Source: Coralliovum pocilloporae (GTDB lineage Bacteria > Pseudomonadota > Alphaproteobacteria > Rhizobiales > Cohaesibacteraceae). From it: a stretch of DNA of 64,000 nucleotides. The DNA is taken from the NCBI RefSeq assembly GCF_030845175.1, contig NZ_CP132542.1:1472607-1536606 (forward strand). The letters run 5' to 3'. Of this stretch, positions 1 to 64,000 are shown in pieces (positions within the stretch are counted from its first letter, which is position 1; the number at the start of each line of letters is the position of its first letter). The notes below the pieces were generated by a model. It was not told the origin of the DNA and made no database searches. It saw only the letters and a program-made list of their open reading frames with translations. The position numbers and the translations under genes were made by a program.

Positions 1-366
1 CAGCCATCCGTTCTGGTGGGCGATCTGAACATTGCGCCATTCGAACATGATGTCTGGTCACACAAACAGCTTCTGAAGGTCGTCTCGCATACGCCTGTCG
101 AAGTGGAAAGCCTGGAAGCCGTCCGTCAGGCCGGAAACTGGGTCGACCTGGCACGTAAATTCATCCCCGAGACAGAGAAGCTCTATTCGTGGTGGAGCTA
201 CCGGTCAAAGGACTGGAGCAAAGCAGACAAGGGCCGTCGCCTTGACCATATCTGGGTCACGCCGCATCTGGAGCAGTCTGTCAGTCACTTTGAAGTCCTG
301 CGCAATGCCAGAGGCTGGGAGCGGCCATCCGACCACGCCCCGATCATCGTCTCTCTGGATCTCTGA
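1..366 (+). CDS. xthA: exodeoxyribonuclease III, 5'-truncated
   Basis: C-terminal part of an ExoIII/AP endonuclease of the EEP fold, which nicks DNA at abasic sites in base-excision repair. The frame is open from base 1 and reads in with a GDLN motif (family GDxN, metal and phosphate contacts). It ends with RRLDHIW and the closing SDHAPI motif that carries the catalytic Asp-His pair. The remaining residues match the last part of a roughly 260-residue family member, so the start lies upstream of the window. It converges on the cyclic-nucleotide-binding gene, with only 12 bases between the stop codons. Confidence 0.93.
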   Translation, partial: QPSVLVGDLNIAPFEHDVWSHKQLLKVVSHTPVEVESLEAVRQAGNWVDLARKFIPETEKLYSWWSYRSKDWSKADKGRRLDHIWVTPHLEQSVSHFEVLRNARGWERPSDHAPIIVSLDL

Positions 367-378
367 AGCAGAGCCGTC

Positions 379-834
379 TCAATAGTCCAGCTTGGCACCA
401 ATCGCATCAAGGGCGGCATTCGTATCAGAAAGCCGCTCAATAAGCTGAATCTGTATTCGGGCTGCAATATCGGGATATTCCGTCAGAATGCGGCGGAACA
501 GTGGCCTCTGGATGCGAATCACTTCGGTCGGCATTGTGGCAACGGCTGTCGCCGGGCGCTCAATGTCTGTGATAAGACCAAGTTCGCCGATCAGATCACC
601 AATACCGGCATGGCCGACAACCATGGTTTTCTCACCGCGTCGGCGCTGCAGATCAACACTTCCTGAAACAATCACCAGCCCGAACTCGGACGGATCACCC
701 TCCCAGAACAGGATATCCCCTGCACTATAGGTATGATTCTCAGCGCTGAATGCCAGGAGCCTGAGCTGCTCGGCATTGAATTCCGAAAAAAGCGGAAGTC
801 GGCCCAGAAGGCCGACATCTGTCTCTAGGCTCAT
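379..834 (-). CDS. stand-alone cyclic-nucleotide-binding domain protein
   Basis: A 151-residue Crp/Fnr-type effector domain with no DNA-binding domain. Visible signatures are the N-terminal LFSEFNAEQLRLLA helix, the beta-roll with AGDILFWEGDPS, and GDLIGELGLI as the phosphate-binding cassette (family consensus FGE.AL). The C-terminal helix ends without a winged helix, so it is probably a cAMP/cGMP sensor or scaffold and not a transcription factor. It lies 24 bases downstream of a response-regulator gene on the same strand, so the two are probably co-transcribed and may share a signalling pathway. The ligand cannot be assigned; the cassette lacks the classic R(T/S)A signature in an obvious form. 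Confidence 0.75.
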   Translation of the reverse strand: MSLETDVGLLGRLPLFSEFNAEQLRLLAFSAENHTYSAGDILFWEGDPSEFGLVIVSGSVDLQRRRGEKTMVVGHAGIGDLIGELGLITDIERPATAVATMPTEVIRIQRPLFRRILTEYPDIAARIQIQLIERLSDTNAALDAIGAKLDY

Positions 835-858
835 GTGTTACAAACCGTTTCGCGTCCC

Positions 859-1542
859 CTATGGGACCAATTTGTAACCGCCAGCCTCGGTAACAAGCAA
901 CTCCGCATTTGACGGATCACGCTCTATTTTCTGTCTCAGGCGATAAATATGGGTCTCAAGCGTGTGTGTTGTAACGCCTGCGTTGTATCCCCATACCTCA
1001 TGAAGCAGAATATCGCGTGTCACGACTTTCTCACCAGCCCGATAGAGGAACTTGAGAATAGACGTTTCCTTTTCCGTCAGACGGATCTTGGAACTGTCCT
1101 CGTCAATCAGCAGCTTCGAGGCCGGTTTGAAGGTATAATGACCAATAGCAAATGTTGCATCCTCGCTCTGCTCATGCTGCCGGAGCTGAGCACGAATCCG
1201 CGCCAGGAGAACCGCAAAGCGGAACGGCTTGGTCACATAATCATTAGCACCTGATTCAAGGCCAAGGATTGTATCTGAATCCGTATCATGACCGGTCAGA
1301 AGAATAATCGGCGACTTGAAACCGCCCTTGCGCAGGATCTTGATCGCCTCACGACCATCCATATCAGGCAGGCCCACATCCATGATCAGAAGATCGACAT
1401 GGTCGTCACGGGCTGTCTTTACACCTGATGTGGCCGTTTCCTCTTCGATGGTTTCAAAATCATCATAAAGAGACAATTGTTCAACAAGTGCTTCGCGGAG
1501 ATCATTATCATCATCGACAATCAGAATTTTACGAGCTGTCAT
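859..1542 (-). CDS. OmpR/PhoB-family response regulator
   Basis: Two-domain response regulator of 227 residues. The receiver domain (about 1-120) has the acidic pair D10/D11 in LIVDDD, phospho-acceptor D55 in LLIMDVGLPD, a Thr in LLTG, and K105 in YVTKPF. The winged-helix DNA-binding domain (about 130-227) contains the LTEKE start and the VTTHTLETHIYRLRQKI recognition helix. The start at 1542 is preferred over the upstream in-frame ATG at 1596 because GGGGGA sits just before it and because the receiver begins MTARKILIVDDD. No histidine kinase lies nearby in the window, so it is either an orphan or paired with a distant kinase. Target genes are unknown. Confidence 0.9.
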   Translation of the reverse strand: MTARKILIVDDDNDLREALVEQLSLYDDFETIEEETATSGVKTARDDHVDLLIMDVGLPDMDGREAIKILRKGGFKSPIILLTGHDTDSDTILGLESGANDYVTKPFRFAVLLARIRAQLRQHEQSEDATFAIGHYTFKPASKLLIDEDSSKIRLTEKETSILKFLYRAGEKVVTRDILLHEVWGYNAGVTTHTLETHIYRLRQKIERDPSNAELLVTEAGGYKLVP

Positions 1543-1724
1543 GTCTGTTCCCCCAATAGTGTCTTTCGGAGCATCTTTGAGCCACCGGAAAATCATGGAC
1601 CTAAGGCTGCACGAGCCGTTATTGTATCTAAAACTAGTTATGTGTCAGTGAACGTTAGACAAATCACAGCCGATCAACTCGATGTCATCAGCTGCCTGAA
1701 CCCTGCACCGATAAATGAGGCCAT

Positions 1725-2240
1725 ATGAAGATCCGCGTTCTTCCAAAACCCGGAAATCCGCAGCAGGGTTTCCTCACAGCCGGATCTCTCGTCTACCCCT
1801 GTGCCCTGGGTCGCTCTGGTCTTGTCACACAGAAACACGAGGGAGATGGCGGAACGCCAAGAGGAACATTCAGGCTTCTGTCAGGCTTCTACCGGCATGA
1901 TCGGGAGAAAAAACCAAGGACCATCCTTCGAGTCAGTCCTTTGCATCAACGCAATGGCTGGTGCGATGAGCCGGATCATCCCAGCTACAATCGCCCGGTC
2001 ACTCTGCCCTTTTCAGCCTCACATGAAAAAATGTGGCGCGATGATCATCTCTATGATCTCGGTGTCATTCTCGATTGCAACATCTCAGAACGTATCAAGG
2101 GGCGCGGAAGCGCTATTTTCTTCCATCTGGCCCATTCCAACTATCGTCCAACCGAAGGCTGTGTGGCCATAGCCCGGAATCATATGCGCCAAATCCTGTC
2201 AATGATCGGGCCTGATGGCGCAGACATGACCATTGGCTAA
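1725..2240 (+). CDS. YkuD-type L,D-transpeptidase domain protein
   Basis: A 171-residue protein made almost entirely of a YkuD/ErfK-like domain. Conserved features are GDGGTPRGTF near residues 41-49, then the catalytic region with H134 in FFHLAHS and C146 in TEGCVAI. Family members cross-link peptidoglycan between diaminopimelate residues or attach proteins to it. No signal peptide or membrane segment is visible, unusual for a cell-wall enzyme, so the location and substrate are uncertain. The usual Ser of the S.GC motif is Thr. It is divergent from the response regulator across a 182-base gap. Confidence 0.8.
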   Translation: MKIRVLPKPGNPQQGFLTAGSLVYPCALGRSGLVTQKHEGDGGTPRGTFRLLSGFYRHDREKKPRTILRVSPLHQRNGWCDEPDHPSYNRPVTLPFSASHEKMWRDDHLYDLGVILDCNISERIKGRGSAIFFHLAHSNYRPTEGCVAIARNHMRQILSMIGPDGADMTIG

Positions 2241-2291
2241 AGCGGGCGTCTGAAGGCACTTTTTATGAGGCTGCGGCCTGAAAGCCGGTAT

Positions 2292-2966
2292 TCAGACCGG
2301 ATAGTCACGGGCTCCAAAGATGGCAGAGCCAACCCGCACATGGGTAGCGCCAAATGAAACCGCTGTCTCAAAATCACCGCTCATGCCCATGGAAAGACCC
2401 TTGAGATCCAGAGCCTCAGCCATCTTGCGCAACAGGGCAAAATGCGGCCCCGGATGATCGCCAGCAGGGGGAATACACATCAACCCGGCCACATCAAGAC
2501 CATGTTCCGTCCGGCATCGCTCCACAAAAGCGGCAGCATCGGCCGGAAGCACACCCGCCTTCTGAGGTTCTGCCCCGGTATTCACCTGCACAAAGACAGC
2601 CAGAGAGCGCTGCTGTTTCGCCATTTCATCAGACAGGGCTTTGGCCAGCTTATCCCGATCAACGGAGTGAATCACATCAAACAGGGCAACGGCATCCCGC
2701 ACCTTATTGGTCTGAAGCGGCCCGATCAGATGCAGCTCGACGCCCTCATACTGCTCTTTCAGTCCGGGCCATTTCCCGGCGGCTTCCTGAACACGGTTCT
2801 CGCCGAACACTTTCTGCCCGGCATCGAGAACCGGAGAGATAGCATCGGCATCGAACGTCTTGGAGACCGCAATCAGGGTAACATCATCCCCTTGCTTGCC
2901 ATGATCGGATGCCGCCTTGTCTATCCGGGATTGCACACTGGCAAGGCGATCAGCAGCATCTGACAT
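2292..2966 (-). CDS. yggS: YggS/PLPBP-family pyridoxal-phosphate homeostasis protein
   Basis: A single alanine-racemase-like TIM barrel of about 224 residues that binds PLP and helps balance B6 vitamers and amino/keto acids; it is not known to be a catalytic racemase. Visible motifs are LIAVSKTF with the PLP-binding Lys, [50 protein letters not shown] and [11 protein letters not shown]. The start at 2966 (MSDAADRL) has GGAGAG about eight bases upstream; the in-frame ATGs at 2972 and 3008 are less likely. It diverges from leuS, and their control regions share about 145 bases. Confidence 0.93.
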
Positions 2967-3111
2967 GAACATTCTCTCCGCATTTTCATCAGAAAAGCGC
3001 GATAACACGGCAATCAGGCCCTTGCAAGCCGCCAGACTATTGACCCGGAGGCCGTTTTTTGGTGAAGGTCACGCACAAAGTATCACACTGATTTCCGGAA
3101 TAGAAAAGACC

Positions 3112-5718
3112 ATGGCGACGGAGCGATATAACGCACGCGAAGCGGAAGCACGCTGGCAAGGAGTTTGGGACGAGAAGGAAATCTTCCGGACCAGGAATGA
3201 CAATCCGAAGCCGAAATATTATGTGCTGGAAATGTTCCCTTATCCGTCCGGGCGGATTCATATGGGACATGTCCGCAACTATACCATGGGCGATGTGGTT
3301 GCGCGCTACAAGCGGGCCAGAGGCTTCAATGTTCTCCATCCCATGGGCTGGGACGCATTCGGCATGCCAGCGGAAAACGCAGCCATGCAGAACAAGGTCC
3401 ATCCCAAGGACTGGACCTATGAGAATATCGCCACCATGCGGGCACAGCTCAAGTCCATGGGCCTGTCTCTCGACTGGCATCGCGAATTCGCCACCTGTGA
3501 TGTGGACTACTACACCCAGCAACAGCATCTGTTTCTGGATTTCCTGAAGGCCGGCCTTGTCTACCGCAAACAGTCGAAAGTGAACTGGGACCCGGTCGAC
3601 CAGACCGTTCTCGCCAATGAGCAGGTCATCGACGGACGTGGCTGGCGCTCCGGTGCTCTGGTGGAGCAGCGGGAGCTGACCCAGTGGTTCTTCAGAATTT
3701 CCGATTTCTCCGAGGACCTTCTGTCAGCCATTGATGATCTGGACCGCTGGCCGGACAAGGTCCGCACCATGCAGCGCAACTGGATTGGCCGTTCGGAAGG
3801 CCTCAAGGTTCTGTTTGAGTTCGATGGGGAAGCACCTGCCGGTCATGACACGCTGGAAATTTTCACAACAAGACCAGACACCCTGTTTGGTGCCAGCTTC
3901 ATGGCTCTGTCACCGGACCATCCTCTCACCGCCACACTGATGGACGGCAATCCGGAACTCAGCGCCTTTGTTGAAGAATGTCGCCGGATGGGCACCAGTG
4001 TTGCCACGCTCGAGACAGCCGAGAAACGCGGCTTTGATACCGGCCTTCGCGTCAGGCATCCGGTTCTTGAGGGTGAGACACTGCCGGTCTACGTCGCCAA
4101 CTTTATCCTGATGGATTACGGCACAGGCGCCATTTTCGGCTGCCCGGCCCACGATCAGCGCGACCTGGACTTTGCAAACACCTATGGCCTGCCGGTTCGC
4201 CCGGTGGTTCTGCCACCTGAAGCTGATGCGGATACTTTCGCCATTGAAACGGAGCCGTTTACCGGCGAAGGAACCCTGTTCAACTCGGACTTCCTCAATG
4301 GCCTCAGCATTGCGGATGCCAAGGACGCCATGGCCCGCCATCTGGAAGAGCGCACGCTGAACGGCACGCCACAGGCCAAGCGGGAAATCAACTACCGTCT
4401 GCGCGACTGGGGCATTTCCCGTCAACGCTATTGGGGCTGCCCTATTCCGGTTGTCCATTGCGAGGATTGCGGTGTTGTTCCGGAGAAGGCAGAAAACCTT
4501 CCCGTCCGTTTGCCGGATGATGTGACATTTGACGTTCCCGGCAATCCTCTTGACCGCCATCCAACCTGGAACCAGTGTTCCTGTCCGTCCTGTGGCAAAC
4601 CGGCCCGGCGCGAGACAGACACGATGGATACATTTGTTGATTCATCCTGGTATTTCGCCCGCTTCACGGCGCCATGGCACGACAGACCAACCGAGCCTGA
4701 TACGGCGGATGCCTGGCTGCCTGTTGACCAGTATATCGGCGGTATTGAGCATGCCATCCTGCATCTGCTCTATTCCCGCTTCTTTACCCGCGCCATGAAA
4801 GAAACCGGGCACCTGTCCCTGAAAGAGCCGTTCAAGGGCCTCTTCACCCAAGGTATGGTGGTTCATGAGACCTACAAGGATGCCGACGGACAATGGGTCA
4901 ACCCGGCAGATCTCCGCTTTGAAGGCGATGGAGCTGACCGCAAGGCTTTCCTTCTGGAAGGCGATGCCGAGGTCACCATCGGCTCCATCGAGAAGATGTC
5001 GAAGTCGAAGAAAAACACAATCGATCCGACCGACATTATGAATTCTTACGGTGCCGACACAGCCCGCTGGTTCATGCTGTCGGATTCTCCCCCCGATCGC
5101 GATGTGATCTGGACTGAATCCGGCGTTGAAGGAGCGCATCGTTTTGTCCAGCGCGTCTGGCGCCTTGTTGCAGAGCTGAAGGCCAGCGCAGCAACGGATA
5201 AACCCGCTTCCATGGATGGCGAGGCTCTCGCGGTCCAGAAAGCCGTTCACAAGACCCTGGCTTCTGTCGAGAAGGATATCGAGGGTCTTCGCTTCAACCG
5301 CGCTGTCGCCGCGCTCTATGAGCTGACAAACACGCTGTCTTCCGCACTTGCCAAAAACAAGGGTGATTCAGCTGTTACCTGGGCTCTGCAGGATGGCTTT
5401 TTGATCTTTGTCCGTCTGTTCGCCCCGATGATGCCACATCTGGCAGAAGAATGCTGGCAGGCTCTGGGACAAGACGGCCTTGTCTCCGAGGCGGAATGGC
5501 CGGAACTTGATGAAAGCCTTCTGGTGGAAGATGAAATCACCCTGCCGGTTCAGGTCAATGGCAAGAAACGAGCAGATCTCACTGTCGCCGCTAATGCCAC
5601 ACAGGATGATATTGAAACGGCAGCGCTTGCGCTTGAGCCGGTTCAGCGTATTCTGGACGGAAAGGCCCCGCGCAAGATCATCGTCGTGCCGAAAAGGATT
5701 GTGAACATTGTCGCATAA
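3112..5718 (+). CDS. leuS: leucyl-tRNA synthetase
   Basis: Class I aminoacyl-tRNA synthetase of 868 residues that charges tRNA-Leu with leucine. The HIGH-type signature is HMGH at residues 50-53 within [10 protein letters not shown], and the KMSKS loop is at 628-632. The CP1 editing domain carries [10 protein letters not shown] and the [17 protein letters not shown] stretch used for hydrolysis of mischarged tRNA. The C-terminal anticodon-binding and VNGKKR domains are present. The start at 3112 (MATERYN) is chosen because upstream in-frame codons do not resemble the family and would overlap the yggS promoter region. It is the first gene of a leuS-lptE-holA operon. Confidence 0.98.
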
Positions 5719-6259
5719 CCCGGTTTCAAGACTTATCCGCACATCAGGCTTTGCGCTTCTGGCCAGCCTTTCCATCGGGCTTGCCGGCTGTCAGGTGCAG
5801 CCTCTTTATTCTTCAAGCGGCACAAGCTTTTCATCTGTTGAAGCTGGCACAACTTCTGCCGAGCTGGCTTCAATTGATGTGGAAAAAGCCGAAGACAGGG
5901 TCGAGCTTGAGACCAGAAATGCTCTGATCTTCTCGCTTACAGGCGGCGACGCTCCGCTTGATAGGCGCTATACGCTTCAATATCGCGTTCAGACAACGAT
6001 CGCCAATGTTGGATTTGATCCCAACCTCAGCCGCCAGACCGCAGAACAGGTTACAGCCTATGCAAGCTTCAGGCTCTATGATGTGACAACAGGCGAGCGT
6101 CTGTTCCAGGGCAAGTCCACCGCTCTTGCGTCTTATGACCGGTCCAACCAGCGTTTCGCCAATGTCAGAGCCAGACGGGATGCGGAAAATCGGGCTGCAA
6201 AGGAGATCGCAGACGATATCAGGATCAAGCTGGCCACCTATTTCGCAGGTCGGGGCTAA
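5708..6259 (+). CDS. lptE: LPS-assembly lipoprotein LptE
   Basis: Outer-membrane lipoprotein partner of LptD in lipopolysaccharide export. It has a basic N-terminus, a hydrophobic segment and a lipobox ending LAGC (residues about 25-28), followed by [10 protein letters not shown], typical of alphaproteobacterial LptE. The start is a TTG at 5708 that overlaps the leuS stop by 11 bases; AAGGA nine bases upstream supports it and no ATG or GTG lies in frame before the lipobox. The leuS-lptE-holA order is common in alphaproteobacteria. Sequence conservation in this family is low, so the call rests on the lipobox, length and neighbours. Confidence 0.88.
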
Positions 6260-6289
6260 GTGATATCACGCCATGAATAGGAAACAGTC

Positions 6290-7324
6290 ATGGCAGAGCT
6301 GAAAGCGACCGAGGTCAAACGCTTTCTTGAGCATCCCCCGGCCTCAGCAAACCTTATACTGGTTTTTGGACCGGACACAGGCCTCGTATCAGAACGGGCC
6401 GGACTACTTGCAAAGACAGTTCTTGGCAAGACGGATGATCCGTTTGCGCTGGTACGCCTGGATGGATCAGACATTGCTTCGGACCCGAATCGACTGGCCG
6501 ATGAAGCCTTCACCATTTCGATGTTTGGCGGCAAGCGGGTCATTCATATCAAATCACTAAGCGGCAAGAACATTGCCAAGGCCGTCGAACCACTGGTGAC
6601 AACCCCGCCTGATGATGCAGTTGTTATCATTGAGGGCGGTGACATGAAGAAAACCGCACCGCTCAGAAAGCTTATCGGCTCGGCAAAAAACGGGGCCGCA
6701 ATTCCCTGTTTCGCCGACAGCGCCCGGGACCTGGATGACCTGATTAACACCATCATGTCGGAGGCGAATCTTTCCATCTCCAACGACGCACGGGATCTGC
6801 TGAAGGCTTCGCTTGGGTCTGATCGCCTCGCGTCTCGAGGTGAGATAGAAAAGCTGACACTTTTCGCCCATGGTCAGACGACAATCACGGAGGACGACGT
6901 TCGTGCCATTGTGGGCGATGCCTCTGCCTTCCAGATTGACGAGATCATCGATGCAACAGCCGTTGGAAATGCCAAGGAGGCCGAACGCAAGTTCCGCCAG
7001 TATGTGGGGTCCGGCCTTTCTGCGCATGTGATCATTACCGCAATGATCCGCCATTTCCAGATGCTGCATCAGATCCTGCGGGCCCAGGAAAAAGGTGTTT
7101 CTGCTCAGGCCGCTGTTGATGGTATGCGGCCACCCATCTTCTTCAAGAGAAAACCTCTCATCGTCCGCCAGAGCGAACGCTGGTCACGCCAGACACTTGA
7201 AAGAGCGATGGCCAGAATAGATGAAACAGCCCTCCAGACCCGCCTCAATGCCCCTCTCGGAACGGCCCTGATCGCCGACCTCATCCTGACTCTGTCAATC
7301 ATCGCCCGACGAGGCAGGATGTAA
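6290..7324 (+). CDS. holA: DNA polymerase III subunit delta
   Basis: The 344-residue clamp-loader delta subunit, which opens the beta sliding clamp. It shows the opening FVFGPD-like strand (LILVFGPDTGLVSERA), the middle AAA+-like region with LASRGEIEKLTLFA, and the C-terminal collar domain with FFKRKPLIVRQSERWS and LIADLILTLS. Delta lacks a working P-loop, as expected. AGGAAA precedes the ATG. It is the last gene of the leuS operon. In related genomes holA is commonly followed closely by parB; here three unrelated genes intervene. Confidence 0.92.
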   Translation: MAELKATEVKRFLEHPPASANLILVFGPDTGLVSERAGLLAKTVLGKTDDPFALVRLDGSDIASDPNRLADEAFTISMFGGKRVIHIKSLSGKNIAKAVEPLVTTPPDDAVVIIEGGDMKKTAPLRKLIGSAKNGAAIPCFADSARDLDDLINTIMSEANLSISNDARDLLKASLGSDRLASRGEIEKLTLFAHGQTTITEDDVRAIVGDASAFQIDEIIDATAVGNAKEAERKFRQYVGSGLSAHVIITAMIRHFQMLHQILRAQEKGVSAQAAVDGMRPPIFFKRKPLIVRQSERWSRQTLERAMARIDETALQTRLNAPLGTALIADLILTLSIIARRGRM

Positions 7325-7439
7325 GTGCTGCATAGCTTTTGTGTCTCTATATCAGCATTGACCAACCTGAATCTTGCTTGCGTAACAGAAGTCTCTACCA
7401 TCCCTGTCTGCTGCTCCGTCAGTTTTGGAGAGGAAGACA

Positions 7440-8633
7440 ATGACCAAACCACTCACTGGTATACGAGTTCTTGATCTGACCAACGTTTTGGCCGGTCCAT
7501 TCTGTTGCCATCAACTCGTTCATATGGGAGCTGAGGTAATCAAGGTAGAAGCCACAGGCCGCGGAGATTTGGCTCGCCAGCTTGGTGCAGATCCCGAGTT
7601 AAACAAGAGGGGTATGGGCGTATCATTTCTTGCACAGAATGCTGGCAAGAAATCAGTTACTGTTAATCTCAAGCATTCACATGGCAAGGCTCTCTTTGAA
7701 AGGCTGGTGACCACGGCCAACGTAGTGGTCGAAAATTTCCGCCCCGGCGTTATGAAGCGACTGGGTGTTGACTATGAGCGGCTTAGGCTCGTTCGACCTG
7801 ACCTGATCTATTGTGCGATCTCCGGGTTTGGTCAAACCGGACCCTGGGTTCACCGTCCAGCCTACGATCAGATTATTCAGGGCGCATCAGGCGTAATGTC
7901 GATTACTGGAGACACAGAAAGCGCACCTTTACGGGTTGGATATCCCGTCGCTGATACGGTTGGTGGAATGACGGCGGCGTTCGCCATTGCAGCAGCACTC
8001 AATCAGCGTCCACGCGGAGCCTTTCTTGATGTCTCAATGCTGGAAAGTATTCTGGCAACAATGGGATGGGTCGTGTCCAACCACCTGATCGCCGGTGTTG
8101 AGCCCACGACCAACGGCAACGAAAACCCAACCTCCGCGCCATCCGGAACATTTGAAACCGCAAAAGGCCTGATCAATATCGCCGCAAACAAGGATGAACA
8201 ATGGGTTCTGCTGACTAATCATCTGGGACTATCACACTTGCAGGCGGATCCCAATTATCTCACGCGAGAAGATCGCAAGCGTAATCGCATCACACTCAAA
8301 GCCTGTCTGGAAGAGACACTCAAAACTAGGCCGGCTGATGACTGGGCGCAGGAGCTGAATCATATTGGTGTACCAGCCGGTGTTGTGCTGACGGTGCCTG
8401 AAGTCCTGCGGTCAAAACAGATAGAAGAGAGTAATTTTCTTCATAAGTTTCAAGATGTTCCAGGTGTAGGGCGCGATATAAAAGTCGCTACCACTGGCAT
8501 AAAACTGAATGGAAACTCTCCCGTTGTCGATACACCGCCCCCTCTGCTGGGACGAGATAATACAGTAGTCTGGACCGAGCTTGGCCTTACGGAAGACGAA
8601 ATCGCACAAATGCAAAAGGAGGGCGCAATATGA
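7440..8633 (+). CDS. CaiB/BaiF-type family III CoA-transferase
   Basis: A 397-residue formyl-CoA-transferase-like enzyme, which moves CoA between carboxylic acids. Signatures are GIRVLDLTNVLAGPF at the N-terminus, GAEVIKVE, VVENFRPGVMKRLG, and the catalytic Asp, D143, in PAYDQIIQGASG. The C-terminal domain has NHIGVPAGVVLTVPEVL. The start at 7440 follows GGAGAGGAAG; an upstream TTG at 7425 is unlikely. It overlaps the next gene, a citrate-synthase-like lyase, by four bases (ATGA). That coupling suggests it activates a citrate-like or malyl-like acid to its CoA thioester, which the neighbour then cleaves. The substrate is not determined. Codon use looks more AT-rich than in the flanking housekeeping genes. 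Confidence 0.9.
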   Translation: MTKPLTGIRVLDLTNVLAGPFCCHQLVHMGAEVIKVEATGRGDLARQLGADPELNKRGMGVSFLAQNAGKKSVTVNLKHSHGKALFERLVTTANVVVENFRPGVMKRLGVDYERLRLVRPDLIYCAISGFGQTGPWVHRPAYDQIIQGASGVMSITGDTESAPLRVGYPVADTVGGMTAAFAIAAALNQRPRGAFLDVSMLESILATMGWVVSNHLIAGVEPTTNGNENPTSAPSGTFETAKGLINIAANKDEQWVLLTNHLGLSHLQADPNYLTREDRKRNRITLKACLEETLKTRPADDWAQELNHIGVPAGVVLTVPEVLRSKQIEESNFLHKFQDVPGVGRDIKVATTGIKLNGNSPVVDTPPPLLGRDNTVVWTELGLTEDEIAQMQKEGAI

Positions 8634-9445
8634 GCGCTCCACAGAATGATGTATCTGACTGGTGGACCACATCTATTATCGATATGGCCCCCGGACAAAT
8701 TCGTCTTCGCGGTCACCCCATACAAGATCTGATAGGCTCCATTACCTTTCCACAGATGATTTGGCTAATGACACGTGGAGACATGCCTTCAGACGGACAG
8801 GCGCAATTGCTCGAAAGTGCGCTCGTTGCCGCTGTCGACCATGGGCCGCAAGCTCCTTCCATCGCAGTAGCCCGTATGTCCGTCACTTGTGGTCTGGGCC
8901 TGAACGGTGCGATGGCCAACGCAGTCAACATGCTTGATGACGTGCATGGTGGAGCCGGAGAACAAGCCGTCGAACTCTATAACTCAATCGCCAATGCCAA
9001 AAATAACGGAACAACGCTTCAACAGGCTACTGCAGAGGTAATTGATATGTGGCAGGTCTCAAGAACACCTTTCATACCGGGCTTTGGTCACCGTTTTCAC
9101 AAGCCTGAAGACCCCCGTGCACCCAGATTGCTTTCACTGGTGGATGAAGCCGCTGCACTGGGCATTGTAGATGGCAAATTTGCCGACATCGGTCGCGCGG
9201 TGCAGACGCTCATGAACGAACGTAAAGGCAGGCCGGTACCCATGAATATCGATGGTGCGACAGCTGTTATCTACGCAGAACTAGGTTTCACCGGCCCTCT
9301 GGCGAGAGGCCTCTTCTGCCTGTCACGCTCGGTCGGTGCATTATCCCATGCCTGGGAACAAATGCAGCAAGGGGGCAGAAACAAGGGCCCGACACCCCCT
9401 GCTTATAGATGGACCTATGATGGACCCAATCCCATAGAGGATTAG
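8630..9445 (+). CDS. citrate-synthase-like citryl-CoA lyase family protein
   Basis: A 271-residue protein, shorter than citrate synthase (about 430) and matching the stand-alone citryl-CoA lyase or ACL C-terminal type. The catalytic triad can be read: H106 in DDVHGGAGEQ, H154 in GFGHRFHKPEDPRAP, and D208 in NIDGATAV. Small proteins of this type cleave a 3-hydroxy-3-carboxyacyl-CoA into acetyl-CoA (or another acyl-CoA) and an oxoacid, or run the reverse reaction. Translation is coupled to the CoA-transferase gene, so both probably act in one two-step degradation. It could instead be a small synthase, and the substrate is unknown. Confidence 0.82.
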   Translation: MSAPQNDVSDWWTTSIIDMAPGQIRLRGHPIQDLIGSITFPQMIWLMTRGDMPSDGQAQLLESALVAAVDHGPQAPSIAVARMSVTCGLGLNGAMANAVNMLDDVHGGAGEQAVELYNSIANAKNNGTTLQQATAEVIDMWQVSRTPFIPGFGHRFHKPEDPRAPRLLSLVDEAAALGIVDGKFADIGRAVQTLMNERKGRPVPMNIDGATAVIYAELGFTGPLARGLFCLSRSVGALSHAWEQMQQGGRNKGPTPPAYRWTYDGPNPIED

Positions 9446-9501
9446 CGGGAATCAAAGAATACACATCTTCACAGAAGATAAGCTAATGCAGTAGACAGAT
9501 C

Positions 9502-10155
9502 TTAGCTTTGCTCACGCGGCATCTCCGTCGGCAGGGGTTCAGACCGTTTTCCCCTCTTTCTGCTGCGTTTGTATTGGCTTTGATATTCACGTCTCTGCTT
9601 TGTAACTTCGTAGAGGACGATACCCGAACTTGTCCCAAGGTTCAGACTTTCAATCATGCCAAACATAGGTATTGATATACACATATCACACCGGGCAACG
9701 GCAAGTTCGCTGATACCCCGCGCCTCATTACCAAACCATACAGCAAGCTTCGTATATTGCTGATAATCGACCTCATGCAGAAAAGCACTGGCTTTGCCTT
9801 TGACGTGAGGCGATGTCACGACAGAGACAAATCCCTTTCTTTCGAGATGATCAAAGCAATCCTCGGTACTGTCAAACCGTTTAACAAACGTCCACTTAAC
9901 CGCAGAAACAGACGTTTTCGACAGTGATTTACGTTCACGCATGTCCTGCCAATCGTCTGACAACGACTGTCGCGGATCGATGACATAGACCTTTTCAACA
10001 CCAAGAGCATTCGCATTGCGAATGACTGACCCAATGTTTTTTACATCCGATGGATCTTCAATAACTGCGATCAGGTTCTTGCACCGAAATGGCTTGATCG
10101 CCTGAGCACGCTGACGAACCGCGTTTCTAGATCGCTTAGATTCTGAATTATCCAT
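9502..10155 (-). CDS. SpoU/TrmH-family RNA 2'-O-methyltransferase
   Basis: A 217-residue SPOUT enzyme, which methylates ribose 2'-OH in tRNA or rRNA with S-adenosylmethionine. The three SpoU motifs are present: NIGSVIRNANALG (motif 1, catalytic Arg), WFGNEARGIS (motif 2) and IPMFGMIESLNLGTSSGI (motif 3, trefoil knot). It has basic N- and C-terminal tails; the last about 30 residues are rich in Lys and Arg. It resembles TrmH (Gm18 in tRNA) more than RlmB because it lacks the RlmB N-terminal substrate domain, but the target site is inferred. It converges on the lyase gene and lies in the stretch that separates holA from parB. Confidence 0.87.
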   Translation of the reverse strand: MDNSESKRSRNAVRQRAQAIKPFRCKNLIAVIEDPSDVKNIGSVIRNANALGVEKVYVIDPRQSLSDDWQDMRERKSLSKTSVSAVKWTFVKRFDSTEDCFDHLERKGFVSVVTSPHVKGKASAFLHEVDYQQYTKLAVWFGNEARGISELAVARCDMCISIPMFGMIESLNLGTSSGIVLYEVTKQRREYQSQYKRSRKRGKRSEPLPTEMPREQS

Positions 10156-10269
10156 ATAAATAGCGGCTCAAGAAGATTAAATATCGCAATGCAGCTTATA
10201 ATGGAAATTTTGATGCGAACATACCGTTGCATCCAAAAGAGACCAATCTCTCCATGCAGCGGTTTTTAT

Positions 10270-11136
10270 CTATCCCTGAAGCCGCTTTGACAGATCTTCA
10301 AGCTGGTCCAGGCTCTTGTACTTGATCTGGACAGAACCGGTCTCGTTATCCTTGTGGCTGATACTGACTTTCATGCCAAGGGCATCTGACAAAGCCTTCT
10401 CAAGGGCCTTGGTGTCGGCATCTTTCTCCTTCTTCGGAGCCTTCGGTTTGGCTTCCGGCAAACCTTCCTGTCCCAGACGTTCCGCCTCGCGCACAGACAG
10501 GCCATGCTCGACAATCTGCTCAGCAAGCGCTGCAGGCTCATCAGACGTAATCAGGGCCCTGGCATGCCCAGCGGTCAAAAGACCCTCTGACAGGTAGTCC
10601 TGAACGCTGTTAGGCAGCTTCAGAAGTCGCAGGGTATTCGCCACATGACTGCGGCTCTTGGCAATCACATCCGCCAGGTCCTGCTGAGTATACTGGAATT
10701 CCTCCATAAGCTGCTGATAACCAAGAGCTTCTTCCAGCGGATTAAGGTCTGCACGCTGGACATTCTCGATGATCGCGATTTCAAGAGCTTCCTTGTCGGA
10801 TACATCGTGAATCAGAACAGGAACTTCATGAAGTCCGGCGCGCTGGGCCGCGCGCCAACGGCGTTCACCGGCAATCAGCTCGTAGGAATCCGTCTCATCC
10901 GCAACCGGACGCACAAGAATTGGCTGGACGATGCCCTTCTCCTTGATGGAGTTTGTCAGATCCGTCAGATCATCTTCAGCAAAGGTCTTGCGCGGGTTAC
11001 GCGGGTTGGCGCGGACAAATTCGATTGGAATACGCCGCTGGGTCCGGGACCGCTCAATCGCTTCCGCCTCCGAATCGATATCGCCCATCAATGCAGCCAG
11101 GCCACGCCCCAACCGTTTCCGAGACTCATCCGCCAT
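10270..11136 (-). CDS. parB: chromosome partitioning protein ParB
   Basis: A 288-residue ParB/Spo0J that spreads from parS sites as a CTP-dependent clamp and drives origin segregation with ParA. It has NPRNPRKTF (box I), ELIAGERRWRAAQRAGL (box II, CTP binding), a helix-turn-helix around QQDLADVIAKSRSHVANTLRLL, and a C-terminal dimerisation domain ending QIKYKSLDQLEDL. The N-terminal KRLGRGLAALMGD is the usual ParA-contact segment. It lies downstream of parA; three parS sites are found 1.5-3.5 kb upstream of it in the window. Confidence 0.97.
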   Translation of the reverse strand: MADESRKRLGRGLAALMGDIDSEAEAIERSRTQRRIPIEFVRANPRNPRKTFAEDDLTDLTNSIKEKGIVQPILVRPVADETDSYELIAGERRWRAAQRAGLHEVPVLIHDVSDKEALEIAIIENVQRADLNPLEEALGYQQLMEEFQYTQQDLADVIAKSRSHVANTLRLLKLPNSVQDYLSEGLLTAGHARALITSDEPAALAEQIVEHGLSVREAERLGQEGLPEAKPKAPKKEKDADTKALEKALSDALGMKVSISHKDNETGSVQIKYKSLDQLEDLSKRLQG

Positions 11137-11212
11137 TTTGCCTCATCCCCAATCACTATTCATCGTCATTACGTATACGAATCTAATATACGTAAGTTAT
11201 TGATTTTATTTA

Positions 11213-12040
11213 CTAAGCAGCTCTAAGTGTCTTCTCACGCTGAATGACTTCAGACGCCAGCTTCAAATAAGCCTGGCTGCCTGTACACTTCAGATCATAG
11301 AGCAGAGCAGGTTTTCCATAAGACGGAGCCTCAGATACCCGCACATTGCGGGGAATAACCGTCTCATAGACCTTATCGCCCATATATTCTTTCACATCGG
11401 CAACAACCTGATTGGCCAGATTGTTCCGTCCATCATACATGGTCAGCACAATGCCATGGATGTCCAGTCCCGGGTTCAGGGACTTTTTCACCTGCTCCAC
11501 GGTCTGGAGAAGCTGGCTCAGACCCTCAAGCGCAAAGAACTCACACTGCAGAGGAACCAGAATAGAGTTCGCAGCTGTAAGAGAATTGATCGTCAGCAGA
11601 TTGAAACTCGGCGGGCAATCCACCAGCACATAGCTGAAATCCGGGATTGTTTCATCAGCTCCCACGCGCTCTGCATGGGCTGAAATGGCACTCCGCAAAC
11701 GGTGGGCCCGGTCTGATTCAGAAGCAATTTCAAGCTCCAGGCCCAGAAGATCCATGGTTGATGGCGCAATATAGAGACGCGGAACCGCTGTTTCCCGGCA
11801 GGCTTCAGCCAGAGAGTTTTCACCGGCCAGCACCTCGTAGGTCGAGATCCCACGATCTTTGCGGCCAACACCCAACCCGGTTGAAGCATTGCCTTGTGGA
11901 TCAAGGTCCACAATCAGCACCTTTTCGCCAATAGCGGCAAGCGCGGTACCAAGATTAATCGCTGTTGTCGTCTTGCCCACACCACCCTTCTGGTTGGCAA
12001 CGGCAATAACGCGCGGCTGTTTCTGAGAGGGCGTTGTCAT
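11213..12040 (-). CDS. parA: chromosome partitioning ATPase ParA
   Basis: A 275-residue MinD/ParA ATPase that forms nucleoid-bound dimers and moves ParB-parS complexes. It has the deviant Walker A motif NQKGGVGKTTTAINLG near residues 17-32, LIVDLDPQGNAS (Walker A'), and VDCPPSFNLLTINSL (Walker B). Full length for chromosomal ParA. It is followed by parB and preceded by rsmG on the same strand with 13 bases between, so rsmG-parA-parB are likely one transcript with mnmG upstream. Confidence 0.97.
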   Translation of the reverse strand: MTTPSQKQPRVIAVANQKGGVGKTTTAINLGTALAAIGEKVLIVDLDPQGNASTGLGVGRKDRGISTYEVLAGENSLAEACRETAVPRLYIAPSTMDLLGLELEIASESDRAHRLRSAISAHAERVGADETIPDFSYVLVDCPPSFNLLTINSLTAANSILVPLQCEFFALEGLSQLLQTVEQVKKSLNPGLDIHGIVLTMYDGRNNLANQVVADVKEYMGDKVYETVIPRNVRVSEAPSYGKPALLYDLKCTGSQAYLKLASEVIQREKTLRAA

Positions 12041-12053
12041 TTGGGCTCGGGCC

Positions 12054-12713
12054 TCACTGCACCAAACTGATATCTGTCATCGGAGAAAGCGACCGCACTT
12101 CAGCGATAACGCTATCATCATCAACAATGCTTTTATGTTGTAACAGATCAAAGACCCATTCGTCAGACGCTTCTTCAATTTCTGCGGCAAATTCTCGACC
12201 TTTGTGGAAAAGCGCAGATGTCTGCCCTGTCATTACCGGCTGAATAAATCCACATAATTGGCGGAAAGATGCCAATGCGCGCGCCGAAATGACGTCGACC
12301 TGTTGATCGAAATCGGCCAGAACTGTTTCTATCCGCCCGTTGATAACCTGTGCAGAGCAGCCTGTTTCCCGGATCACCGTACGCAGAAATGCGACCTTGC
12401 GCTCGTTACTCTCCACAAGAACAACATGACCGCCCTCTTCCTTCTCCATCATCAGAATGGCCGTCACAAGACCAGGAAAGCCAGCTCCGGAACCAATATC
12501 AAGCCATGTTCTGGCCTCTGGCTTCATCATGACAAGCTGCGCTGAATCCAGCACATGACGCTGCCAGATCTGATCCAGTGTCTTTGGTGAGATCAGATTC
12601 TGAGCTGGCTGCCATTTCCGAACCAGAGAGACATAATGTTCGAGGCGGTCTTTTGTTTCACGTGAAACCGAATACCGGGATTCTATAACCCGAAAACATG
12701 CTTCTGAATTCAT
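12054..12713 (-). CDS. rsmG: 16S rRNA (guanine-527-N7)-methyltransferase RsmG
   Basis: A 219-residue Rossmann-fold methyltransferase (formerly GidB) that makes m7G527 in 16S rRNA; loss in other bacteria gives low-level streptomycin resistance. Motifs: WLDIGSGAGFPGLV for SAM binding, LVESNERKVAFLR, and DVISARALASFRQL. It begins three bases after the mnmG stop, so the two are translationally close. A parS-like site (12654-12669) lies inside the 5' end of the coding sequence, where other chromosomes also carry parS. Confidence 0.95.
   Translation of the reverse strand: MNSEACFRVIESRYSVSRETKDRLEHYVSLVRKWQPAQNLISPKTLDQIWQRHVLDSAQLVMMKPEARTWLDIGSGAGFPGLVTAILMMEKEEGGHVVLVESNERKVAFLRTVIRETGCSAQVINGRIETVLADFDQQVDVISARALASFRQLCGFIQPVMTGQTSALFHKGREFAAEIEEASDEWVFDLLQHKSIVDDDSVIAEVRSLSPMTDISLVQ
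12654..12669. promoter_or_regulatory. parS centromere site (one mismatch), within rsmG
   Basis: TGTTTCACGTGAAACC matches the 16-base chromosomal parS palindrome at 15 of 16 positions; only the last base differs (C for A). It lies inside the rsmG coding region near its start. It would be a ParB loading site, third in the cluster with the two in the mnmG-mnmE gap. Confidence 0.85.
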
Positions 12714-12716
12714 TGT

Positions 12717-14585
12717 CTAGACAACGTCCCGTTTTTGTCCGGCCTTTTTCGCATAAGCCAACAGCAGGGTAAGCGCTGCCGGCGTCATACCTTCCATCCG
12801 CGCTGCCTGCCCCAATGTCGTCGGACGCACATGTTCAAGCTTCTGAGCAAGCTCCTTAGACAAGCCTGCGAGGGATGCATAGTCCAGGTCCGGGGGCAGC
12901 AATACATTCTGATCCCGCTTGAACGTATCAATATCACTCTGCTGCCTCTTCAGATAGACCGCATACTGTGCCTCAATGGATACCTGTTCTGCAATCTTCT
13001 CGGGAAGTGCCCCGATATCCGGCCAGATCGGTTTCAGATCTTCTATATCAATGGATGGATAAGATAGCATTTCAAAGGCTGAACGGCGAACGCCATCCTG
13101 ATTCATTTTGAGGCCGAATCGATTAGCTTCATTCGGTGTAAGAGACAAAGATGTCAGTAACGCCTCGGCTTTCTCCAACGCATCCCGCTTTGCCTCAAAC
13201 GACGCTTGACGATGCTGACCTACAAGGCCGAATTCAATACCCAATGGTGTCAAACGCTGGTCAGCATTATCGGCTCTGAGGGTCAGTCGGTATTCCGCAC
13301 GTGATGTGAACATACGATACGGCTCGGCTACACCGCGCGTGACAAGATCATCAATCATCACACCGATATATCCCTGGCTCCTATCAATTGTTACGGAATC
13401 GAATCCGCCGCTTCGACGCGCCGCATTGAGACCAGCCAACAGACCTTGCGCTCCGGCTTCCTCATACCCGGTTGTGCCATTGATCTGACCTGCAAGATAC
13501 AGCCCCGACAACCTTTTCGTTTCTAGTGTCGGATAGAGGTCGCGAGGATCCACATAGTCATATTCAATCGCATAGCCATACTGAAAGACCTTCACATCCT
13601 CCAGACCCTCTATGCTCCGCAGAAATGCATCCTGACAATCTTCTGGCAGGCTTGTCGAAATCCCATTCGGATAAACAGCGTGATCATCCAGCCCTTCCGG
13701 CTCCAGAAAAATCTGATGACCATCGCGCTCACCAAACCGGACAATTTTGTCTTCAATCGATGGACAGTAGCGCGGCCCTACTCCGTCAATCCGCCCGGAG
13801 TACATAGCGGACTGATCCAGGTTGTCCGAGATAATCTGGTGTGTATTGGTATTGGTCCGGGTCAAATAACAAGAGATCTGAGGAACCCGAATTTCATCCG
13901 TCAGTGTTGAAAATGGTTCCGGAGGCGAATCGCCTGGCTGTTCCTGCAACTTCTCCCAGTGAATCGTTCTGCCATCCAGTCGTGCGGGTGTCCCTGTCTT
14001 CAAACGACCCGTAGTAAAACCGAGCGCTGCCAGTCTATTCGCCAGCGTTACGGCCGGATTTTCATTCATTCGACCCGCCGGAATCGTCTTCTTACCCATA
14101 TGGATCAGACCATTGAGAAATGTTCCTGTGGTCAGAACAACAGCACCGGCACCAAATGATCTACCATCAGCCAGGGCGACCCCTTTGATTGAGCCATCCG
14201 CATTCTGAATGAGATCAGCCACCTCACCTTCCAGAATATCGAGATTTTCCTGGTCTCCCAGCAACTGTTGAATGGCCTGTCGATAAAGCTTCCGATCCGC
14301 CTGAGCGCGAGGTCCACGAACAGCTGGCCCCTTACGACGGTTCAAGACCCGAAACTGAATACCGGACTGGTCGATTGCACGACCCATCAAGCCATCCAGG
14401 GCATCAATTTCCCGAACCAAATGGCCTTTGCCAAGGCCACCAATAGCCGGATTACAGGACATAACGCCGATGCTATCTGTCTTCAGCGTAATCAGCGCCG
14501 TCCGGACACCCAGGCGCGCAGATGCAGCTGCCGCTTCTGTTCCGGCATGCCCACCCCCTACAACAATAACATCGTAAGTCAGCAC
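12717..14585 (-). CDS. mnmG: tRNA U34 carboxymethylaminomethyl synthesis enzyme MnmG
   Basis: A 622-residue FAD enzyme (GidA) that with MnmE installs cmnm5 at U34 of tRNAs. The dinucleotide fold [10 protein letters not shown] is at residues 10-19, followed by [34 protein letters not shown] and [11 protein letters not shown]. The C-terminal helical domain that contacts MnmE ends [14 protein letters not shown]. The start codon is GTG at 14585. Between it and mnmE lie two parS sites, so this gap serves both expression and segregation. Confidence 0.97.
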
Positions 14586-14639
14586 TTTTCTTCATCCTGT
14601 CTGTGCTCCGCATTTATTACGGAGACGAATCGGCATTCA

Positions 14640-14655
14640 TGATTCACGTGAAACA
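14640..14655. promoter_or_regulatory. parS centromere site (one mismatch)
   Basis: TGATTCACGTGAAACA differs from the parS consensus only at position 3. It lies in the 116-base gap between mnmE and mnmG, 42 bases (start to start, four helical turns) from the perfect site at 14682. Confidence 0.88.
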
Positions 14656-14681
14656 TTACTCGATCAGATTTTAGCAGACTA

Positions 14682-14697
14682 TGTTTCACGTGAAACA
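14682..14697. promoter_or_regulatory. parS centromere site (perfect)
   Basis: TGTTTCACGTGAAACA is identical to the 16-base parS consensus known from Bacillus and used by Caulobacter-type ParB. It sits four bases beyond the mnmE stop codon. With parAB eight kilobases or less from the predicted oriC this marks the chromosomal segregation centre. Confidence 0.95.
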
Positions 14698-14701
14698 CCT
14701 G

Positions 14702-16051
14702 CTATTTTCCGATACAAAACTCCCGGAAAATAACATCCAGCAGATCATCGACGTCTATTACACCAACAAGCTTTCCAAGACTATCCCCTGCCTGCCTCAA
14801 ATGTTCAGCGACCAGCTCCACACCAAGATCGGTCGAAGCTAGCGCCATATCCAAAGCATCTCGAACTTCAAGCAGTAATGATTTATGGCGTTGACGTGTC
14901 CAGACAGCGGACTCACTCTTTCCATCACCACAGAGCCGTGCCACACGTTCTGACAGCTCATCAATGAGATCGCCCAGACCTTCTCCCGTCCGGGCAGAAA
15001 ACAACAAAGATCCATCACTCTTTTGTTTCTGAGCCGATTCAATCAGGTCGGTCTTGTTCTGCGCCTTGATAATTTCAGCATCGGTCTGGAGCCTAGCGAG
15101 CTCATCGTCTACAGAGGTGCCTTTATGATCCGTGAGAGCAACAACAAGATCGGCCCGTACGGCTTCTACAGTACTGCGCCTAATCCCCTCTTGTTCAACC
15201 AGGTCCGTTGTTTCTCTCAACCCGGCTGTATCAAAGACAGAAACCGGATAGCCACGAAGATCAAGCTGGACCTCTATGACGTCTCGTGTTGTCCCTGGCT
15301 GGTCTGTCACAATAGCCACATCCCGTTTCGCCAAGGCATTCAAAAGGCTCGACTTGCCGACATTTGGGGCACCAACAAGCGCAATCCGAACCCCGTCCCT
15401 TATCCGCTCCCCAATTTCACCCTGTGTGATATGGCGATTAATCTCAGCAGACAGATTTCGAATTTCATCAAAGAGACCATCAGTCACATCCGATGGAACA
15501 TCTTCTTCATCTGCAAAATCGAGGTCAGCTTCAATGAGTGCTCTCATCCGGACAATATCTGCACGCCATGTTGAATAGATTTTCTCCAGCCCGCCGGCCA
15601 TTTGTACAACAGCCTGCCGCCGCTGCACTTCCGTATCTGCGTGGATAAGATCACCAAGACCTTCAACAGCAGTCAGATCCAGCTTTCCATTTTCAAAGGC
15701 GCGTCGGGAAAACTCCCCTGGCTCCGCAGCACGGACACCTGGTATCTGCGAGAGGCAATCCAGAAGGATGGCAACAACAGCACGACTGCCATGACAATGA
15801 ATCTCAACCACATCCTCACCGGTAAAACTGGCTGGTGCCGGAAAGGAAAGCAGGATGACCTGATCCAGGAGAGACTTATCCACCGGGTGATATAAATTGC
15901 AGAGTGTGGATTGCCGTGGAGACGGATAAGCCTGTTTTAAAAAAGTTTCGATTGCGAATCGAGACTGGGAACCAGATAGGCGAATAACTGCAACACCAGC
16001 AGGAACCGATCCGCTGGACAGCGCAAATATCGTTGTATCAGCTTGTCTCAT
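14702..16051 (-). CDS. mnmE: tRNA modification GTPase MnmE
   Basis: A 449-residue GTPase (TrmE), partner of MnmG in U34 modification. Domains: an N-terminal formyl-THF-binding domain opening [23 protein letters not shown], a helical domain, and an inserted G domain with [12 protein letters not shown] (G1), DTAGLRE (G3) and NKTD (G4). The last four residues are CIGK, the catalytic C-terminal Cys motif. Length is normal. The likely start is the ATG at 16051, though the AGGAG directly abuts it. Confidence 0.97.
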
Positions 16052-16122
16052 CTCCTATTTATCCACTTCTTATAAACAGGCAGAAATTCATTTCTGAACC
16101 GACTCTATTCGTCGAATCTAAC

Positions 16123-16153
16123 AAAAGAGGCGTCCGATCAAATCGGACGCCTC
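16123..16153 (-). terminator. rho-independent terminator after rho
   Basis: A perfect 12-base stem (GAGGCGTCCGAT with its complement) around a three-base CAA loop lies just beyond the stop of rho. Read on the minus strand it is followed by TTTT. It ends the rho transcript before mnmE. Confidence 0.85.
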
Positions 16154-16179
16154 AGAACTATCACAGATTTTTTGACCAA

Positions 16180-17445
16180 TCAGGTGTTCATTGAATCAAA
16201 GAAGTCTGAATTGCTCTTCGTCTGTTTCAACTTGTCGATCAGGAACTCAACCGCATCCACAGTTCCCATGGATGACAAAATCCGCCGAAGAACAAACGTC
16301 TTCTGAAGATCACCCTTAGACACCAGAAGATCCTCCTTACGCGTACCGGACTTGAGAATATCCATGGCCGGATAAACGCGTTTGTCGGCGACCTTGCGAT
16401 CCAGGACGATCTCGGAGTTGCCCGTGCCCTTGAATTCTTCAAAAATCACTTCATCCATACGGCTACCCGTATCAATCAGCGCTGTAGCAATAATCGTCAG
16501 TGAACCACCCTGCTCGATGTTTCGAGCCGCACCAAAAAAGCGCTTCGGGCGCTGCAACGCATTCGCGTCAACACCGCCGGTGAGAACCTTACCGGATGAT
16601 GGGACCACAGTGTTGTAGGCACGGCCCAGACGGGTGATGGAGTCGAGAAGAATAATAACGTCACGACCGTGCTCGACCAGACGCTTGGCTTTCTCAATCA
16701 CCATTTCGGCGACCTGAACGTGACGGGCAGCCGGCTCATCAAAGGTCGAGGAAATCACCTCTCCTTTCACCGTACGCTGCATGTCTGTCACTTCTTCTGG
16801 TCGTTCATCAATCAGAAGAACAATCAGATAGCTCTCCGGATGATTGGTCGTGATTGCCTTAGCGATGTTCTGCAGCAGGACAGTTTTACCGGTCCTTGGC
16901 GGAGCCACAATCAGACCACGCTGACCTTTACCCAGCGGTGCAACCAGGTCGATAACCCGGGCACTGAGATCCTTGATTGTGGGATCTTCGATTTCCATCT
17001 GAAACCGTGAATCAGGATAAAGTGGAGTAAGGTTGTCAAAGTGAACCTTATGCCGGGCCTTTTCCGGATTTTCAAAGTTGATTGTGTCCACCTTGAGAAG
17101 CGCAAAATAACGCTCGCCCTCTTTCGGACTGCGGATCTGACCTTCAACCGTATCGCCGGTTCTCAGAGAAAAGCGACGGATCTGAGATGGTGAAACATAG
17201 ATGTCATCGGGACCTGGCAGATAATTGGCATCCGGAGACCGCAAAAAACCGAAGCCATCCTGGAGAACCTCCAGAACGCCCTCACCGATAATACGAATAT
17301 CCTGTTCAGCCAGCTGCTTGAGAATGGCAAACATCAGCTCCTGCTTTCGCAGCGTGCTGGCATTCTCCACATCATGGCTTTCAGCAAAAGTAAGCAGCTC
17401 CGTCGGGGTCTTCGACTTGAGCTCCTGGAGTTTCATCTCCTGCAT
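16180..17445 (-). CDS. rho: transcription termination factor Rho
   Basis: A 421-residue hexameric RNA helicase. The N-terminal domain begins [14 protein letters not shown]; the cold-shock-like primary RNA-binding site includes [15 protein letters not shown]; the ATPase core has [13 protein letters not shown] (Walker A), [14 protein letters not shown] (Walker B) and the Q/R loops around [16 protein letters not shown]. It has normal length with no inserted domain. It is the first in a leftward series from hemE, although a 218-base gap and its own terminator suggest a separate transcript. Confidence 0.98.
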
Positions 17446-17663
17446 GGATTGAATCTCTATCTAATGATCAGGCAATAGGCCTGAAACGTGTTGAACATTG
17501 GAAGTAAGACAGACAGACCGATGGATCCATATCGCGAATCCACATCACCTTTTCCGGGTCAAACCGACGAGATGATTCTGTCAAAAGGAGTGATTAGGCG
17601 GGACAATACGCAAATCTTGCTCATAAGACAAGCTTTTCCGCAGAACCGGGTGTTCGAAGCTGA

Positions 17664-18089
17664 TCACAAAAAGGGCTTAAAGACAACGATCAGCACAATA
17701 GCAACCATCAACAGCGTAGGTAACTCATTGATAATACGATAATATTTGGAAGATTTCTGATTGTTGTCACCTGCAAACTCCCGCACATGACGCGCCAGAA
17801 CCCCATGATATGCTGACATCAGAAAAACCAGCAACAACTTGATATGAAACCAGCCGTCAGTGAAAAAATCTGCCGCATAAGCTGTTGCAAGACCAAAAAT
17901 CCAGCTCGCAATCATGGACGGTGTCATGATCGCCTTCAGAAGACGCCGTTCCATGATCTTGAACGTTTCAGACAGCTCTGAGCCAGTCTCAGCATCCGCA
18001 TGATAGACCATCAGACGCGGCAAATAGAAAAGACCCGCCATCCAGGCAAGGACGGACATGATGTGAAAGGCTTTCATCCATTCATACAT
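17664..18089 (-). CDS. hemJ: protoporphyrinogen oxidase HemJ
   Basis: A 141-residue membrane protein of the HemJ (UPF0093) family, the heme-dependent oxidase that converts protoporphyrinogen IX to protoporphyrin IX in most alphaproteobacteria. It has four hydrophobic segments; the conserved H9 (KAFHIMSVLAWMAGLFYLPR) and K in HIKLLLVFLMSAYHG are present. It is 14 bases downstream of hemE on the same strand, forming a small heme operon. Confidence 0.93.
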   Translation of the reverse strand: MYEWMKAFHIMSVLAWMAGLFYLPRLMVYHADAETGSELSETFKIMERRLLKAIMTPSMIASWIFGLATAYAADFFTDGWFHIKLLLVFLMSAYHGVLARHVREFAGDNNQKSSKYYRIINELPTLLMVAIVLIVVFKPFL

Positions 18090-18103
18090 GACGGGTCACT
18101 CTC

Positions 18104-19147
18104 TTAACGCTTGAAACCACGTACGCGAGCAACAAGCTGCTCAACATGAGCGACTGGCGCGTTTGGCGTAATACCGTGACCGAGATTGAAAATAAACGGA
18201 CCGGACCCAAGATCTTCAAGAATCCGATCAACAGCTTCATCAAGTGCCCTGCCCCCGGCAATCAGCTTCTGTGGATCAAGATTGCCCTGAACGGCGCAAT
18301 GTTTCTGGAGATTGTCCCGGGCCCAGCCGGTTGGAACCGACCAGTCAAGACCGACAGCATTTACACCGCTATCCCGCGCCACCTCTTCATAAAGAGGTCC
18401 AACGCCTTTCGGGAATGCAACAATCTTTGCATCGGGATGATGAGCGCGAACACCGCTGACAATGCGCTTCAGAGGTTCAAAGCACCATCTGCGGAATTGT
18501 TCCTCATCAAGAGAGCCAGCCCAGGTATCAAAAATCTGAACTGCATCAGCACCTGCATCAATCTGGGCAGAGAGATACCGGATTGACGAGTCAACCAGAC
18601 AATCAACCAGTATCTGGAAACTGTCAGGATCAGTAAGAGCCATCTGTCGTGCGGCAGCCTGGTCTGGTGAGCCTCGACCACCGATCATATAGGTCGCTAC
18701 CGTCCAGGGAGCGCCACAGAAGCCGAACAGCGTCGTTTCAGCTGGAAGACCATCCCGGACACGAGAGACCGTCTCCAGCACCGGTTCAAGGTGCTTCAGT
18801 ACATTGTCAGGTTTCAGGGTCTGGATACCGGCTGCATCCAATGGCTCAAGGATAGGACCCACTCCTTCCTCAAACCGGACATCCTGTCCGAGAGCGTCTG
18901 GAATAACCAGAATGTCTGAAAACAAAATTGAGACATCAAAACCAAAGCGACGAATTGGCTGGAGTGTCACTTCGGTAGCCAGTTCCGGTGTGTAACAGAG
19001 ATCAAGGAATCCGTTGGCTTGCGCTCTGGTTGCCCGATATTCCGGCAGATAGCGCCCTGCCTGTCTCATCATCCACATTGGAGGAGATGCGAAGCTCTGT
19101 CCCTCGAGAACCTGAAGAGCTTTCCGGTTGGCTTTGGGATCAGTCAC
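18104..19147 (-). CDS. hemE: uroporphyrinogen decarboxylase
   Basis: A 347-residue TIM-barrel enzyme that decarboxylates uroporphyrinogen III to coproporphyrinogen III. Signatures: [17 protein letters not shown] near the N-terminus, with the Arg clamp, and [16 protein letters not shown]. The start is ambiguous: GTG at 19147 has AGGAG ten bases upstream, while GTG at 19168 has GGGGA closer in and would add seven residues. In Caulobacter and relatives hemE borders the replication origin, and the region upstream here shows origin features. Confidence 0.95.
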
Positions 19148-19298
19148 GATGTGAGAACTCCTATTCACAAATCCCCTAATAAAGGATTCTTTAATATTTA
19201 GATTTTGTTTCTTATTAGCAGTGGATTATCCGTATTCTCATCCATCCACAATCCCGCTATTGATATTCCGTATCAATCAGCCGGTGCCCAATCCTTGA

Positions 19299-19317
19299 TG
19301 TGGATCATTGTGGATTG
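19299..19317 (+). promoter_or_regulatory. tandem DnaA boxes
   Basis: TGTGGATCA at 19299-19307 is the exact reverse complement of the Caulobacter G-box TGATCCACA. A second, weaker box TGTGGATTG follows at 19309-19317, ten bases later, so both lie on one face of the helix. They would bind the DnaA initiator. Confidence 0.78.
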
Positions 19318-19430
19318 ATTGCAAATGAAAAATTTCCATTGATAAATGAGCTCGTTATGGCCTCTCGAAGCTGATTTGACCGGAACAAGTCTGTTATGAT
19401 TATTCTGGACAACGTCGTGATCGCGAAATG

Positions 19431-19445
19431 TTTACCACTTGTTAA
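19431..19445 (+). promoter_or_regulatory. CtrA-type box (one mismatch)
   Basis: TTTA, seven bases, then TTAA (followed by C) matches the TTAA-N7-TTAA recognition pattern at seven of eight defined positions. It lies in the predicted origin, where CtrA represses initiation in Caulobacter. Confidence 0.6.
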
Positions 19446-19493
19446 CTTTTTCGATCTGGAGCTTTGCACACTTGGATGAGCTGTTGATGAATT

Positions 19494-19508
19494 TTAAGGT
19501 TTTGTTAA
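19494..19508 (+). promoter_or_regulatory. CtrA box (perfect)
   Basis: TTAAGGTTTTGTTAA fits TTAA-N7-TTAA exactly and is followed by C, as in the longer consensus. It is 63 bases (start to start) from the weaker box at 19431 and 82 bases before the ppsR start, so it could also control ppsR transcription. Confidence 0.72.
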
Positions 19509-19575
19509 CGATTTGGGCAGCCTCTCCAAAACGGGCCAACTTATCGGAATCCATCCACAGCCATCAGGATATATT

Positions 19576-20418
19576 GTGAAAAACCGAACCACCTACTTTC
19601 ATCTTCACATGATTTCAGACGCGACGGGCGAGACGCTGATTGCCGTGGGTCGCGCAGCTGCGGCGCAATATGTCTCTTCTGCAGCGGTGGAGCATGTTTA
19701 TCCGTTGGTTCGCAAAATGGAGCAGCTTGATGACATTCTCCGGTCCATTGAGGATGCGCCGGGGATTGTTCTCTATACCCTCCTCGCCCCTGATCTGATT
19801 GATCGGCTTGAGAGGTTCTGCCGGTCCCTGGGTGTGCCGAGCGTGAATATTCTTGATCCAGTCATGACAGTCTTTCAATCCTATCTGGGATCCGCATCGT
19901 CTGGCCGTGCCGGTGCCCAGCATGCACTGAATTCCGAGTATTTCCGCCGGATAGAGGCCCTGAATTTCACCATTGCCCATGATGATGGTCAGATGACCCA
20001 GGATCTGGATGAAGCAGATATTGTTCTTGCGGGTATCAGTCGGACCTCAAAAACACCCACAAGCATGTATCTGGCAAACAGGGGGATCAAGACGGCAAAC
20101 GTTCCGATTGTGCCCGGAATCCCCATACCAAAAGAGCTGGAAATCGCAAAAAACCCCCTTGTTATTGGGCTTGTTGCGTCTCCGGAACGTCTGGTTCAGA
20201 TCCGGCAGAACCGGATGTTGGGTCTGAACGCCGACGCACTCGATTCCGGATATACAGACAAGGCAGCTATTGCAAAAGAAGTGGTTCAAACCCGGAAAAT
20301 GTGCGCTAAACATGGATGGGAGGTTCTGGATGTTACCCGGCGGTCGATTGAAGAAACCGCTGCGGCCATTCTATCCCTCTATCAGGCCCATCGGGAAAAG
20401 AATCGGAATCCGGATTAA
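19576..20418 (+). CDS. ppsR: PEP synthase/PPDK regulatory kinase-phosphorylase (DUF299)
   Basis: A 280-residue bifunctional Ser/Thr kinase and pyrophosphorylase that switches pyruvate-phosphate dikinase or PEP synthase off and on. The hallmark N-terminus is [14 protein letters not shown], and the nucleotide loop is [21 protein letters not shown] at 19576 is favoured over the upstream in-frame start at 19513, because AGGA lies six bases ahead and because the longer form would place 21 unrelated residues over origin DNA. It is the first gene right of oriC (RP001-type position). It abuts maf with stop and start overlapping in TAATG. Confidence 0.93.
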
Positions 20419-21014
20419 TGACCAGACTAATTCTCGCCTCCGGCAGTCGCACCCGTCGCATGCTTCTGGACAATGCAGGTCTCTCTTTTGATGTCCAGAC
20501 CGCTGATGTGGATGAACGGTCGATTGAGGCTCCATTGCTCGAGGCTGCTTTTCCGCCCGATGATATTGCAGCGGTTCTGGCAGAAGCCAAGGCTGTTGAT
20601 GTAAGCGAAAGATACCCCGAAGCCCTTGTGATTGGTGCGGATCAGACGCTTGGCCTTGGGGATCGCAGATTCAACAAGCCGGCGGATATTACTGCGGCCC
20701 GAAAGCAGTTGCTGGACCTGCGTGGCCAGACCCATGGGCTTCATTCAGCGGTCGTCTGCGCGCGGGATGGCGAGGCAATCTGGCGTCATGTGTCTACCGC
20801 CTGGCTCACCATGCGGGATTTCTCGCCTGAATATCTCGGCCACTACATGGCTGAGGTTGGCGACAGGGTTCTGGAAAGCGTGGGGTGCTATCAGCTTGAA
20901 GGGCCGGGCATTCAGCTTTTCAAAGAGATCAAGGGAGATTATTTTACAATCCTTGGATTGCCTCTCTTTCCCTTGCTTGATTTTCTTAGAACTGATGGTG
21001 TTTTGGAAGCGTAA
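20418..21014 (+). CDS. maf: Maf-family nucleoside triphosphate pyrophosphatase
   Basis: A 198-residue Maf/ham1-superfamily enzyme that hydrolyses non-canonical or modified nucleotides (dTTP/UTP or m7GTP types). The P-loop-like LILASGSRTRRMLL at 3-16 and VIGADQTL with the catalytic Asp are seen. The subgroup is uncertain: YhdE-type (dTTPase/UTPase) and YceF-type (m7GTPase) differ at a few residues I cannot place confidently. Coupled to ppsR and aroE by overlapping stop/start codons. Confidence 0.9.
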   Translation: MTRLILASGSRTRRMLLDNAGLSFDVQTADVDERSIEAPLLEAAFPPDDIAAVLAEAKAVDVSERYPEALVIGADQTLGLGDRRFNKPADITAARKQLLDLRGQTHGLHSAVVCARDGEAIWRHVSTAWLTMRDFSPEYLGHYMAEVGDRVLESVGCYQLEGPGIQLFKEIKGDYFTILGLPLFPLLDFLRTDGVLEA

Positions 21015-21859
21015 TGACCGAGCCTTTGAAACGAGTTTGCGTGATTGGATGGCCAATTGGTCATTCCCGGTCTCCCGTTATTCACACCCATTGGCTTGAG
21101 GTCCATGGTCTGGAAGGGCTCTACAGTCGGATGGCTGTGCCGGAGCATGAAATCGACGCGTTTCTGCAAGGTCTGGAACGACATGGCTATTGTGGCGCGA
21201 ATGTCACGATTCCTCACAAGGAAGCAGCCTACAAAAATGCTGCCCGGCGAACCGGAACCGCTCAGACACTGGGCGTTGCCAATACACTCTGGTTTGAAGA
21301 TGGAGAACTCTGGGCGGACAATACAGATGGCTATGGTTTCCTGGCTAATCTGGATGCTGGAGCGCCGGGCTGGGATCAGAATCCGGAGACGGCTCTGGTG
21401 CTCGGAGCAGGGGGTGCATCCCGTGCAATTGTTCACGGTCTGATCGGGCGGGGATATAAATCTGTCTGTGTGGCCAATCGCTCTCTGGACAAGGCCGAGG
21501 CACTGAGAGAGCAGTTCGGGGAAAACGTCTTGCCGATTTCCTGGGATGCAAGACACAGCGTCCTGCCATCGGCCTCGCTACTGGTCAACACAACCTCCCT
21601 TGGCATGAAAGATCAGCCGGATCTGGAATTTGATCTGTCTGAGGCATCAGATGGACTTGTGGTAACAGATATCGTTTACGCACCGCTGAGAACGCGCTTG
21701 CTGGATGAGGCTGCGGCAAAGGGGCTGCGGACTGTCGACGGGCTCGGCATGCTTCTGCATCAGGCTGTTCCAGGATTTGAGCGCTGGTTCGGTGTCAGGC
21801 CGGAGGTAACCGATACACTGCGGCAGCTTGTTCTGAAAGATATGGGGCTTGGCACGTGA
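21014..21859 (+). CDS. aroE: shikimate dehydrogenase
   Basis: A 281-residue NADP-dependent enzyme that reduces 3-dehydroshikimate to shikimate in aromatic amino acid synthesis. Substrate site: VIGWPIGHSRSPVIH near residues 11-25 and NVTIPHKEAAY with the catalytic Lys. Cofactor site: VLGAGGASRAIVHGL and VANRSLDKA. C-terminal GLGMLLHQAVPGFERWFG is typical. Its stop overlaps the coaE GTG start by four bases. Confidence 0.97.
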   Translation: MTEPLKRVCVIGWPIGHSRSPVIHTHWLEVHGLEGLYSRMAVPEHEIDAFLQGLERHGYCGANVTIPHKEAAYKNAARRTGTAQTLGVANTLWFEDGELWADNTDGYGFLANLDAGAPGWDQNPETALVLGAGGASRAIVHGLIGRGYKSVCVANRSLDKAEALREQFGENVLPISWDARHSVLPSASLLVNTTSLGMKDQPDLEFDLSEASDGLVVTDIVYAPLRTRLLDEAAAKGLRTVDGLGMLLHQAVPGFERWFGVRPEVTDTLRQLVLKDMGLGT

Positions 21860-22482
21860 TCCTGATCGGCCTGACCGGCTCAATTGGTATGGGAAAGTCC
21901 ACAACAGCCGGACTGTTTTCGGAGTTCGGCGTTGTCGTCCATGATGCTGATGCTGCGGTTCATGCTCTTTATGCCAGCAAGGCTGTTCCCCTGATTGCTG
22001 AAAGATTTCCCGATGCTGTATCGGATGGTCGCGTGGACAGGCAGAAGCTGGGTGCACTTGTTCTGGGTGACAAATCGGCGATGAAAGAGCTTGAGGCCAT
22101 TGTTCATCCGCTGGTGCATCAGGCGGAGTTCGACGTTTTGATGTCTGCTGAAGAATCCGGTGCTTGGGCGGCATTGCTGGATATTCCTCTTTTGTTTGAA
22201 ACAGGTGGCGATAAACGGGTGGATGTTACACTTGTTGTTTCGGCACCGACTCAAATCCAGAAAGACCGTGTTCTTGCCCGTCCGGGCATGACAGAGGAAA
22301 AGTTTGCGCAGATTCTTGCCCGTCAGATGCCTGATGATGAAAAACGAAGCCGGGCCGACTTTGTTGTGGAGACCGGCTCAGGTATTGATGATGCAAGGGC
22401 ACAGGTTCAGGCTATTGTCGAGCAATTGAAAACCAGACCGCAGGAAGCCTGGGAAAACCGGAAGTCAGGGAAGGGCGTCTAA
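21856..22482 (+). CDS. coaE: dephospho-CoA kinase
   Basis: A 208-residue P-loop kinase for the last step of coenzyme A synthesis. The Walker A is GLTGSIGMGKST at residues 5-16; VVHDADAAVHALY follows with the conserved Asp; the lid region is RVLARPGMTEEKFAQILARQMPDDEKR. GTG start at 21856 inside the aroE stop (GTGA). Part of the ppsR-maf-aroE-coaE-dnaQ run. Confidence 0.96.
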   Translation: MILIGLTGSIGMGKSTTAGLFSEFGVVVHDADAAVHALYASKAVPLIAERFPDAVSDGRVDRQKLGALVLGDKSAMKELEAIVHPLVHQAEFDVLMSAEESGAWAALLDIPLLFETGGDKRVDVTLVVSAPTQIQKDRVLARPGMTEEKFAQILARQMPDDEKRSRADFVVETGSGIDDARAQVQAIVEQLKTRPQEAWENRKSGKGV

Positions 22483-22483
22483 T

Positions 22484-23194
22484 ATGCGTGAGATCGTACT
22501 CGATACGGAAACGACGGGCCTTGATCCAAAAACCGGGGACCGGCTGGTTGAAATCGGTGGTGTTGAACTGATCAACCATATCCCCACCGGCAACGTCTAT
22601 CATCAGTATATCAATCCTGAGCGGGACATGCCGGAAGAGGCCTTTCGTGTTCATGGGCTGTCTGCTGAATTTCTGTCGGACAAACCGGTTTTTGCTGATG
22701 TCGCCAGGGCCTTTGTCGATTTTGCAGCCGGTGCCAAACTGGTCATCCATAACGCTGCCTTTGACATGGGCTTCATCAATCATGAGCTGAGAGGTCATGG
22801 ATATGACCCGATTGGCAATGAACATGTGATTGATACGCTGATGATGGCACGGCGGAAACACCCGGCCGGCCCGAACAGTCTTGATGCGCTTTGCTCACGT
22901 TATGGTATCGACAACTCCAAGCGTACCAGGCATGGCGCCCTTCTTGATGCCGAACTTCTGGCCGAAGTCTATATCGAGCTTCTCGGCGGCAAGCAGTCAA
23001 ATCTTGGTTTTGGTGATGATGGTGCTGCCAGCCGGTCAGCAAGCACTGGTCCGGTTGGTTTGCAATCAGGCGCGCGCGCGAAACAGCGTCCCGCACCTCT
23101 GCCGTCCCGTCTGTCTGATGGAGAGCGCGAGGCTCACCAGGCTTTTGTCGAGAGCCTTGGAGATAATGCGCTCTGGCACAAATACGGCTCTTGA
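22484..23194 (+). CDS. dnaQ: DNA polymerase III epsilon subunit (3'-5' proofreading exonuclease)
   Basis: A 236-residue DEDDh exonuclease. Exo I is VLDTETTGLDP (residues 5-15), Exo II is NAAFDMGFINHEL and Exo III is HGALLDAELLAEVYIEL. The C-terminal linker and clamp/alpha-binding tail are present. It begins one base after the coaE stop and ends the rightward origin-proximal operon. Confidence 0.96.
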   Translation: MREIVLDTETTGLDPKTGDRLVEIGGVELINHIPTGNVYHQYINPERDMPEEAFRVHGLSAEFLSDKPVFADVARAFVDFAAGAKLVIHNAAFDMGFINHELRGHGYDPIGNEHVIDTLMMARRKHPAGPNSLDALCSRYGIDNSKRTRHGALLDAELLAEVYIELLGGKQSNLGFGDDGAASRSASTGPVGLQSGARAKQRPAPLPSRLSDGEREAHQAFVESLGDNALWHKYGS

Positions 23195-23252
23195 ACCAAC
23201 ACAGACCGGATTGTTTGTCGCCGGACAGGTTTTACTTTGTCGCAAAAGCATG

Positions 23253-23279
23253 AAAAAGCCGGATCAAATGACCCGGCTT
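23253..23279 (-). terminator. terminator between secB and dnaQ
   Basis: AAGCCGG and CCGGCTT form a seven-base stem with a ten-base loop in the 108-base gap between converging dnaQ and secB. On the minus strand it is followed by TTTTT, so it mainly terminates secB. Confidence 0.7.
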
Positions 23280-23302
23280 CATAATCTCGGTCAAAGCCTG
23301 AA

Positions 23303-23815
23303 TCAGTTCGGCTTTGATGTATCCGCGCCCTCAGCTGCAGCCTGCTGAAGCTGAACTTCCGCAGCGCGCTGACGATAAAGAGCTGCAAAATCGATCGGAT
23401 CAAGCATCAGCGGCGGGAAGCCACCGCGCTGTGTTGATTCAGCGATGATCTGACGAGCGAACGGGAACAGAAGACGCGGGCACTCGATCATGATGACCGG
23501 ATGCAGGGAGTCTTTTGGAACACCGGTGATGCGGAAAATGCCGGAATAAACCAGATCGCATGCGAAAACGACGCTGCCGTCTTCATCCTGGGCTTTTGCT
23601 TCAAGCTTCAGGTCAACTTCAAAATCTGTGTCAGACAGCGGCTTGCCGTTGACATTGACCTGAATGTTGATGTTCGGAGACTTCTCACGAGGCCGCAGAG
23701 AGTCGGGAGCCTTCGGGTTTTCAAAGGACAGGTCTTTTACATACTGTGCCAGTACATTGAGCTGCGGTGCAGCGCCGTCTGCCTGCGCGCCAGCTGCTGG
23801 GGTCTCTTCAGCCAT
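23303..23815 (-). CDS. secB: protein-export chaperone SecB
   Basis: A 170-residue tetrameric cytosolic chaperone that delivers unfolded preproteins to SecA. The core [19 protein letters not shown] and the [26 protein letters not shown] segments match the family, and [17 protein letters not shown] closes the core. The Ala/Gln-rich C-terminal tail is normal for alphaproteobacteria. Located beyond dnaQ in convergent orientation, the usual order. Confidence 0.96.
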
Positions 23816-23928
23816 TCGTTTTTCCTGATGTTAAACGGACCAAAATCGGTATTGGTTGGATAGGATCGTGTGGGAGGAGCTACCATTAATGGGCTCGGAA
23901 AACAAGACTGGCACCCTGAAGACGGATG

Positions 23929-24444
23929 CTAATCTCTGGTTTTGTCATCCAGCCAGGGAGAGGAAGGGTCGGATTTTCCGGGCTCTTCGGCCACATCCCA
24001 ATCTTCTTCATCAAGATCGACCACAGGTCCATTGTTCCTGTGGGAGTGACGGGCACCACCATAGGAATGGCTGGCATGAACGGATGCCACGGTGATCTTT
24101 GATCGAATGACAGCCCACAACGCCCGGCGGAACTGGGGTATAAACAGCAGAAAGCCAAGTCCATCTGTGACAAAGCCGGGGGTCAGCAGCAGAACACCGG
24201 CAACCATGATCATGGCACCATGACCCAGCGCTTCTCCGGGAATACGCCCGGCCTCTGTTTCCTGTTGGATGGTCCGCATCAGGCCGAAGCCCTGCATCCG
24301 TAAAAGGATACTGCCGATCACGGCTGTGACAAAAATCATCAGCAATGTTGCCCAGAGGCCGATTGCATCGCCCAGAAGAATAAAGACGGCAATCTCAAGA
24401 ATGGGAATACCAAGCAGCAGAAGCGGTATGATGGTCAGTGGCAT
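23929..24444 (-). CDS. fxsA: FxsA-family membrane protein
   Basis: A 171-residue cytoplasmic membrane protein. Hydrophobic segments occur at about 4-22 (PLTIIPLLLLGIPILEIAV), 29-47 and 75-95, followed by a hydrophilic, charged tail containing DLDEEDWDVAEE. E. coli FxsA affects exclusion of phage T7 by F plasmids; the cellular function is unclear. Located between secB and the Tim44-domain gene as in many Rhizobiales. Confidence 0.87.
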   Translation of the reverse strand: MPLTIIPLLLLGIPILEIAVFILLGDAIGLWATLLMIFVTAVIGSILLRMQGFGLMRTIQQETEAGRIPGEALGHGAMIMVAGVLLLTPGFVTDGLGFLLFIPQFRRALWAVIRSKITVASVHASHSYGGARHSHRNNGPVVDLDEEDWDVAEEPGKSDPSSPWLDDKTRD

Positions 24445-24705
24445 AGCGTATCAATGATCTCGTTGATTGAGCCCCCTATATAGGCCTGATCACGACAGTT
24501 TGCGAGAAATTGTCGCGGTAGGTCGTCGGATCGGGTGTTTTCAATGCGTTTGCTGCAAAGGAAGGGCTTTTCTTTTGGGAGCGAATTGCTATGGATAGAA
24601 TGAAATTCTAAACTTGATTGTCGGCGGTACCGTTGACATATCAGGATTAAAGCAGATCCGGTTGATACAATCGGACGTCACTCTGGCCGGGAGATCATTC
24701 AGCCA

Positions 24706-25413
24706 ATGAGTTTTACGAGTCTATTCTTTCTGATTTTGGCTGTGGTCCTGTTCGCCTATCTTCGCAGTATTCTTGGGCGTCGCACGGGCAATGAGCGCTC
24801 CCACCACGAGAGCAATCCTTATCAGCAGAAGACAGATTCCCGTCAGGCCAATGACAATGTTATCGCTCTTCCCCGTCGGGATGGCGAAGAAGAAGCACCG
24901 GCTTCCGGGTCTGATGAGGAGGAACTGAAAGAGCAGCTTTCCAAGTTTGCAGACCCTGATACGCCATTGTTCGATCAGATCACCGATCTGATGTCGAAGG
25001 ACGACAACTTCCATCCTGAGCCTTTCCTTGATGGTGCGCGTATGGCGTATGAGATGATTGTGACAGCCTATTCATCCGGTGACCGCAAGACTCTCAAGTC
25101 TCTTCTGAGCAAGGATGTCTTTGACAGTTTCTCCGGTGCCATTGATGACAGGGAATCTCGCCAGGAAACCGTCGATTTTACCTTTATTGGTATAGACAAG
25201 GCCCAGCTTGCAGCCGTCATGATTGTGGATCAGGAAATTCAGGTTACCGTACAGTTCTCCAGTCAGCTCATTTCTGCGACCAAGAATGAAGACGGGGCCA
25301 TTGTGGATGGTGATCCGGAGCAGATTGTCGACGTGAAGGACATCTGGACCTTTGCTCGACCGCTCAAGTCGCGGGATCCAAACTGGAAACTGATCGCTAC
25401 AGAAGCGGTCTGA
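24706..25413 (+). CDS. Tim44-like domain protein
   Basis: A 235-residue protein with one N-terminal membrane segment (about 3-20), a polar linker of about 60 residues, and a C-terminal Tim44/MBA1-like domain (about 85-235) containing GARMAYEMIVTAYSSGDRKTL and DIWTFARPL. Bacterial relatives (TimA in Caulobacter) are inner-membrane proteins tied to the mitochondrial translocase family, without a settled role. It diverges from fxsA and heads a likely operon with mltA, smr and a regulator. Confidence 0.88.
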   Translation: MSFTSLFFLILAVVLFAYLRSILGRRTGNERSHHESNPYQQKTDSRQANDNVIALPRRDGEEEAPASGSDEEELKEQLSKFADPDTPLFDQITDLMSKDDNFHPEPFLDGARMAYEMIVTAYSSGDRKTLKSLLSKDVFDSFSGAIDDRESRQETVDFTFIGIDKAQLAAVMIVDQEIQVTVQFSSQLISATKNEDGAIVDGDPEQIVDVKDIWTFARPLKSRDPNWKLIATEAV

Positions 25414-25434
25414 TCATGAAGGCGGATCGACTTC

Positions 25435-26592
25435 ATGGCTTCCCCGATGAGATCGATCCTGGCCTTTCTTGGTTTTGCGGTTTGTTTGACGATGGATATT
25501 CCTGCCCCAGCTCAAGCTGATGACCGGCTACAACCGGTTTTGTTTGATGATATTTCAGGGTGGTCTGACGATGATCATCTGGAAGCTTTTCAGACCTTTC
25601 TGAATTCCTGTCATCAGGCTCGACACTCTCTCCCCAAAACAAGAGATCTGGGTATATCGGGCATCGATCTGCAAGAGGTCTGCAGAAAGGCGCTTGAAGA
25701 GACGGGTGTAAAGACGAAAGAACAGGCCAGGGCGTTCTTCGAGACCCATTTTTCTCCCCACAGAATAGTGGCTGATGGTTTTGTCACCGGCTATTTCGAG
25801 CCGACGGTCAACGGATCAAGAACAGCTTCCGATCTCTATACGGTGCCTCTGCTCAGGCGTCCTGCGGATCTGGTTAAAGTCCGGGATGCCGAAGCGGGGC
25901 GCGATGGAATCCGGTTCGGCAGGCAGACGGACGAGGGACTTGTCCCTCATTTTGATCGAAAGGCTGTTGAAACCGGCGCTCTGGACGATCAGGGTCTTGA
26001 ACTTGTCTGGTTGGAAAGCCGGATTGATGCGTTTTTCATTCACCTTCAGGGTTCTGCCCGCATAGAACTGACTGACGGGTCGATGATGCGTGTGGGTTTC
26101 GATGGCAAGTCGGGCCATGATTACACCCCCATCGGCCGCATTCTGATTGAACGGGGAGAGCTTGAGCGCGAGTCTGTCACCATGGACAGCATCCGGGACT
26201 GGCTCGAAGACCACCCGGATAAAGCCAATGATCTCATGTGGCAGAACCGGTCGTTTATCTTTTTCAGGGAAAACGAGGCGGAGGCTCACCTTGGTCCTGT
26301 TGCAGCTGCAAATGTGCCACTGGTGCCCTGGCGCAGTCTTGCGGTCGATCGGACGTTGCACACATTCGGAACACCGGTTTGGGTGGGCGCGGATCTTGGT
26401 GATGTCCGTTCCGCTCCCGAATCAGTCAACCGGCTGATGATCGCCCAGGACACCGGATCTGCGATTATCGGCCCGGCCCGGGGTGATATTTTTACAGGTT
26501 CCGGTCCGGATAACGGTCAGATTGCCGGGGCCATAAAACACCCTGCTATCATGTTTCTGCTGGTGCCAAATCCGGGTTCAAAGCAGCCATGA
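25435..26592 (+). CDS. mltA: membrane-bound lytic murein transglycosylase A
   Basis: A 385-residue enzyme that cleaves peptidoglycan between MurNAc and GlcNAc to give 1,6-anhydro ends. N-terminal hydrophobic export signal about 5-27 ending PAQA; no lipobox Cys is evident, so it may be periplasmic and not a lipoprotein. MltA domain: VTGYFEPTVNGS and DAFFIHLQGSARIEL. The C-terminal 3D domain has MIAQDTGSAIIGPARGDIFTG with the catalytic Asp. Its stop overlaps the smr start in ATGA. Confidence 0.93.
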   Translation: MASPMRSILAFLGFAVCLTMDIPAPAQADDRLQPVLFDDISGWSDDDHLEAFQTFLNSCHQARHSLPKTRDLGISGIDLQEVCRKALEETGVKTKEQARAFFETHFSPHRIVADGFVTGYFEPTVNGSRTASDLYTVPLLRRPADLVKVRDAEAGRDGIRFGRQTDEGLVPHFDRKAVETGALDDQGLELVWLESRIDAFFIHLQGSARIELTDGSMMRVGFDGKSGHDYTPIGRILIERGELERESVTMDSIRDWLEDHPDKANDLMWQNRSFIFFRENEAEAHLGPVAAANVPLVPWRSLAVDRTLHTFGTPVWVGADLGDVRSAPESVNRLMIAQDTGSAIIGPARGDIFTGSGPDNGQIAGAIKHPAIMFLLVPNPGSKQP

Positions 26593-27182
26593 AGAAGTCG
26601 CGCCGCCGATTTGGTCATCTGTCAGACGATGATCTGAAAGTCTGGAATGCTGTTGCAAAAACAGTCACGCCGCTGGACGGGCGGTACGGTCCCGTGAAAG
26701 AGAATTCTGAATCGGAGACGACCGAAATACCCGGTGAAATCAAAAAATTAGCCGGCTTATCCGGTTTATCCAAAACCACTGAGCAGATAAAAAAAACCGG
26801 AACCAACCCCTCAATACCTCACATAAAGCCTCTGGCGCCGCTGGAACAGCGTCTCAGGCGCAAGTTGGTCAAGGGTCGTGTTTCTATTGATGCCCGAATT
26901 GATCTTCACGGAATGACCCAGGCCGAAGCACATATGGCCTTGCGGGGATTTTTATTCCGATGCCATCAGAATGATCATCGCTTGGCCCTTGTCATTACCG
27001 GAAAAGGAACTAGAAAGGGGGAGGGGGGCGACACAGGAATTCTCCGGAGAGTCGTGCCTCAATGGTTGAGGCAGCCGGATCTTCGGCCATTTGTCGTAAG
27101 TATTGAAGAGGCGCATCTTTCCCACGGCGGAGCCGGTGCTCTCTATATAAGAATACGACGTCGCAGGGAGGGGAGAACCTGA
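26589..27182 (+). CDS. Smr-domain protein
   Basis: A 197-residue protein ending in a small MutS-related (Smr) domain at about 98-195. Motifs are IDLHGMTQAEAH (LDxHG type) and ITGKGTRKGEGG, ILRRVVPQWL. Smr domains act as endonucleases on nicked or branched DNA or on RNA in ribosome rescue; which applies here is unknown. The first 90 residues are polar and probably flexible. Translation is coupled to mltA and the downstream regulator. Confidence 0.9.
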   Translation: MKKSRRRFGHLSDDDLKVWNAVAKTVTPLDGRYGPVKENSESETTEIPGEIKKLAGLSGLSKTTEQIKKTGTNPSIPHIKPLAPLEQRLRRKLVKGRVSIDARIDLHGMTQAEAHMALRGFLFRCHQNDHRLALVITGKGTRKGEGGDTGILRRVVPQWLRQPDLRPFVVSIEEAHLSHGGAGALYIRIRRRREGRT

Positions 27183-27553
27183 TGACGCCATTTGGCGCTA
27201 AACTCAGGGAAATGCGCGCTATGCGCCAGATTACTCTGAAAGAGATGGCCAAAGCGCTTGAAGTATCCAGTGCGTATCTCTCTGCGTTGGAGCATGGCCA
27301 CAGAGGCAAGCCGAACTGGTATTTTGTCCAGCGCGTGATTTCCTATTTCAATGTGATCTGGGATGAGGCGGAAGAGATCCAGCGTCTGGCAGAGCGTTCG
27401 GACCCGAAAGTCACGATTGACACCAGTGGTCTTGAGCCCCAGGCAACCGAGCTGGGTAATCTTCTGGCTGAGAAGATCCGCGGCCTGTCGGCAGAAAGTT
27501 GTGAGCGACTGATCCGGGAAGTGCAGATCGCTGCGGCAAAGGACGACGTCTGA
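27182..27553 (+). CDS. XRE-family helix-turn-helix regulator
   Basis: A 123-residue protein with a Cro/C1-type HTH in the first 60 residues (TLKEMAKALEVSSAYLSALEHGHRGKP). The remainder, which ends LIREVQIAAAKDDV, is helical and has no recognised effector domain. It is coupled to smr by a one-base overlap of stop and start. It is conserved at this place in related genomes as the last gene of the Tim44-mltA-smr cluster; target genes unknown. Confidence 0.87.
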   Translation: MTPFGAKLREMRAMRQITLKEMAKALEVSSAYLSALEHGHRGKPNWYFVQRVISYFNVIWDEAEEIQRLAERSDPKVTIDTSGLEPQATELGNLLAEKIRGLSAESCERLIREVQIAAAKDDV

Positions 27554-27565
27554 TAGAGCATAGTC

Positions 27566-27590
27566 CCGAAAAGTGTGTTCGGTTTTCGAA
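27566..27590. repeat. dispersed imperfect palindromic repeat, copy 1
   Basis: The 25 bases share 22 with a second copy at 42293-42317. The form is CCGAAAA, a short variable loop, then CGGTTTTCG. It lies between converging genes (XRE regulator and hslU). The pattern resembles the small intergenic palindromes common in Rhizobiales. Confidence 0.65.
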
Positions 27591-27662
27591 TGAATCTTGA
27601 CCCAAGATAAACCGGCACAGATTGCTCTGCACCGGTTCAATAATCAAATCACCCCGAAAGAC

Positions 27663-28964
27663 TTACAGGATATAGCGGCTGAGATCGGTGTTACGCGCCA
27701 GATCGCCAATATGCGTGTTCACATAGTCCGCATCGACCACGATGGTTTCCCCGGCGCGATCAGGCGCTGTGAATGAGATATCGTCCAGAATACGCTCAAG
27801 CACGGTCTGCAATCGGCGCGCTCCGATATTCTCTACCGATGCGTTGATCTCCACAGCCAGCTCGGCAATGGTATCAATGGCATCGTCGGTGATGGTCAGA
27901 TCCACGTCTTCCGTTGCCATAAGCGCTTTGTACTGTTTGGGCAGGCTGGCTTCCGTATCGGACAGAATAGCCTTGAAATCATCGCGGGTCAGAGCCTGAA
28001 GCTCAACCCGGATCGGCAGACGGCCCTGCAGTTCCGGAAGAAGGTCAGACGGCTTTGCAACATGGAAGGCTCCACTAGCGATAAACAGAATATGATCTGT
28101 TTTCACCACACCATGTTTGGTTGATACGGTGGTGCCCTCAATAAGCGGCAGCAGATCGCGTTGCACGCCTTCCCGGGAGACATCACTGCTGCGGCCTTCA
28201 CGGGCACAGATCTTGTCGATCTCATCCAGAAAGACGATGCCGTTGTTTTCCACCCGGTCAATGGCTTCTGTTGTAAGCTGGTCTTCGTCCAGGAGCTTGT
28301 CGGATTCTTCCGTAATCAGAAGATCATAGGAATCCCGCACCGTCGTACGGCGGGTTTTGGTGGCACCGCCAAAGGCCTTGCCCAGCATGTCGCCAATGTT
28401 CATGACACCGACACTGGCACCCGGCATGCCGGGCACATCGAAGCTCGGCATTTGCGGCGTTGCGGCAACCTCAACCTCGATTTCCTTGTCATCAAGAAGA
28501 CCATCCCGGAGCTTCTTGCGGAAACTGTCACGGGTTGCCGGACTTGCCGTGTCACCCACAAGAGCATCCAGAACGCGCTCTTCAGCCAGTGTATGGGCCT
28601 TGGTCTTTACGTCCTTGCGTTTTTCCTCACGCACAAGACCAATGGCGGTCTCAACCAGATCACGGACAATCTGTTCAACATCACGGCCCACATAACCCAC
28701 TTCGGTAAACTTGGTCGCTTCCACCTTGATAAAGGGCGCATTGGCAAGTTTTGCGAGGCGGCGGGAAATTTCTGTCTTGCCGACACCGGTTGGCCCAATC
28801 ATCAGGATATTCTTTGGCAGAACCTCTTCTTTCAGAGGTCCTTCAAGTTGCTGACGACGCCAGCGGTTGCGCAGTGCAATGGCAACAGCGCGCTTGGCAT
28901 CAGCCTGGCCGATGATGAAGCGATCAAGCTCTGAAACAATTTCGCGGGGGGAAAAATTCGTCAT
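27663..28964 (-). CDS. hslU: HslU ATPase of the HslVU protease
   Basis: A 433-residue AAA+ unfoldase that feeds substrates to HslV. Walker A is [14 protein letters not shown] near 54-67, the pore loop is GYVG in [12 protein letters not shown], Walker B is [10 protein letters not shown], and the C-terminus ends RYIL as required to dock into and activate HslV. The I domain is present (about 110-240). Downstream of hslV, 46 bases apart. Confidence 0.97.
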
Positions 28965-29010
28965 TCTTTATAAGATCCGTTATCCGTAAGGGATAGTCAC
29001 AGGGGCCAGA

Positions 29011-29532
29011 TTATTCATCCAGGGCTTCAACCACCAGAGAATCATTGGTGTAGACGCAGATATCGGCGGCAATCGCCATCGCCTTTCGTGCAATCGTTTC
29101 TGCATCCGGTTCCACATCAGCCAGGGCACGGGCTGCTGCCAGAGCGAAATTGCCGCCTGATCCGATGCCGGTAATGCCGTCAACCGGTTCAAGAACATCG
29201 CCTGTTCCGGTCAGAACCAGTGTCGTCTGTTTGTCAGCCACGATCATCATGGCCTCAAGCCGTCTGAGATAGCGGTCTGTCCGCCAGTCCTTGGCCATCT
29301 CCACGCAGGCACGCATCAGCTGGCCTGGATATTGTTCAAGCTTGGCTTCCAGACGTTCGAACAGGGTGAAGGCATCTGCCGTTGCACCGGCAAAACCGGC
29401 GATGACATCGCCCTTGCCCAATGGCCGCACCTTCCGGGCATTGTTCTTGATCACAGTCTGACCGAGGCTGACCTGTCCGTCTCCGGCCACGACCACCTTG
29501 CCGTTCTTGCGCACTGTAACAATCGTCGTCAT
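29011..29532 (-). CDS. hslV: HslV peptidase of the HslVU protease
   Basis: A 173-residue threonine peptidase of the proteasome-beta fold, forming the double hexamer that degrades proteins delivered by HslU. After Met removal the N-terminus is TTIVTVRK with the catalytic Thr; [13 protein letters not shown] and [14 protein letters not shown] are conserved. It diverges from the histidine operon across 213 bases. I saw no clear sigma-32 promoter for it. Confidence 0.97.
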
Positions 29533-29629
29533 AGATCACTCTTGCTGGTTTGTACCGCATCCTGCGGCAATCCTGATCTCACTATGTAAGAGGTCGGCAC
29601 TGGAATGCCAATCAGTAAGGGAACAGACT

Positions 29630-29683
29630 ATGGGGATTGCGTGGCCAAAACCGCTACAGAGTCGGTTTCTTTTCCTGTCTTAG
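29630..29683 (+). CDS. possible 17-residue leader peptide upstream of hisB
   Basis: ATG at 29630, preceded by AAGGGA nine bases upstream, opens a 17-codon frame (MGIAWPKPLQSRFLFLS) that stops at TAG 29681-29683. The stop codon overlaps the first base of a terminator stem. No gene on this strand lies upstream. The peptide has no histidines, so it is not a classic his leader, though translation could still affect the hairpin. It could equally be a chance frame. Confidence 0.35.
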   Translation: MGIAWPKPLQSRFLFLS

Positions 29684-29714
29684 CCTGCTAAAACGCGCCC
29701 GGAGCAGGCTTTTT
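29682..29714 (+). terminator. terminator-like hairpin just before hisB (possible attenuator)
   Basis: AGCCTGCT (29682-29689) and AGCAGGCT (29703-29710) form a perfect eight-base stem with a 13-base loop, followed by TTTT. It points toward hisB, whose start is 32 bases further. No T-run follows on the other strand, so it is not a terminator for hslV. With nothing upstream to terminate, regulation of the histidine operon is the simplest reading. Confidence 0.6.
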
Positions 29715-29745
29715 GAGATCTGGCCTGTGGATTAGGAGAACAATC

Positions 29746-30339
29746 ATGCGTCAGGGCGCATCTGAGCGGACAACGAATGAGACGGATATCTCCGTTTCCA
29801 TCAATCTTGATGGTACGGGAGCTTTTGACATCGAAACCGGTGTCGGCTTTCTCGACCATATGCTCGAACAATTGTCCCGACATTCCCTGATTGACATGAA
29901 AGTCCGCGCCAAGGGTGATCTGCATATCGATATGCACCACACAACGGAAGATGTGGGCATTGCGCTTGGTCTGGCACTGAAGCAGGCTCTTGGCGACAAG
30001 AAGGGCATCCGTCGCTATGCCCATTGCTATCTGCCGATGGATGAAGCGTTGACACGGGCTAGTGTGGATGTATCCGGTCGTCCGTTTCTGGTCTGGGATG
30101 CATCCTTCCCAAGCCCGAAAATCGGTGAGTTCGATACAGAGCTGTTTGAGGAATGGTTTCGCGCCTTTGCCATTAATGCCGGGCTGACCCTGCACATGAC
30201 CTGCCTCTATGGCTCCAACTCTCATCATATTGCGGAAAGCGCCTTCAAGGCTCTGGCCCGCGCTTTGAGAGAGGCTGTGGAAATCGACCCGCGCCGGGCC
30301 GATGCCGTTCCATCGACCAAAGGCCAGCTCGGGGATTGA
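29746..30339 (+). CDS. hisB: imidazoleglycerol-phosphate dehydratase
   Basis: A 197-residue Mn-dependent enzyme of histidine synthesis, without the histidinol-phosphatase domain found in E. coli HisB. Metal-binding motifs are [30 protein letters not shown] and [10 protein letters not shown]. The ATG at 29746 has AGGAG nearby; an upstream in-frame start at 29713 would run from within the terminator tail and is rejected. First gene of hisB-DUF2628-hisH-hisA-hisF-hisE-coaA. Confidence 0.97.
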
Positions 30340-30343
30340 TCCT

Positions 30344-30829
30344 ATGGCAATCTACACGGTTCTCGCCCGTGGTTCAGACCTCTCTGATGCGGAAGCCTTT
30401 GTAGACGGAAGTGTCTTTGTCAAAAACGGCTTTTCGGTTCTGGCGGCGGCTTTTCCTGCGCTCTGGCTTATCTGGAACAGACTCTGGCTTGAACTGCTGG
30501 CTTATGGCCTGGCCCTTTTGGGTCTTTATATGCTGTCAGGTGTCATGCATCCGGTTGGTCTGGTGATCCTGCACAGTCTTGTGGTTCTGTATCTGGCACT
30601 GGAGGCGACATCGCTGCACACCAGTGCACTTCTGCGCAGGGGATACAAAGAACTCGGTGTGGTCACCGGGCATGATCGTGAGGAATGCGAAGCCCGGTTT
30701 CTGTCTCACTGGTTTGGACAGCTTGATCACCCGGCAACCATGGCTGTGAAATCTTCTGCATCGACCGGGCGGCCCGTGCCGTCAGATGGCATCATTGGAC
30801 TGTTTCCTCAACCTGAGGCCAAAGGATGA
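30344..30829 (+). CDS. DUF2628 membrane protein
   Basis: A 161-residue protein with a short soluble N-terminus (AIYTVLARG..), then two to three hydrophobic stretches at about 30-90 ([52 protein letters not shown]), then a polar C-terminus. It matches the DUF2628 family. Its place between hisB and hisH, overlapping hisH by four bases, recurs in Rhizobiales. No catalytic motif is visible; a transport or membrane-anchoring role near histidine synthesis is only a guess. Confidence 0.85.
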
Positions 30830-31476
30830 AACTCGTAATTATTGATTATGGCTCGGGCAATCTGCGCTCGGCCGAGAAGGCTTTTCGCCGTGCAGCGCGG
30901 GATTCGGGTCTCGATGTGGAGGTTTCCGTATCCGCTTCCGCAGACGAGGTAGCTGCCGCCGACCGGATCGTCTTGCCAGGAGTTGGCGCTTTTGCCGATT
31001 GCTGTCATGGGCTTGAGGCTGTCTCCGGCATGCGGGATGCCCTTGAGGAGGCAGTTATCAGCAAGGGACGCCCGTTTTTTGGCATTTGCGTTGGCATGCA
31101 GCTCATGGCCAGCCGCGGGCTTGAACATGTGACCACAGAGGGTTTCAACTGGATTCCGGGGGATGTGGGTCCGATCGAGCCAGCCGACCCGGGTCTGAAA
31201 GTGCCGCATATGGGCTGGAACATCATTGACGTGCGGAATGATCATCCGGTTTTTGCCGGTATCCCGACCGGGCCAGATGGTCTTCACGCCTATTTTGTCC
31301 ATTCCTATCACTTCAGGACAGCGTCACCGGATCATGTGCTGGCGGAGACAGACTATGCCGGATCAGTGACCGCGGCAGTTGGACGGGACAATATGATTGG
31401 CACCCAGTTTCACCCTGAAAAAAGCCAGACACTCGGTCTGTCACTGATCGCCAACTTCATGAGGTGGGCTCCATGA
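30826..31476 (+). CDS. hisH: imidazole glycerol phosphate synthase glutaminase subunit
   Basis: A 216-residue class I glutamine amidotransferase that makes ammonia for HisF. It has the nucleophile Cys in [11 protein letters not shown], the His-x-Glu pair in [10 protein letters not shown], and the opening [21 protein letters not shown] overlaps link it to DUF2628 upstream and hisA downstream. Confidence 0.97.
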
Positions 31477-32219
31477 TTCTGTTTCCAGCAATCGATCTGA
31501 AAGACGGTCAGTGTGTTCGCCTCAAGCTCGGCGATATGGATCAGGCAACTGTTTTCAATGATAATCCCGGTGCCCAGGCAAAGGCCTTTCAGGATCAGGG
31601 CTTTGAATGGCTGCATGTGGTTGATCTGAATGGTGCTTTTGCGGGCGAAAGCGTCAATGGCGCTGCGGTTGAGGCAATCCTTGCCAGCACCACCAATCCG
31701 GTTCAGCTCGGTGGGGGTATCCGCGATCTGGCTGGAATTGAGACCTGGCTGGAAAAGGGTATCCGCCGCGTCATTCTCGGCACGGTCGCTGTGCGGGACC
31801 CTGATCTGGTCCGCGAGGCCTGTCGCCTGTTTCCCGGTCGCGTGGCTGTTGGTATTGATGCCAAGGGTGGCAATGTGGCTGTTGAAGGCTGGGCCGAGAC
31901 GTCAGAGCTCACTGCAATCGACCTGGCAAAACAGTTCGAAGATGCCGGTGTTGCAGCCATCATCTATACCGATATTGACCGGGACGGCATCCTGAAGGGG
32001 CTGAATATCCCGTCAACACTGGCTCTGGCAGAGGCGGTATCCATCCCCGTGATTGCGTCAGGTGGCCTAGCGTCCATAGATGACATCAAACGCCTGCTTG
32101 AACCTGATTGCGCAAAGCTTGAAGGTGCCATTTCCGGTCGGGCCCTTTATGATGGGCGTCTGGATCCCAAGGAAACCATGGATCTGATTCTGGCCGCCCG
32201 GGAGGCTCAGCCATGTTGA
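31473..32219 (+). CDS. hisA: phosphoribosyl-formimino-AICAR-phosphate isomerase HisA
   Basis: A 248-residue TIM-barrel isomerase (ProFAR to PRFAR). The first catalytic Asp is in [28 protein letters not shown] carries the N-terminal phosphate site; [12 protein letters not shown] holds the second Asp; [12 protein letters not shown] gives the second phosphate site. The ATG overlaps the hisH stop; an upstream in-frame GTG at 31464 is less likely. It overlaps hisF by seven bases. Confidence 0.97.
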
Positions 32220-32992
32220 AAGCCCGTATCATCCCCTGTCTTGATGTCAAGGATGGCCGCGTGGTGAAAGGCGTCAACTTCGTCGATCTGCGTGACGCTG
32301 GTGACCCGGTTGAATGCGCCAAGGCCTATGATGCCGCTGGTGCGGATGAGCTTTGTTTTCTTGATATTACGGCAAGTCATGAAGACCGCGGGACGATCCT
32401 TGATGTGGTGCGTCGTACCGCTGAAGAATGCTTCATGCCGGTTACTGTTGGCGGTGGTGTCCGGACGCTTGAGGATATCCGCAATCTCCTGAATGCCGGT
32501 GCTGATAAGGTTTCAATCAATTCCGCTGCGGTGCGTGATCGGGATTTCATCCGCAAGGCGGCGGAGAAATTCGGCAGCCAGTGCATTGTGGTCTCTGTTG
32601 ATGCCAAGCGGGTCTCTGCTGAGGGAGAACCGCTGCGTTGGGAGATTTTTACCCATGGCGGTCGCAAACCAACCGGCATTGACGCGATTGAGTTCGCCCT
32701 TGATATGGTTGAACGTGGGGCCGGGGAATTGCTGCTCACATCCATGGATCGGGACGGCACCCGTATCGGTTTCGATCTGGAACTGACCCGGACAATTGCC
32801 GATCAGGTTCCGGTGCCGGTTATCGCATCCGGTGGTGTCGGCACCCTCGATCATCTGGCAGAAGGTGTTTCCGAAGGGCATGCGACGGCCGTTCTGGCCG
32901 CGTCCATCTTCCACTTTGGTGAATACACCATCGAGGAAGCGAAAACGCATATGGAAGCAAAGGGCATCGCCATGCGGATGGACCGCTGCTGA
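32213..32992 (+). CDS. hisF: imidazole glycerol phosphate synthase cyclase subunit
   Basis: A 259-residue TIM-barrel cyclase that joins HisH to make imidazole-glycerol phosphate and AICAR from [23 protein letters not shown] holds the catalytic Asp near residue 11; [11 protein letters not shown] and [15 protein letters not shown] are the phosphate sites; [15 protein letters not shown] holds the second Asp. Confidence 0.98.
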
Positions 32993-33035
32993 TCGGCTTC
33001 GTTCATACCCTTGTTCGACAAAGGACCATCGACCA

Positions 33036-33356
33036 ATGACGAGCTTCACTCTCTCTGAACTTGAAGCCATTATAGCGACCCGTGCCCGCTCCGAGGATGA
33101 GGCATCCTATACGCGGTCACTGGTGAACAGGGGCATTGAAAAATGCGCTGAGAAATTGGGCGAGGAAGCGGTGGAAACCGTAATCGCCGCAGTGAAGGGT
33201 GATCGAGACAATATCCGGGATGAGGCCGCCGATCTGTTGTATCATCTGCTGGTGGTGCTCAATGTTTCCGATGTTGCGCTGGATGACGTGATGGCAACTC
33301 TTGCCGGGCGGACCGGGCAGACGGGCCTTGAGGAAAAGGCGTCCCGTCAACAATAG
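33036..33356 (+). CDS. hisE: phosphoribosyl-ATP pyrophosphatase
   Basis: A 106-residue all-alpha MazG-like pyrophosphatase for step two of histidine synthesis. The motif [21 protein letters not shown] with the metal-binding EE..E and [14 protein letters not shown] is clear. The ATG at 33036 follows AAAGGA. It is separate from hisI, as in most alphaproteobacteria; hisI is not in this window. Confidence 0.96.
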
Positions 33357-33367
33357 GCAGTCTTGCG

Positions 33368-34318
33368 ATGGACCAGACAACCACCCGGGATTTTTCGCCA
33401 TATCGGGTGTTTACCAAAGAGGCCTGGAGTCACCTCCGGGCCGATACGCCGCTGACCCTGAATGAAGCAGATCTGGTCCGGCTGCGAAGCCTCAATGATC
33501 CGGTCTCGCTTGAAGAGGTGGCTGAAGTCTATCTGCCCCTGTCGCGACTGCTCAGCTATTATGTGGAAGCAACCCAGGAGCTCTATAAGGCGACCAGCCG
33601 GTTTCTCGGCTCAAAAGAGCACAAGGTTCCCTTCATTATCGGCATTGCCGGATCGGTTGCCGGTGGCAAGTCCACCACAGCCCGCCTTCTGAAAGCGCTT
33701 CTGGCCCGCTGGCCGTCCAGCCCGAAGGTTGAGCTGGTGACAACAGACGGTTTCCTGCTGCCAAACGCGGTTCTTGAGCAGGAAAACCTGATGAATCGCA
33801 AAGGCTTCCCGGAGAGCTATGATCGCGCTGCCCTTCTGGCCTTTGTCTCGGATGTGAAAGCCGGACGCCGCAATGTGAAGGCGCCGGTCTATTCGCACTT
33901 TTATTATGATGTGATGCCGGGAAACACGATCACAATTGATCGCCCCGATATCCTGATTTTTGAAGGGCTGAATGTGCTTCAGGGCAGTCGCCCGAAAGAC
34001 GGCACGATTGTTCCCTTCGTCTCGGACTTCTTCGATTTTTCGATCTATATTGATGCGGCTGAGGATGCGCTTCAGAAGTGGTATGTGAACCGGTTCTTCC
34101 GGCTGCGGGAAACAGCTTTCCGTGATCCGGGCTCCTATTTCTATCGCTATTCGCAGATCAGCGCAGAGGAGGCGATGGAAACCGCGCTCAGCCTCTGGAC
34201 AGATATCAACCTCAAAAACCTGAAAGAGAACATTCTGCCCACACGTCCGCGGGCTGATCTCATCATCCGCAAGGCGGAAGATCATTCGGTCGATACGGTA
34301 TCACTGCGCAAGGTCTGA
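33368..34318 (+). CDS. coaA: pantothenate kinase (type I)
   Basis: A 316-residue kinase catalysing the first committed step of CoA synthesis. P-loop [17 protein letters not shown] near residues 95-111, [19 protein letters not shown] and FEGLNVLQ match the CoaA family. It follows hisE at 11 bases and ends the his operon; the same order recurs in Rhizobiales. coaE, the last step of CoA synthesis, lies in the origin-proximal operon. Confidence 0.97.
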
Positions 34319-34393
34319 TCCGGATAACTGTTCCGTTTGTTCAAACGGCGGGCCAGCTCTGCTATGGTGACCGGAGAACGCGGAGGATGGGCA

Positions 34394-35152
34394 ATGCGTT
34401 ATCTGACAGGGCTTTTTGTTCTGATTCTTGGTCTGGTCTTTGGATGGGCTGGACCTGTTTTGGCTGGCGACAGTGCCAGGCTGCATGTCATCGGCTTTTC
34501 GGCGGGCGGGCAATTATTCGCTTTTGAGGAATATGGTGTTCAGGATGGCTCCGGCTTTCCCTACTCATCCATCTATGTGGTGGATCTGGCAGGTGATGAC
34601 TGGTTGCCCGGTACGCCTATCCGGGTTCTGCTGGATGATGAAGCAGCACAGGGTGATGAAGTCGCATCTGTATTGAGTGCCCGTCAGCAGGCCTTGTCAG
34701 AAGCGGCGTCTTTGCTTGATGATCGGAACTTCACCAATCCGGGCCATCGTCTTGCCAGCCAGCCAATCGGAGAAGTGGATGGTGATCCCTACACGCTGGC
34801 CTTTGGTCTGGCGAACTACAATCCGCTAGATCCGCCGCTCAGACGGTTTGATCTCAGAATGACTGTGTATGATCAGCCTGCATCCAGTTCTTGCGCCAAT
34901 GTGACCGGCCCGTCAGAGAAGGCACTTGCGCTTGAGATTATGGATCTGGAAACAGATGCCATTCGCAAACTTTATCAGGACAGCAAGGTGCCGAAGAGCA
35001 GGAATTGTCCGCTGGACTATCGCCTGTCAGAAATCTGGGTTCCGGAACGCCTGCCTGATCCGGATCAGGCCGTGGTGCTGGTCAGTGTATTCTCCTATGG
35101 TTTTGAAGGGCCGGACCAGCGTTTTATCGCCATCCCGTTCAAACTGCCCTAG
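34394..35152 (+). CDS. predicted secreted DUF2259 protein
   Basis: A 252-residue protein with an N-terminal signal peptide (basic MRYLTG, hydrophobic core LFVLILGLVFGWAGPVLAG, cleavage likely after VLA). The mature part starts SARLHVIGFSAGGQLFAFEEYGVQDGSGFPYSSIYVVDL, which matches the DUF2259 family of predicted periplasmic proteins. Its two cysteines in the mature region (SSSCANV, RNCPLDY) could form a disulfide. GGAGG precedes the ATG at 34394. Function unknown. Confidence 0.85.
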   Translation: MRYLTGLFVLILGLVFGWAGPVLAGDSARLHVIGFSAGGQLFAFEEYGVQDGSGFPYSSIYVVDLAGDDWLPGTPIRVLLDDEAAQGDEVASVLSARQQALSEAASLLDDRNFTNPGHRLASQPIGEVDGDPYTLAFGLANYNPLDPPLRRFDLRMTVYDQPASSSCANVTGPSEKALALEIMDLETDAIRKLYQDSKVPKSRNCPLDYRLSEIWVPERLPDPDQAVVLVSVFSYGFEGPDQRFIAIPFKLP

Positions 35153-35261
35153 GGGTATGCCAGAGCCATACCAGCCTGGGATCGCACGAGCTTGATCGGG
35201 ATTTAGGGCCTTTTGATATTTCGCATTGGACTGAAGAGCGTTAGTCGGTAATCTGCGCCCC

Positions 35262-36011
35262 ATGATGCTGAATAGTGACGAACTGGAACGGTATGCCCGA
35301 CACATTGTGCTGCATGATGTGGGTGGGCCGGGGCAACAGAAACTCAAGGCTGCGCGGGTGCTGGTGATTGGTGCTGGCGGTCTTGGAGCGCCTATAATTG
35401 CCTATCTGGCGGCAGCCGGAGTGGGCACAATCGGCATTGCAGATGACGATATCGTCTCTCTCTCCAATCTGCAGAGACAGGTCATTCATGACACGGACAA
35501 AGTGGATGTTCTGAAGGTGGAGAGCGCAAAGGCTGCGGTCAAACGCCTGAACCCGAATGTCACGGTGGAGGCCCATCCGTTTCGCCTCAGCGAGGAGAAT
35601 GCCAGATCCCTGATTAGCCAGTATGATCTGATCGTCGAGGGATCTGATAATTTCGAAACCCGCTACATTGCGTCAGATGCAGCCGAACTTGAGAAAAAAC
35701 CGCTGATCACAGCCGCGGTCGGGCGGTTTGACGGGTCGATCACGACCCTGAAACCCTATGAGCGGGACAGGGATGGCAGACTGAATCCCCGCTATCGCGA
35801 TCTATTCCCGGATATGCCAGCGCCCGGTTCTATTCCATCCTGCTCGGAAGCGGGCGTGCTCGGTGCCCTGACCGGCGTTATTGGGTCCATGCAGGCCCTT
35901 GAAGTGATCAAGGAGATTGTCGGGATCGGCGACGGTCTGGTGGGTAAACTCCTGCTGTATGATTCCCTGTCCTGCCGCTTCCAGACAATCACCTACAAGC
36001 GACCTGCCTGA
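35262..36011 (+). CDS. MoeB/ThiF-family adenylyltransferase
   Basis: A 249-residue E1-like enzyme that adenylates the C-terminal GG of MoaD or ThiS for sulfur transfer in molybdopterin or thiamine synthesis. It has GAGGLGAPIIAYLAAAGVG (nucleotide loop), NLQRQVIH with the Arg finger, and DNFETRY. Only two Cys are present (IPSCSEAG and LSCRFQ), so the two CxxC pairs that bind zinc in E. coli MoeB are absent. No rhodanese domain. Which carrier protein it charges cannot be said. Confidence 0.88.
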   Translation: MMLNSDELERYARHIVLHDVGGPGQQKLKAARVLVIGAGGLGAPIIAYLAAAGVGTIGIADDDIVSLSNLQRQVIHDTDKVDVLKVESAKAAVKRLNPNVTVEAHPFRLSEENARSLISQYDLIVEGSDNFETRYIASDAAELEKKPLITAAVGRFDGSITTLKPYERDRDGRLNPRYRDLFPDMPAPGSIPSCSEAGVLGALTGVIGSMQALEVIKEIVGIGDGLVGKLLLYDSLSCRFQTITYKRPA

Positions 36012-36094
36012 TCGATCAAACACCACCGGAATCGGGTGGAACCTGTCCTGGTGTTGTGTCATCGTGCCGCCTGACTGAGTAATCTGGGGGTGGT

Positions 36095-37006
36095 ATGGCG
36101 CAGGATCTGAAGATGGGCCCGGTGGAATGGGGTCTGATTGTCCTTCTGTCCATTATCTGGGGCGGGGCATTTTTCTTCACGGAAATTGCTCTTGAAGAAG
36201 TGACACCTTTCGGCATTGTCTTCGCCCGGGTCGGTGGTGCGGCACTGACGCTCTATCTGGTGCTGAAACTGCTCGGCCTGTCTCTGCCGCATACCCTGTC
36301 AGGCTGGATGCCCTATCTGGTGATGGGCTTTTTGAACAATGCCGTCCCGTTCTGCCTGATTGTCTGGGGGCAGGTTCATATTGCCAGCGGACTTGCATCA
36401 ATCCTGAATGCCACAACGCCATTGTTTACGGTTCTGATTGCTCATTTGCTGACAGAGGATGAGCGATTGACTATGTCCAAGCTGGCGGGCGTGGTGACCG
36501 GATTTGCAGGCGTTGCCGTCATGCTGGGCTCTGACCTTCTTCTGGGGTTGGGTGATCAGGTCTTTGCCCAGCTGGCTATTCTGGGGGCTGCAGTATCCTA
36601 TTCATTCGCCGGGCTCTACGGACGCAGGTTCAAAGGTCAGAATCCGATCATTACGGCAACCGGACAGGTCACCGCATCAACAGTTCTTCTGCTTCCGCTT
36701 GCTATCGCATCGGGAGGGTTCGGATTGCTTCTGACAGCCAGCGGTACAGTCTGGGCAACCCTGATCGGTGTTGCAACACTCTGTACGGCTCTGGCTTACC
36801 TGATTTATTTCCGCATTTTGAGAACGGCAGGGGCAACCAACCTGATGCTGGTGACCTTTCTCATTCCGGTCAGTGCAATCCTGCTTGGTGTCCTGTTCCT
36901 TGGAGAAACGCTGGAAACACGACACATGATCGGGATGCTGTTGATCGGCGGTGGCCTCATTTTGATTGATGGCCGTCTGGTCATCGCAAAGAGAAAAGAA
37001 GCCTGA
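36095..37006 (+). CDS. EamA/DMT-superfamily transporter
   Basis: A 303-residue inner-membrane protein with about ten hydrophobic helices in two EamA repeats. The first starts GLIVLLSIIWGGAFFFTEIAL and includes LTEDERLT at the repeat boundary; the second starts ILGAAVSYSFAGLYGRRF and ends LGETLETRHMIGMLLIGGGLILID. Such transporters export amino acids, metabolites or drugs; substrate unknown. Confidence 0.9.
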   Translation: MAQDLKMGPVEWGLIVLLSIIWGGAFFFTEIALEEVTPFGIVFARVGGAALTLYLVLKLLGLSLPHTLSGWMPYLVMGFLNNAVPFCLIVWGQVHIASGLASILNATTPLFTVLIAHLLTEDERLTMSKLAGVVTGFAGVAVMLGSDLLLGLGDQVFAQLAILGAAVSYSFAGLYGRRFKGQNPIITATGQVTASTVLLLPLAIASGGFGLLLTASGTVWATLIGVATLCTALAYLIYFRILRTAGATNLMLVTFLIPVSAILLGVLFLGETLETRHMIGMLLIGGGLILIDGRLVIAKRKEA

Positions 37007-37017
37007 TAGTCAGGATA

Positions 37018-37824
37018 TCAGGCGCTCTTTGGCCACAGGACAGGGAACCAGTCCTCGCGCAGGCGTTCACCATCGCTCATGCCATGATCAGGGAAGGGGG
37101 GCGAGGTCCGGCCCGGGCGCGTGATATAGCGTGCATCATCGCCGACCCAGCGCATGGAGAAGGCCCGGCGTCGGGATCCGCCCTCATTGGCCCGTGCACC
37201 ATGTGCTGTACGATAGTGGAACAGCACGGCATCACCCGGCTCCATCTCCCACTCGAGAACACGATGATCCTCGTCCGGTGAATCCGGATTGGGAACAGGC
37301 CGATAGTCACCGCTGTCATAGAAATTGTCTTCTTTCAGCCAGCGTGTGGGCAGCACCATCTTTTCCCATTTGTGGGATTCGGCAATAAAGCGCAGCGTTG
37401 CATCCTTGACCGGATCAACCGGTATCCAGAAGCTGACAAGCTGCTGTCCGTCGACAAAATAATAGGGATGATCCTGATGCCAGGGCGTTGCCTTTGAGGT
37501 GCCCGGTTCCTTGACCAGCACATGGTCATGAAAGATCTGGGCTGTCTTCGACCCTGTAATGGCCGCTGCAACCTCTGCAGCCGGTGAGTTTTCAATCACA
37601 TTCCGGAATTCGGGAATACGCTGCCAGTTGCAGTAATCATCAAAGAAACGACCGGTATCAGTCTCCGTGAGGTTCTCCGCAGCATAGGGACCGGGTTCCG
37701 CAAGATTCCGCTCAATCCCGGCTGCAATCACATCGACCCAGTCCTTGAACAGGCCGCGAATGCGAACGACACCGTCGCGCTCATAGGCATCAATATCGGT
37801 CTTGGTGACATAATCACAGGACAT
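37018..37824 (-). CDS. PhyH-family Fe(II)/2-oxoglutarate dioxygenase
   Basis: A 268-residue phytanoyl-CoA-dioxygenase-like oxygenase. The iron ligands are H116 and D118 in TPWHQDHPYYF and, most likely, H208 in RTAHGARAN, followed by the 2-oxoglutarate-binding Arg near 219-220. The start at 37824 has GGAGGAAG upstream, better than the ATG at 37842. It is divergent from a LysR gene with 120 bases between, so probably under its control. Substrate unknown. Confidence 0.88.
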   Translation of the reverse strand: MSCDYVTKTDIDAYERDGVVRIRGLFKDWVDVIAAGIERNLAEPGPYAAENLTETDTGRFFDDYCNWQRIPEFRNVIENSPAAEVAAAITGSKTAQIFHDHVLVKEPGTSKATPWHQDHPYYFVDGQQLVSFWIPVDPVKDATLRFIAESHKWEKMVLPTRWLKEDNFYDSGDYRPVPNPDSPDEDHRVLEWEMEPGDAVLFHYRTAHGARANEGGSRRRAFSMRWVGDDARYITRPGRTSPPFPDHGMSDGERLREDWFPVLWPKSA

Positions 37825-37931
37825 GGAACGCTTCCTCCTCACTGATAGCAGACAGCATCCGGCAGAGCTGATGCGCTTGCAGAGTGTCAGAATTCCATAA
37901 TAGAAAGAAGAAATATTCTCTTATAATCAGT

Positions 37932-37946
37932 ATAGATAAAATCTAT
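37932..37946. promoter_or_regulatory. candidate LysR operator overlapping the LysR start
   Basis: ATAGAT, AAA, ATCTAT: a 15-base palindrome with a T-N11-A pattern typical of LysR binding. It overlaps the ATG at 37945, in the gap with the divergent PhyH-type gene, suggesting autorepression and control of the neighbour. Confidence 0.45.
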
Positions 37947-38865
37947 GAATATCACGATCAGACATCTTCAGGCTTTTGTTTCTGCCGCCGACAATGGCAG
38001 TCTGACGGCAGCGGCGCAGGTGCTGAATATCTCGCAGCCGTCAATTTCATCCAGTATTGCGCTGCTGGAAGCCCATTATGGCCGGAAGCTCCTACAGCGC
38101 CGACCGGGCCATGGCGTGTCTCCGACAGCCTTCGGTGCAGAGCTGGCAAAGCGGGCCCGGCGTCTCCTGTCAGATGCCCGGGATCTCGATGGCTTTGGTC
38201 AGCATGAATCCGGGCTTGGGGGTACGGTGACAATCGGATGTTTCCGCGATCTGGCACCCTATTATCTGCCGCGTTTCCTCAAGGATTTTTCTGATGACCA
38301 TCCTGATGTGACGGTGCGCTTTCTGGAGCTGGATTTCCAGGCACTTGCCATTGCACTGGAAGATGGTGCGATAGATGTGGCACTGACCTATGATCTGCTG
38401 GTCCCGCCAGGTTTTGAGAAATCAGTTCTGATGCATCTCGATGGCCATGCAATGATACCTGCCGATCATGAGCTGGCGAGGGAAGAGGCGGTGTCTCTTG
38501 CGCAGCTGGCCGAGCATCCATTGATCCTGGTGGATCAGCCGGGGAGCTGGCAATATGTTCTGCACCTCTTTCAGCATGCGAGCCTGTCGCCGGATATACG
38601 ATTCCGGCCAACCTCTTTTGAGCTGCAGCGCGCACTGGTTGCCTCCGGTCATGGCGTGGCGCTGTCTTTCACCCGTCCAGTATCCGATATCAGCTATGAC
38701 GGTAGCCCTCTGGCAATCCGCCCCATCACCGATCCGATGCCCCGACAGGCTATTTTGCTGGCTCATCCGGACCAGCGGCTTCTCACAGCTCAGACACGTG
38801 CCTTTATGGCCCGCTGTCGTGAGACTGTCGGGTGCGTAGAAACAATGGTGTCGGATGGGTACTGA
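37945..38865 (+). CDS. LysR-family transcriptional regulator
   Basis: A 306-residue LTTR. N-terminal winged HTH (about 1-60): MNITIRHLQAFVSAADNGSLTAAAQVLNISQPSISSSIALLE. The effector domain (about 90-300) opens GGTVTIGCFRDLAPYYLP. It is divergent from the PhyH-type oxygenase, so it probably senses that enzyme's substrate or product. A palindrome overlaps its start codon. Confidence 0.92.
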   Translation: MNITIRHLQAFVSAADNGSLTAAAQVLNISQPSISSSIALLEAHYGRKLLQRRPGHGVSPTAFGAELAKRARRLLSDARDLDGFGQHESGLGGTVTIGCFRDLAPYYLPRFLKDFSDDHPDVTVRFLELDFQALAIALEDGAIDVALTYDLLVPPGFEKSVLMHLDGHAMIPADHELAREEAVSLAQLAEHPLILVDQPGSWQYVLHLFQHASLSPDIRFRPTSFELQRALVASGHGVALSFTRPVSDISYDGSPLAIRPITDPMPRQAILLAHPDQRLLTAQTRAFMARCRETVGCVETMVSDGY

Positions 38866-38962
38866 CCTTAACAGTCTTGCAAGGAAAAGCTGGCATCAGC
38901 TCTGGAAAGTGCTCCGGTCGGTCACTTTTTGAGCTTCCATCACGAATCCGTGAAAACCTTCT

Positions 38963-38994
38963 CTTGCGGCTTTGCGAGACCCCTCTTATATACG
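38963..38994 (+). promoter_or_regulatory. sigma-32-type heat-shock promoter for dnaK
   Basis: CTTG at 38963-38966, an 18-base spacer, then CTTATATACG at 38985-38994. Both elements fit the alphaproteobacterial RpoH pattern CTTG-N17/18-CYTATNTNNG. It lies 137 bases before the dnaK start, with no other gene between, giving a transcript leader of about 130 bases. Confidence 0.78.
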
Positions 38995-39131
38995 CCGTGA
39001 AGAGTTGCGCACCGTTTGCTCGTGTGCGCTGGTTTCAAGGAAGCCAAGGGGACCGGTCGGGATGTTGAACCCGGCTTATCAAGGATGCCCTCATGGGGTC
39101 CTCAGCGGTCTGCCTGCAAGGAGATAGACAT

Positions 39132-41045
39132 ATGGCTAAGGTGATCGGTATCGATCTCGGCACAACCAATTCCTGTGTGTCCGTTATGGACGGCAAGGAT
39201 CCGAAAGTTATTGAGAATGCGGAAGGCGCGCGGACAACCCCGTCCATGGTTGCTTTCTCCGACGATGATGAGCGACTGGTTGGTCAGCCGGCAAAGCGTC
39301 AGGCTGTTACCAATCCGGAAGACACACTGTTTGCCGTCAAGCGTCTGATTGGCCGTCGGTATGATGATCCGACCGTTGGCAAAGACAAAGACCTGGTTCC
39401 CTACAAGATCGTCCGTGCCGATAATGGCGATGCGTGGGTGGAAGCCGATGGCAACAAGCATTCCCCGTCTCAGATTTCTGCAATCATTCTGCAGAAGATG
39501 AAGGAAACCGCAGAAAGCTATCTGGGCGAGAACGTCACACAGGCTGTTATCACGGTTCCGGCTTACTTCAACGATGCTCAGCGTCAGGCGACCAAGGATG
39601 CGGGCAAGATTGCCGGCCTTGAGGTTCTGCGTATCATCAACGAGCCGACCGCCGCTGCTCTGGCCTATGGCCTCGACAAGAATGACGGCAAGACCATCGC
39701 TGTTTATGACCTTGGTGGCGGTACCTTCGATGTGTCCATCCTCGAGATCGGCGATGGCGTTTTCGAGGTGAAGTCCACCAATGGTGACACCTTCCTCGGC
39801 GGTGAAGATTTCGACATGCGTCTCGTCGATTATCTTGCTGATGAGTTCAAGAAGGAAAGCGGCATTGATCTGAAGGGCGACAAGCTGGCCCTGCAGCGTC
39901 TGAAGGAAGCAGCGGAAAAAGCAAAGATCGAGCTGTCCTCTGCGACCCAGACCGAAATCAACCTGCCATTCATCACCGCTGATGCATCCGGTCCCAAGCA
40001 CCTGACCATGAAACTGACCCGTGCCAAGTTCGAGGCACTGGTGGATGATCTGGTTCAGCGCACGATCAAGCCATGTGCAGCTGCTCTCAAGGACGCTGGT
40101 CTCAATGCCGGTGAAATCGACGAAGTGGTTCTGGTCGGCGGCATGACCCGCATGCCGAAGGTTCAGGAAGCCGTGAAGCAGTTCTTCGGCAAAGAGCCGC
40201 ACAAGGGTGTGAACCCGGATGAAGTGGTTGCCATGGGTGCTGCCATTCAGGCTGGCGTTCTGCAGGGCGATGTGAAAGACGTTCTGCTGCTTGATGTGAC
40301 CCCGCTGTCTCTCGGCATCGAAACTCTTGGTGGTGTCTTCACCCGTCTGATCGACCGCAACACGACGATCCCGACCAAGAAGAGCCAGACCTTCTCAACA
40401 GCAGAAGACAATCAGAATGCCGTGACCATCCGTGTCTTCCAGGGTGAGCGCGAGATGGCTGCTGACAACAAGATGCTCGGCCAGTTCGATCTGGTTGGTA
40501 TTCCGCCAGCACCGCGTGGTGTGCCGCAGATTGAAGTGACCTTTGACATTGATGCCAACGGTATCGTCAACGTGTCCGCCAAGGACAGGGGCACCGGCAA
40601 GGAACAGCAGATCCGGATCCAGGCATCCGGTGGTCTCAGCGACGCTGACATCGACCAGATGGTCAAGGACGCTGAAGCCAATGCGGAAGCAGACAAGAAG
40701 CGCAAAGAGGCTGTTGAAGCAAAGAACCATGGCGAAGCTCTGGTTCATTCTGCCGAGAAGTCCCTGTCTGAATATGGTGACAAGGTTTCAGAAGCTGACA
40801 AGTCAGCCATCGAAACTGCCATCGCGGACCTGAAGACTGCCCTTGAAGGTGACGACGCAGAAGATATCCAGGCAAAATCCCAGGCACTGACCGAAGCCAG
40901 CATGAAGCTGGGCGAGGCCATGTATCAGGCCAGCCAGGCTGATGCGGAAGCCGGTGCAGAGGAAGAGACCAGTTCTGCCCAGGATGATGATGTTGTTGAT
41001 GCGGACTTCGAAGAAGTCCAGGACGACGACAAGAAATCCGCCTGA
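39132..41045 (+). CDS. dnaK: Hsp70 chaperone DnaK
   Basis: A 637-residue ATP-dependent chaperone. The ATPase domain has [34 protein letters not shown] and [12 protein letters not shown]; the linker is [19 protein letters not shown]; the C-terminus is acidic and ends [11 protein letters not shown] (EEVxDxxKK). The ATG at 39132 follows AAGGAG. It has a heat-shock promoter upstream and a strong terminator downstream, so most dnaK mRNA is separate from dnaJ. No grpE lies beside it. Confidence 0.98.
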
Positions 41046-41055
41046 TCATCGTTAC

Positions 41056-41086
41056 AAGGCCGGATCAGCACCTGATCCGGCCTTTT
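41056..41086 (+). terminator. rho-independent terminator after dnaK
   Basis: A perfect 13-base stem (AAGGCCGGATCAG and its complement), three-base loop CAC, and TTTT. It lies ten bases after the dnaK stop and 70 bases before dnaJ, so it would reduce readthrough into dnaJ. Confidence 0.92.
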
Positions 41087-41156
41087 GACTTTCTCGCCTT
41101 CGCAGACCGCTTGTTCGATACGGACTGAGGTTTGCTGACATGAAGCGTTGAAAACC

Positions 41157-42287
41157 ATGTCGAAAGCCGATTTCTACGAAACTCTGGGTGTTGGTCGCGA
41201 TGCGAGCGACAAGGACCTGAAAAGTGCCTTCCGCAAGATGGCGATGAAATATCATCCTGATCGCAATCCGAACGATCCGGAGGCGGAAGCGCGATTCAAG
41301 GAAGTGAACGCGGCTTATGAAGCCCTGAAAGACCCTGAGAAACGTGCAGCCTATGATCGCTATGGTCATGCAGCCTTTGATGGCGGCATGGGCGGTGGTG
41401 CCGGTGGTTTCAACGGTGATTTCGGCTCGTCCATGTCGGATATCTTTGATGATATCTTCGGTGATTTCATGGGCGGCGGGCGACGGCAGCGACAGTCCAG
41501 TGGGCGCGGTGCTGACCTGCGCTACAACATGGAAGTGACGCTGGAAGAAGCCTTCACTGGCAAGGCTGCTGAGATCCGTGTGCCCACATCTGTCACCTGC
41601 GAAGACTGTTCGGGCTCCGGCGCTAAGTCAGGTTCAAAACCGAAAACCTGCGGAACCTGCCATGGACACGGCAAGGTTCGGGCATCTCAGGGTTTCTTCA
41701 CCATCGAGCGGACCTGTCCGGCCTGTCAGGGGCGGGGAGAGATCATTGATGATCCGTGCGGTGGATGCAGTGGTTCCGGGCGCAAGACCCAGGACAGAAC
41801 CCTGTCTGTCAACATCCCGGCGGGAATCGAAGATGGAACCCGTATCCGCCTCTCCGGAGAGGGCGAGGCCGGTGTTCGCGGTGGTCCGTCCGGAGATCTC
41901 TATATCTTCCTGTCCATCAGGCCTCATGAGTTTTTCCAGCGCGACGGTGCGGATATCTTCTGCCGTGTTCCGATTTCGATGACAACAGCCGCACTTGGCG
42001 GGTCCTTCGAAGTCCCGACGGTTGATGGTGGCAAGACGCGGGTCAAGGTTGGTGAAGCCACCCAGACAGGGCGCCAGTTCCGTCTTCGCAGCAAGGGTAT
42101 GCCGGTGCTTCGGTCCTCCCAGCAGGGCGACATGTATATCCAGGTGACCGTGGAAACCCCGCAGAACCTGACAAAACGCCAGCGTGAACTGCTTGAGGAA
42201 TTTGCCAAAGAGAGTTCCGAGACCAATTCGCCGGAAAGTGAAGGGTTCTTTGCCCGGATGAAGGATTTCTTCGGCGGCAAGGAATAG
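41157..42287 (+). CDS. dnaJ: Hsp40 co-chaperone DnaJ
   Basis: A 376-residue type I DnaJ that stimulates DnaK ATPase and delivers substrates. J domain (1-70) with the HPD motif in [11 protein letters not shown]; Gly/Phe-rich segment with [15 protein letters not shown]; zinc-finger domain with four CxxCxGxG units ([32 protein letters not shown]); C-terminal substrate domain. The ATG at 41157 is chosen over an in-frame TTG at 41148. The Shine-Dalgarno is weak. Confidence 0.97.
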
Positions 42288-42292
42288 CTTTT

Positions 42293-42317
42293 CCGAAAAC
42301 TGTGTGCGGTTTTCGGA
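42293..42317. repeat. dispersed palindromic repeat, copy 2
   Basis: 22 of 25 bases match the copy at 27566-27590. Here the arms TCCGAAAAC (from 42292) and GTTTTCGGA are perfect complements with an eight-base loop. It lies five bases past the dnaJ stop and could also act as a weak terminator or RNA-stabilising hairpin. Confidence 0.65.
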
Positions 42318-42381
42318 TAAGAATATGCTTCCGGACAAGTAGGTGAGCATTTTGAGCAGCTCTGTATAAGCTCAATATGCT

Positions 42382-44052
42382 CTATATGGCCTGCAGGCGG
42401 GTTCCGAGCAGCTCGCCGCTTTCCTCCAGAATAGGCTGTGCCACGCTGGAAAGCAGTGAATTGATCTGCTTCAGATCGCGAATGGCATCCAGATAGACTT
42501 CGCTGGTCTCGATATCATCAATCGCACCCTGCCGCAGACGCTCCAGATGCTGACGATAGGCGGTCCGTTCCAGATCACGGAAGGCATCTTTCTCTGTCAG
42601 CAATTGGCGTGCTGTTTCCCGCTCAGGTGTCAGGAATACGGTGATGGCGAGCTGCATATTGGCCAGTACGCGATCCTGAATGATGCGGAGTTCCTTCCAG
42701 TCGTCATCAGAGAACATCAGATGATGTTTGCGTTTCTTCTCGATATGGCGCAGCAGATTGCGGACGATGATGTCAGCTGACTGCTCAAGCTTGATCGAGA
42801 AGCCGATCAGCTCGTCCCGTCGCATCTGGTCCTTCTCCGGCAGATCGTCATTGTTGATCTGACCAAGATAGGTCTTGATGGCCACATACATCTTGTCCAC
42901 ATCGTCATCCATCGCTTCGAGGCGCGTTTCAGCGTCGGGATCGGATCGCTCGAACAGGGCAACAGTCTGTCTGAACATCTGGTCGACCATCTCGCTCATC
43001 CGTACCATCTCCCGGGTTGCACAGGAGAGGGCCAGTCGTGGTGTGTCGAGCGCTGCCGGGTCGAGCAGACTGGGTGTATGGATTGTTTCGCCGTCTGCAT
43101 CGGTCGCCATATCACGCCGGGGAAGCAGTGCTGCCATCAGATGGTTGATGCCATTGAGAAGTGGCAACGCCAGCACCACAAGCAGAACATTGAAAGCCAG
43201 ATGGAAATTGACCGCCTGCCAGCCGGTGTCCGTTCCGAGATAATCGGTAATCGGAAGGCCCGAGCTGAGAGCAACCAGTACAATGACGGCAAGAACCAGG
43301 CGGACCAGAAGATTCCCCGCTGGAATACGTCGCGCCTCGGGAGACTCAGACCGGGTCAGTGCAATGGCTGTCAGGGCGCTGCCGACATTAGCACCGAGGA
43401 TCAGTACAAGAACCAGATTGACCGGTACCAGGCCGCTGGCTGCAAAGGACGCAAAGAGCAGGACCGCAGCCACACTTGAATGAATGAGCCAGGTCAGAAG
43501 CGCGGCGCAGAGGAAGGTCAAGGCCGGGTCTTCAGACATATAGGAGATAATGACAGGCAGAAGTGTACTGTCCCGCAGGGGCTGCGAGGCTTCACCGATC
43601 ATATTGAGGGACATGAGAATAAGCCCTGCCCCGATCAGCATCCGGCCGACCTGGTGTGTTGTTCCGCTCTTTTGTCGAAGAAACAGCAGAACGCCCACAG
43701 AAACCAGAATGGGCGTAAACAGGGACAGATCAAAAGACAGGATCTGGACAACCAGTGCCGAACCGATATCCGCACCCAGCATCATGGCAAGGCCGGCATT
43801 GCTTGTCAGGCTGCCAAGCGCGGCAAAACCTGTGACCAGCATGGCAACGGCGGTAGAGCTCTGCAGCATAAGAGCGCCAACCATGCCGGAGAGAACAGCA
43901 GTCAGCCGGTTTCCCGTTGCCCTTTGCAGCCTGTGGCGGAGAGATGCGCCGCTGAGCCGCTCGACGCCGGTTCTGACGAGCCGGGTTGACCAGAGCAAAA
44001 GGGCAATTGCACCTGCAAGATTGATAAGGACCAAGGAGCCGTTCAAGTCCAA
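42382..44052 (-). CDS. Na/phosphate cotransporter family protein
   Basis: A 556-residue NptA/PhoU-fusion protein. About eight hydrophobic helices in residues 1-320 contain two Na_Pi_cotrans repeats with the QSS motif (GALMLQSSTAVAMLVTGF) and a second TWLIHSSVAAVLLF. The C-terminal 200 residues form a helical PhoU-like cytoplasmic domain. It likely imports phosphate with sodium. It converges on dnaJ and diverges from pmtA across an AT-rich 259-base gap. Confidence 0.9.
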   Translation of the reverse strand: MDLNGSLVLINLAGAIALLLWSTRLVRTGVERLSGASLRHRLQRATGNRLTAVLSGMVGALMLQSSTAVAMLVTGFAALGSLTSNAGLAMMLGADIGSALVVQILSFDLSLFTPILVSVGVLLFLRQKSGTTHQVGRMLIGAGLILMSLNMIGEASQPLRDSTLLPVIISYMSEDPALTFLCAALLTWLIHSSVAAVLLFASFAASGLVPVNLVLVLILGANVGSALTAIALTRSESPEARRIPAGNLLVRLVLAVIVLVALSSGLPITDYLGTDTGWQAVNFHLAFNVLLVVLALPLLNGINHLMAALLPRRDMATDADGETIHTPSLLDPAALDTPRLALSCATREMVRMSEMVDQMFRQTVALFERSDPDAETRLEAMDDDVDKMYVAIKTYLGQINNDDLPEKDQMRRDELIGFSIKLEQSADIIVRNLLRHIEKKRKHHLMFSDDDWKELRIIQDRVLANMQLAITVFLTPERETARQLLTEKDAFRDLERTAYRQHLERLRQGAIDDIETSEVYLDAIRDLKQINSLLSSVAQPILEESGELLGTRLQAI

Positions 44053-44311
44053 ACCTCGTCGATCAAATGAATTTTAATTAGCCAGAAAATCAAAAACACC
44101 TGTTTGATTCGGCTTTATTTTGTTTGTGGATCTATAGATATGCGCAAAAAGTGCATTTTTCAAGGCAAAAGCCTCGATATTATCATTTGCAAGCTATAAT
44201 AAATATATTTAGCCGACGTAATAACGATAACAACACGTTTCCGTGTTTACCTCAAACCTTGCCATGTTTGATCCCTATTATCTTCAGTACACGCAAGTTG
44301 GGAGATAGCAG

Positions 44312-44911
44312 GTGTCGTTCAAGACAAGAATTCTGTCTGAGTTCTCGACAGATCTCAGGTTCTTAAAGCAATGGGCTGACAACCCTCTCACCACCGGGGC
44401 AATTGCCGCAAGTGGTGTCGCCTTGAGCCGGGCAATGGCTGAAGAGGTTCCGTCTGATCAGTCGGGCCCGGTGCTGGAACTGGGGCCTGGAACCGGGTCG
44501 GTGACCAGTGCCCTGCTGGCAAGTGGTGTTGCGCGCAGCGATCTGAGTGTTATCGAGTACAGCGTCGATTTCAGCCAACATCTGCGGAAAACCTTTCCGG
44601 GCCTCACCGTATATACGGGAGATGCCTATGCCCTTGAGGAGATCTTCAAAGAGCAGCCTGATCTGAAGTTTCGGGCGATTGTGTCGAGCCTGCCATTGCT
44701 GACCAGGCCCTTGAAGGACAGAACGGCTCTGGTTGAGTCCGCTCTCGAACATCTGCGACCCGGTGCACCCTTCATTCAGTTCTCTTATGGGCCTCAAGCC
44801 CCTGTAAAGGCACGGCGAGGTATCTATTCCGCGTCGCCTTCCAAATGGATTATCCGGAATGTTCCGCCGGCGCGCGTCTGGACTTACCGTTCTGACCCTA
44901 AGATGGGCTGA
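44312..44911 (+). CDS. pmtA: phosphatidylethanolamine N-methyltransferase
   Basis: A 199-residue SAM enzyme of the Sinorhizobium/Rhodobacter PmtA type that methylates phosphatidylethanolamine toward phosphatidylcholine. SAM-binding motif VLELGPGTGSVTSALL; then IEYSVDFSQHL and IVSSLPLL; C-terminal WTYRSD. The start is GTG at 44312 with GGGAG nearby. Location beside pyrF and dapB matches Rhizobiales. A related rRNA adenine dimethylase-like function is less likely given length and neighbours. Confidence 0.88.
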   Translation: MSFKTRILSEFSTDLRFLKQWADNPLTTGAIAASGVALSRAMAEEVPSDQSGPVLELGPGTGSVTSALLASGVARSDLSVIEYSVDFSQHLRKTFPGLTVYTGDAYALEEIFKEQPDLKFRAIVSSLPLLTRPLKDRTALVESALEHLRPGAPFIQFSYGPQAPVKARRGIYSASPSKWIIRNVPPARVWTYRSDPKMG

Positions 44912-44978
44912 CTATTCCAATAGGGTTCAACTTATGCGAAGACTGTCCCTGTTTACGCTGTCTTGAATAGGGTTTGTC

Positions 44979-45557
44979 ATGGCTCCTGTCTCCGTTCTGT
45001 GTCTGTCCGGCTCATCCCGCGCCGGATCGTTCAATACAAAACTGGCTGCTCTTGTGGCCAGGCGCGTCGCCCTCCGGGATGCAGACGCCACTCTCATCTC
45101 ACTGGCTGATTACCCTCTGCCATTGATGGATGAGGACTATGAGCGGGAGCATGGCATACCCGAAAATGCCCGGAAGCTCGCTGAGCTGATCTGTGCGTAT
45201 GATGCCGTCTTTATTGCCAGCCCGGAATACAACGCCTCTCTTACCCCTTTGCTGAAAAATGCCATTGACTGGGTCAGCCGGGTGAAGACCCCACTGGGTT
45301 CAGCTTACAAGAACCGTATCTTTGCCCTGGGCGCGGCTTCCCCCGGTGGTTTGGGCGGTATGCGGGCTTTGCCTGTTCTGCGGCAGTCCCTGGTTGGCAT
45401 GCTTGGCCTGGTCATTTCAGAGCAGATCAGCGTTGGAGGTGCCGGAGATGCTTTTTCTGATGACGGTGACCTGGCCAGTCCGAGAACAGACAAAATGCTG
45501 GATGGCATGATTGATCGTCTGCTAGAGATTTCCGGCGCAATCTCGCCTAACCGATAA
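44979..45557 (+). CDS. NADPH-dependent FMN reductase family protein
   Basis: A 192-residue flavodoxin-fold oxidoreductase. FMN-binding [13 protein letters not shown] near residues 9-21 and [18 protein letters not shown] match the ChrR/azoreductase group that reduces quinones, azo dyes or flavins. Precedes pyrF by 22 bases on the same strand. Physiological substrate unknown. Confidence 0.92.
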
Positions 45558-45579
45558 TTTCAATAGAACCGGGGGTTCC

Positions 45580-46287
45580 ATGTACCGACCGAAGACCGCT
45601 CGGGATCGCCTGATCCTGCCATTGGACGTGCCCACAGTGGATGAAGCCCGTGCTGTCATCGACACGCTGGGCGACAGCGTCACCTTCTACAAGATCGGCA
45701 TGCAGTTGCAGTTTGCGGGCGGGCTGGCCTTTGCCGAGGAGCTGGCCAAATCCGGCAAACAGGTCTTTCTGGATGTCAAACTGCTCGACATCGACAACAC
45801 CATCGCCAAGGCTGTCGAAAATGTCTGCCGCATGGGCATGACCTTCATGACCCTGCACGCCTATCCAAAGGCCATGCGTGCGGCTGTGGTAGCACGTGGT
45901 AACAATGGGCTCGGTCTGCTCGGCGTGACGGTTCTGACCAGTATGGACCAGCCGGATCTTGCAGAAGCCGGATATGCCACGGATGTGGCTGACCTTGTGG
46001 CAAAACGCGCTGTTCAGGCACGTGAGGCAGGTATGAGCGGAATTGTCTGCTCGCCGCTGGAAGCGTCAGCCATGCGCAAGCTGGTCGGTGATGACATGGT
46101 GCTGGTCACGCCGGGGATCCGTCCGCGCGGGGCAGATGTGGGTGATCAGAAGCGGATCATGACTCCAACTGATGCGATAAGGGCAGGGTCTGACTATCTT
46201 GTGGTCGGCCGTCCTGTTCTGGCAGCTGACAATCCACGCCTGGCAGCAGACCGGATTGTCGAAGAGATCGAGCAGGCACTGGCGTAA
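45580..46287 (+). CDS. pyrF: orotidine-5'-phosphate decarboxylase
   Basis: A 235-residue TIM-barrel enzyme for the last step of UMP synthesis. Catalytic motif [10 protein letters not shown] near residues 66-75 with Asp-Lys-Asp; substrate strand [13 protein letters not shown]; phosphate loop VTPGIRPRG and YLVVGRPVL. Normal length. Followed after 31 bases by a DUF1330 gene. Confidence 0.97.
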
Positions 46288-46318
46288 TTCTGATCAAAGA
46301 CCCTAGAGGTGATGGACC

Positions 46319-46618
46319 ATGGCAAACAAGGGATACTGGATTGGCCGTGTCGATGTGGACGACGTGGAAGCCTATCAGGCCTATATCGATGCTAATGGTG
46401 CGGCTTTTGCCGAGTTCGGTGCCCGGTTCATCATTCGTGGTGGTGCCTTTGAGACTGTCGAAGGCACCAGCCGGTCGCGCAATGTGGTCATCGAGTTCCC
46501 CAGCTATCAGGCTGCGCTCGACTGTTATAACTCGCCGGTCTATCAGGCTGCCAAAGCGTTTCGCACACCGGTTTCCACAGCCGATATCATCATTATTGAG
46601 GGTTATGAGGACGCCTGA
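46319..46618 (+). CDS. DUF1330 protein
   Basis: A 99-residue ferredoxin-like (dimeric alpha/beta barrel) protein. Signatures: YWIGRVDVDDVEAYQAYI, FGARFIIRGGAFETVEG and VIEFPSYQAALDCYNSPVYQAAK. The family has no settled function; some members resemble monooxygenases of the EthD/ABM type. Between pyrF and dapB as in other Rhizobiales. Confidence 0.93.
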   Translation: MANKGYWIGRVDVDDVEAYQAYIDANGAAFAEFGARFIIRGGAFETVEGTSRSRNVVIEFPSYQAALDCYNSPVYQAAKAFRTPVSTADIIIIEGYEDA

Positions 46619-46730
46619 AGACAGACGGGATGACACCGTCTTATTCTTTCGCCTCAATGACCCATAAAACAGGTCCACTCTCTGAGGATTTGCGCTATAT
46701 CCTTCAGACATCAGGACTGGAGATTTGACA

Positions 46731-47543
46731 ATGAGCGACATGCGGCTGGTAGTGGTCGGTGCGGCAGGCCGGATGGGACAGGCGCTTATCCGGGCAATTG
46801 ATGAGATTGACGGCGCTGTTCTCAGCGGAGCCATTGAGCGTGAAGGCTCAGACGCGCTTGGGCGTGATGCCGGTGAGCTTGCAGGTCTCGGGCCGCTCGG
46901 TGTGCCGGTGACAGACGATCCGTTGTCTGCCTTTCTGGAAGCCGATGGCGTGGTTGATTTTACCTCTCCTGACGCCACATGCAGTTTTGCCGAGCTCTGC
47001 GCGCAGGTCCGTATCGTCCATGTGATTGGTACCACCGGCTGTGAACCCCGGCATGACGAAGCGATTGAAGCCGCTGCCCGGCATGCCACGATTGTTAAAT
47101 CCGGCAATATGAGCCTTGGCGTCAATCTGCTTGCAGGCCTTGTACGCAAGGCAGCTGCAGCGCTGGATGAGGATTTCGATATCGAAGTGCTGGAAATGCA
47201 TCACAAGCACAAGGTAGATGCGCCATCCGGCACCGCTTTGCTTCTGGGTGAAGCTGCTGCAGAGGGCCGGGGCATTGATCTGAAGGCCCGCTCTGTTCGT
47301 GTCCGTGATGGAATTACTGGCGCGCGCGGCCGTGGCGATATCGGCTTTGCCACCCTGCGTGGCGGGTCTGTTATCGGTGAGCACAGTGTCATCTTCGCAG
47401 GTGAAGGTGAGCGCATCGAGCTGACACACCAGGCGCAGGACCGCGCCATTTTCGCCCGTGGTGCAATCAAGGCTGCCCTCTGGGCCCATGGTCGCAAGCG
47501 AGGGCTTTATTCAATGGCAGATGTTCTGGGATTAACTGACTGA
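46731..47543 (+). CDS. dapB: 4-hydroxy-tetrahydrodipicolinate reductase
   Basis: A 270-residue NAD(P)H enzyme of lysine/diaminopimelate synthesis. NAD loop [14 protein letters not shown] at the N-terminus; [18 protein letters not shown]; and the catalytic [16 protein letters not shown] with two His and a Lys. ATG at 46731 has GGAG eight bases upstream; a TTG at 46725 is rejected. Confidence 0.97.
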
Positions 47544-47662
47544 GTGTCCGAAAACCTGTCTGAACATATATCCGAAAATTCACATGTCCATATCGCAGCA
47601 TGGAATGAGTGGGATTTTCAATCCCTGTTGCGATCATCAACCTGACTGACTGGAGCAATGTA

Positions 47663-48280
47663 ATGGAACGCCTTCTCGTGCTTGTCCGCCACGGACAAAG
47701 TGACTGGAACCTCAAGAACCTTTTCACCGGCTGGGAAAACCCGGACCTGACCGACAAGGGCGTAGAGGAGGCGAAGCGGGCCGGTGTCCGGCTGAATGAT
47801 CTCGGCCTCAAGTTCGACCTTGCTTATACAAGCGAACTGGTGCGTGCGCAGCGGACCTGTCAGTTTATCCTGGATGGGGTTGGCCAGAGTGATCTTGAAA
47901 CCGTGCGTCATCTGGCTCTGAATGAACGTGATTATGGCGACCTGACCGGCCTCAACAAGGACTCAGCCCGCGAGAAATGGGGCGAGGAGCAGGTCCACAT
48001 CTGGCGCCGCTCCTATGATGTGCCGCCTCCGGGCGGGGAAAGCCTGAAAGATACGGCAGCGCGTGTTCTGCCCTATTTCATCACCGATATCCTGCCAAGC
48101 GTTATGAGCGGCAAGAAAACCCTGGTCGCAGCCCATGGGAATTCCCTGCGTACGCTGGTGATGGTTCTGGACCGTCTCTCAAGCGACGAGATCACCAGCG
48201 TCAATCTGGGCACTGGCGTTCCGATGATCTACCGCCTGAATGAGGATACATCGGTTCTCTCGAAGGAAGTTTTGGACTAA
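47663..48280 (+). CDS. gpmA: 2,3-bisphosphoglycerate-dependent phosphoglycerate mutase
   Basis: A 205-residue glycolytic enzyme that interconverts 3- and 2-phosphoglycerate. [12 protein letters not shown] holds the phospho-accepting His (about 10); [13 protein letters not shown] the catalytic Glu; [11 protein letters not shown] the second His. Shorter than E. coli GpmA (about 250), as usual in alphaproteobacteria. The upstream in-frame start is rejected in favour of 47663, with GGAG at 47652. Confidence 0.95.
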
Positions 48281-48306
48281 GATCCAGCCAGGATCATGAA
48301 CAGCTC

Positions 48307-48340
48307 AAAGCCCCGGAACGGAGACGATTCCGGGGCTTTT
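48307..48340 (+). terminator. rho-independent terminator after gpmA
   Basis: AAAGCCCCGGAA and TTCCGGGGCTTT form a perfect 12-base stem with a nine-base loop and TTTT. It closes the dapB-gpmA block before the dgdA region. Confidence 0.92.
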
Positions 48341-48410
48341 CTGATGTATTCCAGAGCATAACCCTAATAGGGAAAGATTAGTAGCTTGCTTCGCTATTTG
48401 CGTTCTGGGA

Positions 48411-49796
<1,386 letters not shown>

Positions 49797-49804
49797 ATTT
49801 TGAT

Positions 49805-50659
49805 ATGAAAAGGTCATTAGAAATTTCGCTCCTCCGAAGTTTTGCAGCTGTGGTTCGACATCGTTCGATTAGCACCGCGGCACTGCAGGTGGGTCGAACA
49901 CAATCAGCTGTCAGCACTCAAATGAAGCGATTGGAGCATGTGGTTGGCGGGAGGCTCCTCCATCGTTCCGGTAATGGAGTGGAGCTCACACGCTTGGGCG
50001 AACAACTGATGACACATACCCACATGCTCTTGAATCTGCATGATAGTGCGCTGTCAGACCTTACTGGGACAGGTCTCAGCGGAACGATCTGCATTGGCTG
50101 CCCTGAGGACTACCTCGATATTTTTATGCCACAAATCCTTGAGCGTTTCACGGTGATGCATAGTGACATTGAGCTTGAGATCAAAAGTGCACCAACAAAT
50201 GAGCTTCGGGCAATGTTGGATCGCCGCACCATCGACGTCGCCATTGTTTCGGATCCCATACAAGCGCGCGAGCCTGAACCATTACGAAAGTCACGGCTGG
50301 TCTGGGTCTGCAAAGAACCGTCACCGGACATACTGAAATCTTCTGTGGTGCCACTTGCACTTTCGGCAAAGAATACGCTTGATCATCGCATTGCGGCAGA
50401 AGCCATGAGACAAGCAGGTATTCCCTACCGGATCGCTTTTGCAAGTAACAGTCTGAATGGCTTGATTTCCATCGCCCGATCAGGAGCAGCGATAAGCGTT
50501 ATCACAGTAGATGCGGTGCCGGATGACCTGGAACTGGTTGAAGAATTATTGCCGCAGCTTCCAGAAATAAAGATCAGCATTGAGCTGTCAGGTGCGCCAA
50601 AAAGAAGGGCTGTATCCGAATTCCACCGCGTAGCGATGGACGTAATTTCAGATACATGA
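49805..50659 (+). CDS. dgdR: LysR-family regulator, probable DgdR
   Basis: A 284-residue LTTR. HTH at about 7-65: LEISLLRSFAAVVRHRSISTAALQVGRTQSAVSTQMKRLE. Effector domain from about 90 (SGTICIGCPEDYLDIFMPQIL). Divergent from dgdA, so it probably controls that gene in response to 2-methylalanine-type amino acids. The gene symbol rests on the neighbour, not on sequence identity. Confidence 0.82.
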   Translation: MKRSLEISLLRSFAAVVRHRSISTAALQVGRTQSAVSTQMKRLEHVVGGRLLHRSGNGVELTRLGEQLMTHTHMLLNLHDSALSDLTGTGLSGTICIGCPEDYLDIFMPQILERFTVMHSDIELEIKSAPTNELRAMLDRRTIDVAIVSDPIQAREPEPLRKSRLVWVCKEPSPDILKSSVVPLALSAKNTLDHRIAAEAMRQAGIPYRIAFASNSLNGLISIARSGAAISVITVDAVPDDLELVEELLPQLPEIKISIELSGAPKRRAVSEFHRVAMDVISDT

Positions 50660-50770
50660 GTTTCTTTGCGCAATGGTTTGATGAAAGCCTTTCATGCAGC
50701 GTGGATTTTCTGAATAAACACAATGTTCAATGCTGCATCGTGGCCAGGGCGTCAGCAATAAGTGTTGATC

Positions 50771-51592
50771 CTAGGGACAGGAGAGAGATGCCTGAAGGCT
50801 TTCCGGTCCGTCAAAGCGTCCGATAACCTCTGTGCGGACTTTGTTGTCCACCAGACTTACCGCCACAATTGAGGACCAGTTTGCAGTGGCTAATATCATT
50901 TCGGGAGTATCATCACAGGATCGAATGCCCCCGGCAATGAACGGCCAGCCGATCTTGTGGTTTGAATAGCCTGGTTGTACGGCAATTTCCGTAAGCGTGT
51001 GATTGTCATAGCGCCAGATACGCAAGGTCTTGGCGAGATGTGGACGGTCGATGTAAGCGATTTCCATCCTGCCGTCCCCGTTCAGATCAGCAGCTCCGAT
51101 GGGGGCCAGCCAACGATAGCTCCGGCCAATATACGGGGTTGCGGCGAGAAGTTGAAAATCCTGCCCGGGTGCAGGATAGCCATAGACCTCTAACCGCGCA
51201 CCTTTCTGTGCATGAGAGGCAACTGCGATCACTTCGTTTCGACCATCGCCATTCAGATCCACCAGGCGCGGCGCGGTATCCTCAAACACCCGGTTTTTGC
51301 CTGCCAGAACGCTGTCACAGACCACGCGAGTTCCATCGTCATACCGGACAAGCAATCCTTCCGCTTCGATGGTGTCTCCCAAAACGCCATGCGTATAAGC
51401 TCTTGTTGCGCCGAAATACCGGGCTTGGATGATCGGCCTCTGGTCTGAGGTTACGATTTCTGATTGGGGTGGGGGTGCGGGACGCTGGCAGCCATCCTCC
51501 GGGCCTCGCGCTGCATCCAGTACCTGAGACGATGCCGGTGTGGACACCATGCAAACTAGGACAGTGCTCAAGACGCAGTGGCGCAGGCTCAT
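50771..51592 (-). CDS. secreted VCBS/FG-GAP repeat protein
   Basis: About 273 residues with a signal peptide (MSLRHCVLSTVLVCMVSTPASSQ). Two calcium-type FG-GAP/VCBS repeats can be read: DLNGDGRNEVIAVASH and DLNGDGRMEIAYIDRPH. Likely a beta-propeller-like periplasmic or exported protein. The ATG at 51592 follows GTGAGGAAA; an earlier ATG at 51607 is less likely. Divergent from the COG0523 gene with a Zur-like site between. Confidence 0.8.
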   Translation of the reverse strand: MSLRHCVLSTVLVCMVSTPASSQVLDAARGPEDGCQRPAPPPQSEIVTSDQRPIIQARYFGATRAYTHGVLGDTIEAEGLLVRYDDGTRVVCDSVLAGKNRVFEDTAPRLVDLNGDGRNEVIAVASHAQKGARLEVYGYPAPGQDFQLLAATPYIGRSYRWLAPIGAADLNGDGRMEIAYIDRPHLAKTLRIWRYDNHTLTEIAVQPGYSNHKIGWPFIAGGIRSCDDTPEMILATANWSSIVAVSLVDNKVRTEVIGRFDGPESLQASLSCP

Positions 51593-51903
51593 TTTCCTCA
51601 CTCCCATATAGTCCCGGTCAGGTCCATAGCTCTAACTTTAGGCTCCTGGGTTAAGGTAAAACAAGGTACCTGCTTTTTCTCTTGGCCTTTGGGCGGACGT
51701 TTTTGATCAGGCTGGGAACAGCCTTGTTGCCCGCGCTGATCATATATCAGGGGATCAGACAGCCTGTTTTCTCTTATGATCCAAGGCTTCTTCCTGTTTG
51801 ACCTCCCTCTTTTCCTACGAAACGCTGCCGTCCTGTTGCTTTCCCGATACGCCTGTTGCTCTCCCGGCCTCTGATCAGCATCGATTTGGTGTCATTATTG
51901 ATT

Positions 51904-51923
51904 GATATGTTATAACATATCAT
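51904..51923. promoter_or_regulatory. candidate Zur box
   Basis: TGATATGTTATAACATATCA is a perfect 20-base palindrome of the form typical of Zur operators (GTTATA-type core). It lies 99 bases before a COG0523 GTPase gene, a common Zur target, in a 429-base gap (51593-52021) with no other gene. Derepression under zinc limitation is expected. Confidence 0.72.
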
Positions 51924-52021
51924 TTATGTTTAGCGAAACTACACCCCGAGACACCGGATTCCATAATGCGGCCCTGGCTGGCACGGGGTCCACGGGGCCT
52001 GCAAGAAGGGAAATAACGCCA

Positions 52022-53236
52022 ATGACAGCAGATAACCGCCTGCCGGTAACCGTTCTCTCCGGATTTTTAGGCGCAGGCAAAACAACATTGCTGAACCGTG
52101 TGCTCAACAATCGGGAGGGTCGCCGGGTTGCCGTAATCGTCAATGACATGTCCGAGGTCAATATTGATGCGGATCTCGTACGCGCGGATACCGAACTCAG
52201 CCGGACAGATGAGACACTGGTTGAGATGTCAAATGGGTGCATATGCTGCACCCTTCGTGATGATCTTCTGGAGGAGGTGCGCCGCCTCGCTGCTGACGGG
52301 CATTTTGATTATCTGCTGATTGAATCTACCGGGATTTCAGAGCCTCTGCCTGTGGCCGCGACGTTTGAATTTCGTGACGAGACCGGGAACAGCCTTTCGG
52401 ATGTCGCGCGCCTTGACACGATGGTCACCGTGGTCGATGCGGTAAACCTGCTGCATGATTTTTCATCCCATGATTTTCTCCGGGACCGTGGAGAAACCCT
52501 GGGCGAGGAAGATGAGCGCACCCTGGTGCATCTGTTGACCGACCAGATAGAGTTTTCTGATGTTGTCATTCTGAACAAGGTCGATGATGCGGGACCTGAG
52601 AAGGTGGATATCGCCCGTAAAATCATCCGCAGCCTGAACGCAGATGCTGAGATCATTGAAACCAACCATTCTGTGGTCGCTGCAGAGAAACTCCTCAACA
52701 CTGGTCTCTTTGACTTTGAGAAGGCTCATGAACATCCCATGTGGGCCAAGGAACTCTATGGTTTTGCAGATCACGTCCCGGAAACTGAAGAATATGGCGT
52801 GGCATCATATGTCTATCGGGCACGACGTCCGTTTGTTCCTGAACGTATCCAGGCGCTCCTCAATGGAGAGATAGCAGGGGTTATACGGGCCAAGGGGCAT
52901 TTCTGGATATCGACCCGGCCTGACTGGGTTGCTGAGTATTCTCTGGCTGGCGCTCTTTCCAGTATTGGGCCACTGGGTATCTGGTGGGCTTCAGTACCGG
53001 AAAGTCGGCGTCCGACCCATGATGCTGCACGTGCCTATATGAAAGCGCACTGGCAAGAGCCCTGGGGCGACCGGCGTCAGGAGATCGTTTTCATCGGCGC
53101 GGGGATTGACTGGCCTGCTCTGAAAGAACGTCTGGACGCATGCCTGGTCCCTGCCGCTGATGCATCAGGGCCTGACAGACTGCCCGATTATCCCGATCCA
53201 TTTCCGGATTGGCAAAGAGCGGAAGCTGCGGAATGA
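52022..53236 (+). CDS. COG0523 (CobW/ZigA-type) zinc GTPase
   Basis: A 404-residue G3E GTPase. Walker [10 protein letters not shown] at residues 14-22; metal-binding CxCC at 73-76 (NGCICC); [19 protein letters not shown] (G4); a CobW C-terminal domain with WISTRP. Family members of this subgroup (ZigA, YeiR) move zinc to target enzymes under zinc starvation. ATG at 52022 preferred (AAGGGA upstream) over a start overlapping the Zur box. Stop overlaps DUF1826 in ATGA. Confidence 0.9.
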
Positions 53237-53895
53237 GATGCGCTGGAAAAGACATGAGAGATACGGCCATCGGTATTGAAGTGACCAATGATCCGGAGGC
53301 GCTCAGCGCATTCCTTCAACCAGATTGTGTTGCGGCGATCTGGCATCGGCAGACTCCTCCGGACGTCCAGAACTGGCTGGATGCCCTGGACCCGGAACGT
53401 CTGCCGCGCGGACGGGTTATCCTGCAGTCCGAGGCGGTTACAAGCGCGGTCGATCATTTCTGCCATATGACGGGTCTACCGGCAGGCCCTGGGCGCGATT
53501 GGCTTCAGGCGGATATCGCCCTGCTGGCTGAAAGATTCTCTGACCTGACGGGGTCGCGGTTCCTGAGGCTTCGTCTGGATGTCATCACAAGCAATGCCTG
53601 CCGTAAATTTCATATTGATTCCGTCACCGCACGACTTGTCTGTACCTATCGGGGGACCGGCACACAGTATGGAATTTCCAACGACGGTCATGATCCGGAA
53701 CAGATCATGACTGTTCAAACCGGGTCGCCTATTCTGCTGCGCGGCACATTATGGCCAAGCCATCCGCCAGCCGGAGTTCTGCATCGGTCGCCGCCTATTG
53801 AGGAGACCGGAGAGACCCGATTGCTTCTGGTGTTGGACTCGGTTGCCGATCCGCAAAGTGAAGTCGGGGAGATGGTTTTGGAGCAGGTGCACTGA
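53233..53895 (+). CDS. DUF1826 protein, oxygenase-like
   Basis: A 220-residue protein of the DUF1826 family, known to sit next to COG0523 GTPases and to be under Zur. Conserved residues can be aligned as a facial triad: H127 and D129 in CRKFHIDS, H184 in GVLHRSPPI, and R196 twelve residues later (GETRLLL), as in Fe(II)/2-oxoglutarate oxygenases. This is my reading, not an established function. Translation is coupled to the GTPase. Confidence 0.8.
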
Positions 53896-53911
53896 AATCG
53901 GCATCAAACTC

Positions 53912-55420
53912 TCATTGATGCAACTCCCGTTTCCGGCGCGCGACATAATCTTCCAGCTCGTCCTTGATGGCGATGTCAATTTCCGGGGGTTCATAGTCCT
54001 GAAGCAGGCTTTTCCAGATGCCATTGGCTCTGGTCGCTGCATCTTTGGACCCGGCATCTGCCCAGTTCTCAAAGTTCGACCAGTCGGACAGGAGAGGCTG
54101 GTAAAACGCATGTTCGTAGCGCTCAAGCGTGTGAGCTGTGCCGAAGAAATGCCCGCCCGGACCAACCTCGCTTATGGCATCAAGGCCGATTTCGTCCTCA
54201 TTAATGGTAAGGCCGTCCATCCAGGCCGCCATCATCTGCAGCATCTCGGCATCGATGATCAGCTTTTCATAGGATGCGACGAGGCCGCCCTCAAGCCACC
54301 CGGCACCCTGATGCAGAATACTCACATGGCCGGTAATCGCCCCCCACAGTGCCATCTGTGCTTCATAGGCTGCCTGGGCATCCGGTGCGTTGGAGGCATT
54401 GGCATTGGACGAGCGCCAGGGCAGTCCGTAATGACGCGCCATCTGGCCTGAGGCCTGGGCGCCGAGCGCGTATTCAGGTGTGCCGAAGGCTGGCGAGCCA
54501 CTCCGCATATCTGCATTGCAGACAAAGGAGCCATAGATATACGGGCATCCGGGGCGAACCAGCTGAACCAGAGCACAGGCTGCCAGTGTTTCGGCATTCT
54601 GCAGGGTCAGTGCGCCCGCAACGGTCGCGGGGGCCATGGCACCTGCCAGCGCAAAGGGGGTAACGCAGACAGCCTGCCCTGCACGGGCAAATTCTATTAC
54701 GCCCTGGGCAATTTCGGGATCAAGAACCAGAGGCGTATTGGTATTCGTGTTGACATAGAAAACCGGGTCAGCAGCGAGCGCCTCATCACTGGCCTGAAGC
54801 ATGATCTTCGCCATGGCCAGTGCATCCCGGGCCTTGTGTCGACCGATGGTGACAGGTTTCCAGGGCTTGTCTGATAGCAGGCAGGACTGCAGATAGAAGT
54901 CCAGATAGCGGCTTTCGGCAGGCAGGTCGACCGGCTCAACCGAGCAGCCGCCCATATTGTGCAGGATGTTCAGGGAGTGAACGATCTTCATCACATTGCA
55001 CATGTCTTCGTAGCTGCCGGCCCGCCTGCCATGGTCCAGGTCTGACACGAAGGGCGGGCCGGCTACTGCGGCAAAGCACATATTGCCTTCGCCGACTGTG
55101 ATGCGCTTATTGGGATCGCGACCGCGGATGGAAAAGCTGGAGGGTGCTTTTGCCACAAGTGCCATAAGTCCATCCCGGTCAAACCGGACCCGCTGATTGG
55201 TCTCATCCACCGAAAACCCGCCCGCCTTGAAAATTGACCGTGCCTCCGTATCCATGACGTGAAGGCCTGTCTCTTCCAGAACACGCATGGAGGACCCATG
55301 AATGCGCTCAATCTGTTCCGGCGTCAGCACTTCCATAGGAGAAAACGGGTTTCGCACCTGCCTGTAAGGCATCTGCTGGATGGCATTCTTCTGGCGTGTG
55401 CGAGCCCGGCGGCGGGTCAT
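53912..55420 (-). CDS. trimethylamine methyltransferase family protein (MttB-like)
   Basis: A 502-residue MttB-superfamily protein. The barrel core includes LQNAETLAACALVQLVRPGCPYIYG and GLPWRSSNANASNAPDAQAAYE. The frame is uninterrupted with no in-frame TAG, so it lacks pyrrolysine and belongs to the large non-Pyl group (e.g. glycine-betaine- or carnitine-type demethylases). Start at 55420 has GGGAGGAAA upstream. It is 110 bases downstream of an MmgE/PrpD gene on the same strand; no corrinoid protein gene is in the window. Confidence 0.9.
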   Translation of the reverse strand: MTRRRARTRQKNAIQQMPYRQVRNPFSPMEVLTPEQIERIHGSSMRVLEETGLHVMDTEARSIFKAGGFSVDETNQRVRFDRDGLMALVAKAPSSFSIRGRDPNKRITVGEGNMCFAAVAGPPFVSDLDHGRRAGSYEDMCNVMKIVHSLNILHNMGGCSVEPVDLPAESRYLDFYLQSCLLSDKPWKPVTIGRHKARDALAMAKIMLQASDEALAADPVFYVNTNTNTPLVLDPEIAQGVIEFARAGQAVCVTPFALAGAMAPATVAGALTLQNAETLAACALVQLVRPGCPYIYGSFVCNADMRSGSPAFGTPEYALGAQASGQMARHYGLPWRSSNANASNAPDAQAAYEAQMALWGAITGHVSILHQGAGWLEGGLVASYEKLIIDAEMLQMMAAWMDGLTINEDEIGLDAISEVGPGGHFFGTAHTLERYEHAFYQPLLSDWSNFENWADAGSKDAATRANGIWKSLLQDYEPPEIDIAIKDELEDYVARRKRELHQ

Positions 55421-55530
55421 GAGTGTTTCCTCCCGTCTCATGATCTTGATCTTATCACTGTCACGGCAGAACCCCGGGATCTCAACTGAAATCCCTTCAC
55501 AGTGATGAATCGTTCTGCCGTCGGCTTTGT

Positions 55531-56889
55531 TCAGGCCGGATCAATCGCAATCCGCAAAACATCTGCGAAATCAGCGCCATCTGTACCAAGAGCCAGGATT
55601 GCATCCTTCAGTGCCGAAGCGCGACCCTCGCCAAGCACCGGATCGGCATAGGCGTGATATTTCCCGATCACTTCACTGTTTGGAAGCTGGTCTCCTGGTC
55701 CTCCTCGCGCGTTTAACGGGCCTGATTCAAGCCTTTGCCCGTCTGAGAGAACAAGGCTCAGATCAGCCCAGCGGCCTTCGGGGAAGCGCTTGTTGTAAAG
55801 ATCGTGTTCCGAAACATGCGTGACAGACACAAGCCGGGCAACATCTTCGTCTCTCAATCCGTCTCCGGTAATCTGGTCTACGCCCACCATGCCGTTGACC
55901 AGCATGGAAGCCACCGCAAAGGCAAGACTGTATTGGGCGATGGAGGGCTGCTGTGGCATTCCGGCAAACAGGCGCGCTGATTCATGAAAGGTCCTGACCT
56001 CGACCCGCTCAATCTGCCGGTGATCCAGATTGTGGCGTCGCCTCAGAATATCGGCTCCGTCAATCGGAGCATGAGCCCAGCGGCAGATCGGATAGGGTTT
56101 GACATATTGCTCATCCGTTAGCCAGTGCGCGCCGAGATCCTTCCAGTATGTGGCGATATCTTCAGCCTCAACCGTAATGGCTGGTGCACCGGTAAAGCCA
56201 CGCTCGGCCATGAAGACAGCACTCATGCCCGCCAATGTGCCCCAGGATGAGCCATCATGGAGCATGGTTGGATTGTCAATTTCGCGCATCATCTGGCTTC
56301 TGGGGCCGTGATATTCCGCAATCCCCATGGCTTCGCGCAATTGTCCGCTTGAGAGAGAGCGTAGTCTTGCACCAAGAGCTGCGACGCCAATGGCGTTCCA
56401 GGCACCGGATGTATGATAATCAGAGACGGTGTCGTGCAGCGCACGCCCGGCCCGTCCGGCAATTTCATAGGCGATGACAAGGGATGCCAGTGCTTCGCGA
56501 CCCGAAAGAGAAGAAAGCCCTTCGCCAAAAGCACAAAGTGCTGGCACCACCGCCACCCCGATATGGCCCTTGGTAAGATTATAGCCATCATGGGCATCAA
56601 GGTTGTCTGTCTGGGCAGCAAGGGCAAATCCGGCTCCTGTGGGGCTTGCGATCCGCCCGTCAAACAGAATATGAGCCCTGGGGCCATTTGCGCCCGGTGC
56701 ATGATGATCGGCGGTAAAATCCCGGGCAATCTGCCCTGCCTCAAGCCGGGAGGCGGCAATTGCGACGCCAAGTGTATCCAGAAGCAGATGCTGGGCTTTC
56801 TCCAGTGTCTGATCAGGGATCTGATCGGGCTGTGTGTCCAGCACAAAGGCCGCAACACGGTTGAACTGATCCTGCGAGATCTGTGTCAT
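55531..56889 (-). CDS. MmgE/PrpD-family protein
   Basis: A 452-residue protein of the 2-methylcitrate dehydratase/iminodisuccinate epimerase fold. Motifs: LLLDTLGVAIAASRLEAG, DNLDAHDGYNLTKGHIG, GAWNAIGVAALGARL and the C-terminal VEVRTFHES. Substrate unknown; family members act on citrate-like or amino-acid-like di- and tricarboxylates. Start at 56889 (MTQIS) fits GGGAGGAAT nine bases upstream better than the ATG at 56895. Shares an operon direction with the MttB gene. Confidence 0.88.
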   Translation of the reverse strand: MTQISQDQFNRVAAFVLDTQPDQIPDQTLEKAQHLLLDTLGVAIAASRLEAGQIARDFTADHHAPGANGPRAHILFDGRIASPTGAGFALAAQTDNLDAHDGYNLTKGHIGVAVVPALCAFGEGLSSLSGREALASLVIAYEIAGRAGRALHDTVSDYHTSGAWNAIGVAALGARLRSLSSGQLREAMGIAEYHGPRSQMMREIDNPTMLHDGSSWGTLAGMSAVFMAERGFTGAPAITVEAEDIATYWKDLGAHWLTDEQYVKPYPICRWAHAPIDGADILRRRHNLDHRQIERVEVRTFHESARLFAGMPQQPSIAQYSLAFAVASMLVNGMVGVDQITGDGLRDEDVARLVSVTHVSEHDLYNKRFPEGRWADLSLVLSDGQRLESGPLNARGGPGDQLPNSEVIGKYHAYADPVLGEGRASALKDAILALGTDGADFADVLRIAIDPA

Positions 56890-57132
56890 GCGCATATTCC
56901 TCCCGGCTATAAGGGTAGTGAGCAGAGGTCTGCGCCGTTGAAGAAAACCGGCCTTGACTGGATGATTTTGGACAAAGAGGCCGGACTTTCACGGACTTGT
57001 CACTGTCTGTGAGTTTTGAACGCCTGCATGGATGCCCACCTCTATGTCATACAGTCAGTCAGAGTGAGTTCCTGAAAACCGGGCAGTTCCTTCATGCAGG
57101 AATTCACGTCTAACCAATTAGTCAGGTGTGTG

Positions 57133-57831
57133 ATGTTTCGGCTATTGGCATTGGGGTTGGTTGCCCTGTCTTTCATTCTTATCCTCGCCGACCGGGGCAT
57201 TGCTGCGGGCGTTGGGCGGCTTGACCATGCGCCTGAAACCTGGGAAGAGCTGACCCTTCCCGGCAAGAAAGCCAATGAAACCCGGTTCTCTGATGCGATG
57301 ATTGAAATCCAGTCAGATCGATCGGTCTCCTTTCGTTATGCAACACTCAACGGGCAGCAGCAGGATGCCCGGTCGATTGCCTGGGACTGGCGCGTTGATC
57401 AGCAGGGGCCAATCACAGAACAGACCCGCAAAGGTGGAGATGATCGCTCACTCGCCTTGCATCTCTGGTTCCGGGATCAGGACAATGCCTCTCTTTTTGG
57501 CTCGATAGGCTCTCTGTTCGGATATCCGCGCGTCGGGCATCTGATTACATACGTCTGGGGTGCAAAAGAGGCCGCCGGAACCATTCTTCCCAACCCCCAT
57601 TATGACAAGGGTGTGGTGATCGTGCTGAAAGGGCCTGACGCGGAACCGGGACAGTGGCAGCGTGAAAAGCGGTCGATCGATCAGGATTTTCTCGCAAGCT
57701 TTGGTATTCCTCTTCCTGACAGTGGTTTGCACCACATCGCTTTGTCTGCCGATACAGATGATACCGGCAGCCGCAGCAGAGGGTCATTCCGGTCTATCCG
57801 GTTGGGCGCTGAGGGGCAGGCAACCCGATGA
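57133..57831 (+). CDS. DUF3047 protein
   Basis: A 232-residue exported protein. N-terminal hydrophobic signal about 3-24 (FRLLALGLVALSFILILADRGIAA). Mature part with DWRVDQQGP, DRSLALHLWFRDQ and TYVWGAKEAAG matches DUF3047, a beta-rich domain of unknown function. ATG at 57133 chosen because the signal starts there. Coupled by ATGA to a glycosyltransferase gene. Confidence 0.82.
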   Translation: MFRLLALGLVALSFILILADRGIAAGVGRLDHAPETWEELTLPGKKANETRFSDAMIEIQSDRSVSFRYATLNGQQQDARSIAWDWRVDQQGPITEQTRKGGDDRSLALHLWFRDQDNASLFGSIGSLFGYPRVGHLITYVWGAKEAAGTILPNPHYDKGVVIVLKGPDAEPGQWQREKRSIDQDFLASFGIPLPDSGLHHIALSADTDDTGSRSRGSFRSIRLGAEGQATR

Positions 57832-58544
57832 GCATATCGGTTGTCATTCCGGTTCTGAATGAAGAGAAGGCGCTTCCGCGCCTTTTGGCGTCTTTGAAGG
57901 CGCTTGATCACCTGGGTGAGATCATCGTGGTGGATGGCGGGAGTTCAGACAGAACACAGGATTGTGCCCGGGACCATGACGCAAGGGTGCTGGTCTCGCC
58001 ATGCGGGAGAGGGCAGCAGTTGCGGGCCGGTGCTGACATAGCCAGCGGTGATGTTCTGTGGTTCCTGCATGCGGATACGGAAATCCAGCCTGGATGTGAC
58101 AAGGCTATCCTTGATGCTCTGGCTGACCCCGATGTTCCGGGAGGCAATTTCCGGCTTCTGTTTGACGGCGGCTCGGACTTTGCGGAATGGCTGACCGGAT
58201 TTTATGCCGACCTCAGGCCTCGGGGGTTTTATTATGGAGATTCAGGTATTTTTGTCAGGCGGTCTGTCTACAGAGCCCTTGGGGGTATTCGGGACATGGC
58301 GCTGATGGAGGATTATGATTTTGTCTGCCGCCTGGAAAAAACCGGGCCGACGGCCAATATCAGCAGACCAGCATTGATTACGTCATCGAGACGCTTTCAG
58401 CAGAGGAAAAAGTGGCGGATTGTCTTCCAGTGGATCTGGCTGCATATGCTGTATTATCTGCGGTTCTCGCCCGATTATCTGGCAGCACTCTATCGATCGT
58501 CTGACCACATTCCGGCAGATACCCCGCTGAAGAAACGCGGCTGA
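57828..58544 (+). CDS. family 2 glycosyltransferase
   Basis: A 238-residue GT-A enzyme. SISVVIPVLNEEKALPRLLASL, VDGGSSDRT and LHADTEI (DxD-type) are visible, with EDYDFVCRLE near 160. It fits the group of small GT2 proteins often paired with radical-SAM or DUF clusters. Membrane-proximal helix near 195-215 (VFQWIWLHMLYYL). Substrate unknown. Confidence 0.88.
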   Translation: MSISVVIPVLNEEKALPRLLASLKALDHLGEIIVVDGGSSDRTQDCARDHDARVLVSPCGRGQQLRAGADIASGDVLWFLHADTEIQPGCDKAILDALADPDVPGGNFRLLFDGGSDFAEWLTGFYADLRPRGFYYGDSGIFVRRSVYRALGGIRDMALMEDYDFVCRLEKTGPTANISRPALITSSRRFQQRKKWRIVFQWIWLHMLYYLRFSPDYLAALYRSSDHIPADTPLKKRG

Positions 58545-58573
58545 AAAAAGGCCCGGCAATACGACCGGGCCTT
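58544..58573 (-). terminator. terminator after the DUF547 gene
   Basis: AAGGCCCGG and CCGGGCCTT, nine-base stem, eight-base loop. On the minus strand the T-run TTTTTT follows, so it ends the DUF547 transcript, and the same hairpin could stop the glycosyltransferase mRNA. Confidence 0.85.
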
Positions 58574-58590
58574 GTCTTATCGGCTGTGTA

Positions 58591-59445
58591 TCAGGAGCCG
58601 TTCAGGCTCCAGTCATACTTAACATCATGGATTTTGCCGATGGACTGAAGCTGGCGTTTCAGATCCGCATTGGCATATTTGAGAATGTGATTGAGCACAT
58701 CCTTGTCGGACTTGCCGAAATCCTCATAGAACCAGTCGTAGATCTTTGAAACAGTGACCTTGCCGTTCTTTACCGATACGCCGCGCGCATTGTTTACATA
58801 ATCCCGGGCACCCTTTGAAAGCTGACCATTGACTGTCTTGCCGGTGAAAGGCCGGGTCTGCAGATTGGGGCAGCCGATTGAAGCGCAATTGACGGCATAA
58901 TGGATACGCGCGTCACGCCAGAGCGGTCGCAGGATCCGGTGTTCGATATCATTCAGGCTGACTTTGCGGCCTTCGATTGTCACCAGCTTCTTGCCCCAGG
59001 GGCCATCTGCGAAAAGGCCGGGGGAGATATCGATATCGCGGATGGATTTGACAGGTTTGTTATCCAGAACCACCTGAATGGTCAGCGCGTTATACAGGTT
59101 GATCCAGTAAGCTTTCTGGACATTGCGATTATAGCTGCTGATCTTCAGCGCTGTCATGTCCTTGATATAGGCATCAAGCTTGGCCTTGTCGCTGCTGGAG
59201 ACGCTGCGATAGGCAAAGAGATTGACGCCACCACGCCCCTTGCGGACATATTTCTTGAGAACGTCACCCCAGCGGCTGTGATCAATGGTCCGGGTGTCGG
59301 ACTTGGCGCTGGTCCGCCAGACGGACCAGGCATCCGCATCAGGCGCAAAAATGCGCTCACCACTGCCAAAGGCCGCGGTCATGGTTACAACACCTGCCAG
59401 CAGAACCGCTTTACCGATTTTGGGAAAAAGACTTGTTTGAAACAC
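58591..59445 (-). CDS. DUF547 secreted protein
   Basis: A 284-residue exported protein. GTG start at 59445 is supported by GGAGGG six bases upstream and an immediate signal peptide (FQTSLFPKIGKAVLLAGVVTMTAAFGS). The DUF547 domain includes NVQKAYWINLYNALTIQVVL, NDIEHRILRPLW and HYAVNCASIGCPNL with conserved Cys. Function unknown; papain-like fold has been suggested for this family. Longer in-frame starts up to 59601 lack a signal. Confidence 0.85.
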   Translation of the reverse strand: MFQTSLFPKIGKAVLLAGVVTMTAAFGSGERIFAPDADAWSVWRTSAKSDTRTIDHSRWGDVLKKYVRKGRGGVNLFAYRSVSSSDKAKLDAYIKDMTALKISSYNRNVQKAYWINLYNALTIQVVLDNKPVKSIRDIDISPGLFADGPWGKKLVTIEGRKVSLNDIEHRILRPLWRDARIHYAVNCASIGCPNLQTRPFTGKTVNGQLSKGARDYVNNARGVSVKNGKVTVSKIYDWFYEDFGKSDKDVLNHILKYANADLKRQLQSIGKIHDVKYDWSLNGS

Positions 59446-59661
59446 CGGGTTCCCTCCGTGTCGGATCATGTCTGAAGTGAACATGTGCGAGGGTGGTATC
59501 AGGTTCAATTCACACCTCTGCACAGCTCGGTGATTGTTCCGACAGGAGGTGTGTATCCTGAGGGGTGAATAATTTTTCGGCTCAGCCCTGATCTCATTCA
59601 TTTGCCATCAGGCGCACTTCCGCGCACTCTTGCAGCATGGTGAGGTGGAGGAGGAGCTGCC

Positions 59662-60852
59662 ATGAAGATCACGGATTTCAAAACCTTTGTTGTCGGCAAT
59701 CCGCCACCGGGGTTTGGCGGTCGCTATTTCATCTTTGTCAAACTGGTCACCGACAGCGGCATTGTCGGCTATGGCGAGGTCTATGCAGCGACATTCAGTC
59801 CACATGTCATGGCGCGCATGGTGGAGGATGTGATTGAACGGCATGTGCTTGGCACGGACCCGTTCAGGATTGAGCATCTGTGGCGACGGGTTTACGGGGC
59901 CGGTTACACATTGCGCCCCGATGTTTCGGTTATGGGTGCGCTGAGCGGCATCGAGACCGCCTGCTGGGATATCATCGGCAAGGAGGTGAACAAGCCGGTT
60001 TATGAGCTGCTCGGAGGCCAAGTGCACGAAAAACTGCGCTCATACACCTATCTCTACCCAAAGGATGATGAGGATCACGCAGCGTTCTACCACGATGCGG
60101 ACCGCTCCGCTGAACGGGCTCTGGAATATGTGGAGAAGGGCTTCACCGCGTTAAAGTTCGATCCGGCAGGGCCTTACACCATCTATGATGGCCATCAGCC
60201 TTCCCTTGAAGATATTGCCCGGTCTGTGGAGTTTGTCAGAAAGCTGAGAGAAGCGGTTGGCACAAGAGCTGACCTTCTGTTTGGTACCCATGGTCAGTTC
60301 ACCACATCCGGTGCCATCCGTCTGGCCCGTCAGCTTGAGCCCTATGACCCTCTCTGGTTTGAAGAGCCCGTTCCTCCGGAAAATCCGCGGGAAATGGCAA
60401 GGGTCGCGCGCCAGACCACGATTCCGGTTGCGACCGGTGAGCGTCTGACCACCAAATATGAATTTGCCCGTGTTCTTGAAAACCAGGCGGCCTCTATTCT
60501 TCAGATGGCCCTTGGCCGGGTTGGTGGTATTCTGGAGGCCAAGAAGATAGCCGGAATGGCAGAAACCTACTATGCCCAGATCGCCCCGCACCTCTATTGC
60601 GGTCCGATTGAAGGGGCTGCCAATGTGCAGATCAGCACCTGCACGCCGAACTTCCTGATTCTCGAGAGCATTCAGGACTGGGGAGGATTCCACGCGAAAA
60701 TCCTGAAGAAACCGATGCAGTGGCAGGATGGCTATGTGATCCCGCCAACAGATCCTGGCATTGGCGTTGAGCTGGATGAGGACGTGGCTGAAGCCCACCC
60801 CTACGAAGGTAAAGACCTGCATCTGGATATGGTGGCTGAGCCGGTACGGTAG
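59662..60852 (+). CDS. mandelate racemase/muconate-lactonizing family enzyme
   Basis: A 396-residue enolase-superfamily enzyme resembling sugar-acid dehydratases or cycloisomerases. Catalytic K165 (TALKFDPAG), metal ligands E234 (WFEEP) and E260 (ATGERL), and H310 (IAPHLYCG) are present. The usual first metal ligand, Asp, is replaced: the strand reads LFGTHGQ, with G208 where Asp is expected and H210 kept. Substrate unknown. AGGAGGAG lies before the ATG. Converges on a LysR gene. Confidence 0.88.
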   Translation: MKITDFKTFVVGNPPPGFGGRYFIFVKLVTDSGIVGYGEVYAATFSPHVMARMVEDVIERHVLGTDPFRIEHLWRRVYGAGYTLRPDVSVMGALSGIETACWDIIGKEVNKPVYELLGGQVHEKLRSYTYLYPKDDEDHAAFYHDADRSAERALEYVEKGFTALKFDPAGPYTIYDGHQPSLEDIARSVEFVRKLREAVGTRADLLFGTHGQFTTSGAIRLARQLEPYDPLWFEEPVPPENPREMARVARQTTIPVATGERLTTKYEFARVLENQAASILQMALGRVGGILEAKKIAGMAETYYAQIAPHLYCGPIEGAANVQISTCTPNFLILESIQDWGGFHAKILKKPMQWQDGYVIPPTDPGIGVELDEDVAEAHPYEGKDLHLDMVAEPVR

Positions 60853-60885
60853 GGGCAATATCAAAGGAATGGATTGGTCTGAACC

Positions 60886-61788
60886 TTAATCAAGCAGGAA
60901 TGTTTCCCGTTTGATCCAGTCCACAAAGGCGACCACTTCCGGCCTGGCCCGGAGGCGGTCCTTGATCAGGCAGTAGAATCCGCGCTCGGATTCGAGTGTC
61001 AGGCCTGACGGCCGGATCAGGCGACCGTCCTGAATGTAGGAATCCACCAGCCGCCCCCAGCCAAGCCCGATGCCTTCCCCGTTCAGAACAGATTGGATCA
61101 GCAATCCATAGGTATCAACGGTGATGCCGGGCAGGGGCAGGCTTGGTCGATGGCCTTGTTCACGCAGAAAGACGCTCCAGTCGATCCAGCGATAATGGCT
61201 GTCATTGAGGTGGATAAGCGGCTGGGCGGCCAGTTCTCCGGCAGACAGGTCAGGTCGGGAGTTCTGAAGGAGGGCCGGGCTACAGATCGGATAGACTTCC
61301 TCGCCGAACAGATAGGTCACGTCCGCACCCGGCCAGCTGCCTTCGCCAAAGCGGATATAGATGTCAGCCGCATTGAAATCCGTATGATCGCCCTGATCCC
61401 TGGTCATCAGCCGGATATCGGTTTCCGGGTATTGCCGCCGGAATTTCGGCAGACGCTTGTTCAGCCAGAATTGTGCAATGCCGGCATGAGCGCCGATGAG
61501 GATCTGCGAGGGTCCCTTTGTCTGGCGAAGCGCTTCCGCTCCGGTTTCAATAGCGTCCAGTCCGGTAATGGCGGCACGATAAAGCTGTCGGCCTTCTTCG
61601 GTGAGCGACAGTTTACGATTCTGCCGTTTGAACAGCTCGACCCCCAGATCCTCTTCAAGGGCCTGTATCTGCCGACTGATCGCAGGCTGCTGTACGTTCA
61701 GCTCTTCTGCAGCACGCGTGAAATTGAGATGAGATGCTGCCGCCTCGAAAGCAACAATGGCATGCATGGATGGCAGCTTGCGACGCAT
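60886..61788 (-). CDS. LysR-family regulator (GcvA-like)
   Basis: A 300-residue LTTR. HTH: LPSMHAIVAFEAAASHLNFTRAAEELNVQQPAISRQIQALE; effector domain from about 90. Resembles GcvA/AmpR-type members. It is divergent from a hydroxyacid dehydrogenase across 360 bases with two near-identical palindromes, and converges on the enolase-family gene, so it likely controls both. Confidence 0.92.
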   Translation of the reverse strand: MRRKLPSMHAIVAFEAAASHLNFTRAAEELNVQQPAISRQIQALEEDLGVELFKRQNRKLSLTEEGRQLYRAAITGLDAIETGAEALRQTKGPSQILIGAHAGIAQFWLNKRLPKFRRQYPETDIRLMTRDQGDHTDFNAADIYIRFGEGSWPGADVTYLFGEEVYPICSPALLQNSRPDLSAGELAAQPLIHLNDSHYRWIDWSVFLREQGHRPSLPLPGITVDTYGLLIQSVLNGEGIGLGWGRLVDSYIQDGRLIRPSGLTLESERGFYCLIKDRLRARPEVVAFVDWIKRETFLLD

Positions 61789-61845
61789 ATCATTCCTTCA
61801 AGAAGGGATAAAGGGCAATTTTATCTGAATTTATAGCAATTTTTA

Positions 61846-61862
61846 ATTCATTTAATGAATTT
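61846..61862. promoter_or_regulatory. palindromic operator candidate, LysR side
   Basis: AATTCATTTAATGAATT: 17 bases symmetric around a central T. The 15-base core ATTCATTYAATGAAT recurs at 62022-62036 with one base changed, and it fits T-N11-A. It is 58 bases upstream of the LysR start. Confidence 0.55.
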
Positions 61863-62021
61863 GAGCAAGGTCGCTGATTTAATTATCCGGATAATTAAAT
61901 GCGTCGGTTGTTCGGCTTGTTTTTATGCTTAACAGGCTTGTTGTTCGTCTGCAGAAAACCGCCACAATATCTTAACAGCAAAAGCCCTTGCAGATCATGA
62001 AGCCGACTAAATAGTAATATC

Positions 62022-62036
62022 ATTCATTCAATGAAT
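62022..62036. promoter_or_regulatory. palindromic operator candidate, dehydrogenase side
   Basis: ATTCATTCAATGAAT, differing from the site at 61847-61861 only at the central base, 175 bases (start to start) away. Two copies flanking the 360-base divergent gap (61789-62148) suggest one dimeric regulator, perhaps through a DNA loop. Confidence 0.55.
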
Positions 62037-62148
62037 TTAAAACATGAATAAAATCACTATTTACAGAGGTATATCCCTAATTCATCATTCTTTCAGGTTA
62101 TCATTATGCAGTCTCAGTTTCTGCGATCTTCAGGAGGTCAACGGCTAC

Positions 62149-63117
62149 ATGGCTATTTCATCTATTGGCTTTATCGGGCTCGGCAATGTTGGCGGCAAGC
62201 TGGCCGGGTCGTTGATCCGCAACGGTTTCAATGTGACGGTTCGGGATCTGGACAGAGATGTGGCGCAGCCATTCCTTGATAGAGGTGCGCAGTGGGGTGA
62301 AAGTCCCAAAGCCATGATGGAAACCTGTGACATGGTAATCACCTGTCTGCCTTCCCCTGCTGCGAGTGCTGCGGTTATGGAAGCTGAGGATGGTATTCTG
62401 GCCGGGATGTCCTCTGGCAAGATCTGGGCGGAGATGAGCACCACGGATGAGCATGAGGTCAAACGACTTGGTGCGCTGGTGCGCGAGCGGGGCGGTGAGC
62501 CGATTGACTGCCCGGTTTCGGGCGGTTGCCACAGGGCGGCAACCGGCAACATCTCGATTTTTGCAGGATGTGACCGGGCGACGTTTGAGACAGCATTGCC
62601 GGTGATCAAGGCCATGGGACGCCGCATTCTTCATACGGGGAATCTGGGTTCCGCTTCGATCCTGAAGGTGGTTACAAACTATCTGGCCACGGCCAATCTC
62701 GTCACCCTGTGTGAAGCGCTTGTCACTTCGAAGGCGGCAGGTATGGATCTGAACACGGCCTTTGAAGCCATCAGAATTTCCTCCGGAAATTCCTTTGTTC
62801 ACGAGACGGAAAGTCAGGTCATTCTCAACGGCAGCCGCGATATCAATTTCACCATGGACCTGGTGGTGAAGGATATTTCCCTGTTCCAGGAAGTTGCGGA
62901 CCGGTGTGACGTGCCGCTTGAAATTTCCCCCATGCTGAAAGCGATTTTCCTCGATGGTCAGGAGCGTTATGGCCCGAGAGAACTGTCTCCCAACATCATC
63001 AAACGGCTGGAAGAAACAACAGGCCTTGATATCCGGGCTTCGGGCTTTCCAACAGAAATGGTGGATGATGAGCCGGAAGAGCCGGGATATGAGGTGATCC
63101 CGACCGGAAAGGGCTAG
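62149..63117 (+). CDS. NAD-binding beta-hydroxyacid dehydrogenase (3-hydroxyisobutyrate dehydrogenase family)
   Basis: A 322-residue oxidoreductase. Rossmann motif GFIGLGNVGGKLAGSL near 7-22; substrate motif DCPVSGGCHRAATGNISIFAG; catalytic Lys in GSASILKVVTNYL. The family includes 3-hydroxyisobutyrate, tartronate semialdehyde and L-threonate-type dehydrogenases. ATG at 62149 has AGGAGG 11 bases upstream; an upstream in-frame start at 62044 is rejected. Probably regulated by the divergent LysR. Confidence 0.9.
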   Translation: MAISSIGFIGLGNVGGKLAGSLIRNGFNVTVRDLDRDVAQPFLDRGAQWGESPKAMMETCDMVITCLPSPAASAAVMEAEDGILAGMSSGKIWAEMSTTDEHEVKRLGALVRERGGEPIDCPVSGGCHRAATGNISIFAGCDRATFETALPVIKAMGRRILHTGNLGSASILKVVTNYLATANLVTLCEALVTSKAAGMDLNTAFEAIRISSGNSFVHETESQVILNGSRDINFTMDLVVKDISLFQEVADRCDVPLEISPMLKAIFLDGQERYGPRELSPNIIKRLEETTGLDIRASGFPTEMVDDEPEEPGYEVIPTGKG

Positions 63118-63133
63118 GCCCTGATCCTAGACA

Positions 63134-64000
63134 CTAACCCTGATGCGTTTCCAGAAAGGCTGTTTCCCAGCCGATGAGGGCTCGCTTGCGGGTGATTCCC
63201 CAGTGATAACCGCAGAACCCGCCGGATTTCCCAACAACCCGGTGGCAGGGAACGACGAAGGAGATCGGATTTTTGCCAACGGCCGTGCCAACGGCCCGGG
63301 ATGCTTTCGGATTGCCCAGATGCTCAGCAATGCGGGAATAGGTGGTGGCCCGTCCTACCGGAATTTTCAAGAGTGTCTCCCAGACCCGGATTTCAAAATC
63401 CGTCCCGATCAGTGTGATGCGCACCGGATTGTCGGGAGTCCATTGTTCGGCATTGAAGATCTGTGCTGCGTAAGGTGCCGTCGCCGCTGAGTCCTCCAGA
63501 TAGTCTGCCCTTGGCCAGCGCGCCCGCATATCGTCCAGGGCTTTGGCTTCCTCGCCCTCATCGGCAAAGGCCAGTCCGGCGAGGCCATGATCTGTTGCCA
63601 TCAGAAGAACGAGTCCGAACGGGCAGGGATGAAATCCGTAGCGAATCACGACACCTGCGCCCTTTGCCTTGTAAACACCGGGGGTCATTGCCTCATGCGT
63701 CACAAACAGGTCATGCAGACGGCTGGGGCCTGAGAGGCCGACTTCGAAAGAGGTCTCCATGATGGAGGCTGAATCTTCCAGAAGTTTACGGGCATGATCC
63801 ATGGTGATGGACTGCAGGAAGGCCTTGGGCGTGATCCCGGCCCAGCGGGTAAACAGCTTCTGCAGGTGCCCGGCACTCAGGCCAACATGGGTTCCGATCT
63901 CATCCAGAGAGGGCTGGTCGTGCCAGTTCTCACTGAGATATTCGATAGTTCGCCGGACCGTATCATAATCCCGCAAAGCGCCTGATTCTGTGCCAAGGTC
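63134..64000 (-). CDS. AraC-type HTH plus methylated-DNA-cysteine methyltransferase (5' end not in window)
   Basis: An Ada-like two-domain protein. Residues near the left include an AraC helix-turn-helix (SLDEIGTHVGLSAGHLQKLFTRWAGITP), then an Ogt/MGMT domain with the alkyl-acceptor Cys in VVPCHRVVGK and ATTYSRIAEHLGNPKASRAVG. No Cys4 zinc domain like E. coli Ada N-terminus is seen, but the frame stays open to the window edge (DLGTESGALRDYD), so more may lie beyond. It repairs O6-alkylguanine and may control its own gene. Confidence 0.88.
   Translation of the reverse strand, partial: DLGTESGALRDYDTVRRTIEYLSENWHDQPSLDEIGTHVGLSAGHLQKLFTRWAGITPKAFLQSITMDHARKLLEDSASIMETSFEVGLSGPSRLHDLFVTHEAMTPGVYKAKGAGVVIRYGFHPCPFGLVLLMATDHGLAGLAFADEGEEAKALDDMRARWPRADYLEDSAATAPYAAQIFNAEQWTPDNPVRITLIGTDFEIRVWETLLKIPVGRATTYSRIAEHLGNPKASRAVGTAVGKNPISFVVPCHRVVGKSGGFCGYHWGITRKRALIGWETAFLETHQG

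Follow-up and report, generated by a model that had tools for sequence, protein, structure and literature searches.

A predicted chromosome replication origin between hemE and ppsR in Coralliovum pocilloporae carries conserved CtrA-type sites

Where does replication of the Coralliovum pocilloporae chromosome begin, and does the cell-cycle regulator CtrA act there directly? The genome is one closed contig of 3,918,007 bases (3.918 Mb). We analysed a stretch of 64,000 nucleotides of it (chromosome positions 1,472,607-1,536,606; "the window"), and feature positions below count from the first base of this window unless the chromosome is named. Within the window, hemE on the − strand and ppsR on the + strand are separated by a gap of 428 bases (19148-19575), which a first-pass annotation had read as the chromosome origin. 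That reading is supported by a cluster of DnaA boxes, by a GC-skew minimum at 19294 together with the skew of the chromosome, and by sequence blocks conserved in relatives, and we consider it highly probable that the gap functions as the origin of chromosome replication. The place is ordinary: it is the one expected from alphaproteobacterial precedent, and this is very likely an origin of a known kind. The main point of the finding is not the place of the origin but the CtrA-type sites within it. Judging from these sites and from analogy with characterized origins, we give direct CtrA control of initiation at this origin a probability of roughly 0.6.

The gap has a GC content of 39.7%, compared with 0.49 to 0.58 per 2-kb stretch of the window. 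On one side lies hemE, encoding uroporphyrinogen decarboxylase (TIGR01464, 401.9 bits, cut-off 302.95), whose longest open reading frame spans 18104-19168 on the − strand; a gap that begins at 19148 implies a GTG start at 19147 instead. On the other side lies ppsR (19576-20418, + strand), the COG1806/DUF299 gene for a kinase-pyrophosphorylase (PF03618; NF003742, 336.7 bits, cut-off 225), so that the gap occupies the position of hemE-linked alphaproteobacterial origins. The flanking genes had been described as all pointing outward. To the left this is true of eight genes (hemE, hemJ, rho, mnmE, mnmG, rsmG, parA and parB). To the right it is true of five (ppsR, maf, aroE, coaE and a dnaQ-like exonuclease gene), after which come secB and fxsA, both pointing inward. 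The proximity of parABS was correctly noted: parA (11213-12040, − strand; AAA_31/ParA-type ATPase) and parB (10270-11136, − strand; ParB_N, HTH_ParB and ParB_C domains) lie 7-9 kb to the left and reach to within 7.1 and 8.0 kb of the gap. An exact parS, TGTTTCACGTGAAACA, is found at 14682-14697, and two further copies, at 14640 and 12654, carry one mismatch each. Elsewhere on the chromosome, 1.08 Mb of sampled stretches yielded no parS at zero or one mismatch. The genome's only dnaA match does not adjoin the gap; it lies at chromosome positions 1551482-1551970, 59 kb to the right, where the skew is positive.

Two CtrA-type sites are present on the + strand of the ppsR-side half of the gap: (i) site A, TTTACCACTTGTTAAC (19431-19446), which has one mismatch to TTAA-N7-TTAAC, and (ii) site C, TTAAGGTTTTGTTAAC (19494-19509), which matches this pattern exactly. 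Both had been overlooked by the first-pass annotation, as had the conserved DnaA-type box AGTGGATTA discussed below. At least one exact site was reached in 5 of 2000 shuffles of the gap, and the four strand-hits at up to one mismatch compare with a shuffle mean of 0.12, none of the 2000 shuffles attaining this number. Such a close pair of CtrA-type sites (within 428 bases) is not unique to the gap: the 1.144 Mb scanned contain pairs in five further stretches. The genome encodes CtrA (NF045991, 428.8 bits, cut-off 350), residues 1-118 of which match the CtrA of structure 4qpj with an E-value of 6.5e-70. It also encodes GcrA and a protein carrying the RAMA domain found in CcrM, identified by that domain alone; matches to GANTC, the CcrM-type methylation motif, stand in the gap at 19185-19189 and 19547-19551.

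We compared the gap among 20 genomes of the family, the source genome included, at least 17 of which belong to one genus. Site A is present at up to one mismatch in 19 of the 20, one genome being without any, and seven of its nine half-site columns show no variation among the 20, compared with a mean of 0.574 over the gap (mean pairwise column identity in a hemE-side alignment of the 20 genomes). An exact site occurs at about the same place as site C in nine of the 20, with homology across genomes judged by eye where the alignment is off by three columns. A further CtrA-type site, which we call site B, follows site A by ~20 bases in 17 of the 20 family genomes (~290-345 bases from hemE in the relatives) and is absent from the source genome. 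Judged by sequence, the sites in the gap are conserved and fit CtrA.

CtrA sites at an origin might nevertheless serve transcription. The gap doubles as a divergent promoter region, and CtrA, as a transcription factor, has sites elsewhere in this genome (27 exact strand-hits genome-wide, some of them one place counted on both strands, compared with 12 for a reversed control pattern). Sites A and C could therefore govern hemE or ppsR within a genuine origin and leave replication alone. The family genomes bear on this. All 20 genomes searched contain hemE, whereas a ppsR match was obtained in nine and none in 11, and in those 11 no ppsR remnant was detected at an E-value of 10 in the ~1.5 kb upstream of hemE. 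Thus ppsR has been lost beside the origin in 11 of the 20; maf is the next gene there, ~610-835 bases from the hemE match, and all 11 genomes keep the CtrA sites. That the sites persist after ppsR loss argues against their serving ppsR transcription alone. As for hemE, sites A and C lie ~260-340 bases from its start, which is far for a promoter site; they may still repress hemE from a distance. Overall, we regard a purely transcriptional role as unlikely, though far from negligible.

The spacing of the two half-sites provided a control for chance. For spacers of 5, 6, 7, 8 and 9 bases, the numbers of exact sites were 0, 3, 27, 1 and 0 in the 20 family genomes; 1, 2, 21, 1 and 0 in 83 genomes from 41 other families of the order; and 0, 2, 3, 0 and 0 in a class sample of 68 genomes of other orders (65 families, in not all of which need hemE flank the origin). 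Shuffles gave N7 expectations of 0.30, 0.40 and 0.17 for these three sets. When spacers from N3 to N12 were considered, the highest exact count other than N7 was five in the family and two in the other families. At one mismatch the family has 66 N7 sites compared with 35 N6 sites, each in 19 genomes, and the 41 other families have 55 compared with 19. Exact N7 sites were found in 14 of the 41 other families, with a patchy distribution: among the 83 genomes of these families, 45 lack any site at up to one mismatch (the sample of the order comprised 199 genomes from at least 52 families). By its sequence pattern, the N7 excess fits the CtrA geometry and is strong in this order, weak outside it and patchy. 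It is very improbable that the sites arose by chance in a gap rich in A and T and in T-runs, or that they merely reflect shared descent: the gap is indeed AT-rich, the family genomes are related and one-mismatch N6 sites are also common among them, but the exact counts single out N7 both in the family and in the 41 other families, far above the shuffles, and the half-site columns are much better conserved than the rest of the gap.

For the gap as origin, we examined DnaA boxes. Four ATCCACA-type boxes are present in the gap when both strands are counted; the shuffle mean is 0.11, and none of 2000 dinucleotide shuffles reached four. In the 1.144 Mb made up of the window and 54 further stretches of the chromosome there are 210 occurrences of ATCCACA, and four fall within 428 bases at this place only, as two overlapping clusters, one of which includes a box at 19071, within hemE. 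The boxes listed by the first-pass annotation are all there: an exact Caulobacter-type G-box, TGATCCACA, on the − strand at 19299-19307 (the + strand reads TGTGGATCA); a second box in the same orientation, CAATCCACA, at 19309-19317, ten bases on when measured from start to start; and two copies of CCATCCACA on the + strand, at 19242-19250 and, adjoining ppsR, at 19551-19559. The weight it had placed on the G-box was misplaced, however. The tandem pair is private to the source genome, since in the alignment none of the other 19 has anything similar at its place, and TGTGGATCA alone is not special, with 58 strand-hits genome-wide of which one is inside the gap. We therefore rejected the G-box as the defining element of the origin. 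In the 19 other family genomes no TCCACA was found between hemE and ppsR or within the first 500 bases; it occurs farther out, at 533-568 bases, in six of the 11 genomes without ppsR.

Conservation points to another part of the gap. The most conserved nine-base stretch in the alignment of the 20 family genomes is AGTGGATTA (19220-19228; identity 0.91), a DnaA-type box on the − strand whose GTGGAT is present in 20 of 20. The second is TTGTTTCTT (19205-19213; 0.905) and the third listed is CTTGTTAAC (19438-19446; 0.874). The first two together represent a T-rich tract abutting the DnaA-type box: the tract is AT-rich, T-rich on the + strand, spans 19179-19219 with TTTTGTTTCTTATTAGC at its right end, and is the likely unwinding region. 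Within 260 bases of hemE, a T-rich 20-mer followed by GTGGAT was found in all 20 family genomes, in 28 of the 83 genomes from elsewhere in the order, which represent 17 of the 41 families, and in three of the 68 from other orders; its reverse complement, taken as a control, gave 0 of 20, 2 of 83 and 2 of 68. The conserved features of this origin are thus the T-rich tract, the GTGGAT box and the CtrA sites, not the G-box pair.

The BUS consists of a DnaA box, a spacer and DnaA-trios; in the account of its rule given in PMC8287927, at least three trios with a middle A (3'-GAT-5') lie within 16 bases of a DnaA box. Read by eye leftwards from 19218, the trios here are GAT, TAT and then TCT, which makes two in a row. 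The two ATCCACA boxes at 19242-19250 and 19551-19559 correspond to CCCACA in many relatives: the former is CCCACA-type in most aligned relatives (identity 0.836), and the latter is CCCACA- or CACACA-type in many. TCCCC-type sequence is frequent in relatives and recalls the Caulobacter W-box, given as TCCCCA in the motif description of PMC4285127. The choice of DnaA box may therefore drift within the family. For IHF, the gap holds one-mismatch matches to the consensus only.

From the computed place, boxes, skew, conservation and presence of ctrA, we infer a course of DnaA opening, CtrA binding and repression. As is general for oriC, DnaA would nucleate at the conserved box at 19220-19228 and neighbouring boxes, spread towards hemE over the neighbouring T-rich tract, and open that tract. 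Assembly of the DnaA complex would be aided by the box at 19551 and by the two private ones at 19299-19317. Two forks would then depart from the gap in opposite directions, and the nearby parABS would separate the origin copies. In non-replicating cells CtrA, probably phosphorylated, would occupy sites A and C, both nearer to ppsR than to hemE, and repress initiation, as it does at the Caulobacter origin. For Caulobacter, exclusion of DnaA by CtrA is put forward in PMC4468827 as the simplest mechanism. In the source gap the CtrA sites are neither near nor over the G-boxes (exact G-box at 19299-19307, nearest CtrA site from 19431), and without such an overlap exclusion of DnaA from the G-boxes by CtrA is unlikely. 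To repress, CtrA would need to hinder the box at 19551, or to spread or loop over the ppsR-side half.

How does this arrangement compare with known origins? The origins of Caulobacter crescentus and R. prowazekii are placed between hemE and the COG1806 gene in the comparison of PMC1914354. The Caulobacter origin (Cori) has parABS nearby, as the source gap does. A G-box TGATCCACA and CtrA sites of the TTAA-N7-TTAA type are likewise common to both (Cori motifs as listed in PMC4285127). Cori differs in that, as PMC4468827 outlines it, five high-affinity CtrA sites are present and two G-boxes lie near or over CtrA sites, whereas the source gap has two CtrA-type sites apart from a single exact G-box, and its conserved DnaA-type box is AGTGGATTA beside the T-rich tract. 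The Rickettsiales origins of Rickettsia and Wolbachia resemble it in being flanked by hemE with predicted CtrA and DnaA sites (as treated in PMC1914354); they belong to another order of intracellular bacteria, and in Wolbachia COG1253 forms the other flank. In Hyphomonas neptunium a CtrA ChIP-seq peak adjoins ori, according to the binding results in PMC7200025; this is measured binding at one site in another lineage, whereas the source gap offers sequence matches.

Sinorhizobium meliloti and Brucella abortus probably belong to the same order as the source organism; the nearest named ppsR loci come from MAGs labelled Rhizobiaceae group and Rhodobiaceae. The S. meliloti ori is described in PMC4433202 as free of CtrA motifs and not bound by CtrA, and a citation in PMC2877005 has B. 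abortus CtrA not binding ori. A literature search that was thin on subscription journals and preprints turned up no description of CtrA sites at an origin from this order. It is possible, and we propose it tentatively at somewhat less than even odds, that direct CtrA gating of the origin is an old and widespread trait of the Rhizobiales/Hyphomicrobiales, retained here and in many further families and lost from the rhizobia and brucellae that serve as models. If true, the contrast between Caulobacter and the rhizobia reflects the choice of studied species. CtrA gating in this order is the part that specialists would not expect, and it is likely enough to be worth testing; the N7-specific excess at hemE-linked gaps, with exact sites in 14 of 41 other families, makes its gain and loss directly testable.

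Strand asymmetry was used to locate the origin on the chromosome. In the window, the cumulative GC skew reaches its minimum at 19294, inside the gap, and a two-segment fit has its best change-point at the same base; the extreme of the cumulative AT skew falls at 18954, in hemE. The chromosome was sampled in 54 stretches in all (about 28% of it), of which 40 stretches of 20 kb formed a coarse set. In this set the skew was negative in 16 of 16 stretches from base 1 to 1.47 Mb and positive in 19 of 19 from 1.55 to 3.32 Mb, so that the GC-skew check proposed in the first-pass annotation, run here in part, places a sign change at the gap. A second change was found near the antipode (3.451 Mb), where finer stretches gave a skew of ~0 at 3.32-3.38 Mb and a clearly negative one from ~3.385 Mb. 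That replication instead starts nearby, at dnaA or parAB, with the gap as a DnaA-regulated promoter region only, is very improbable: skew generally resolves kilobases rather than bases and the AT-skew extreme lies in hemE, but dnaA, which we rejected as the origin, lies within a region of positive skew 59 kb to the right, the side from hemE to parB is already strongly negative with the GC-skew minimum in the gap, and the interval between hemE and COG1806 is where PMC1914354 places the origins of Caulobacter and R. prowazekii.

The remaining five of the 40 stretches were negative (from 3.40, 3.50 and 3.60 Mb) or positive (from 3.70 and 3.80 Mb). The latter belong to a segment at ~3.69-3.87 Mb of the chromosome where the skew is mostly positive within an otherwise negative replichore. 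Its sign is unexplained by a simple picture of two replichores and counts against the origin reading; the segment is possibly an inversion or an acquired one. In seven of seven closed relatives, the strong negative skew of the hemE side (-0.06 to -0.14) ends at hemE and is near zero beyond (-0.06 to +0.07). In five of these relatives the local minimum of the cumulative skew lies at most 2.4 kb from the hemE start; in the other two it sits at the stretch's far edge.

A proteobacterial dif pattern had no match at up to three mismatches in the whole genome. A shorter dif pattern gave three matches at three mismatches, and many at four, in the window and the sampled stretches. One of these three, a dif-like near-palindrome, lies at ~3,385,710 on the chromosome, where the skew turns; it carries little weight.
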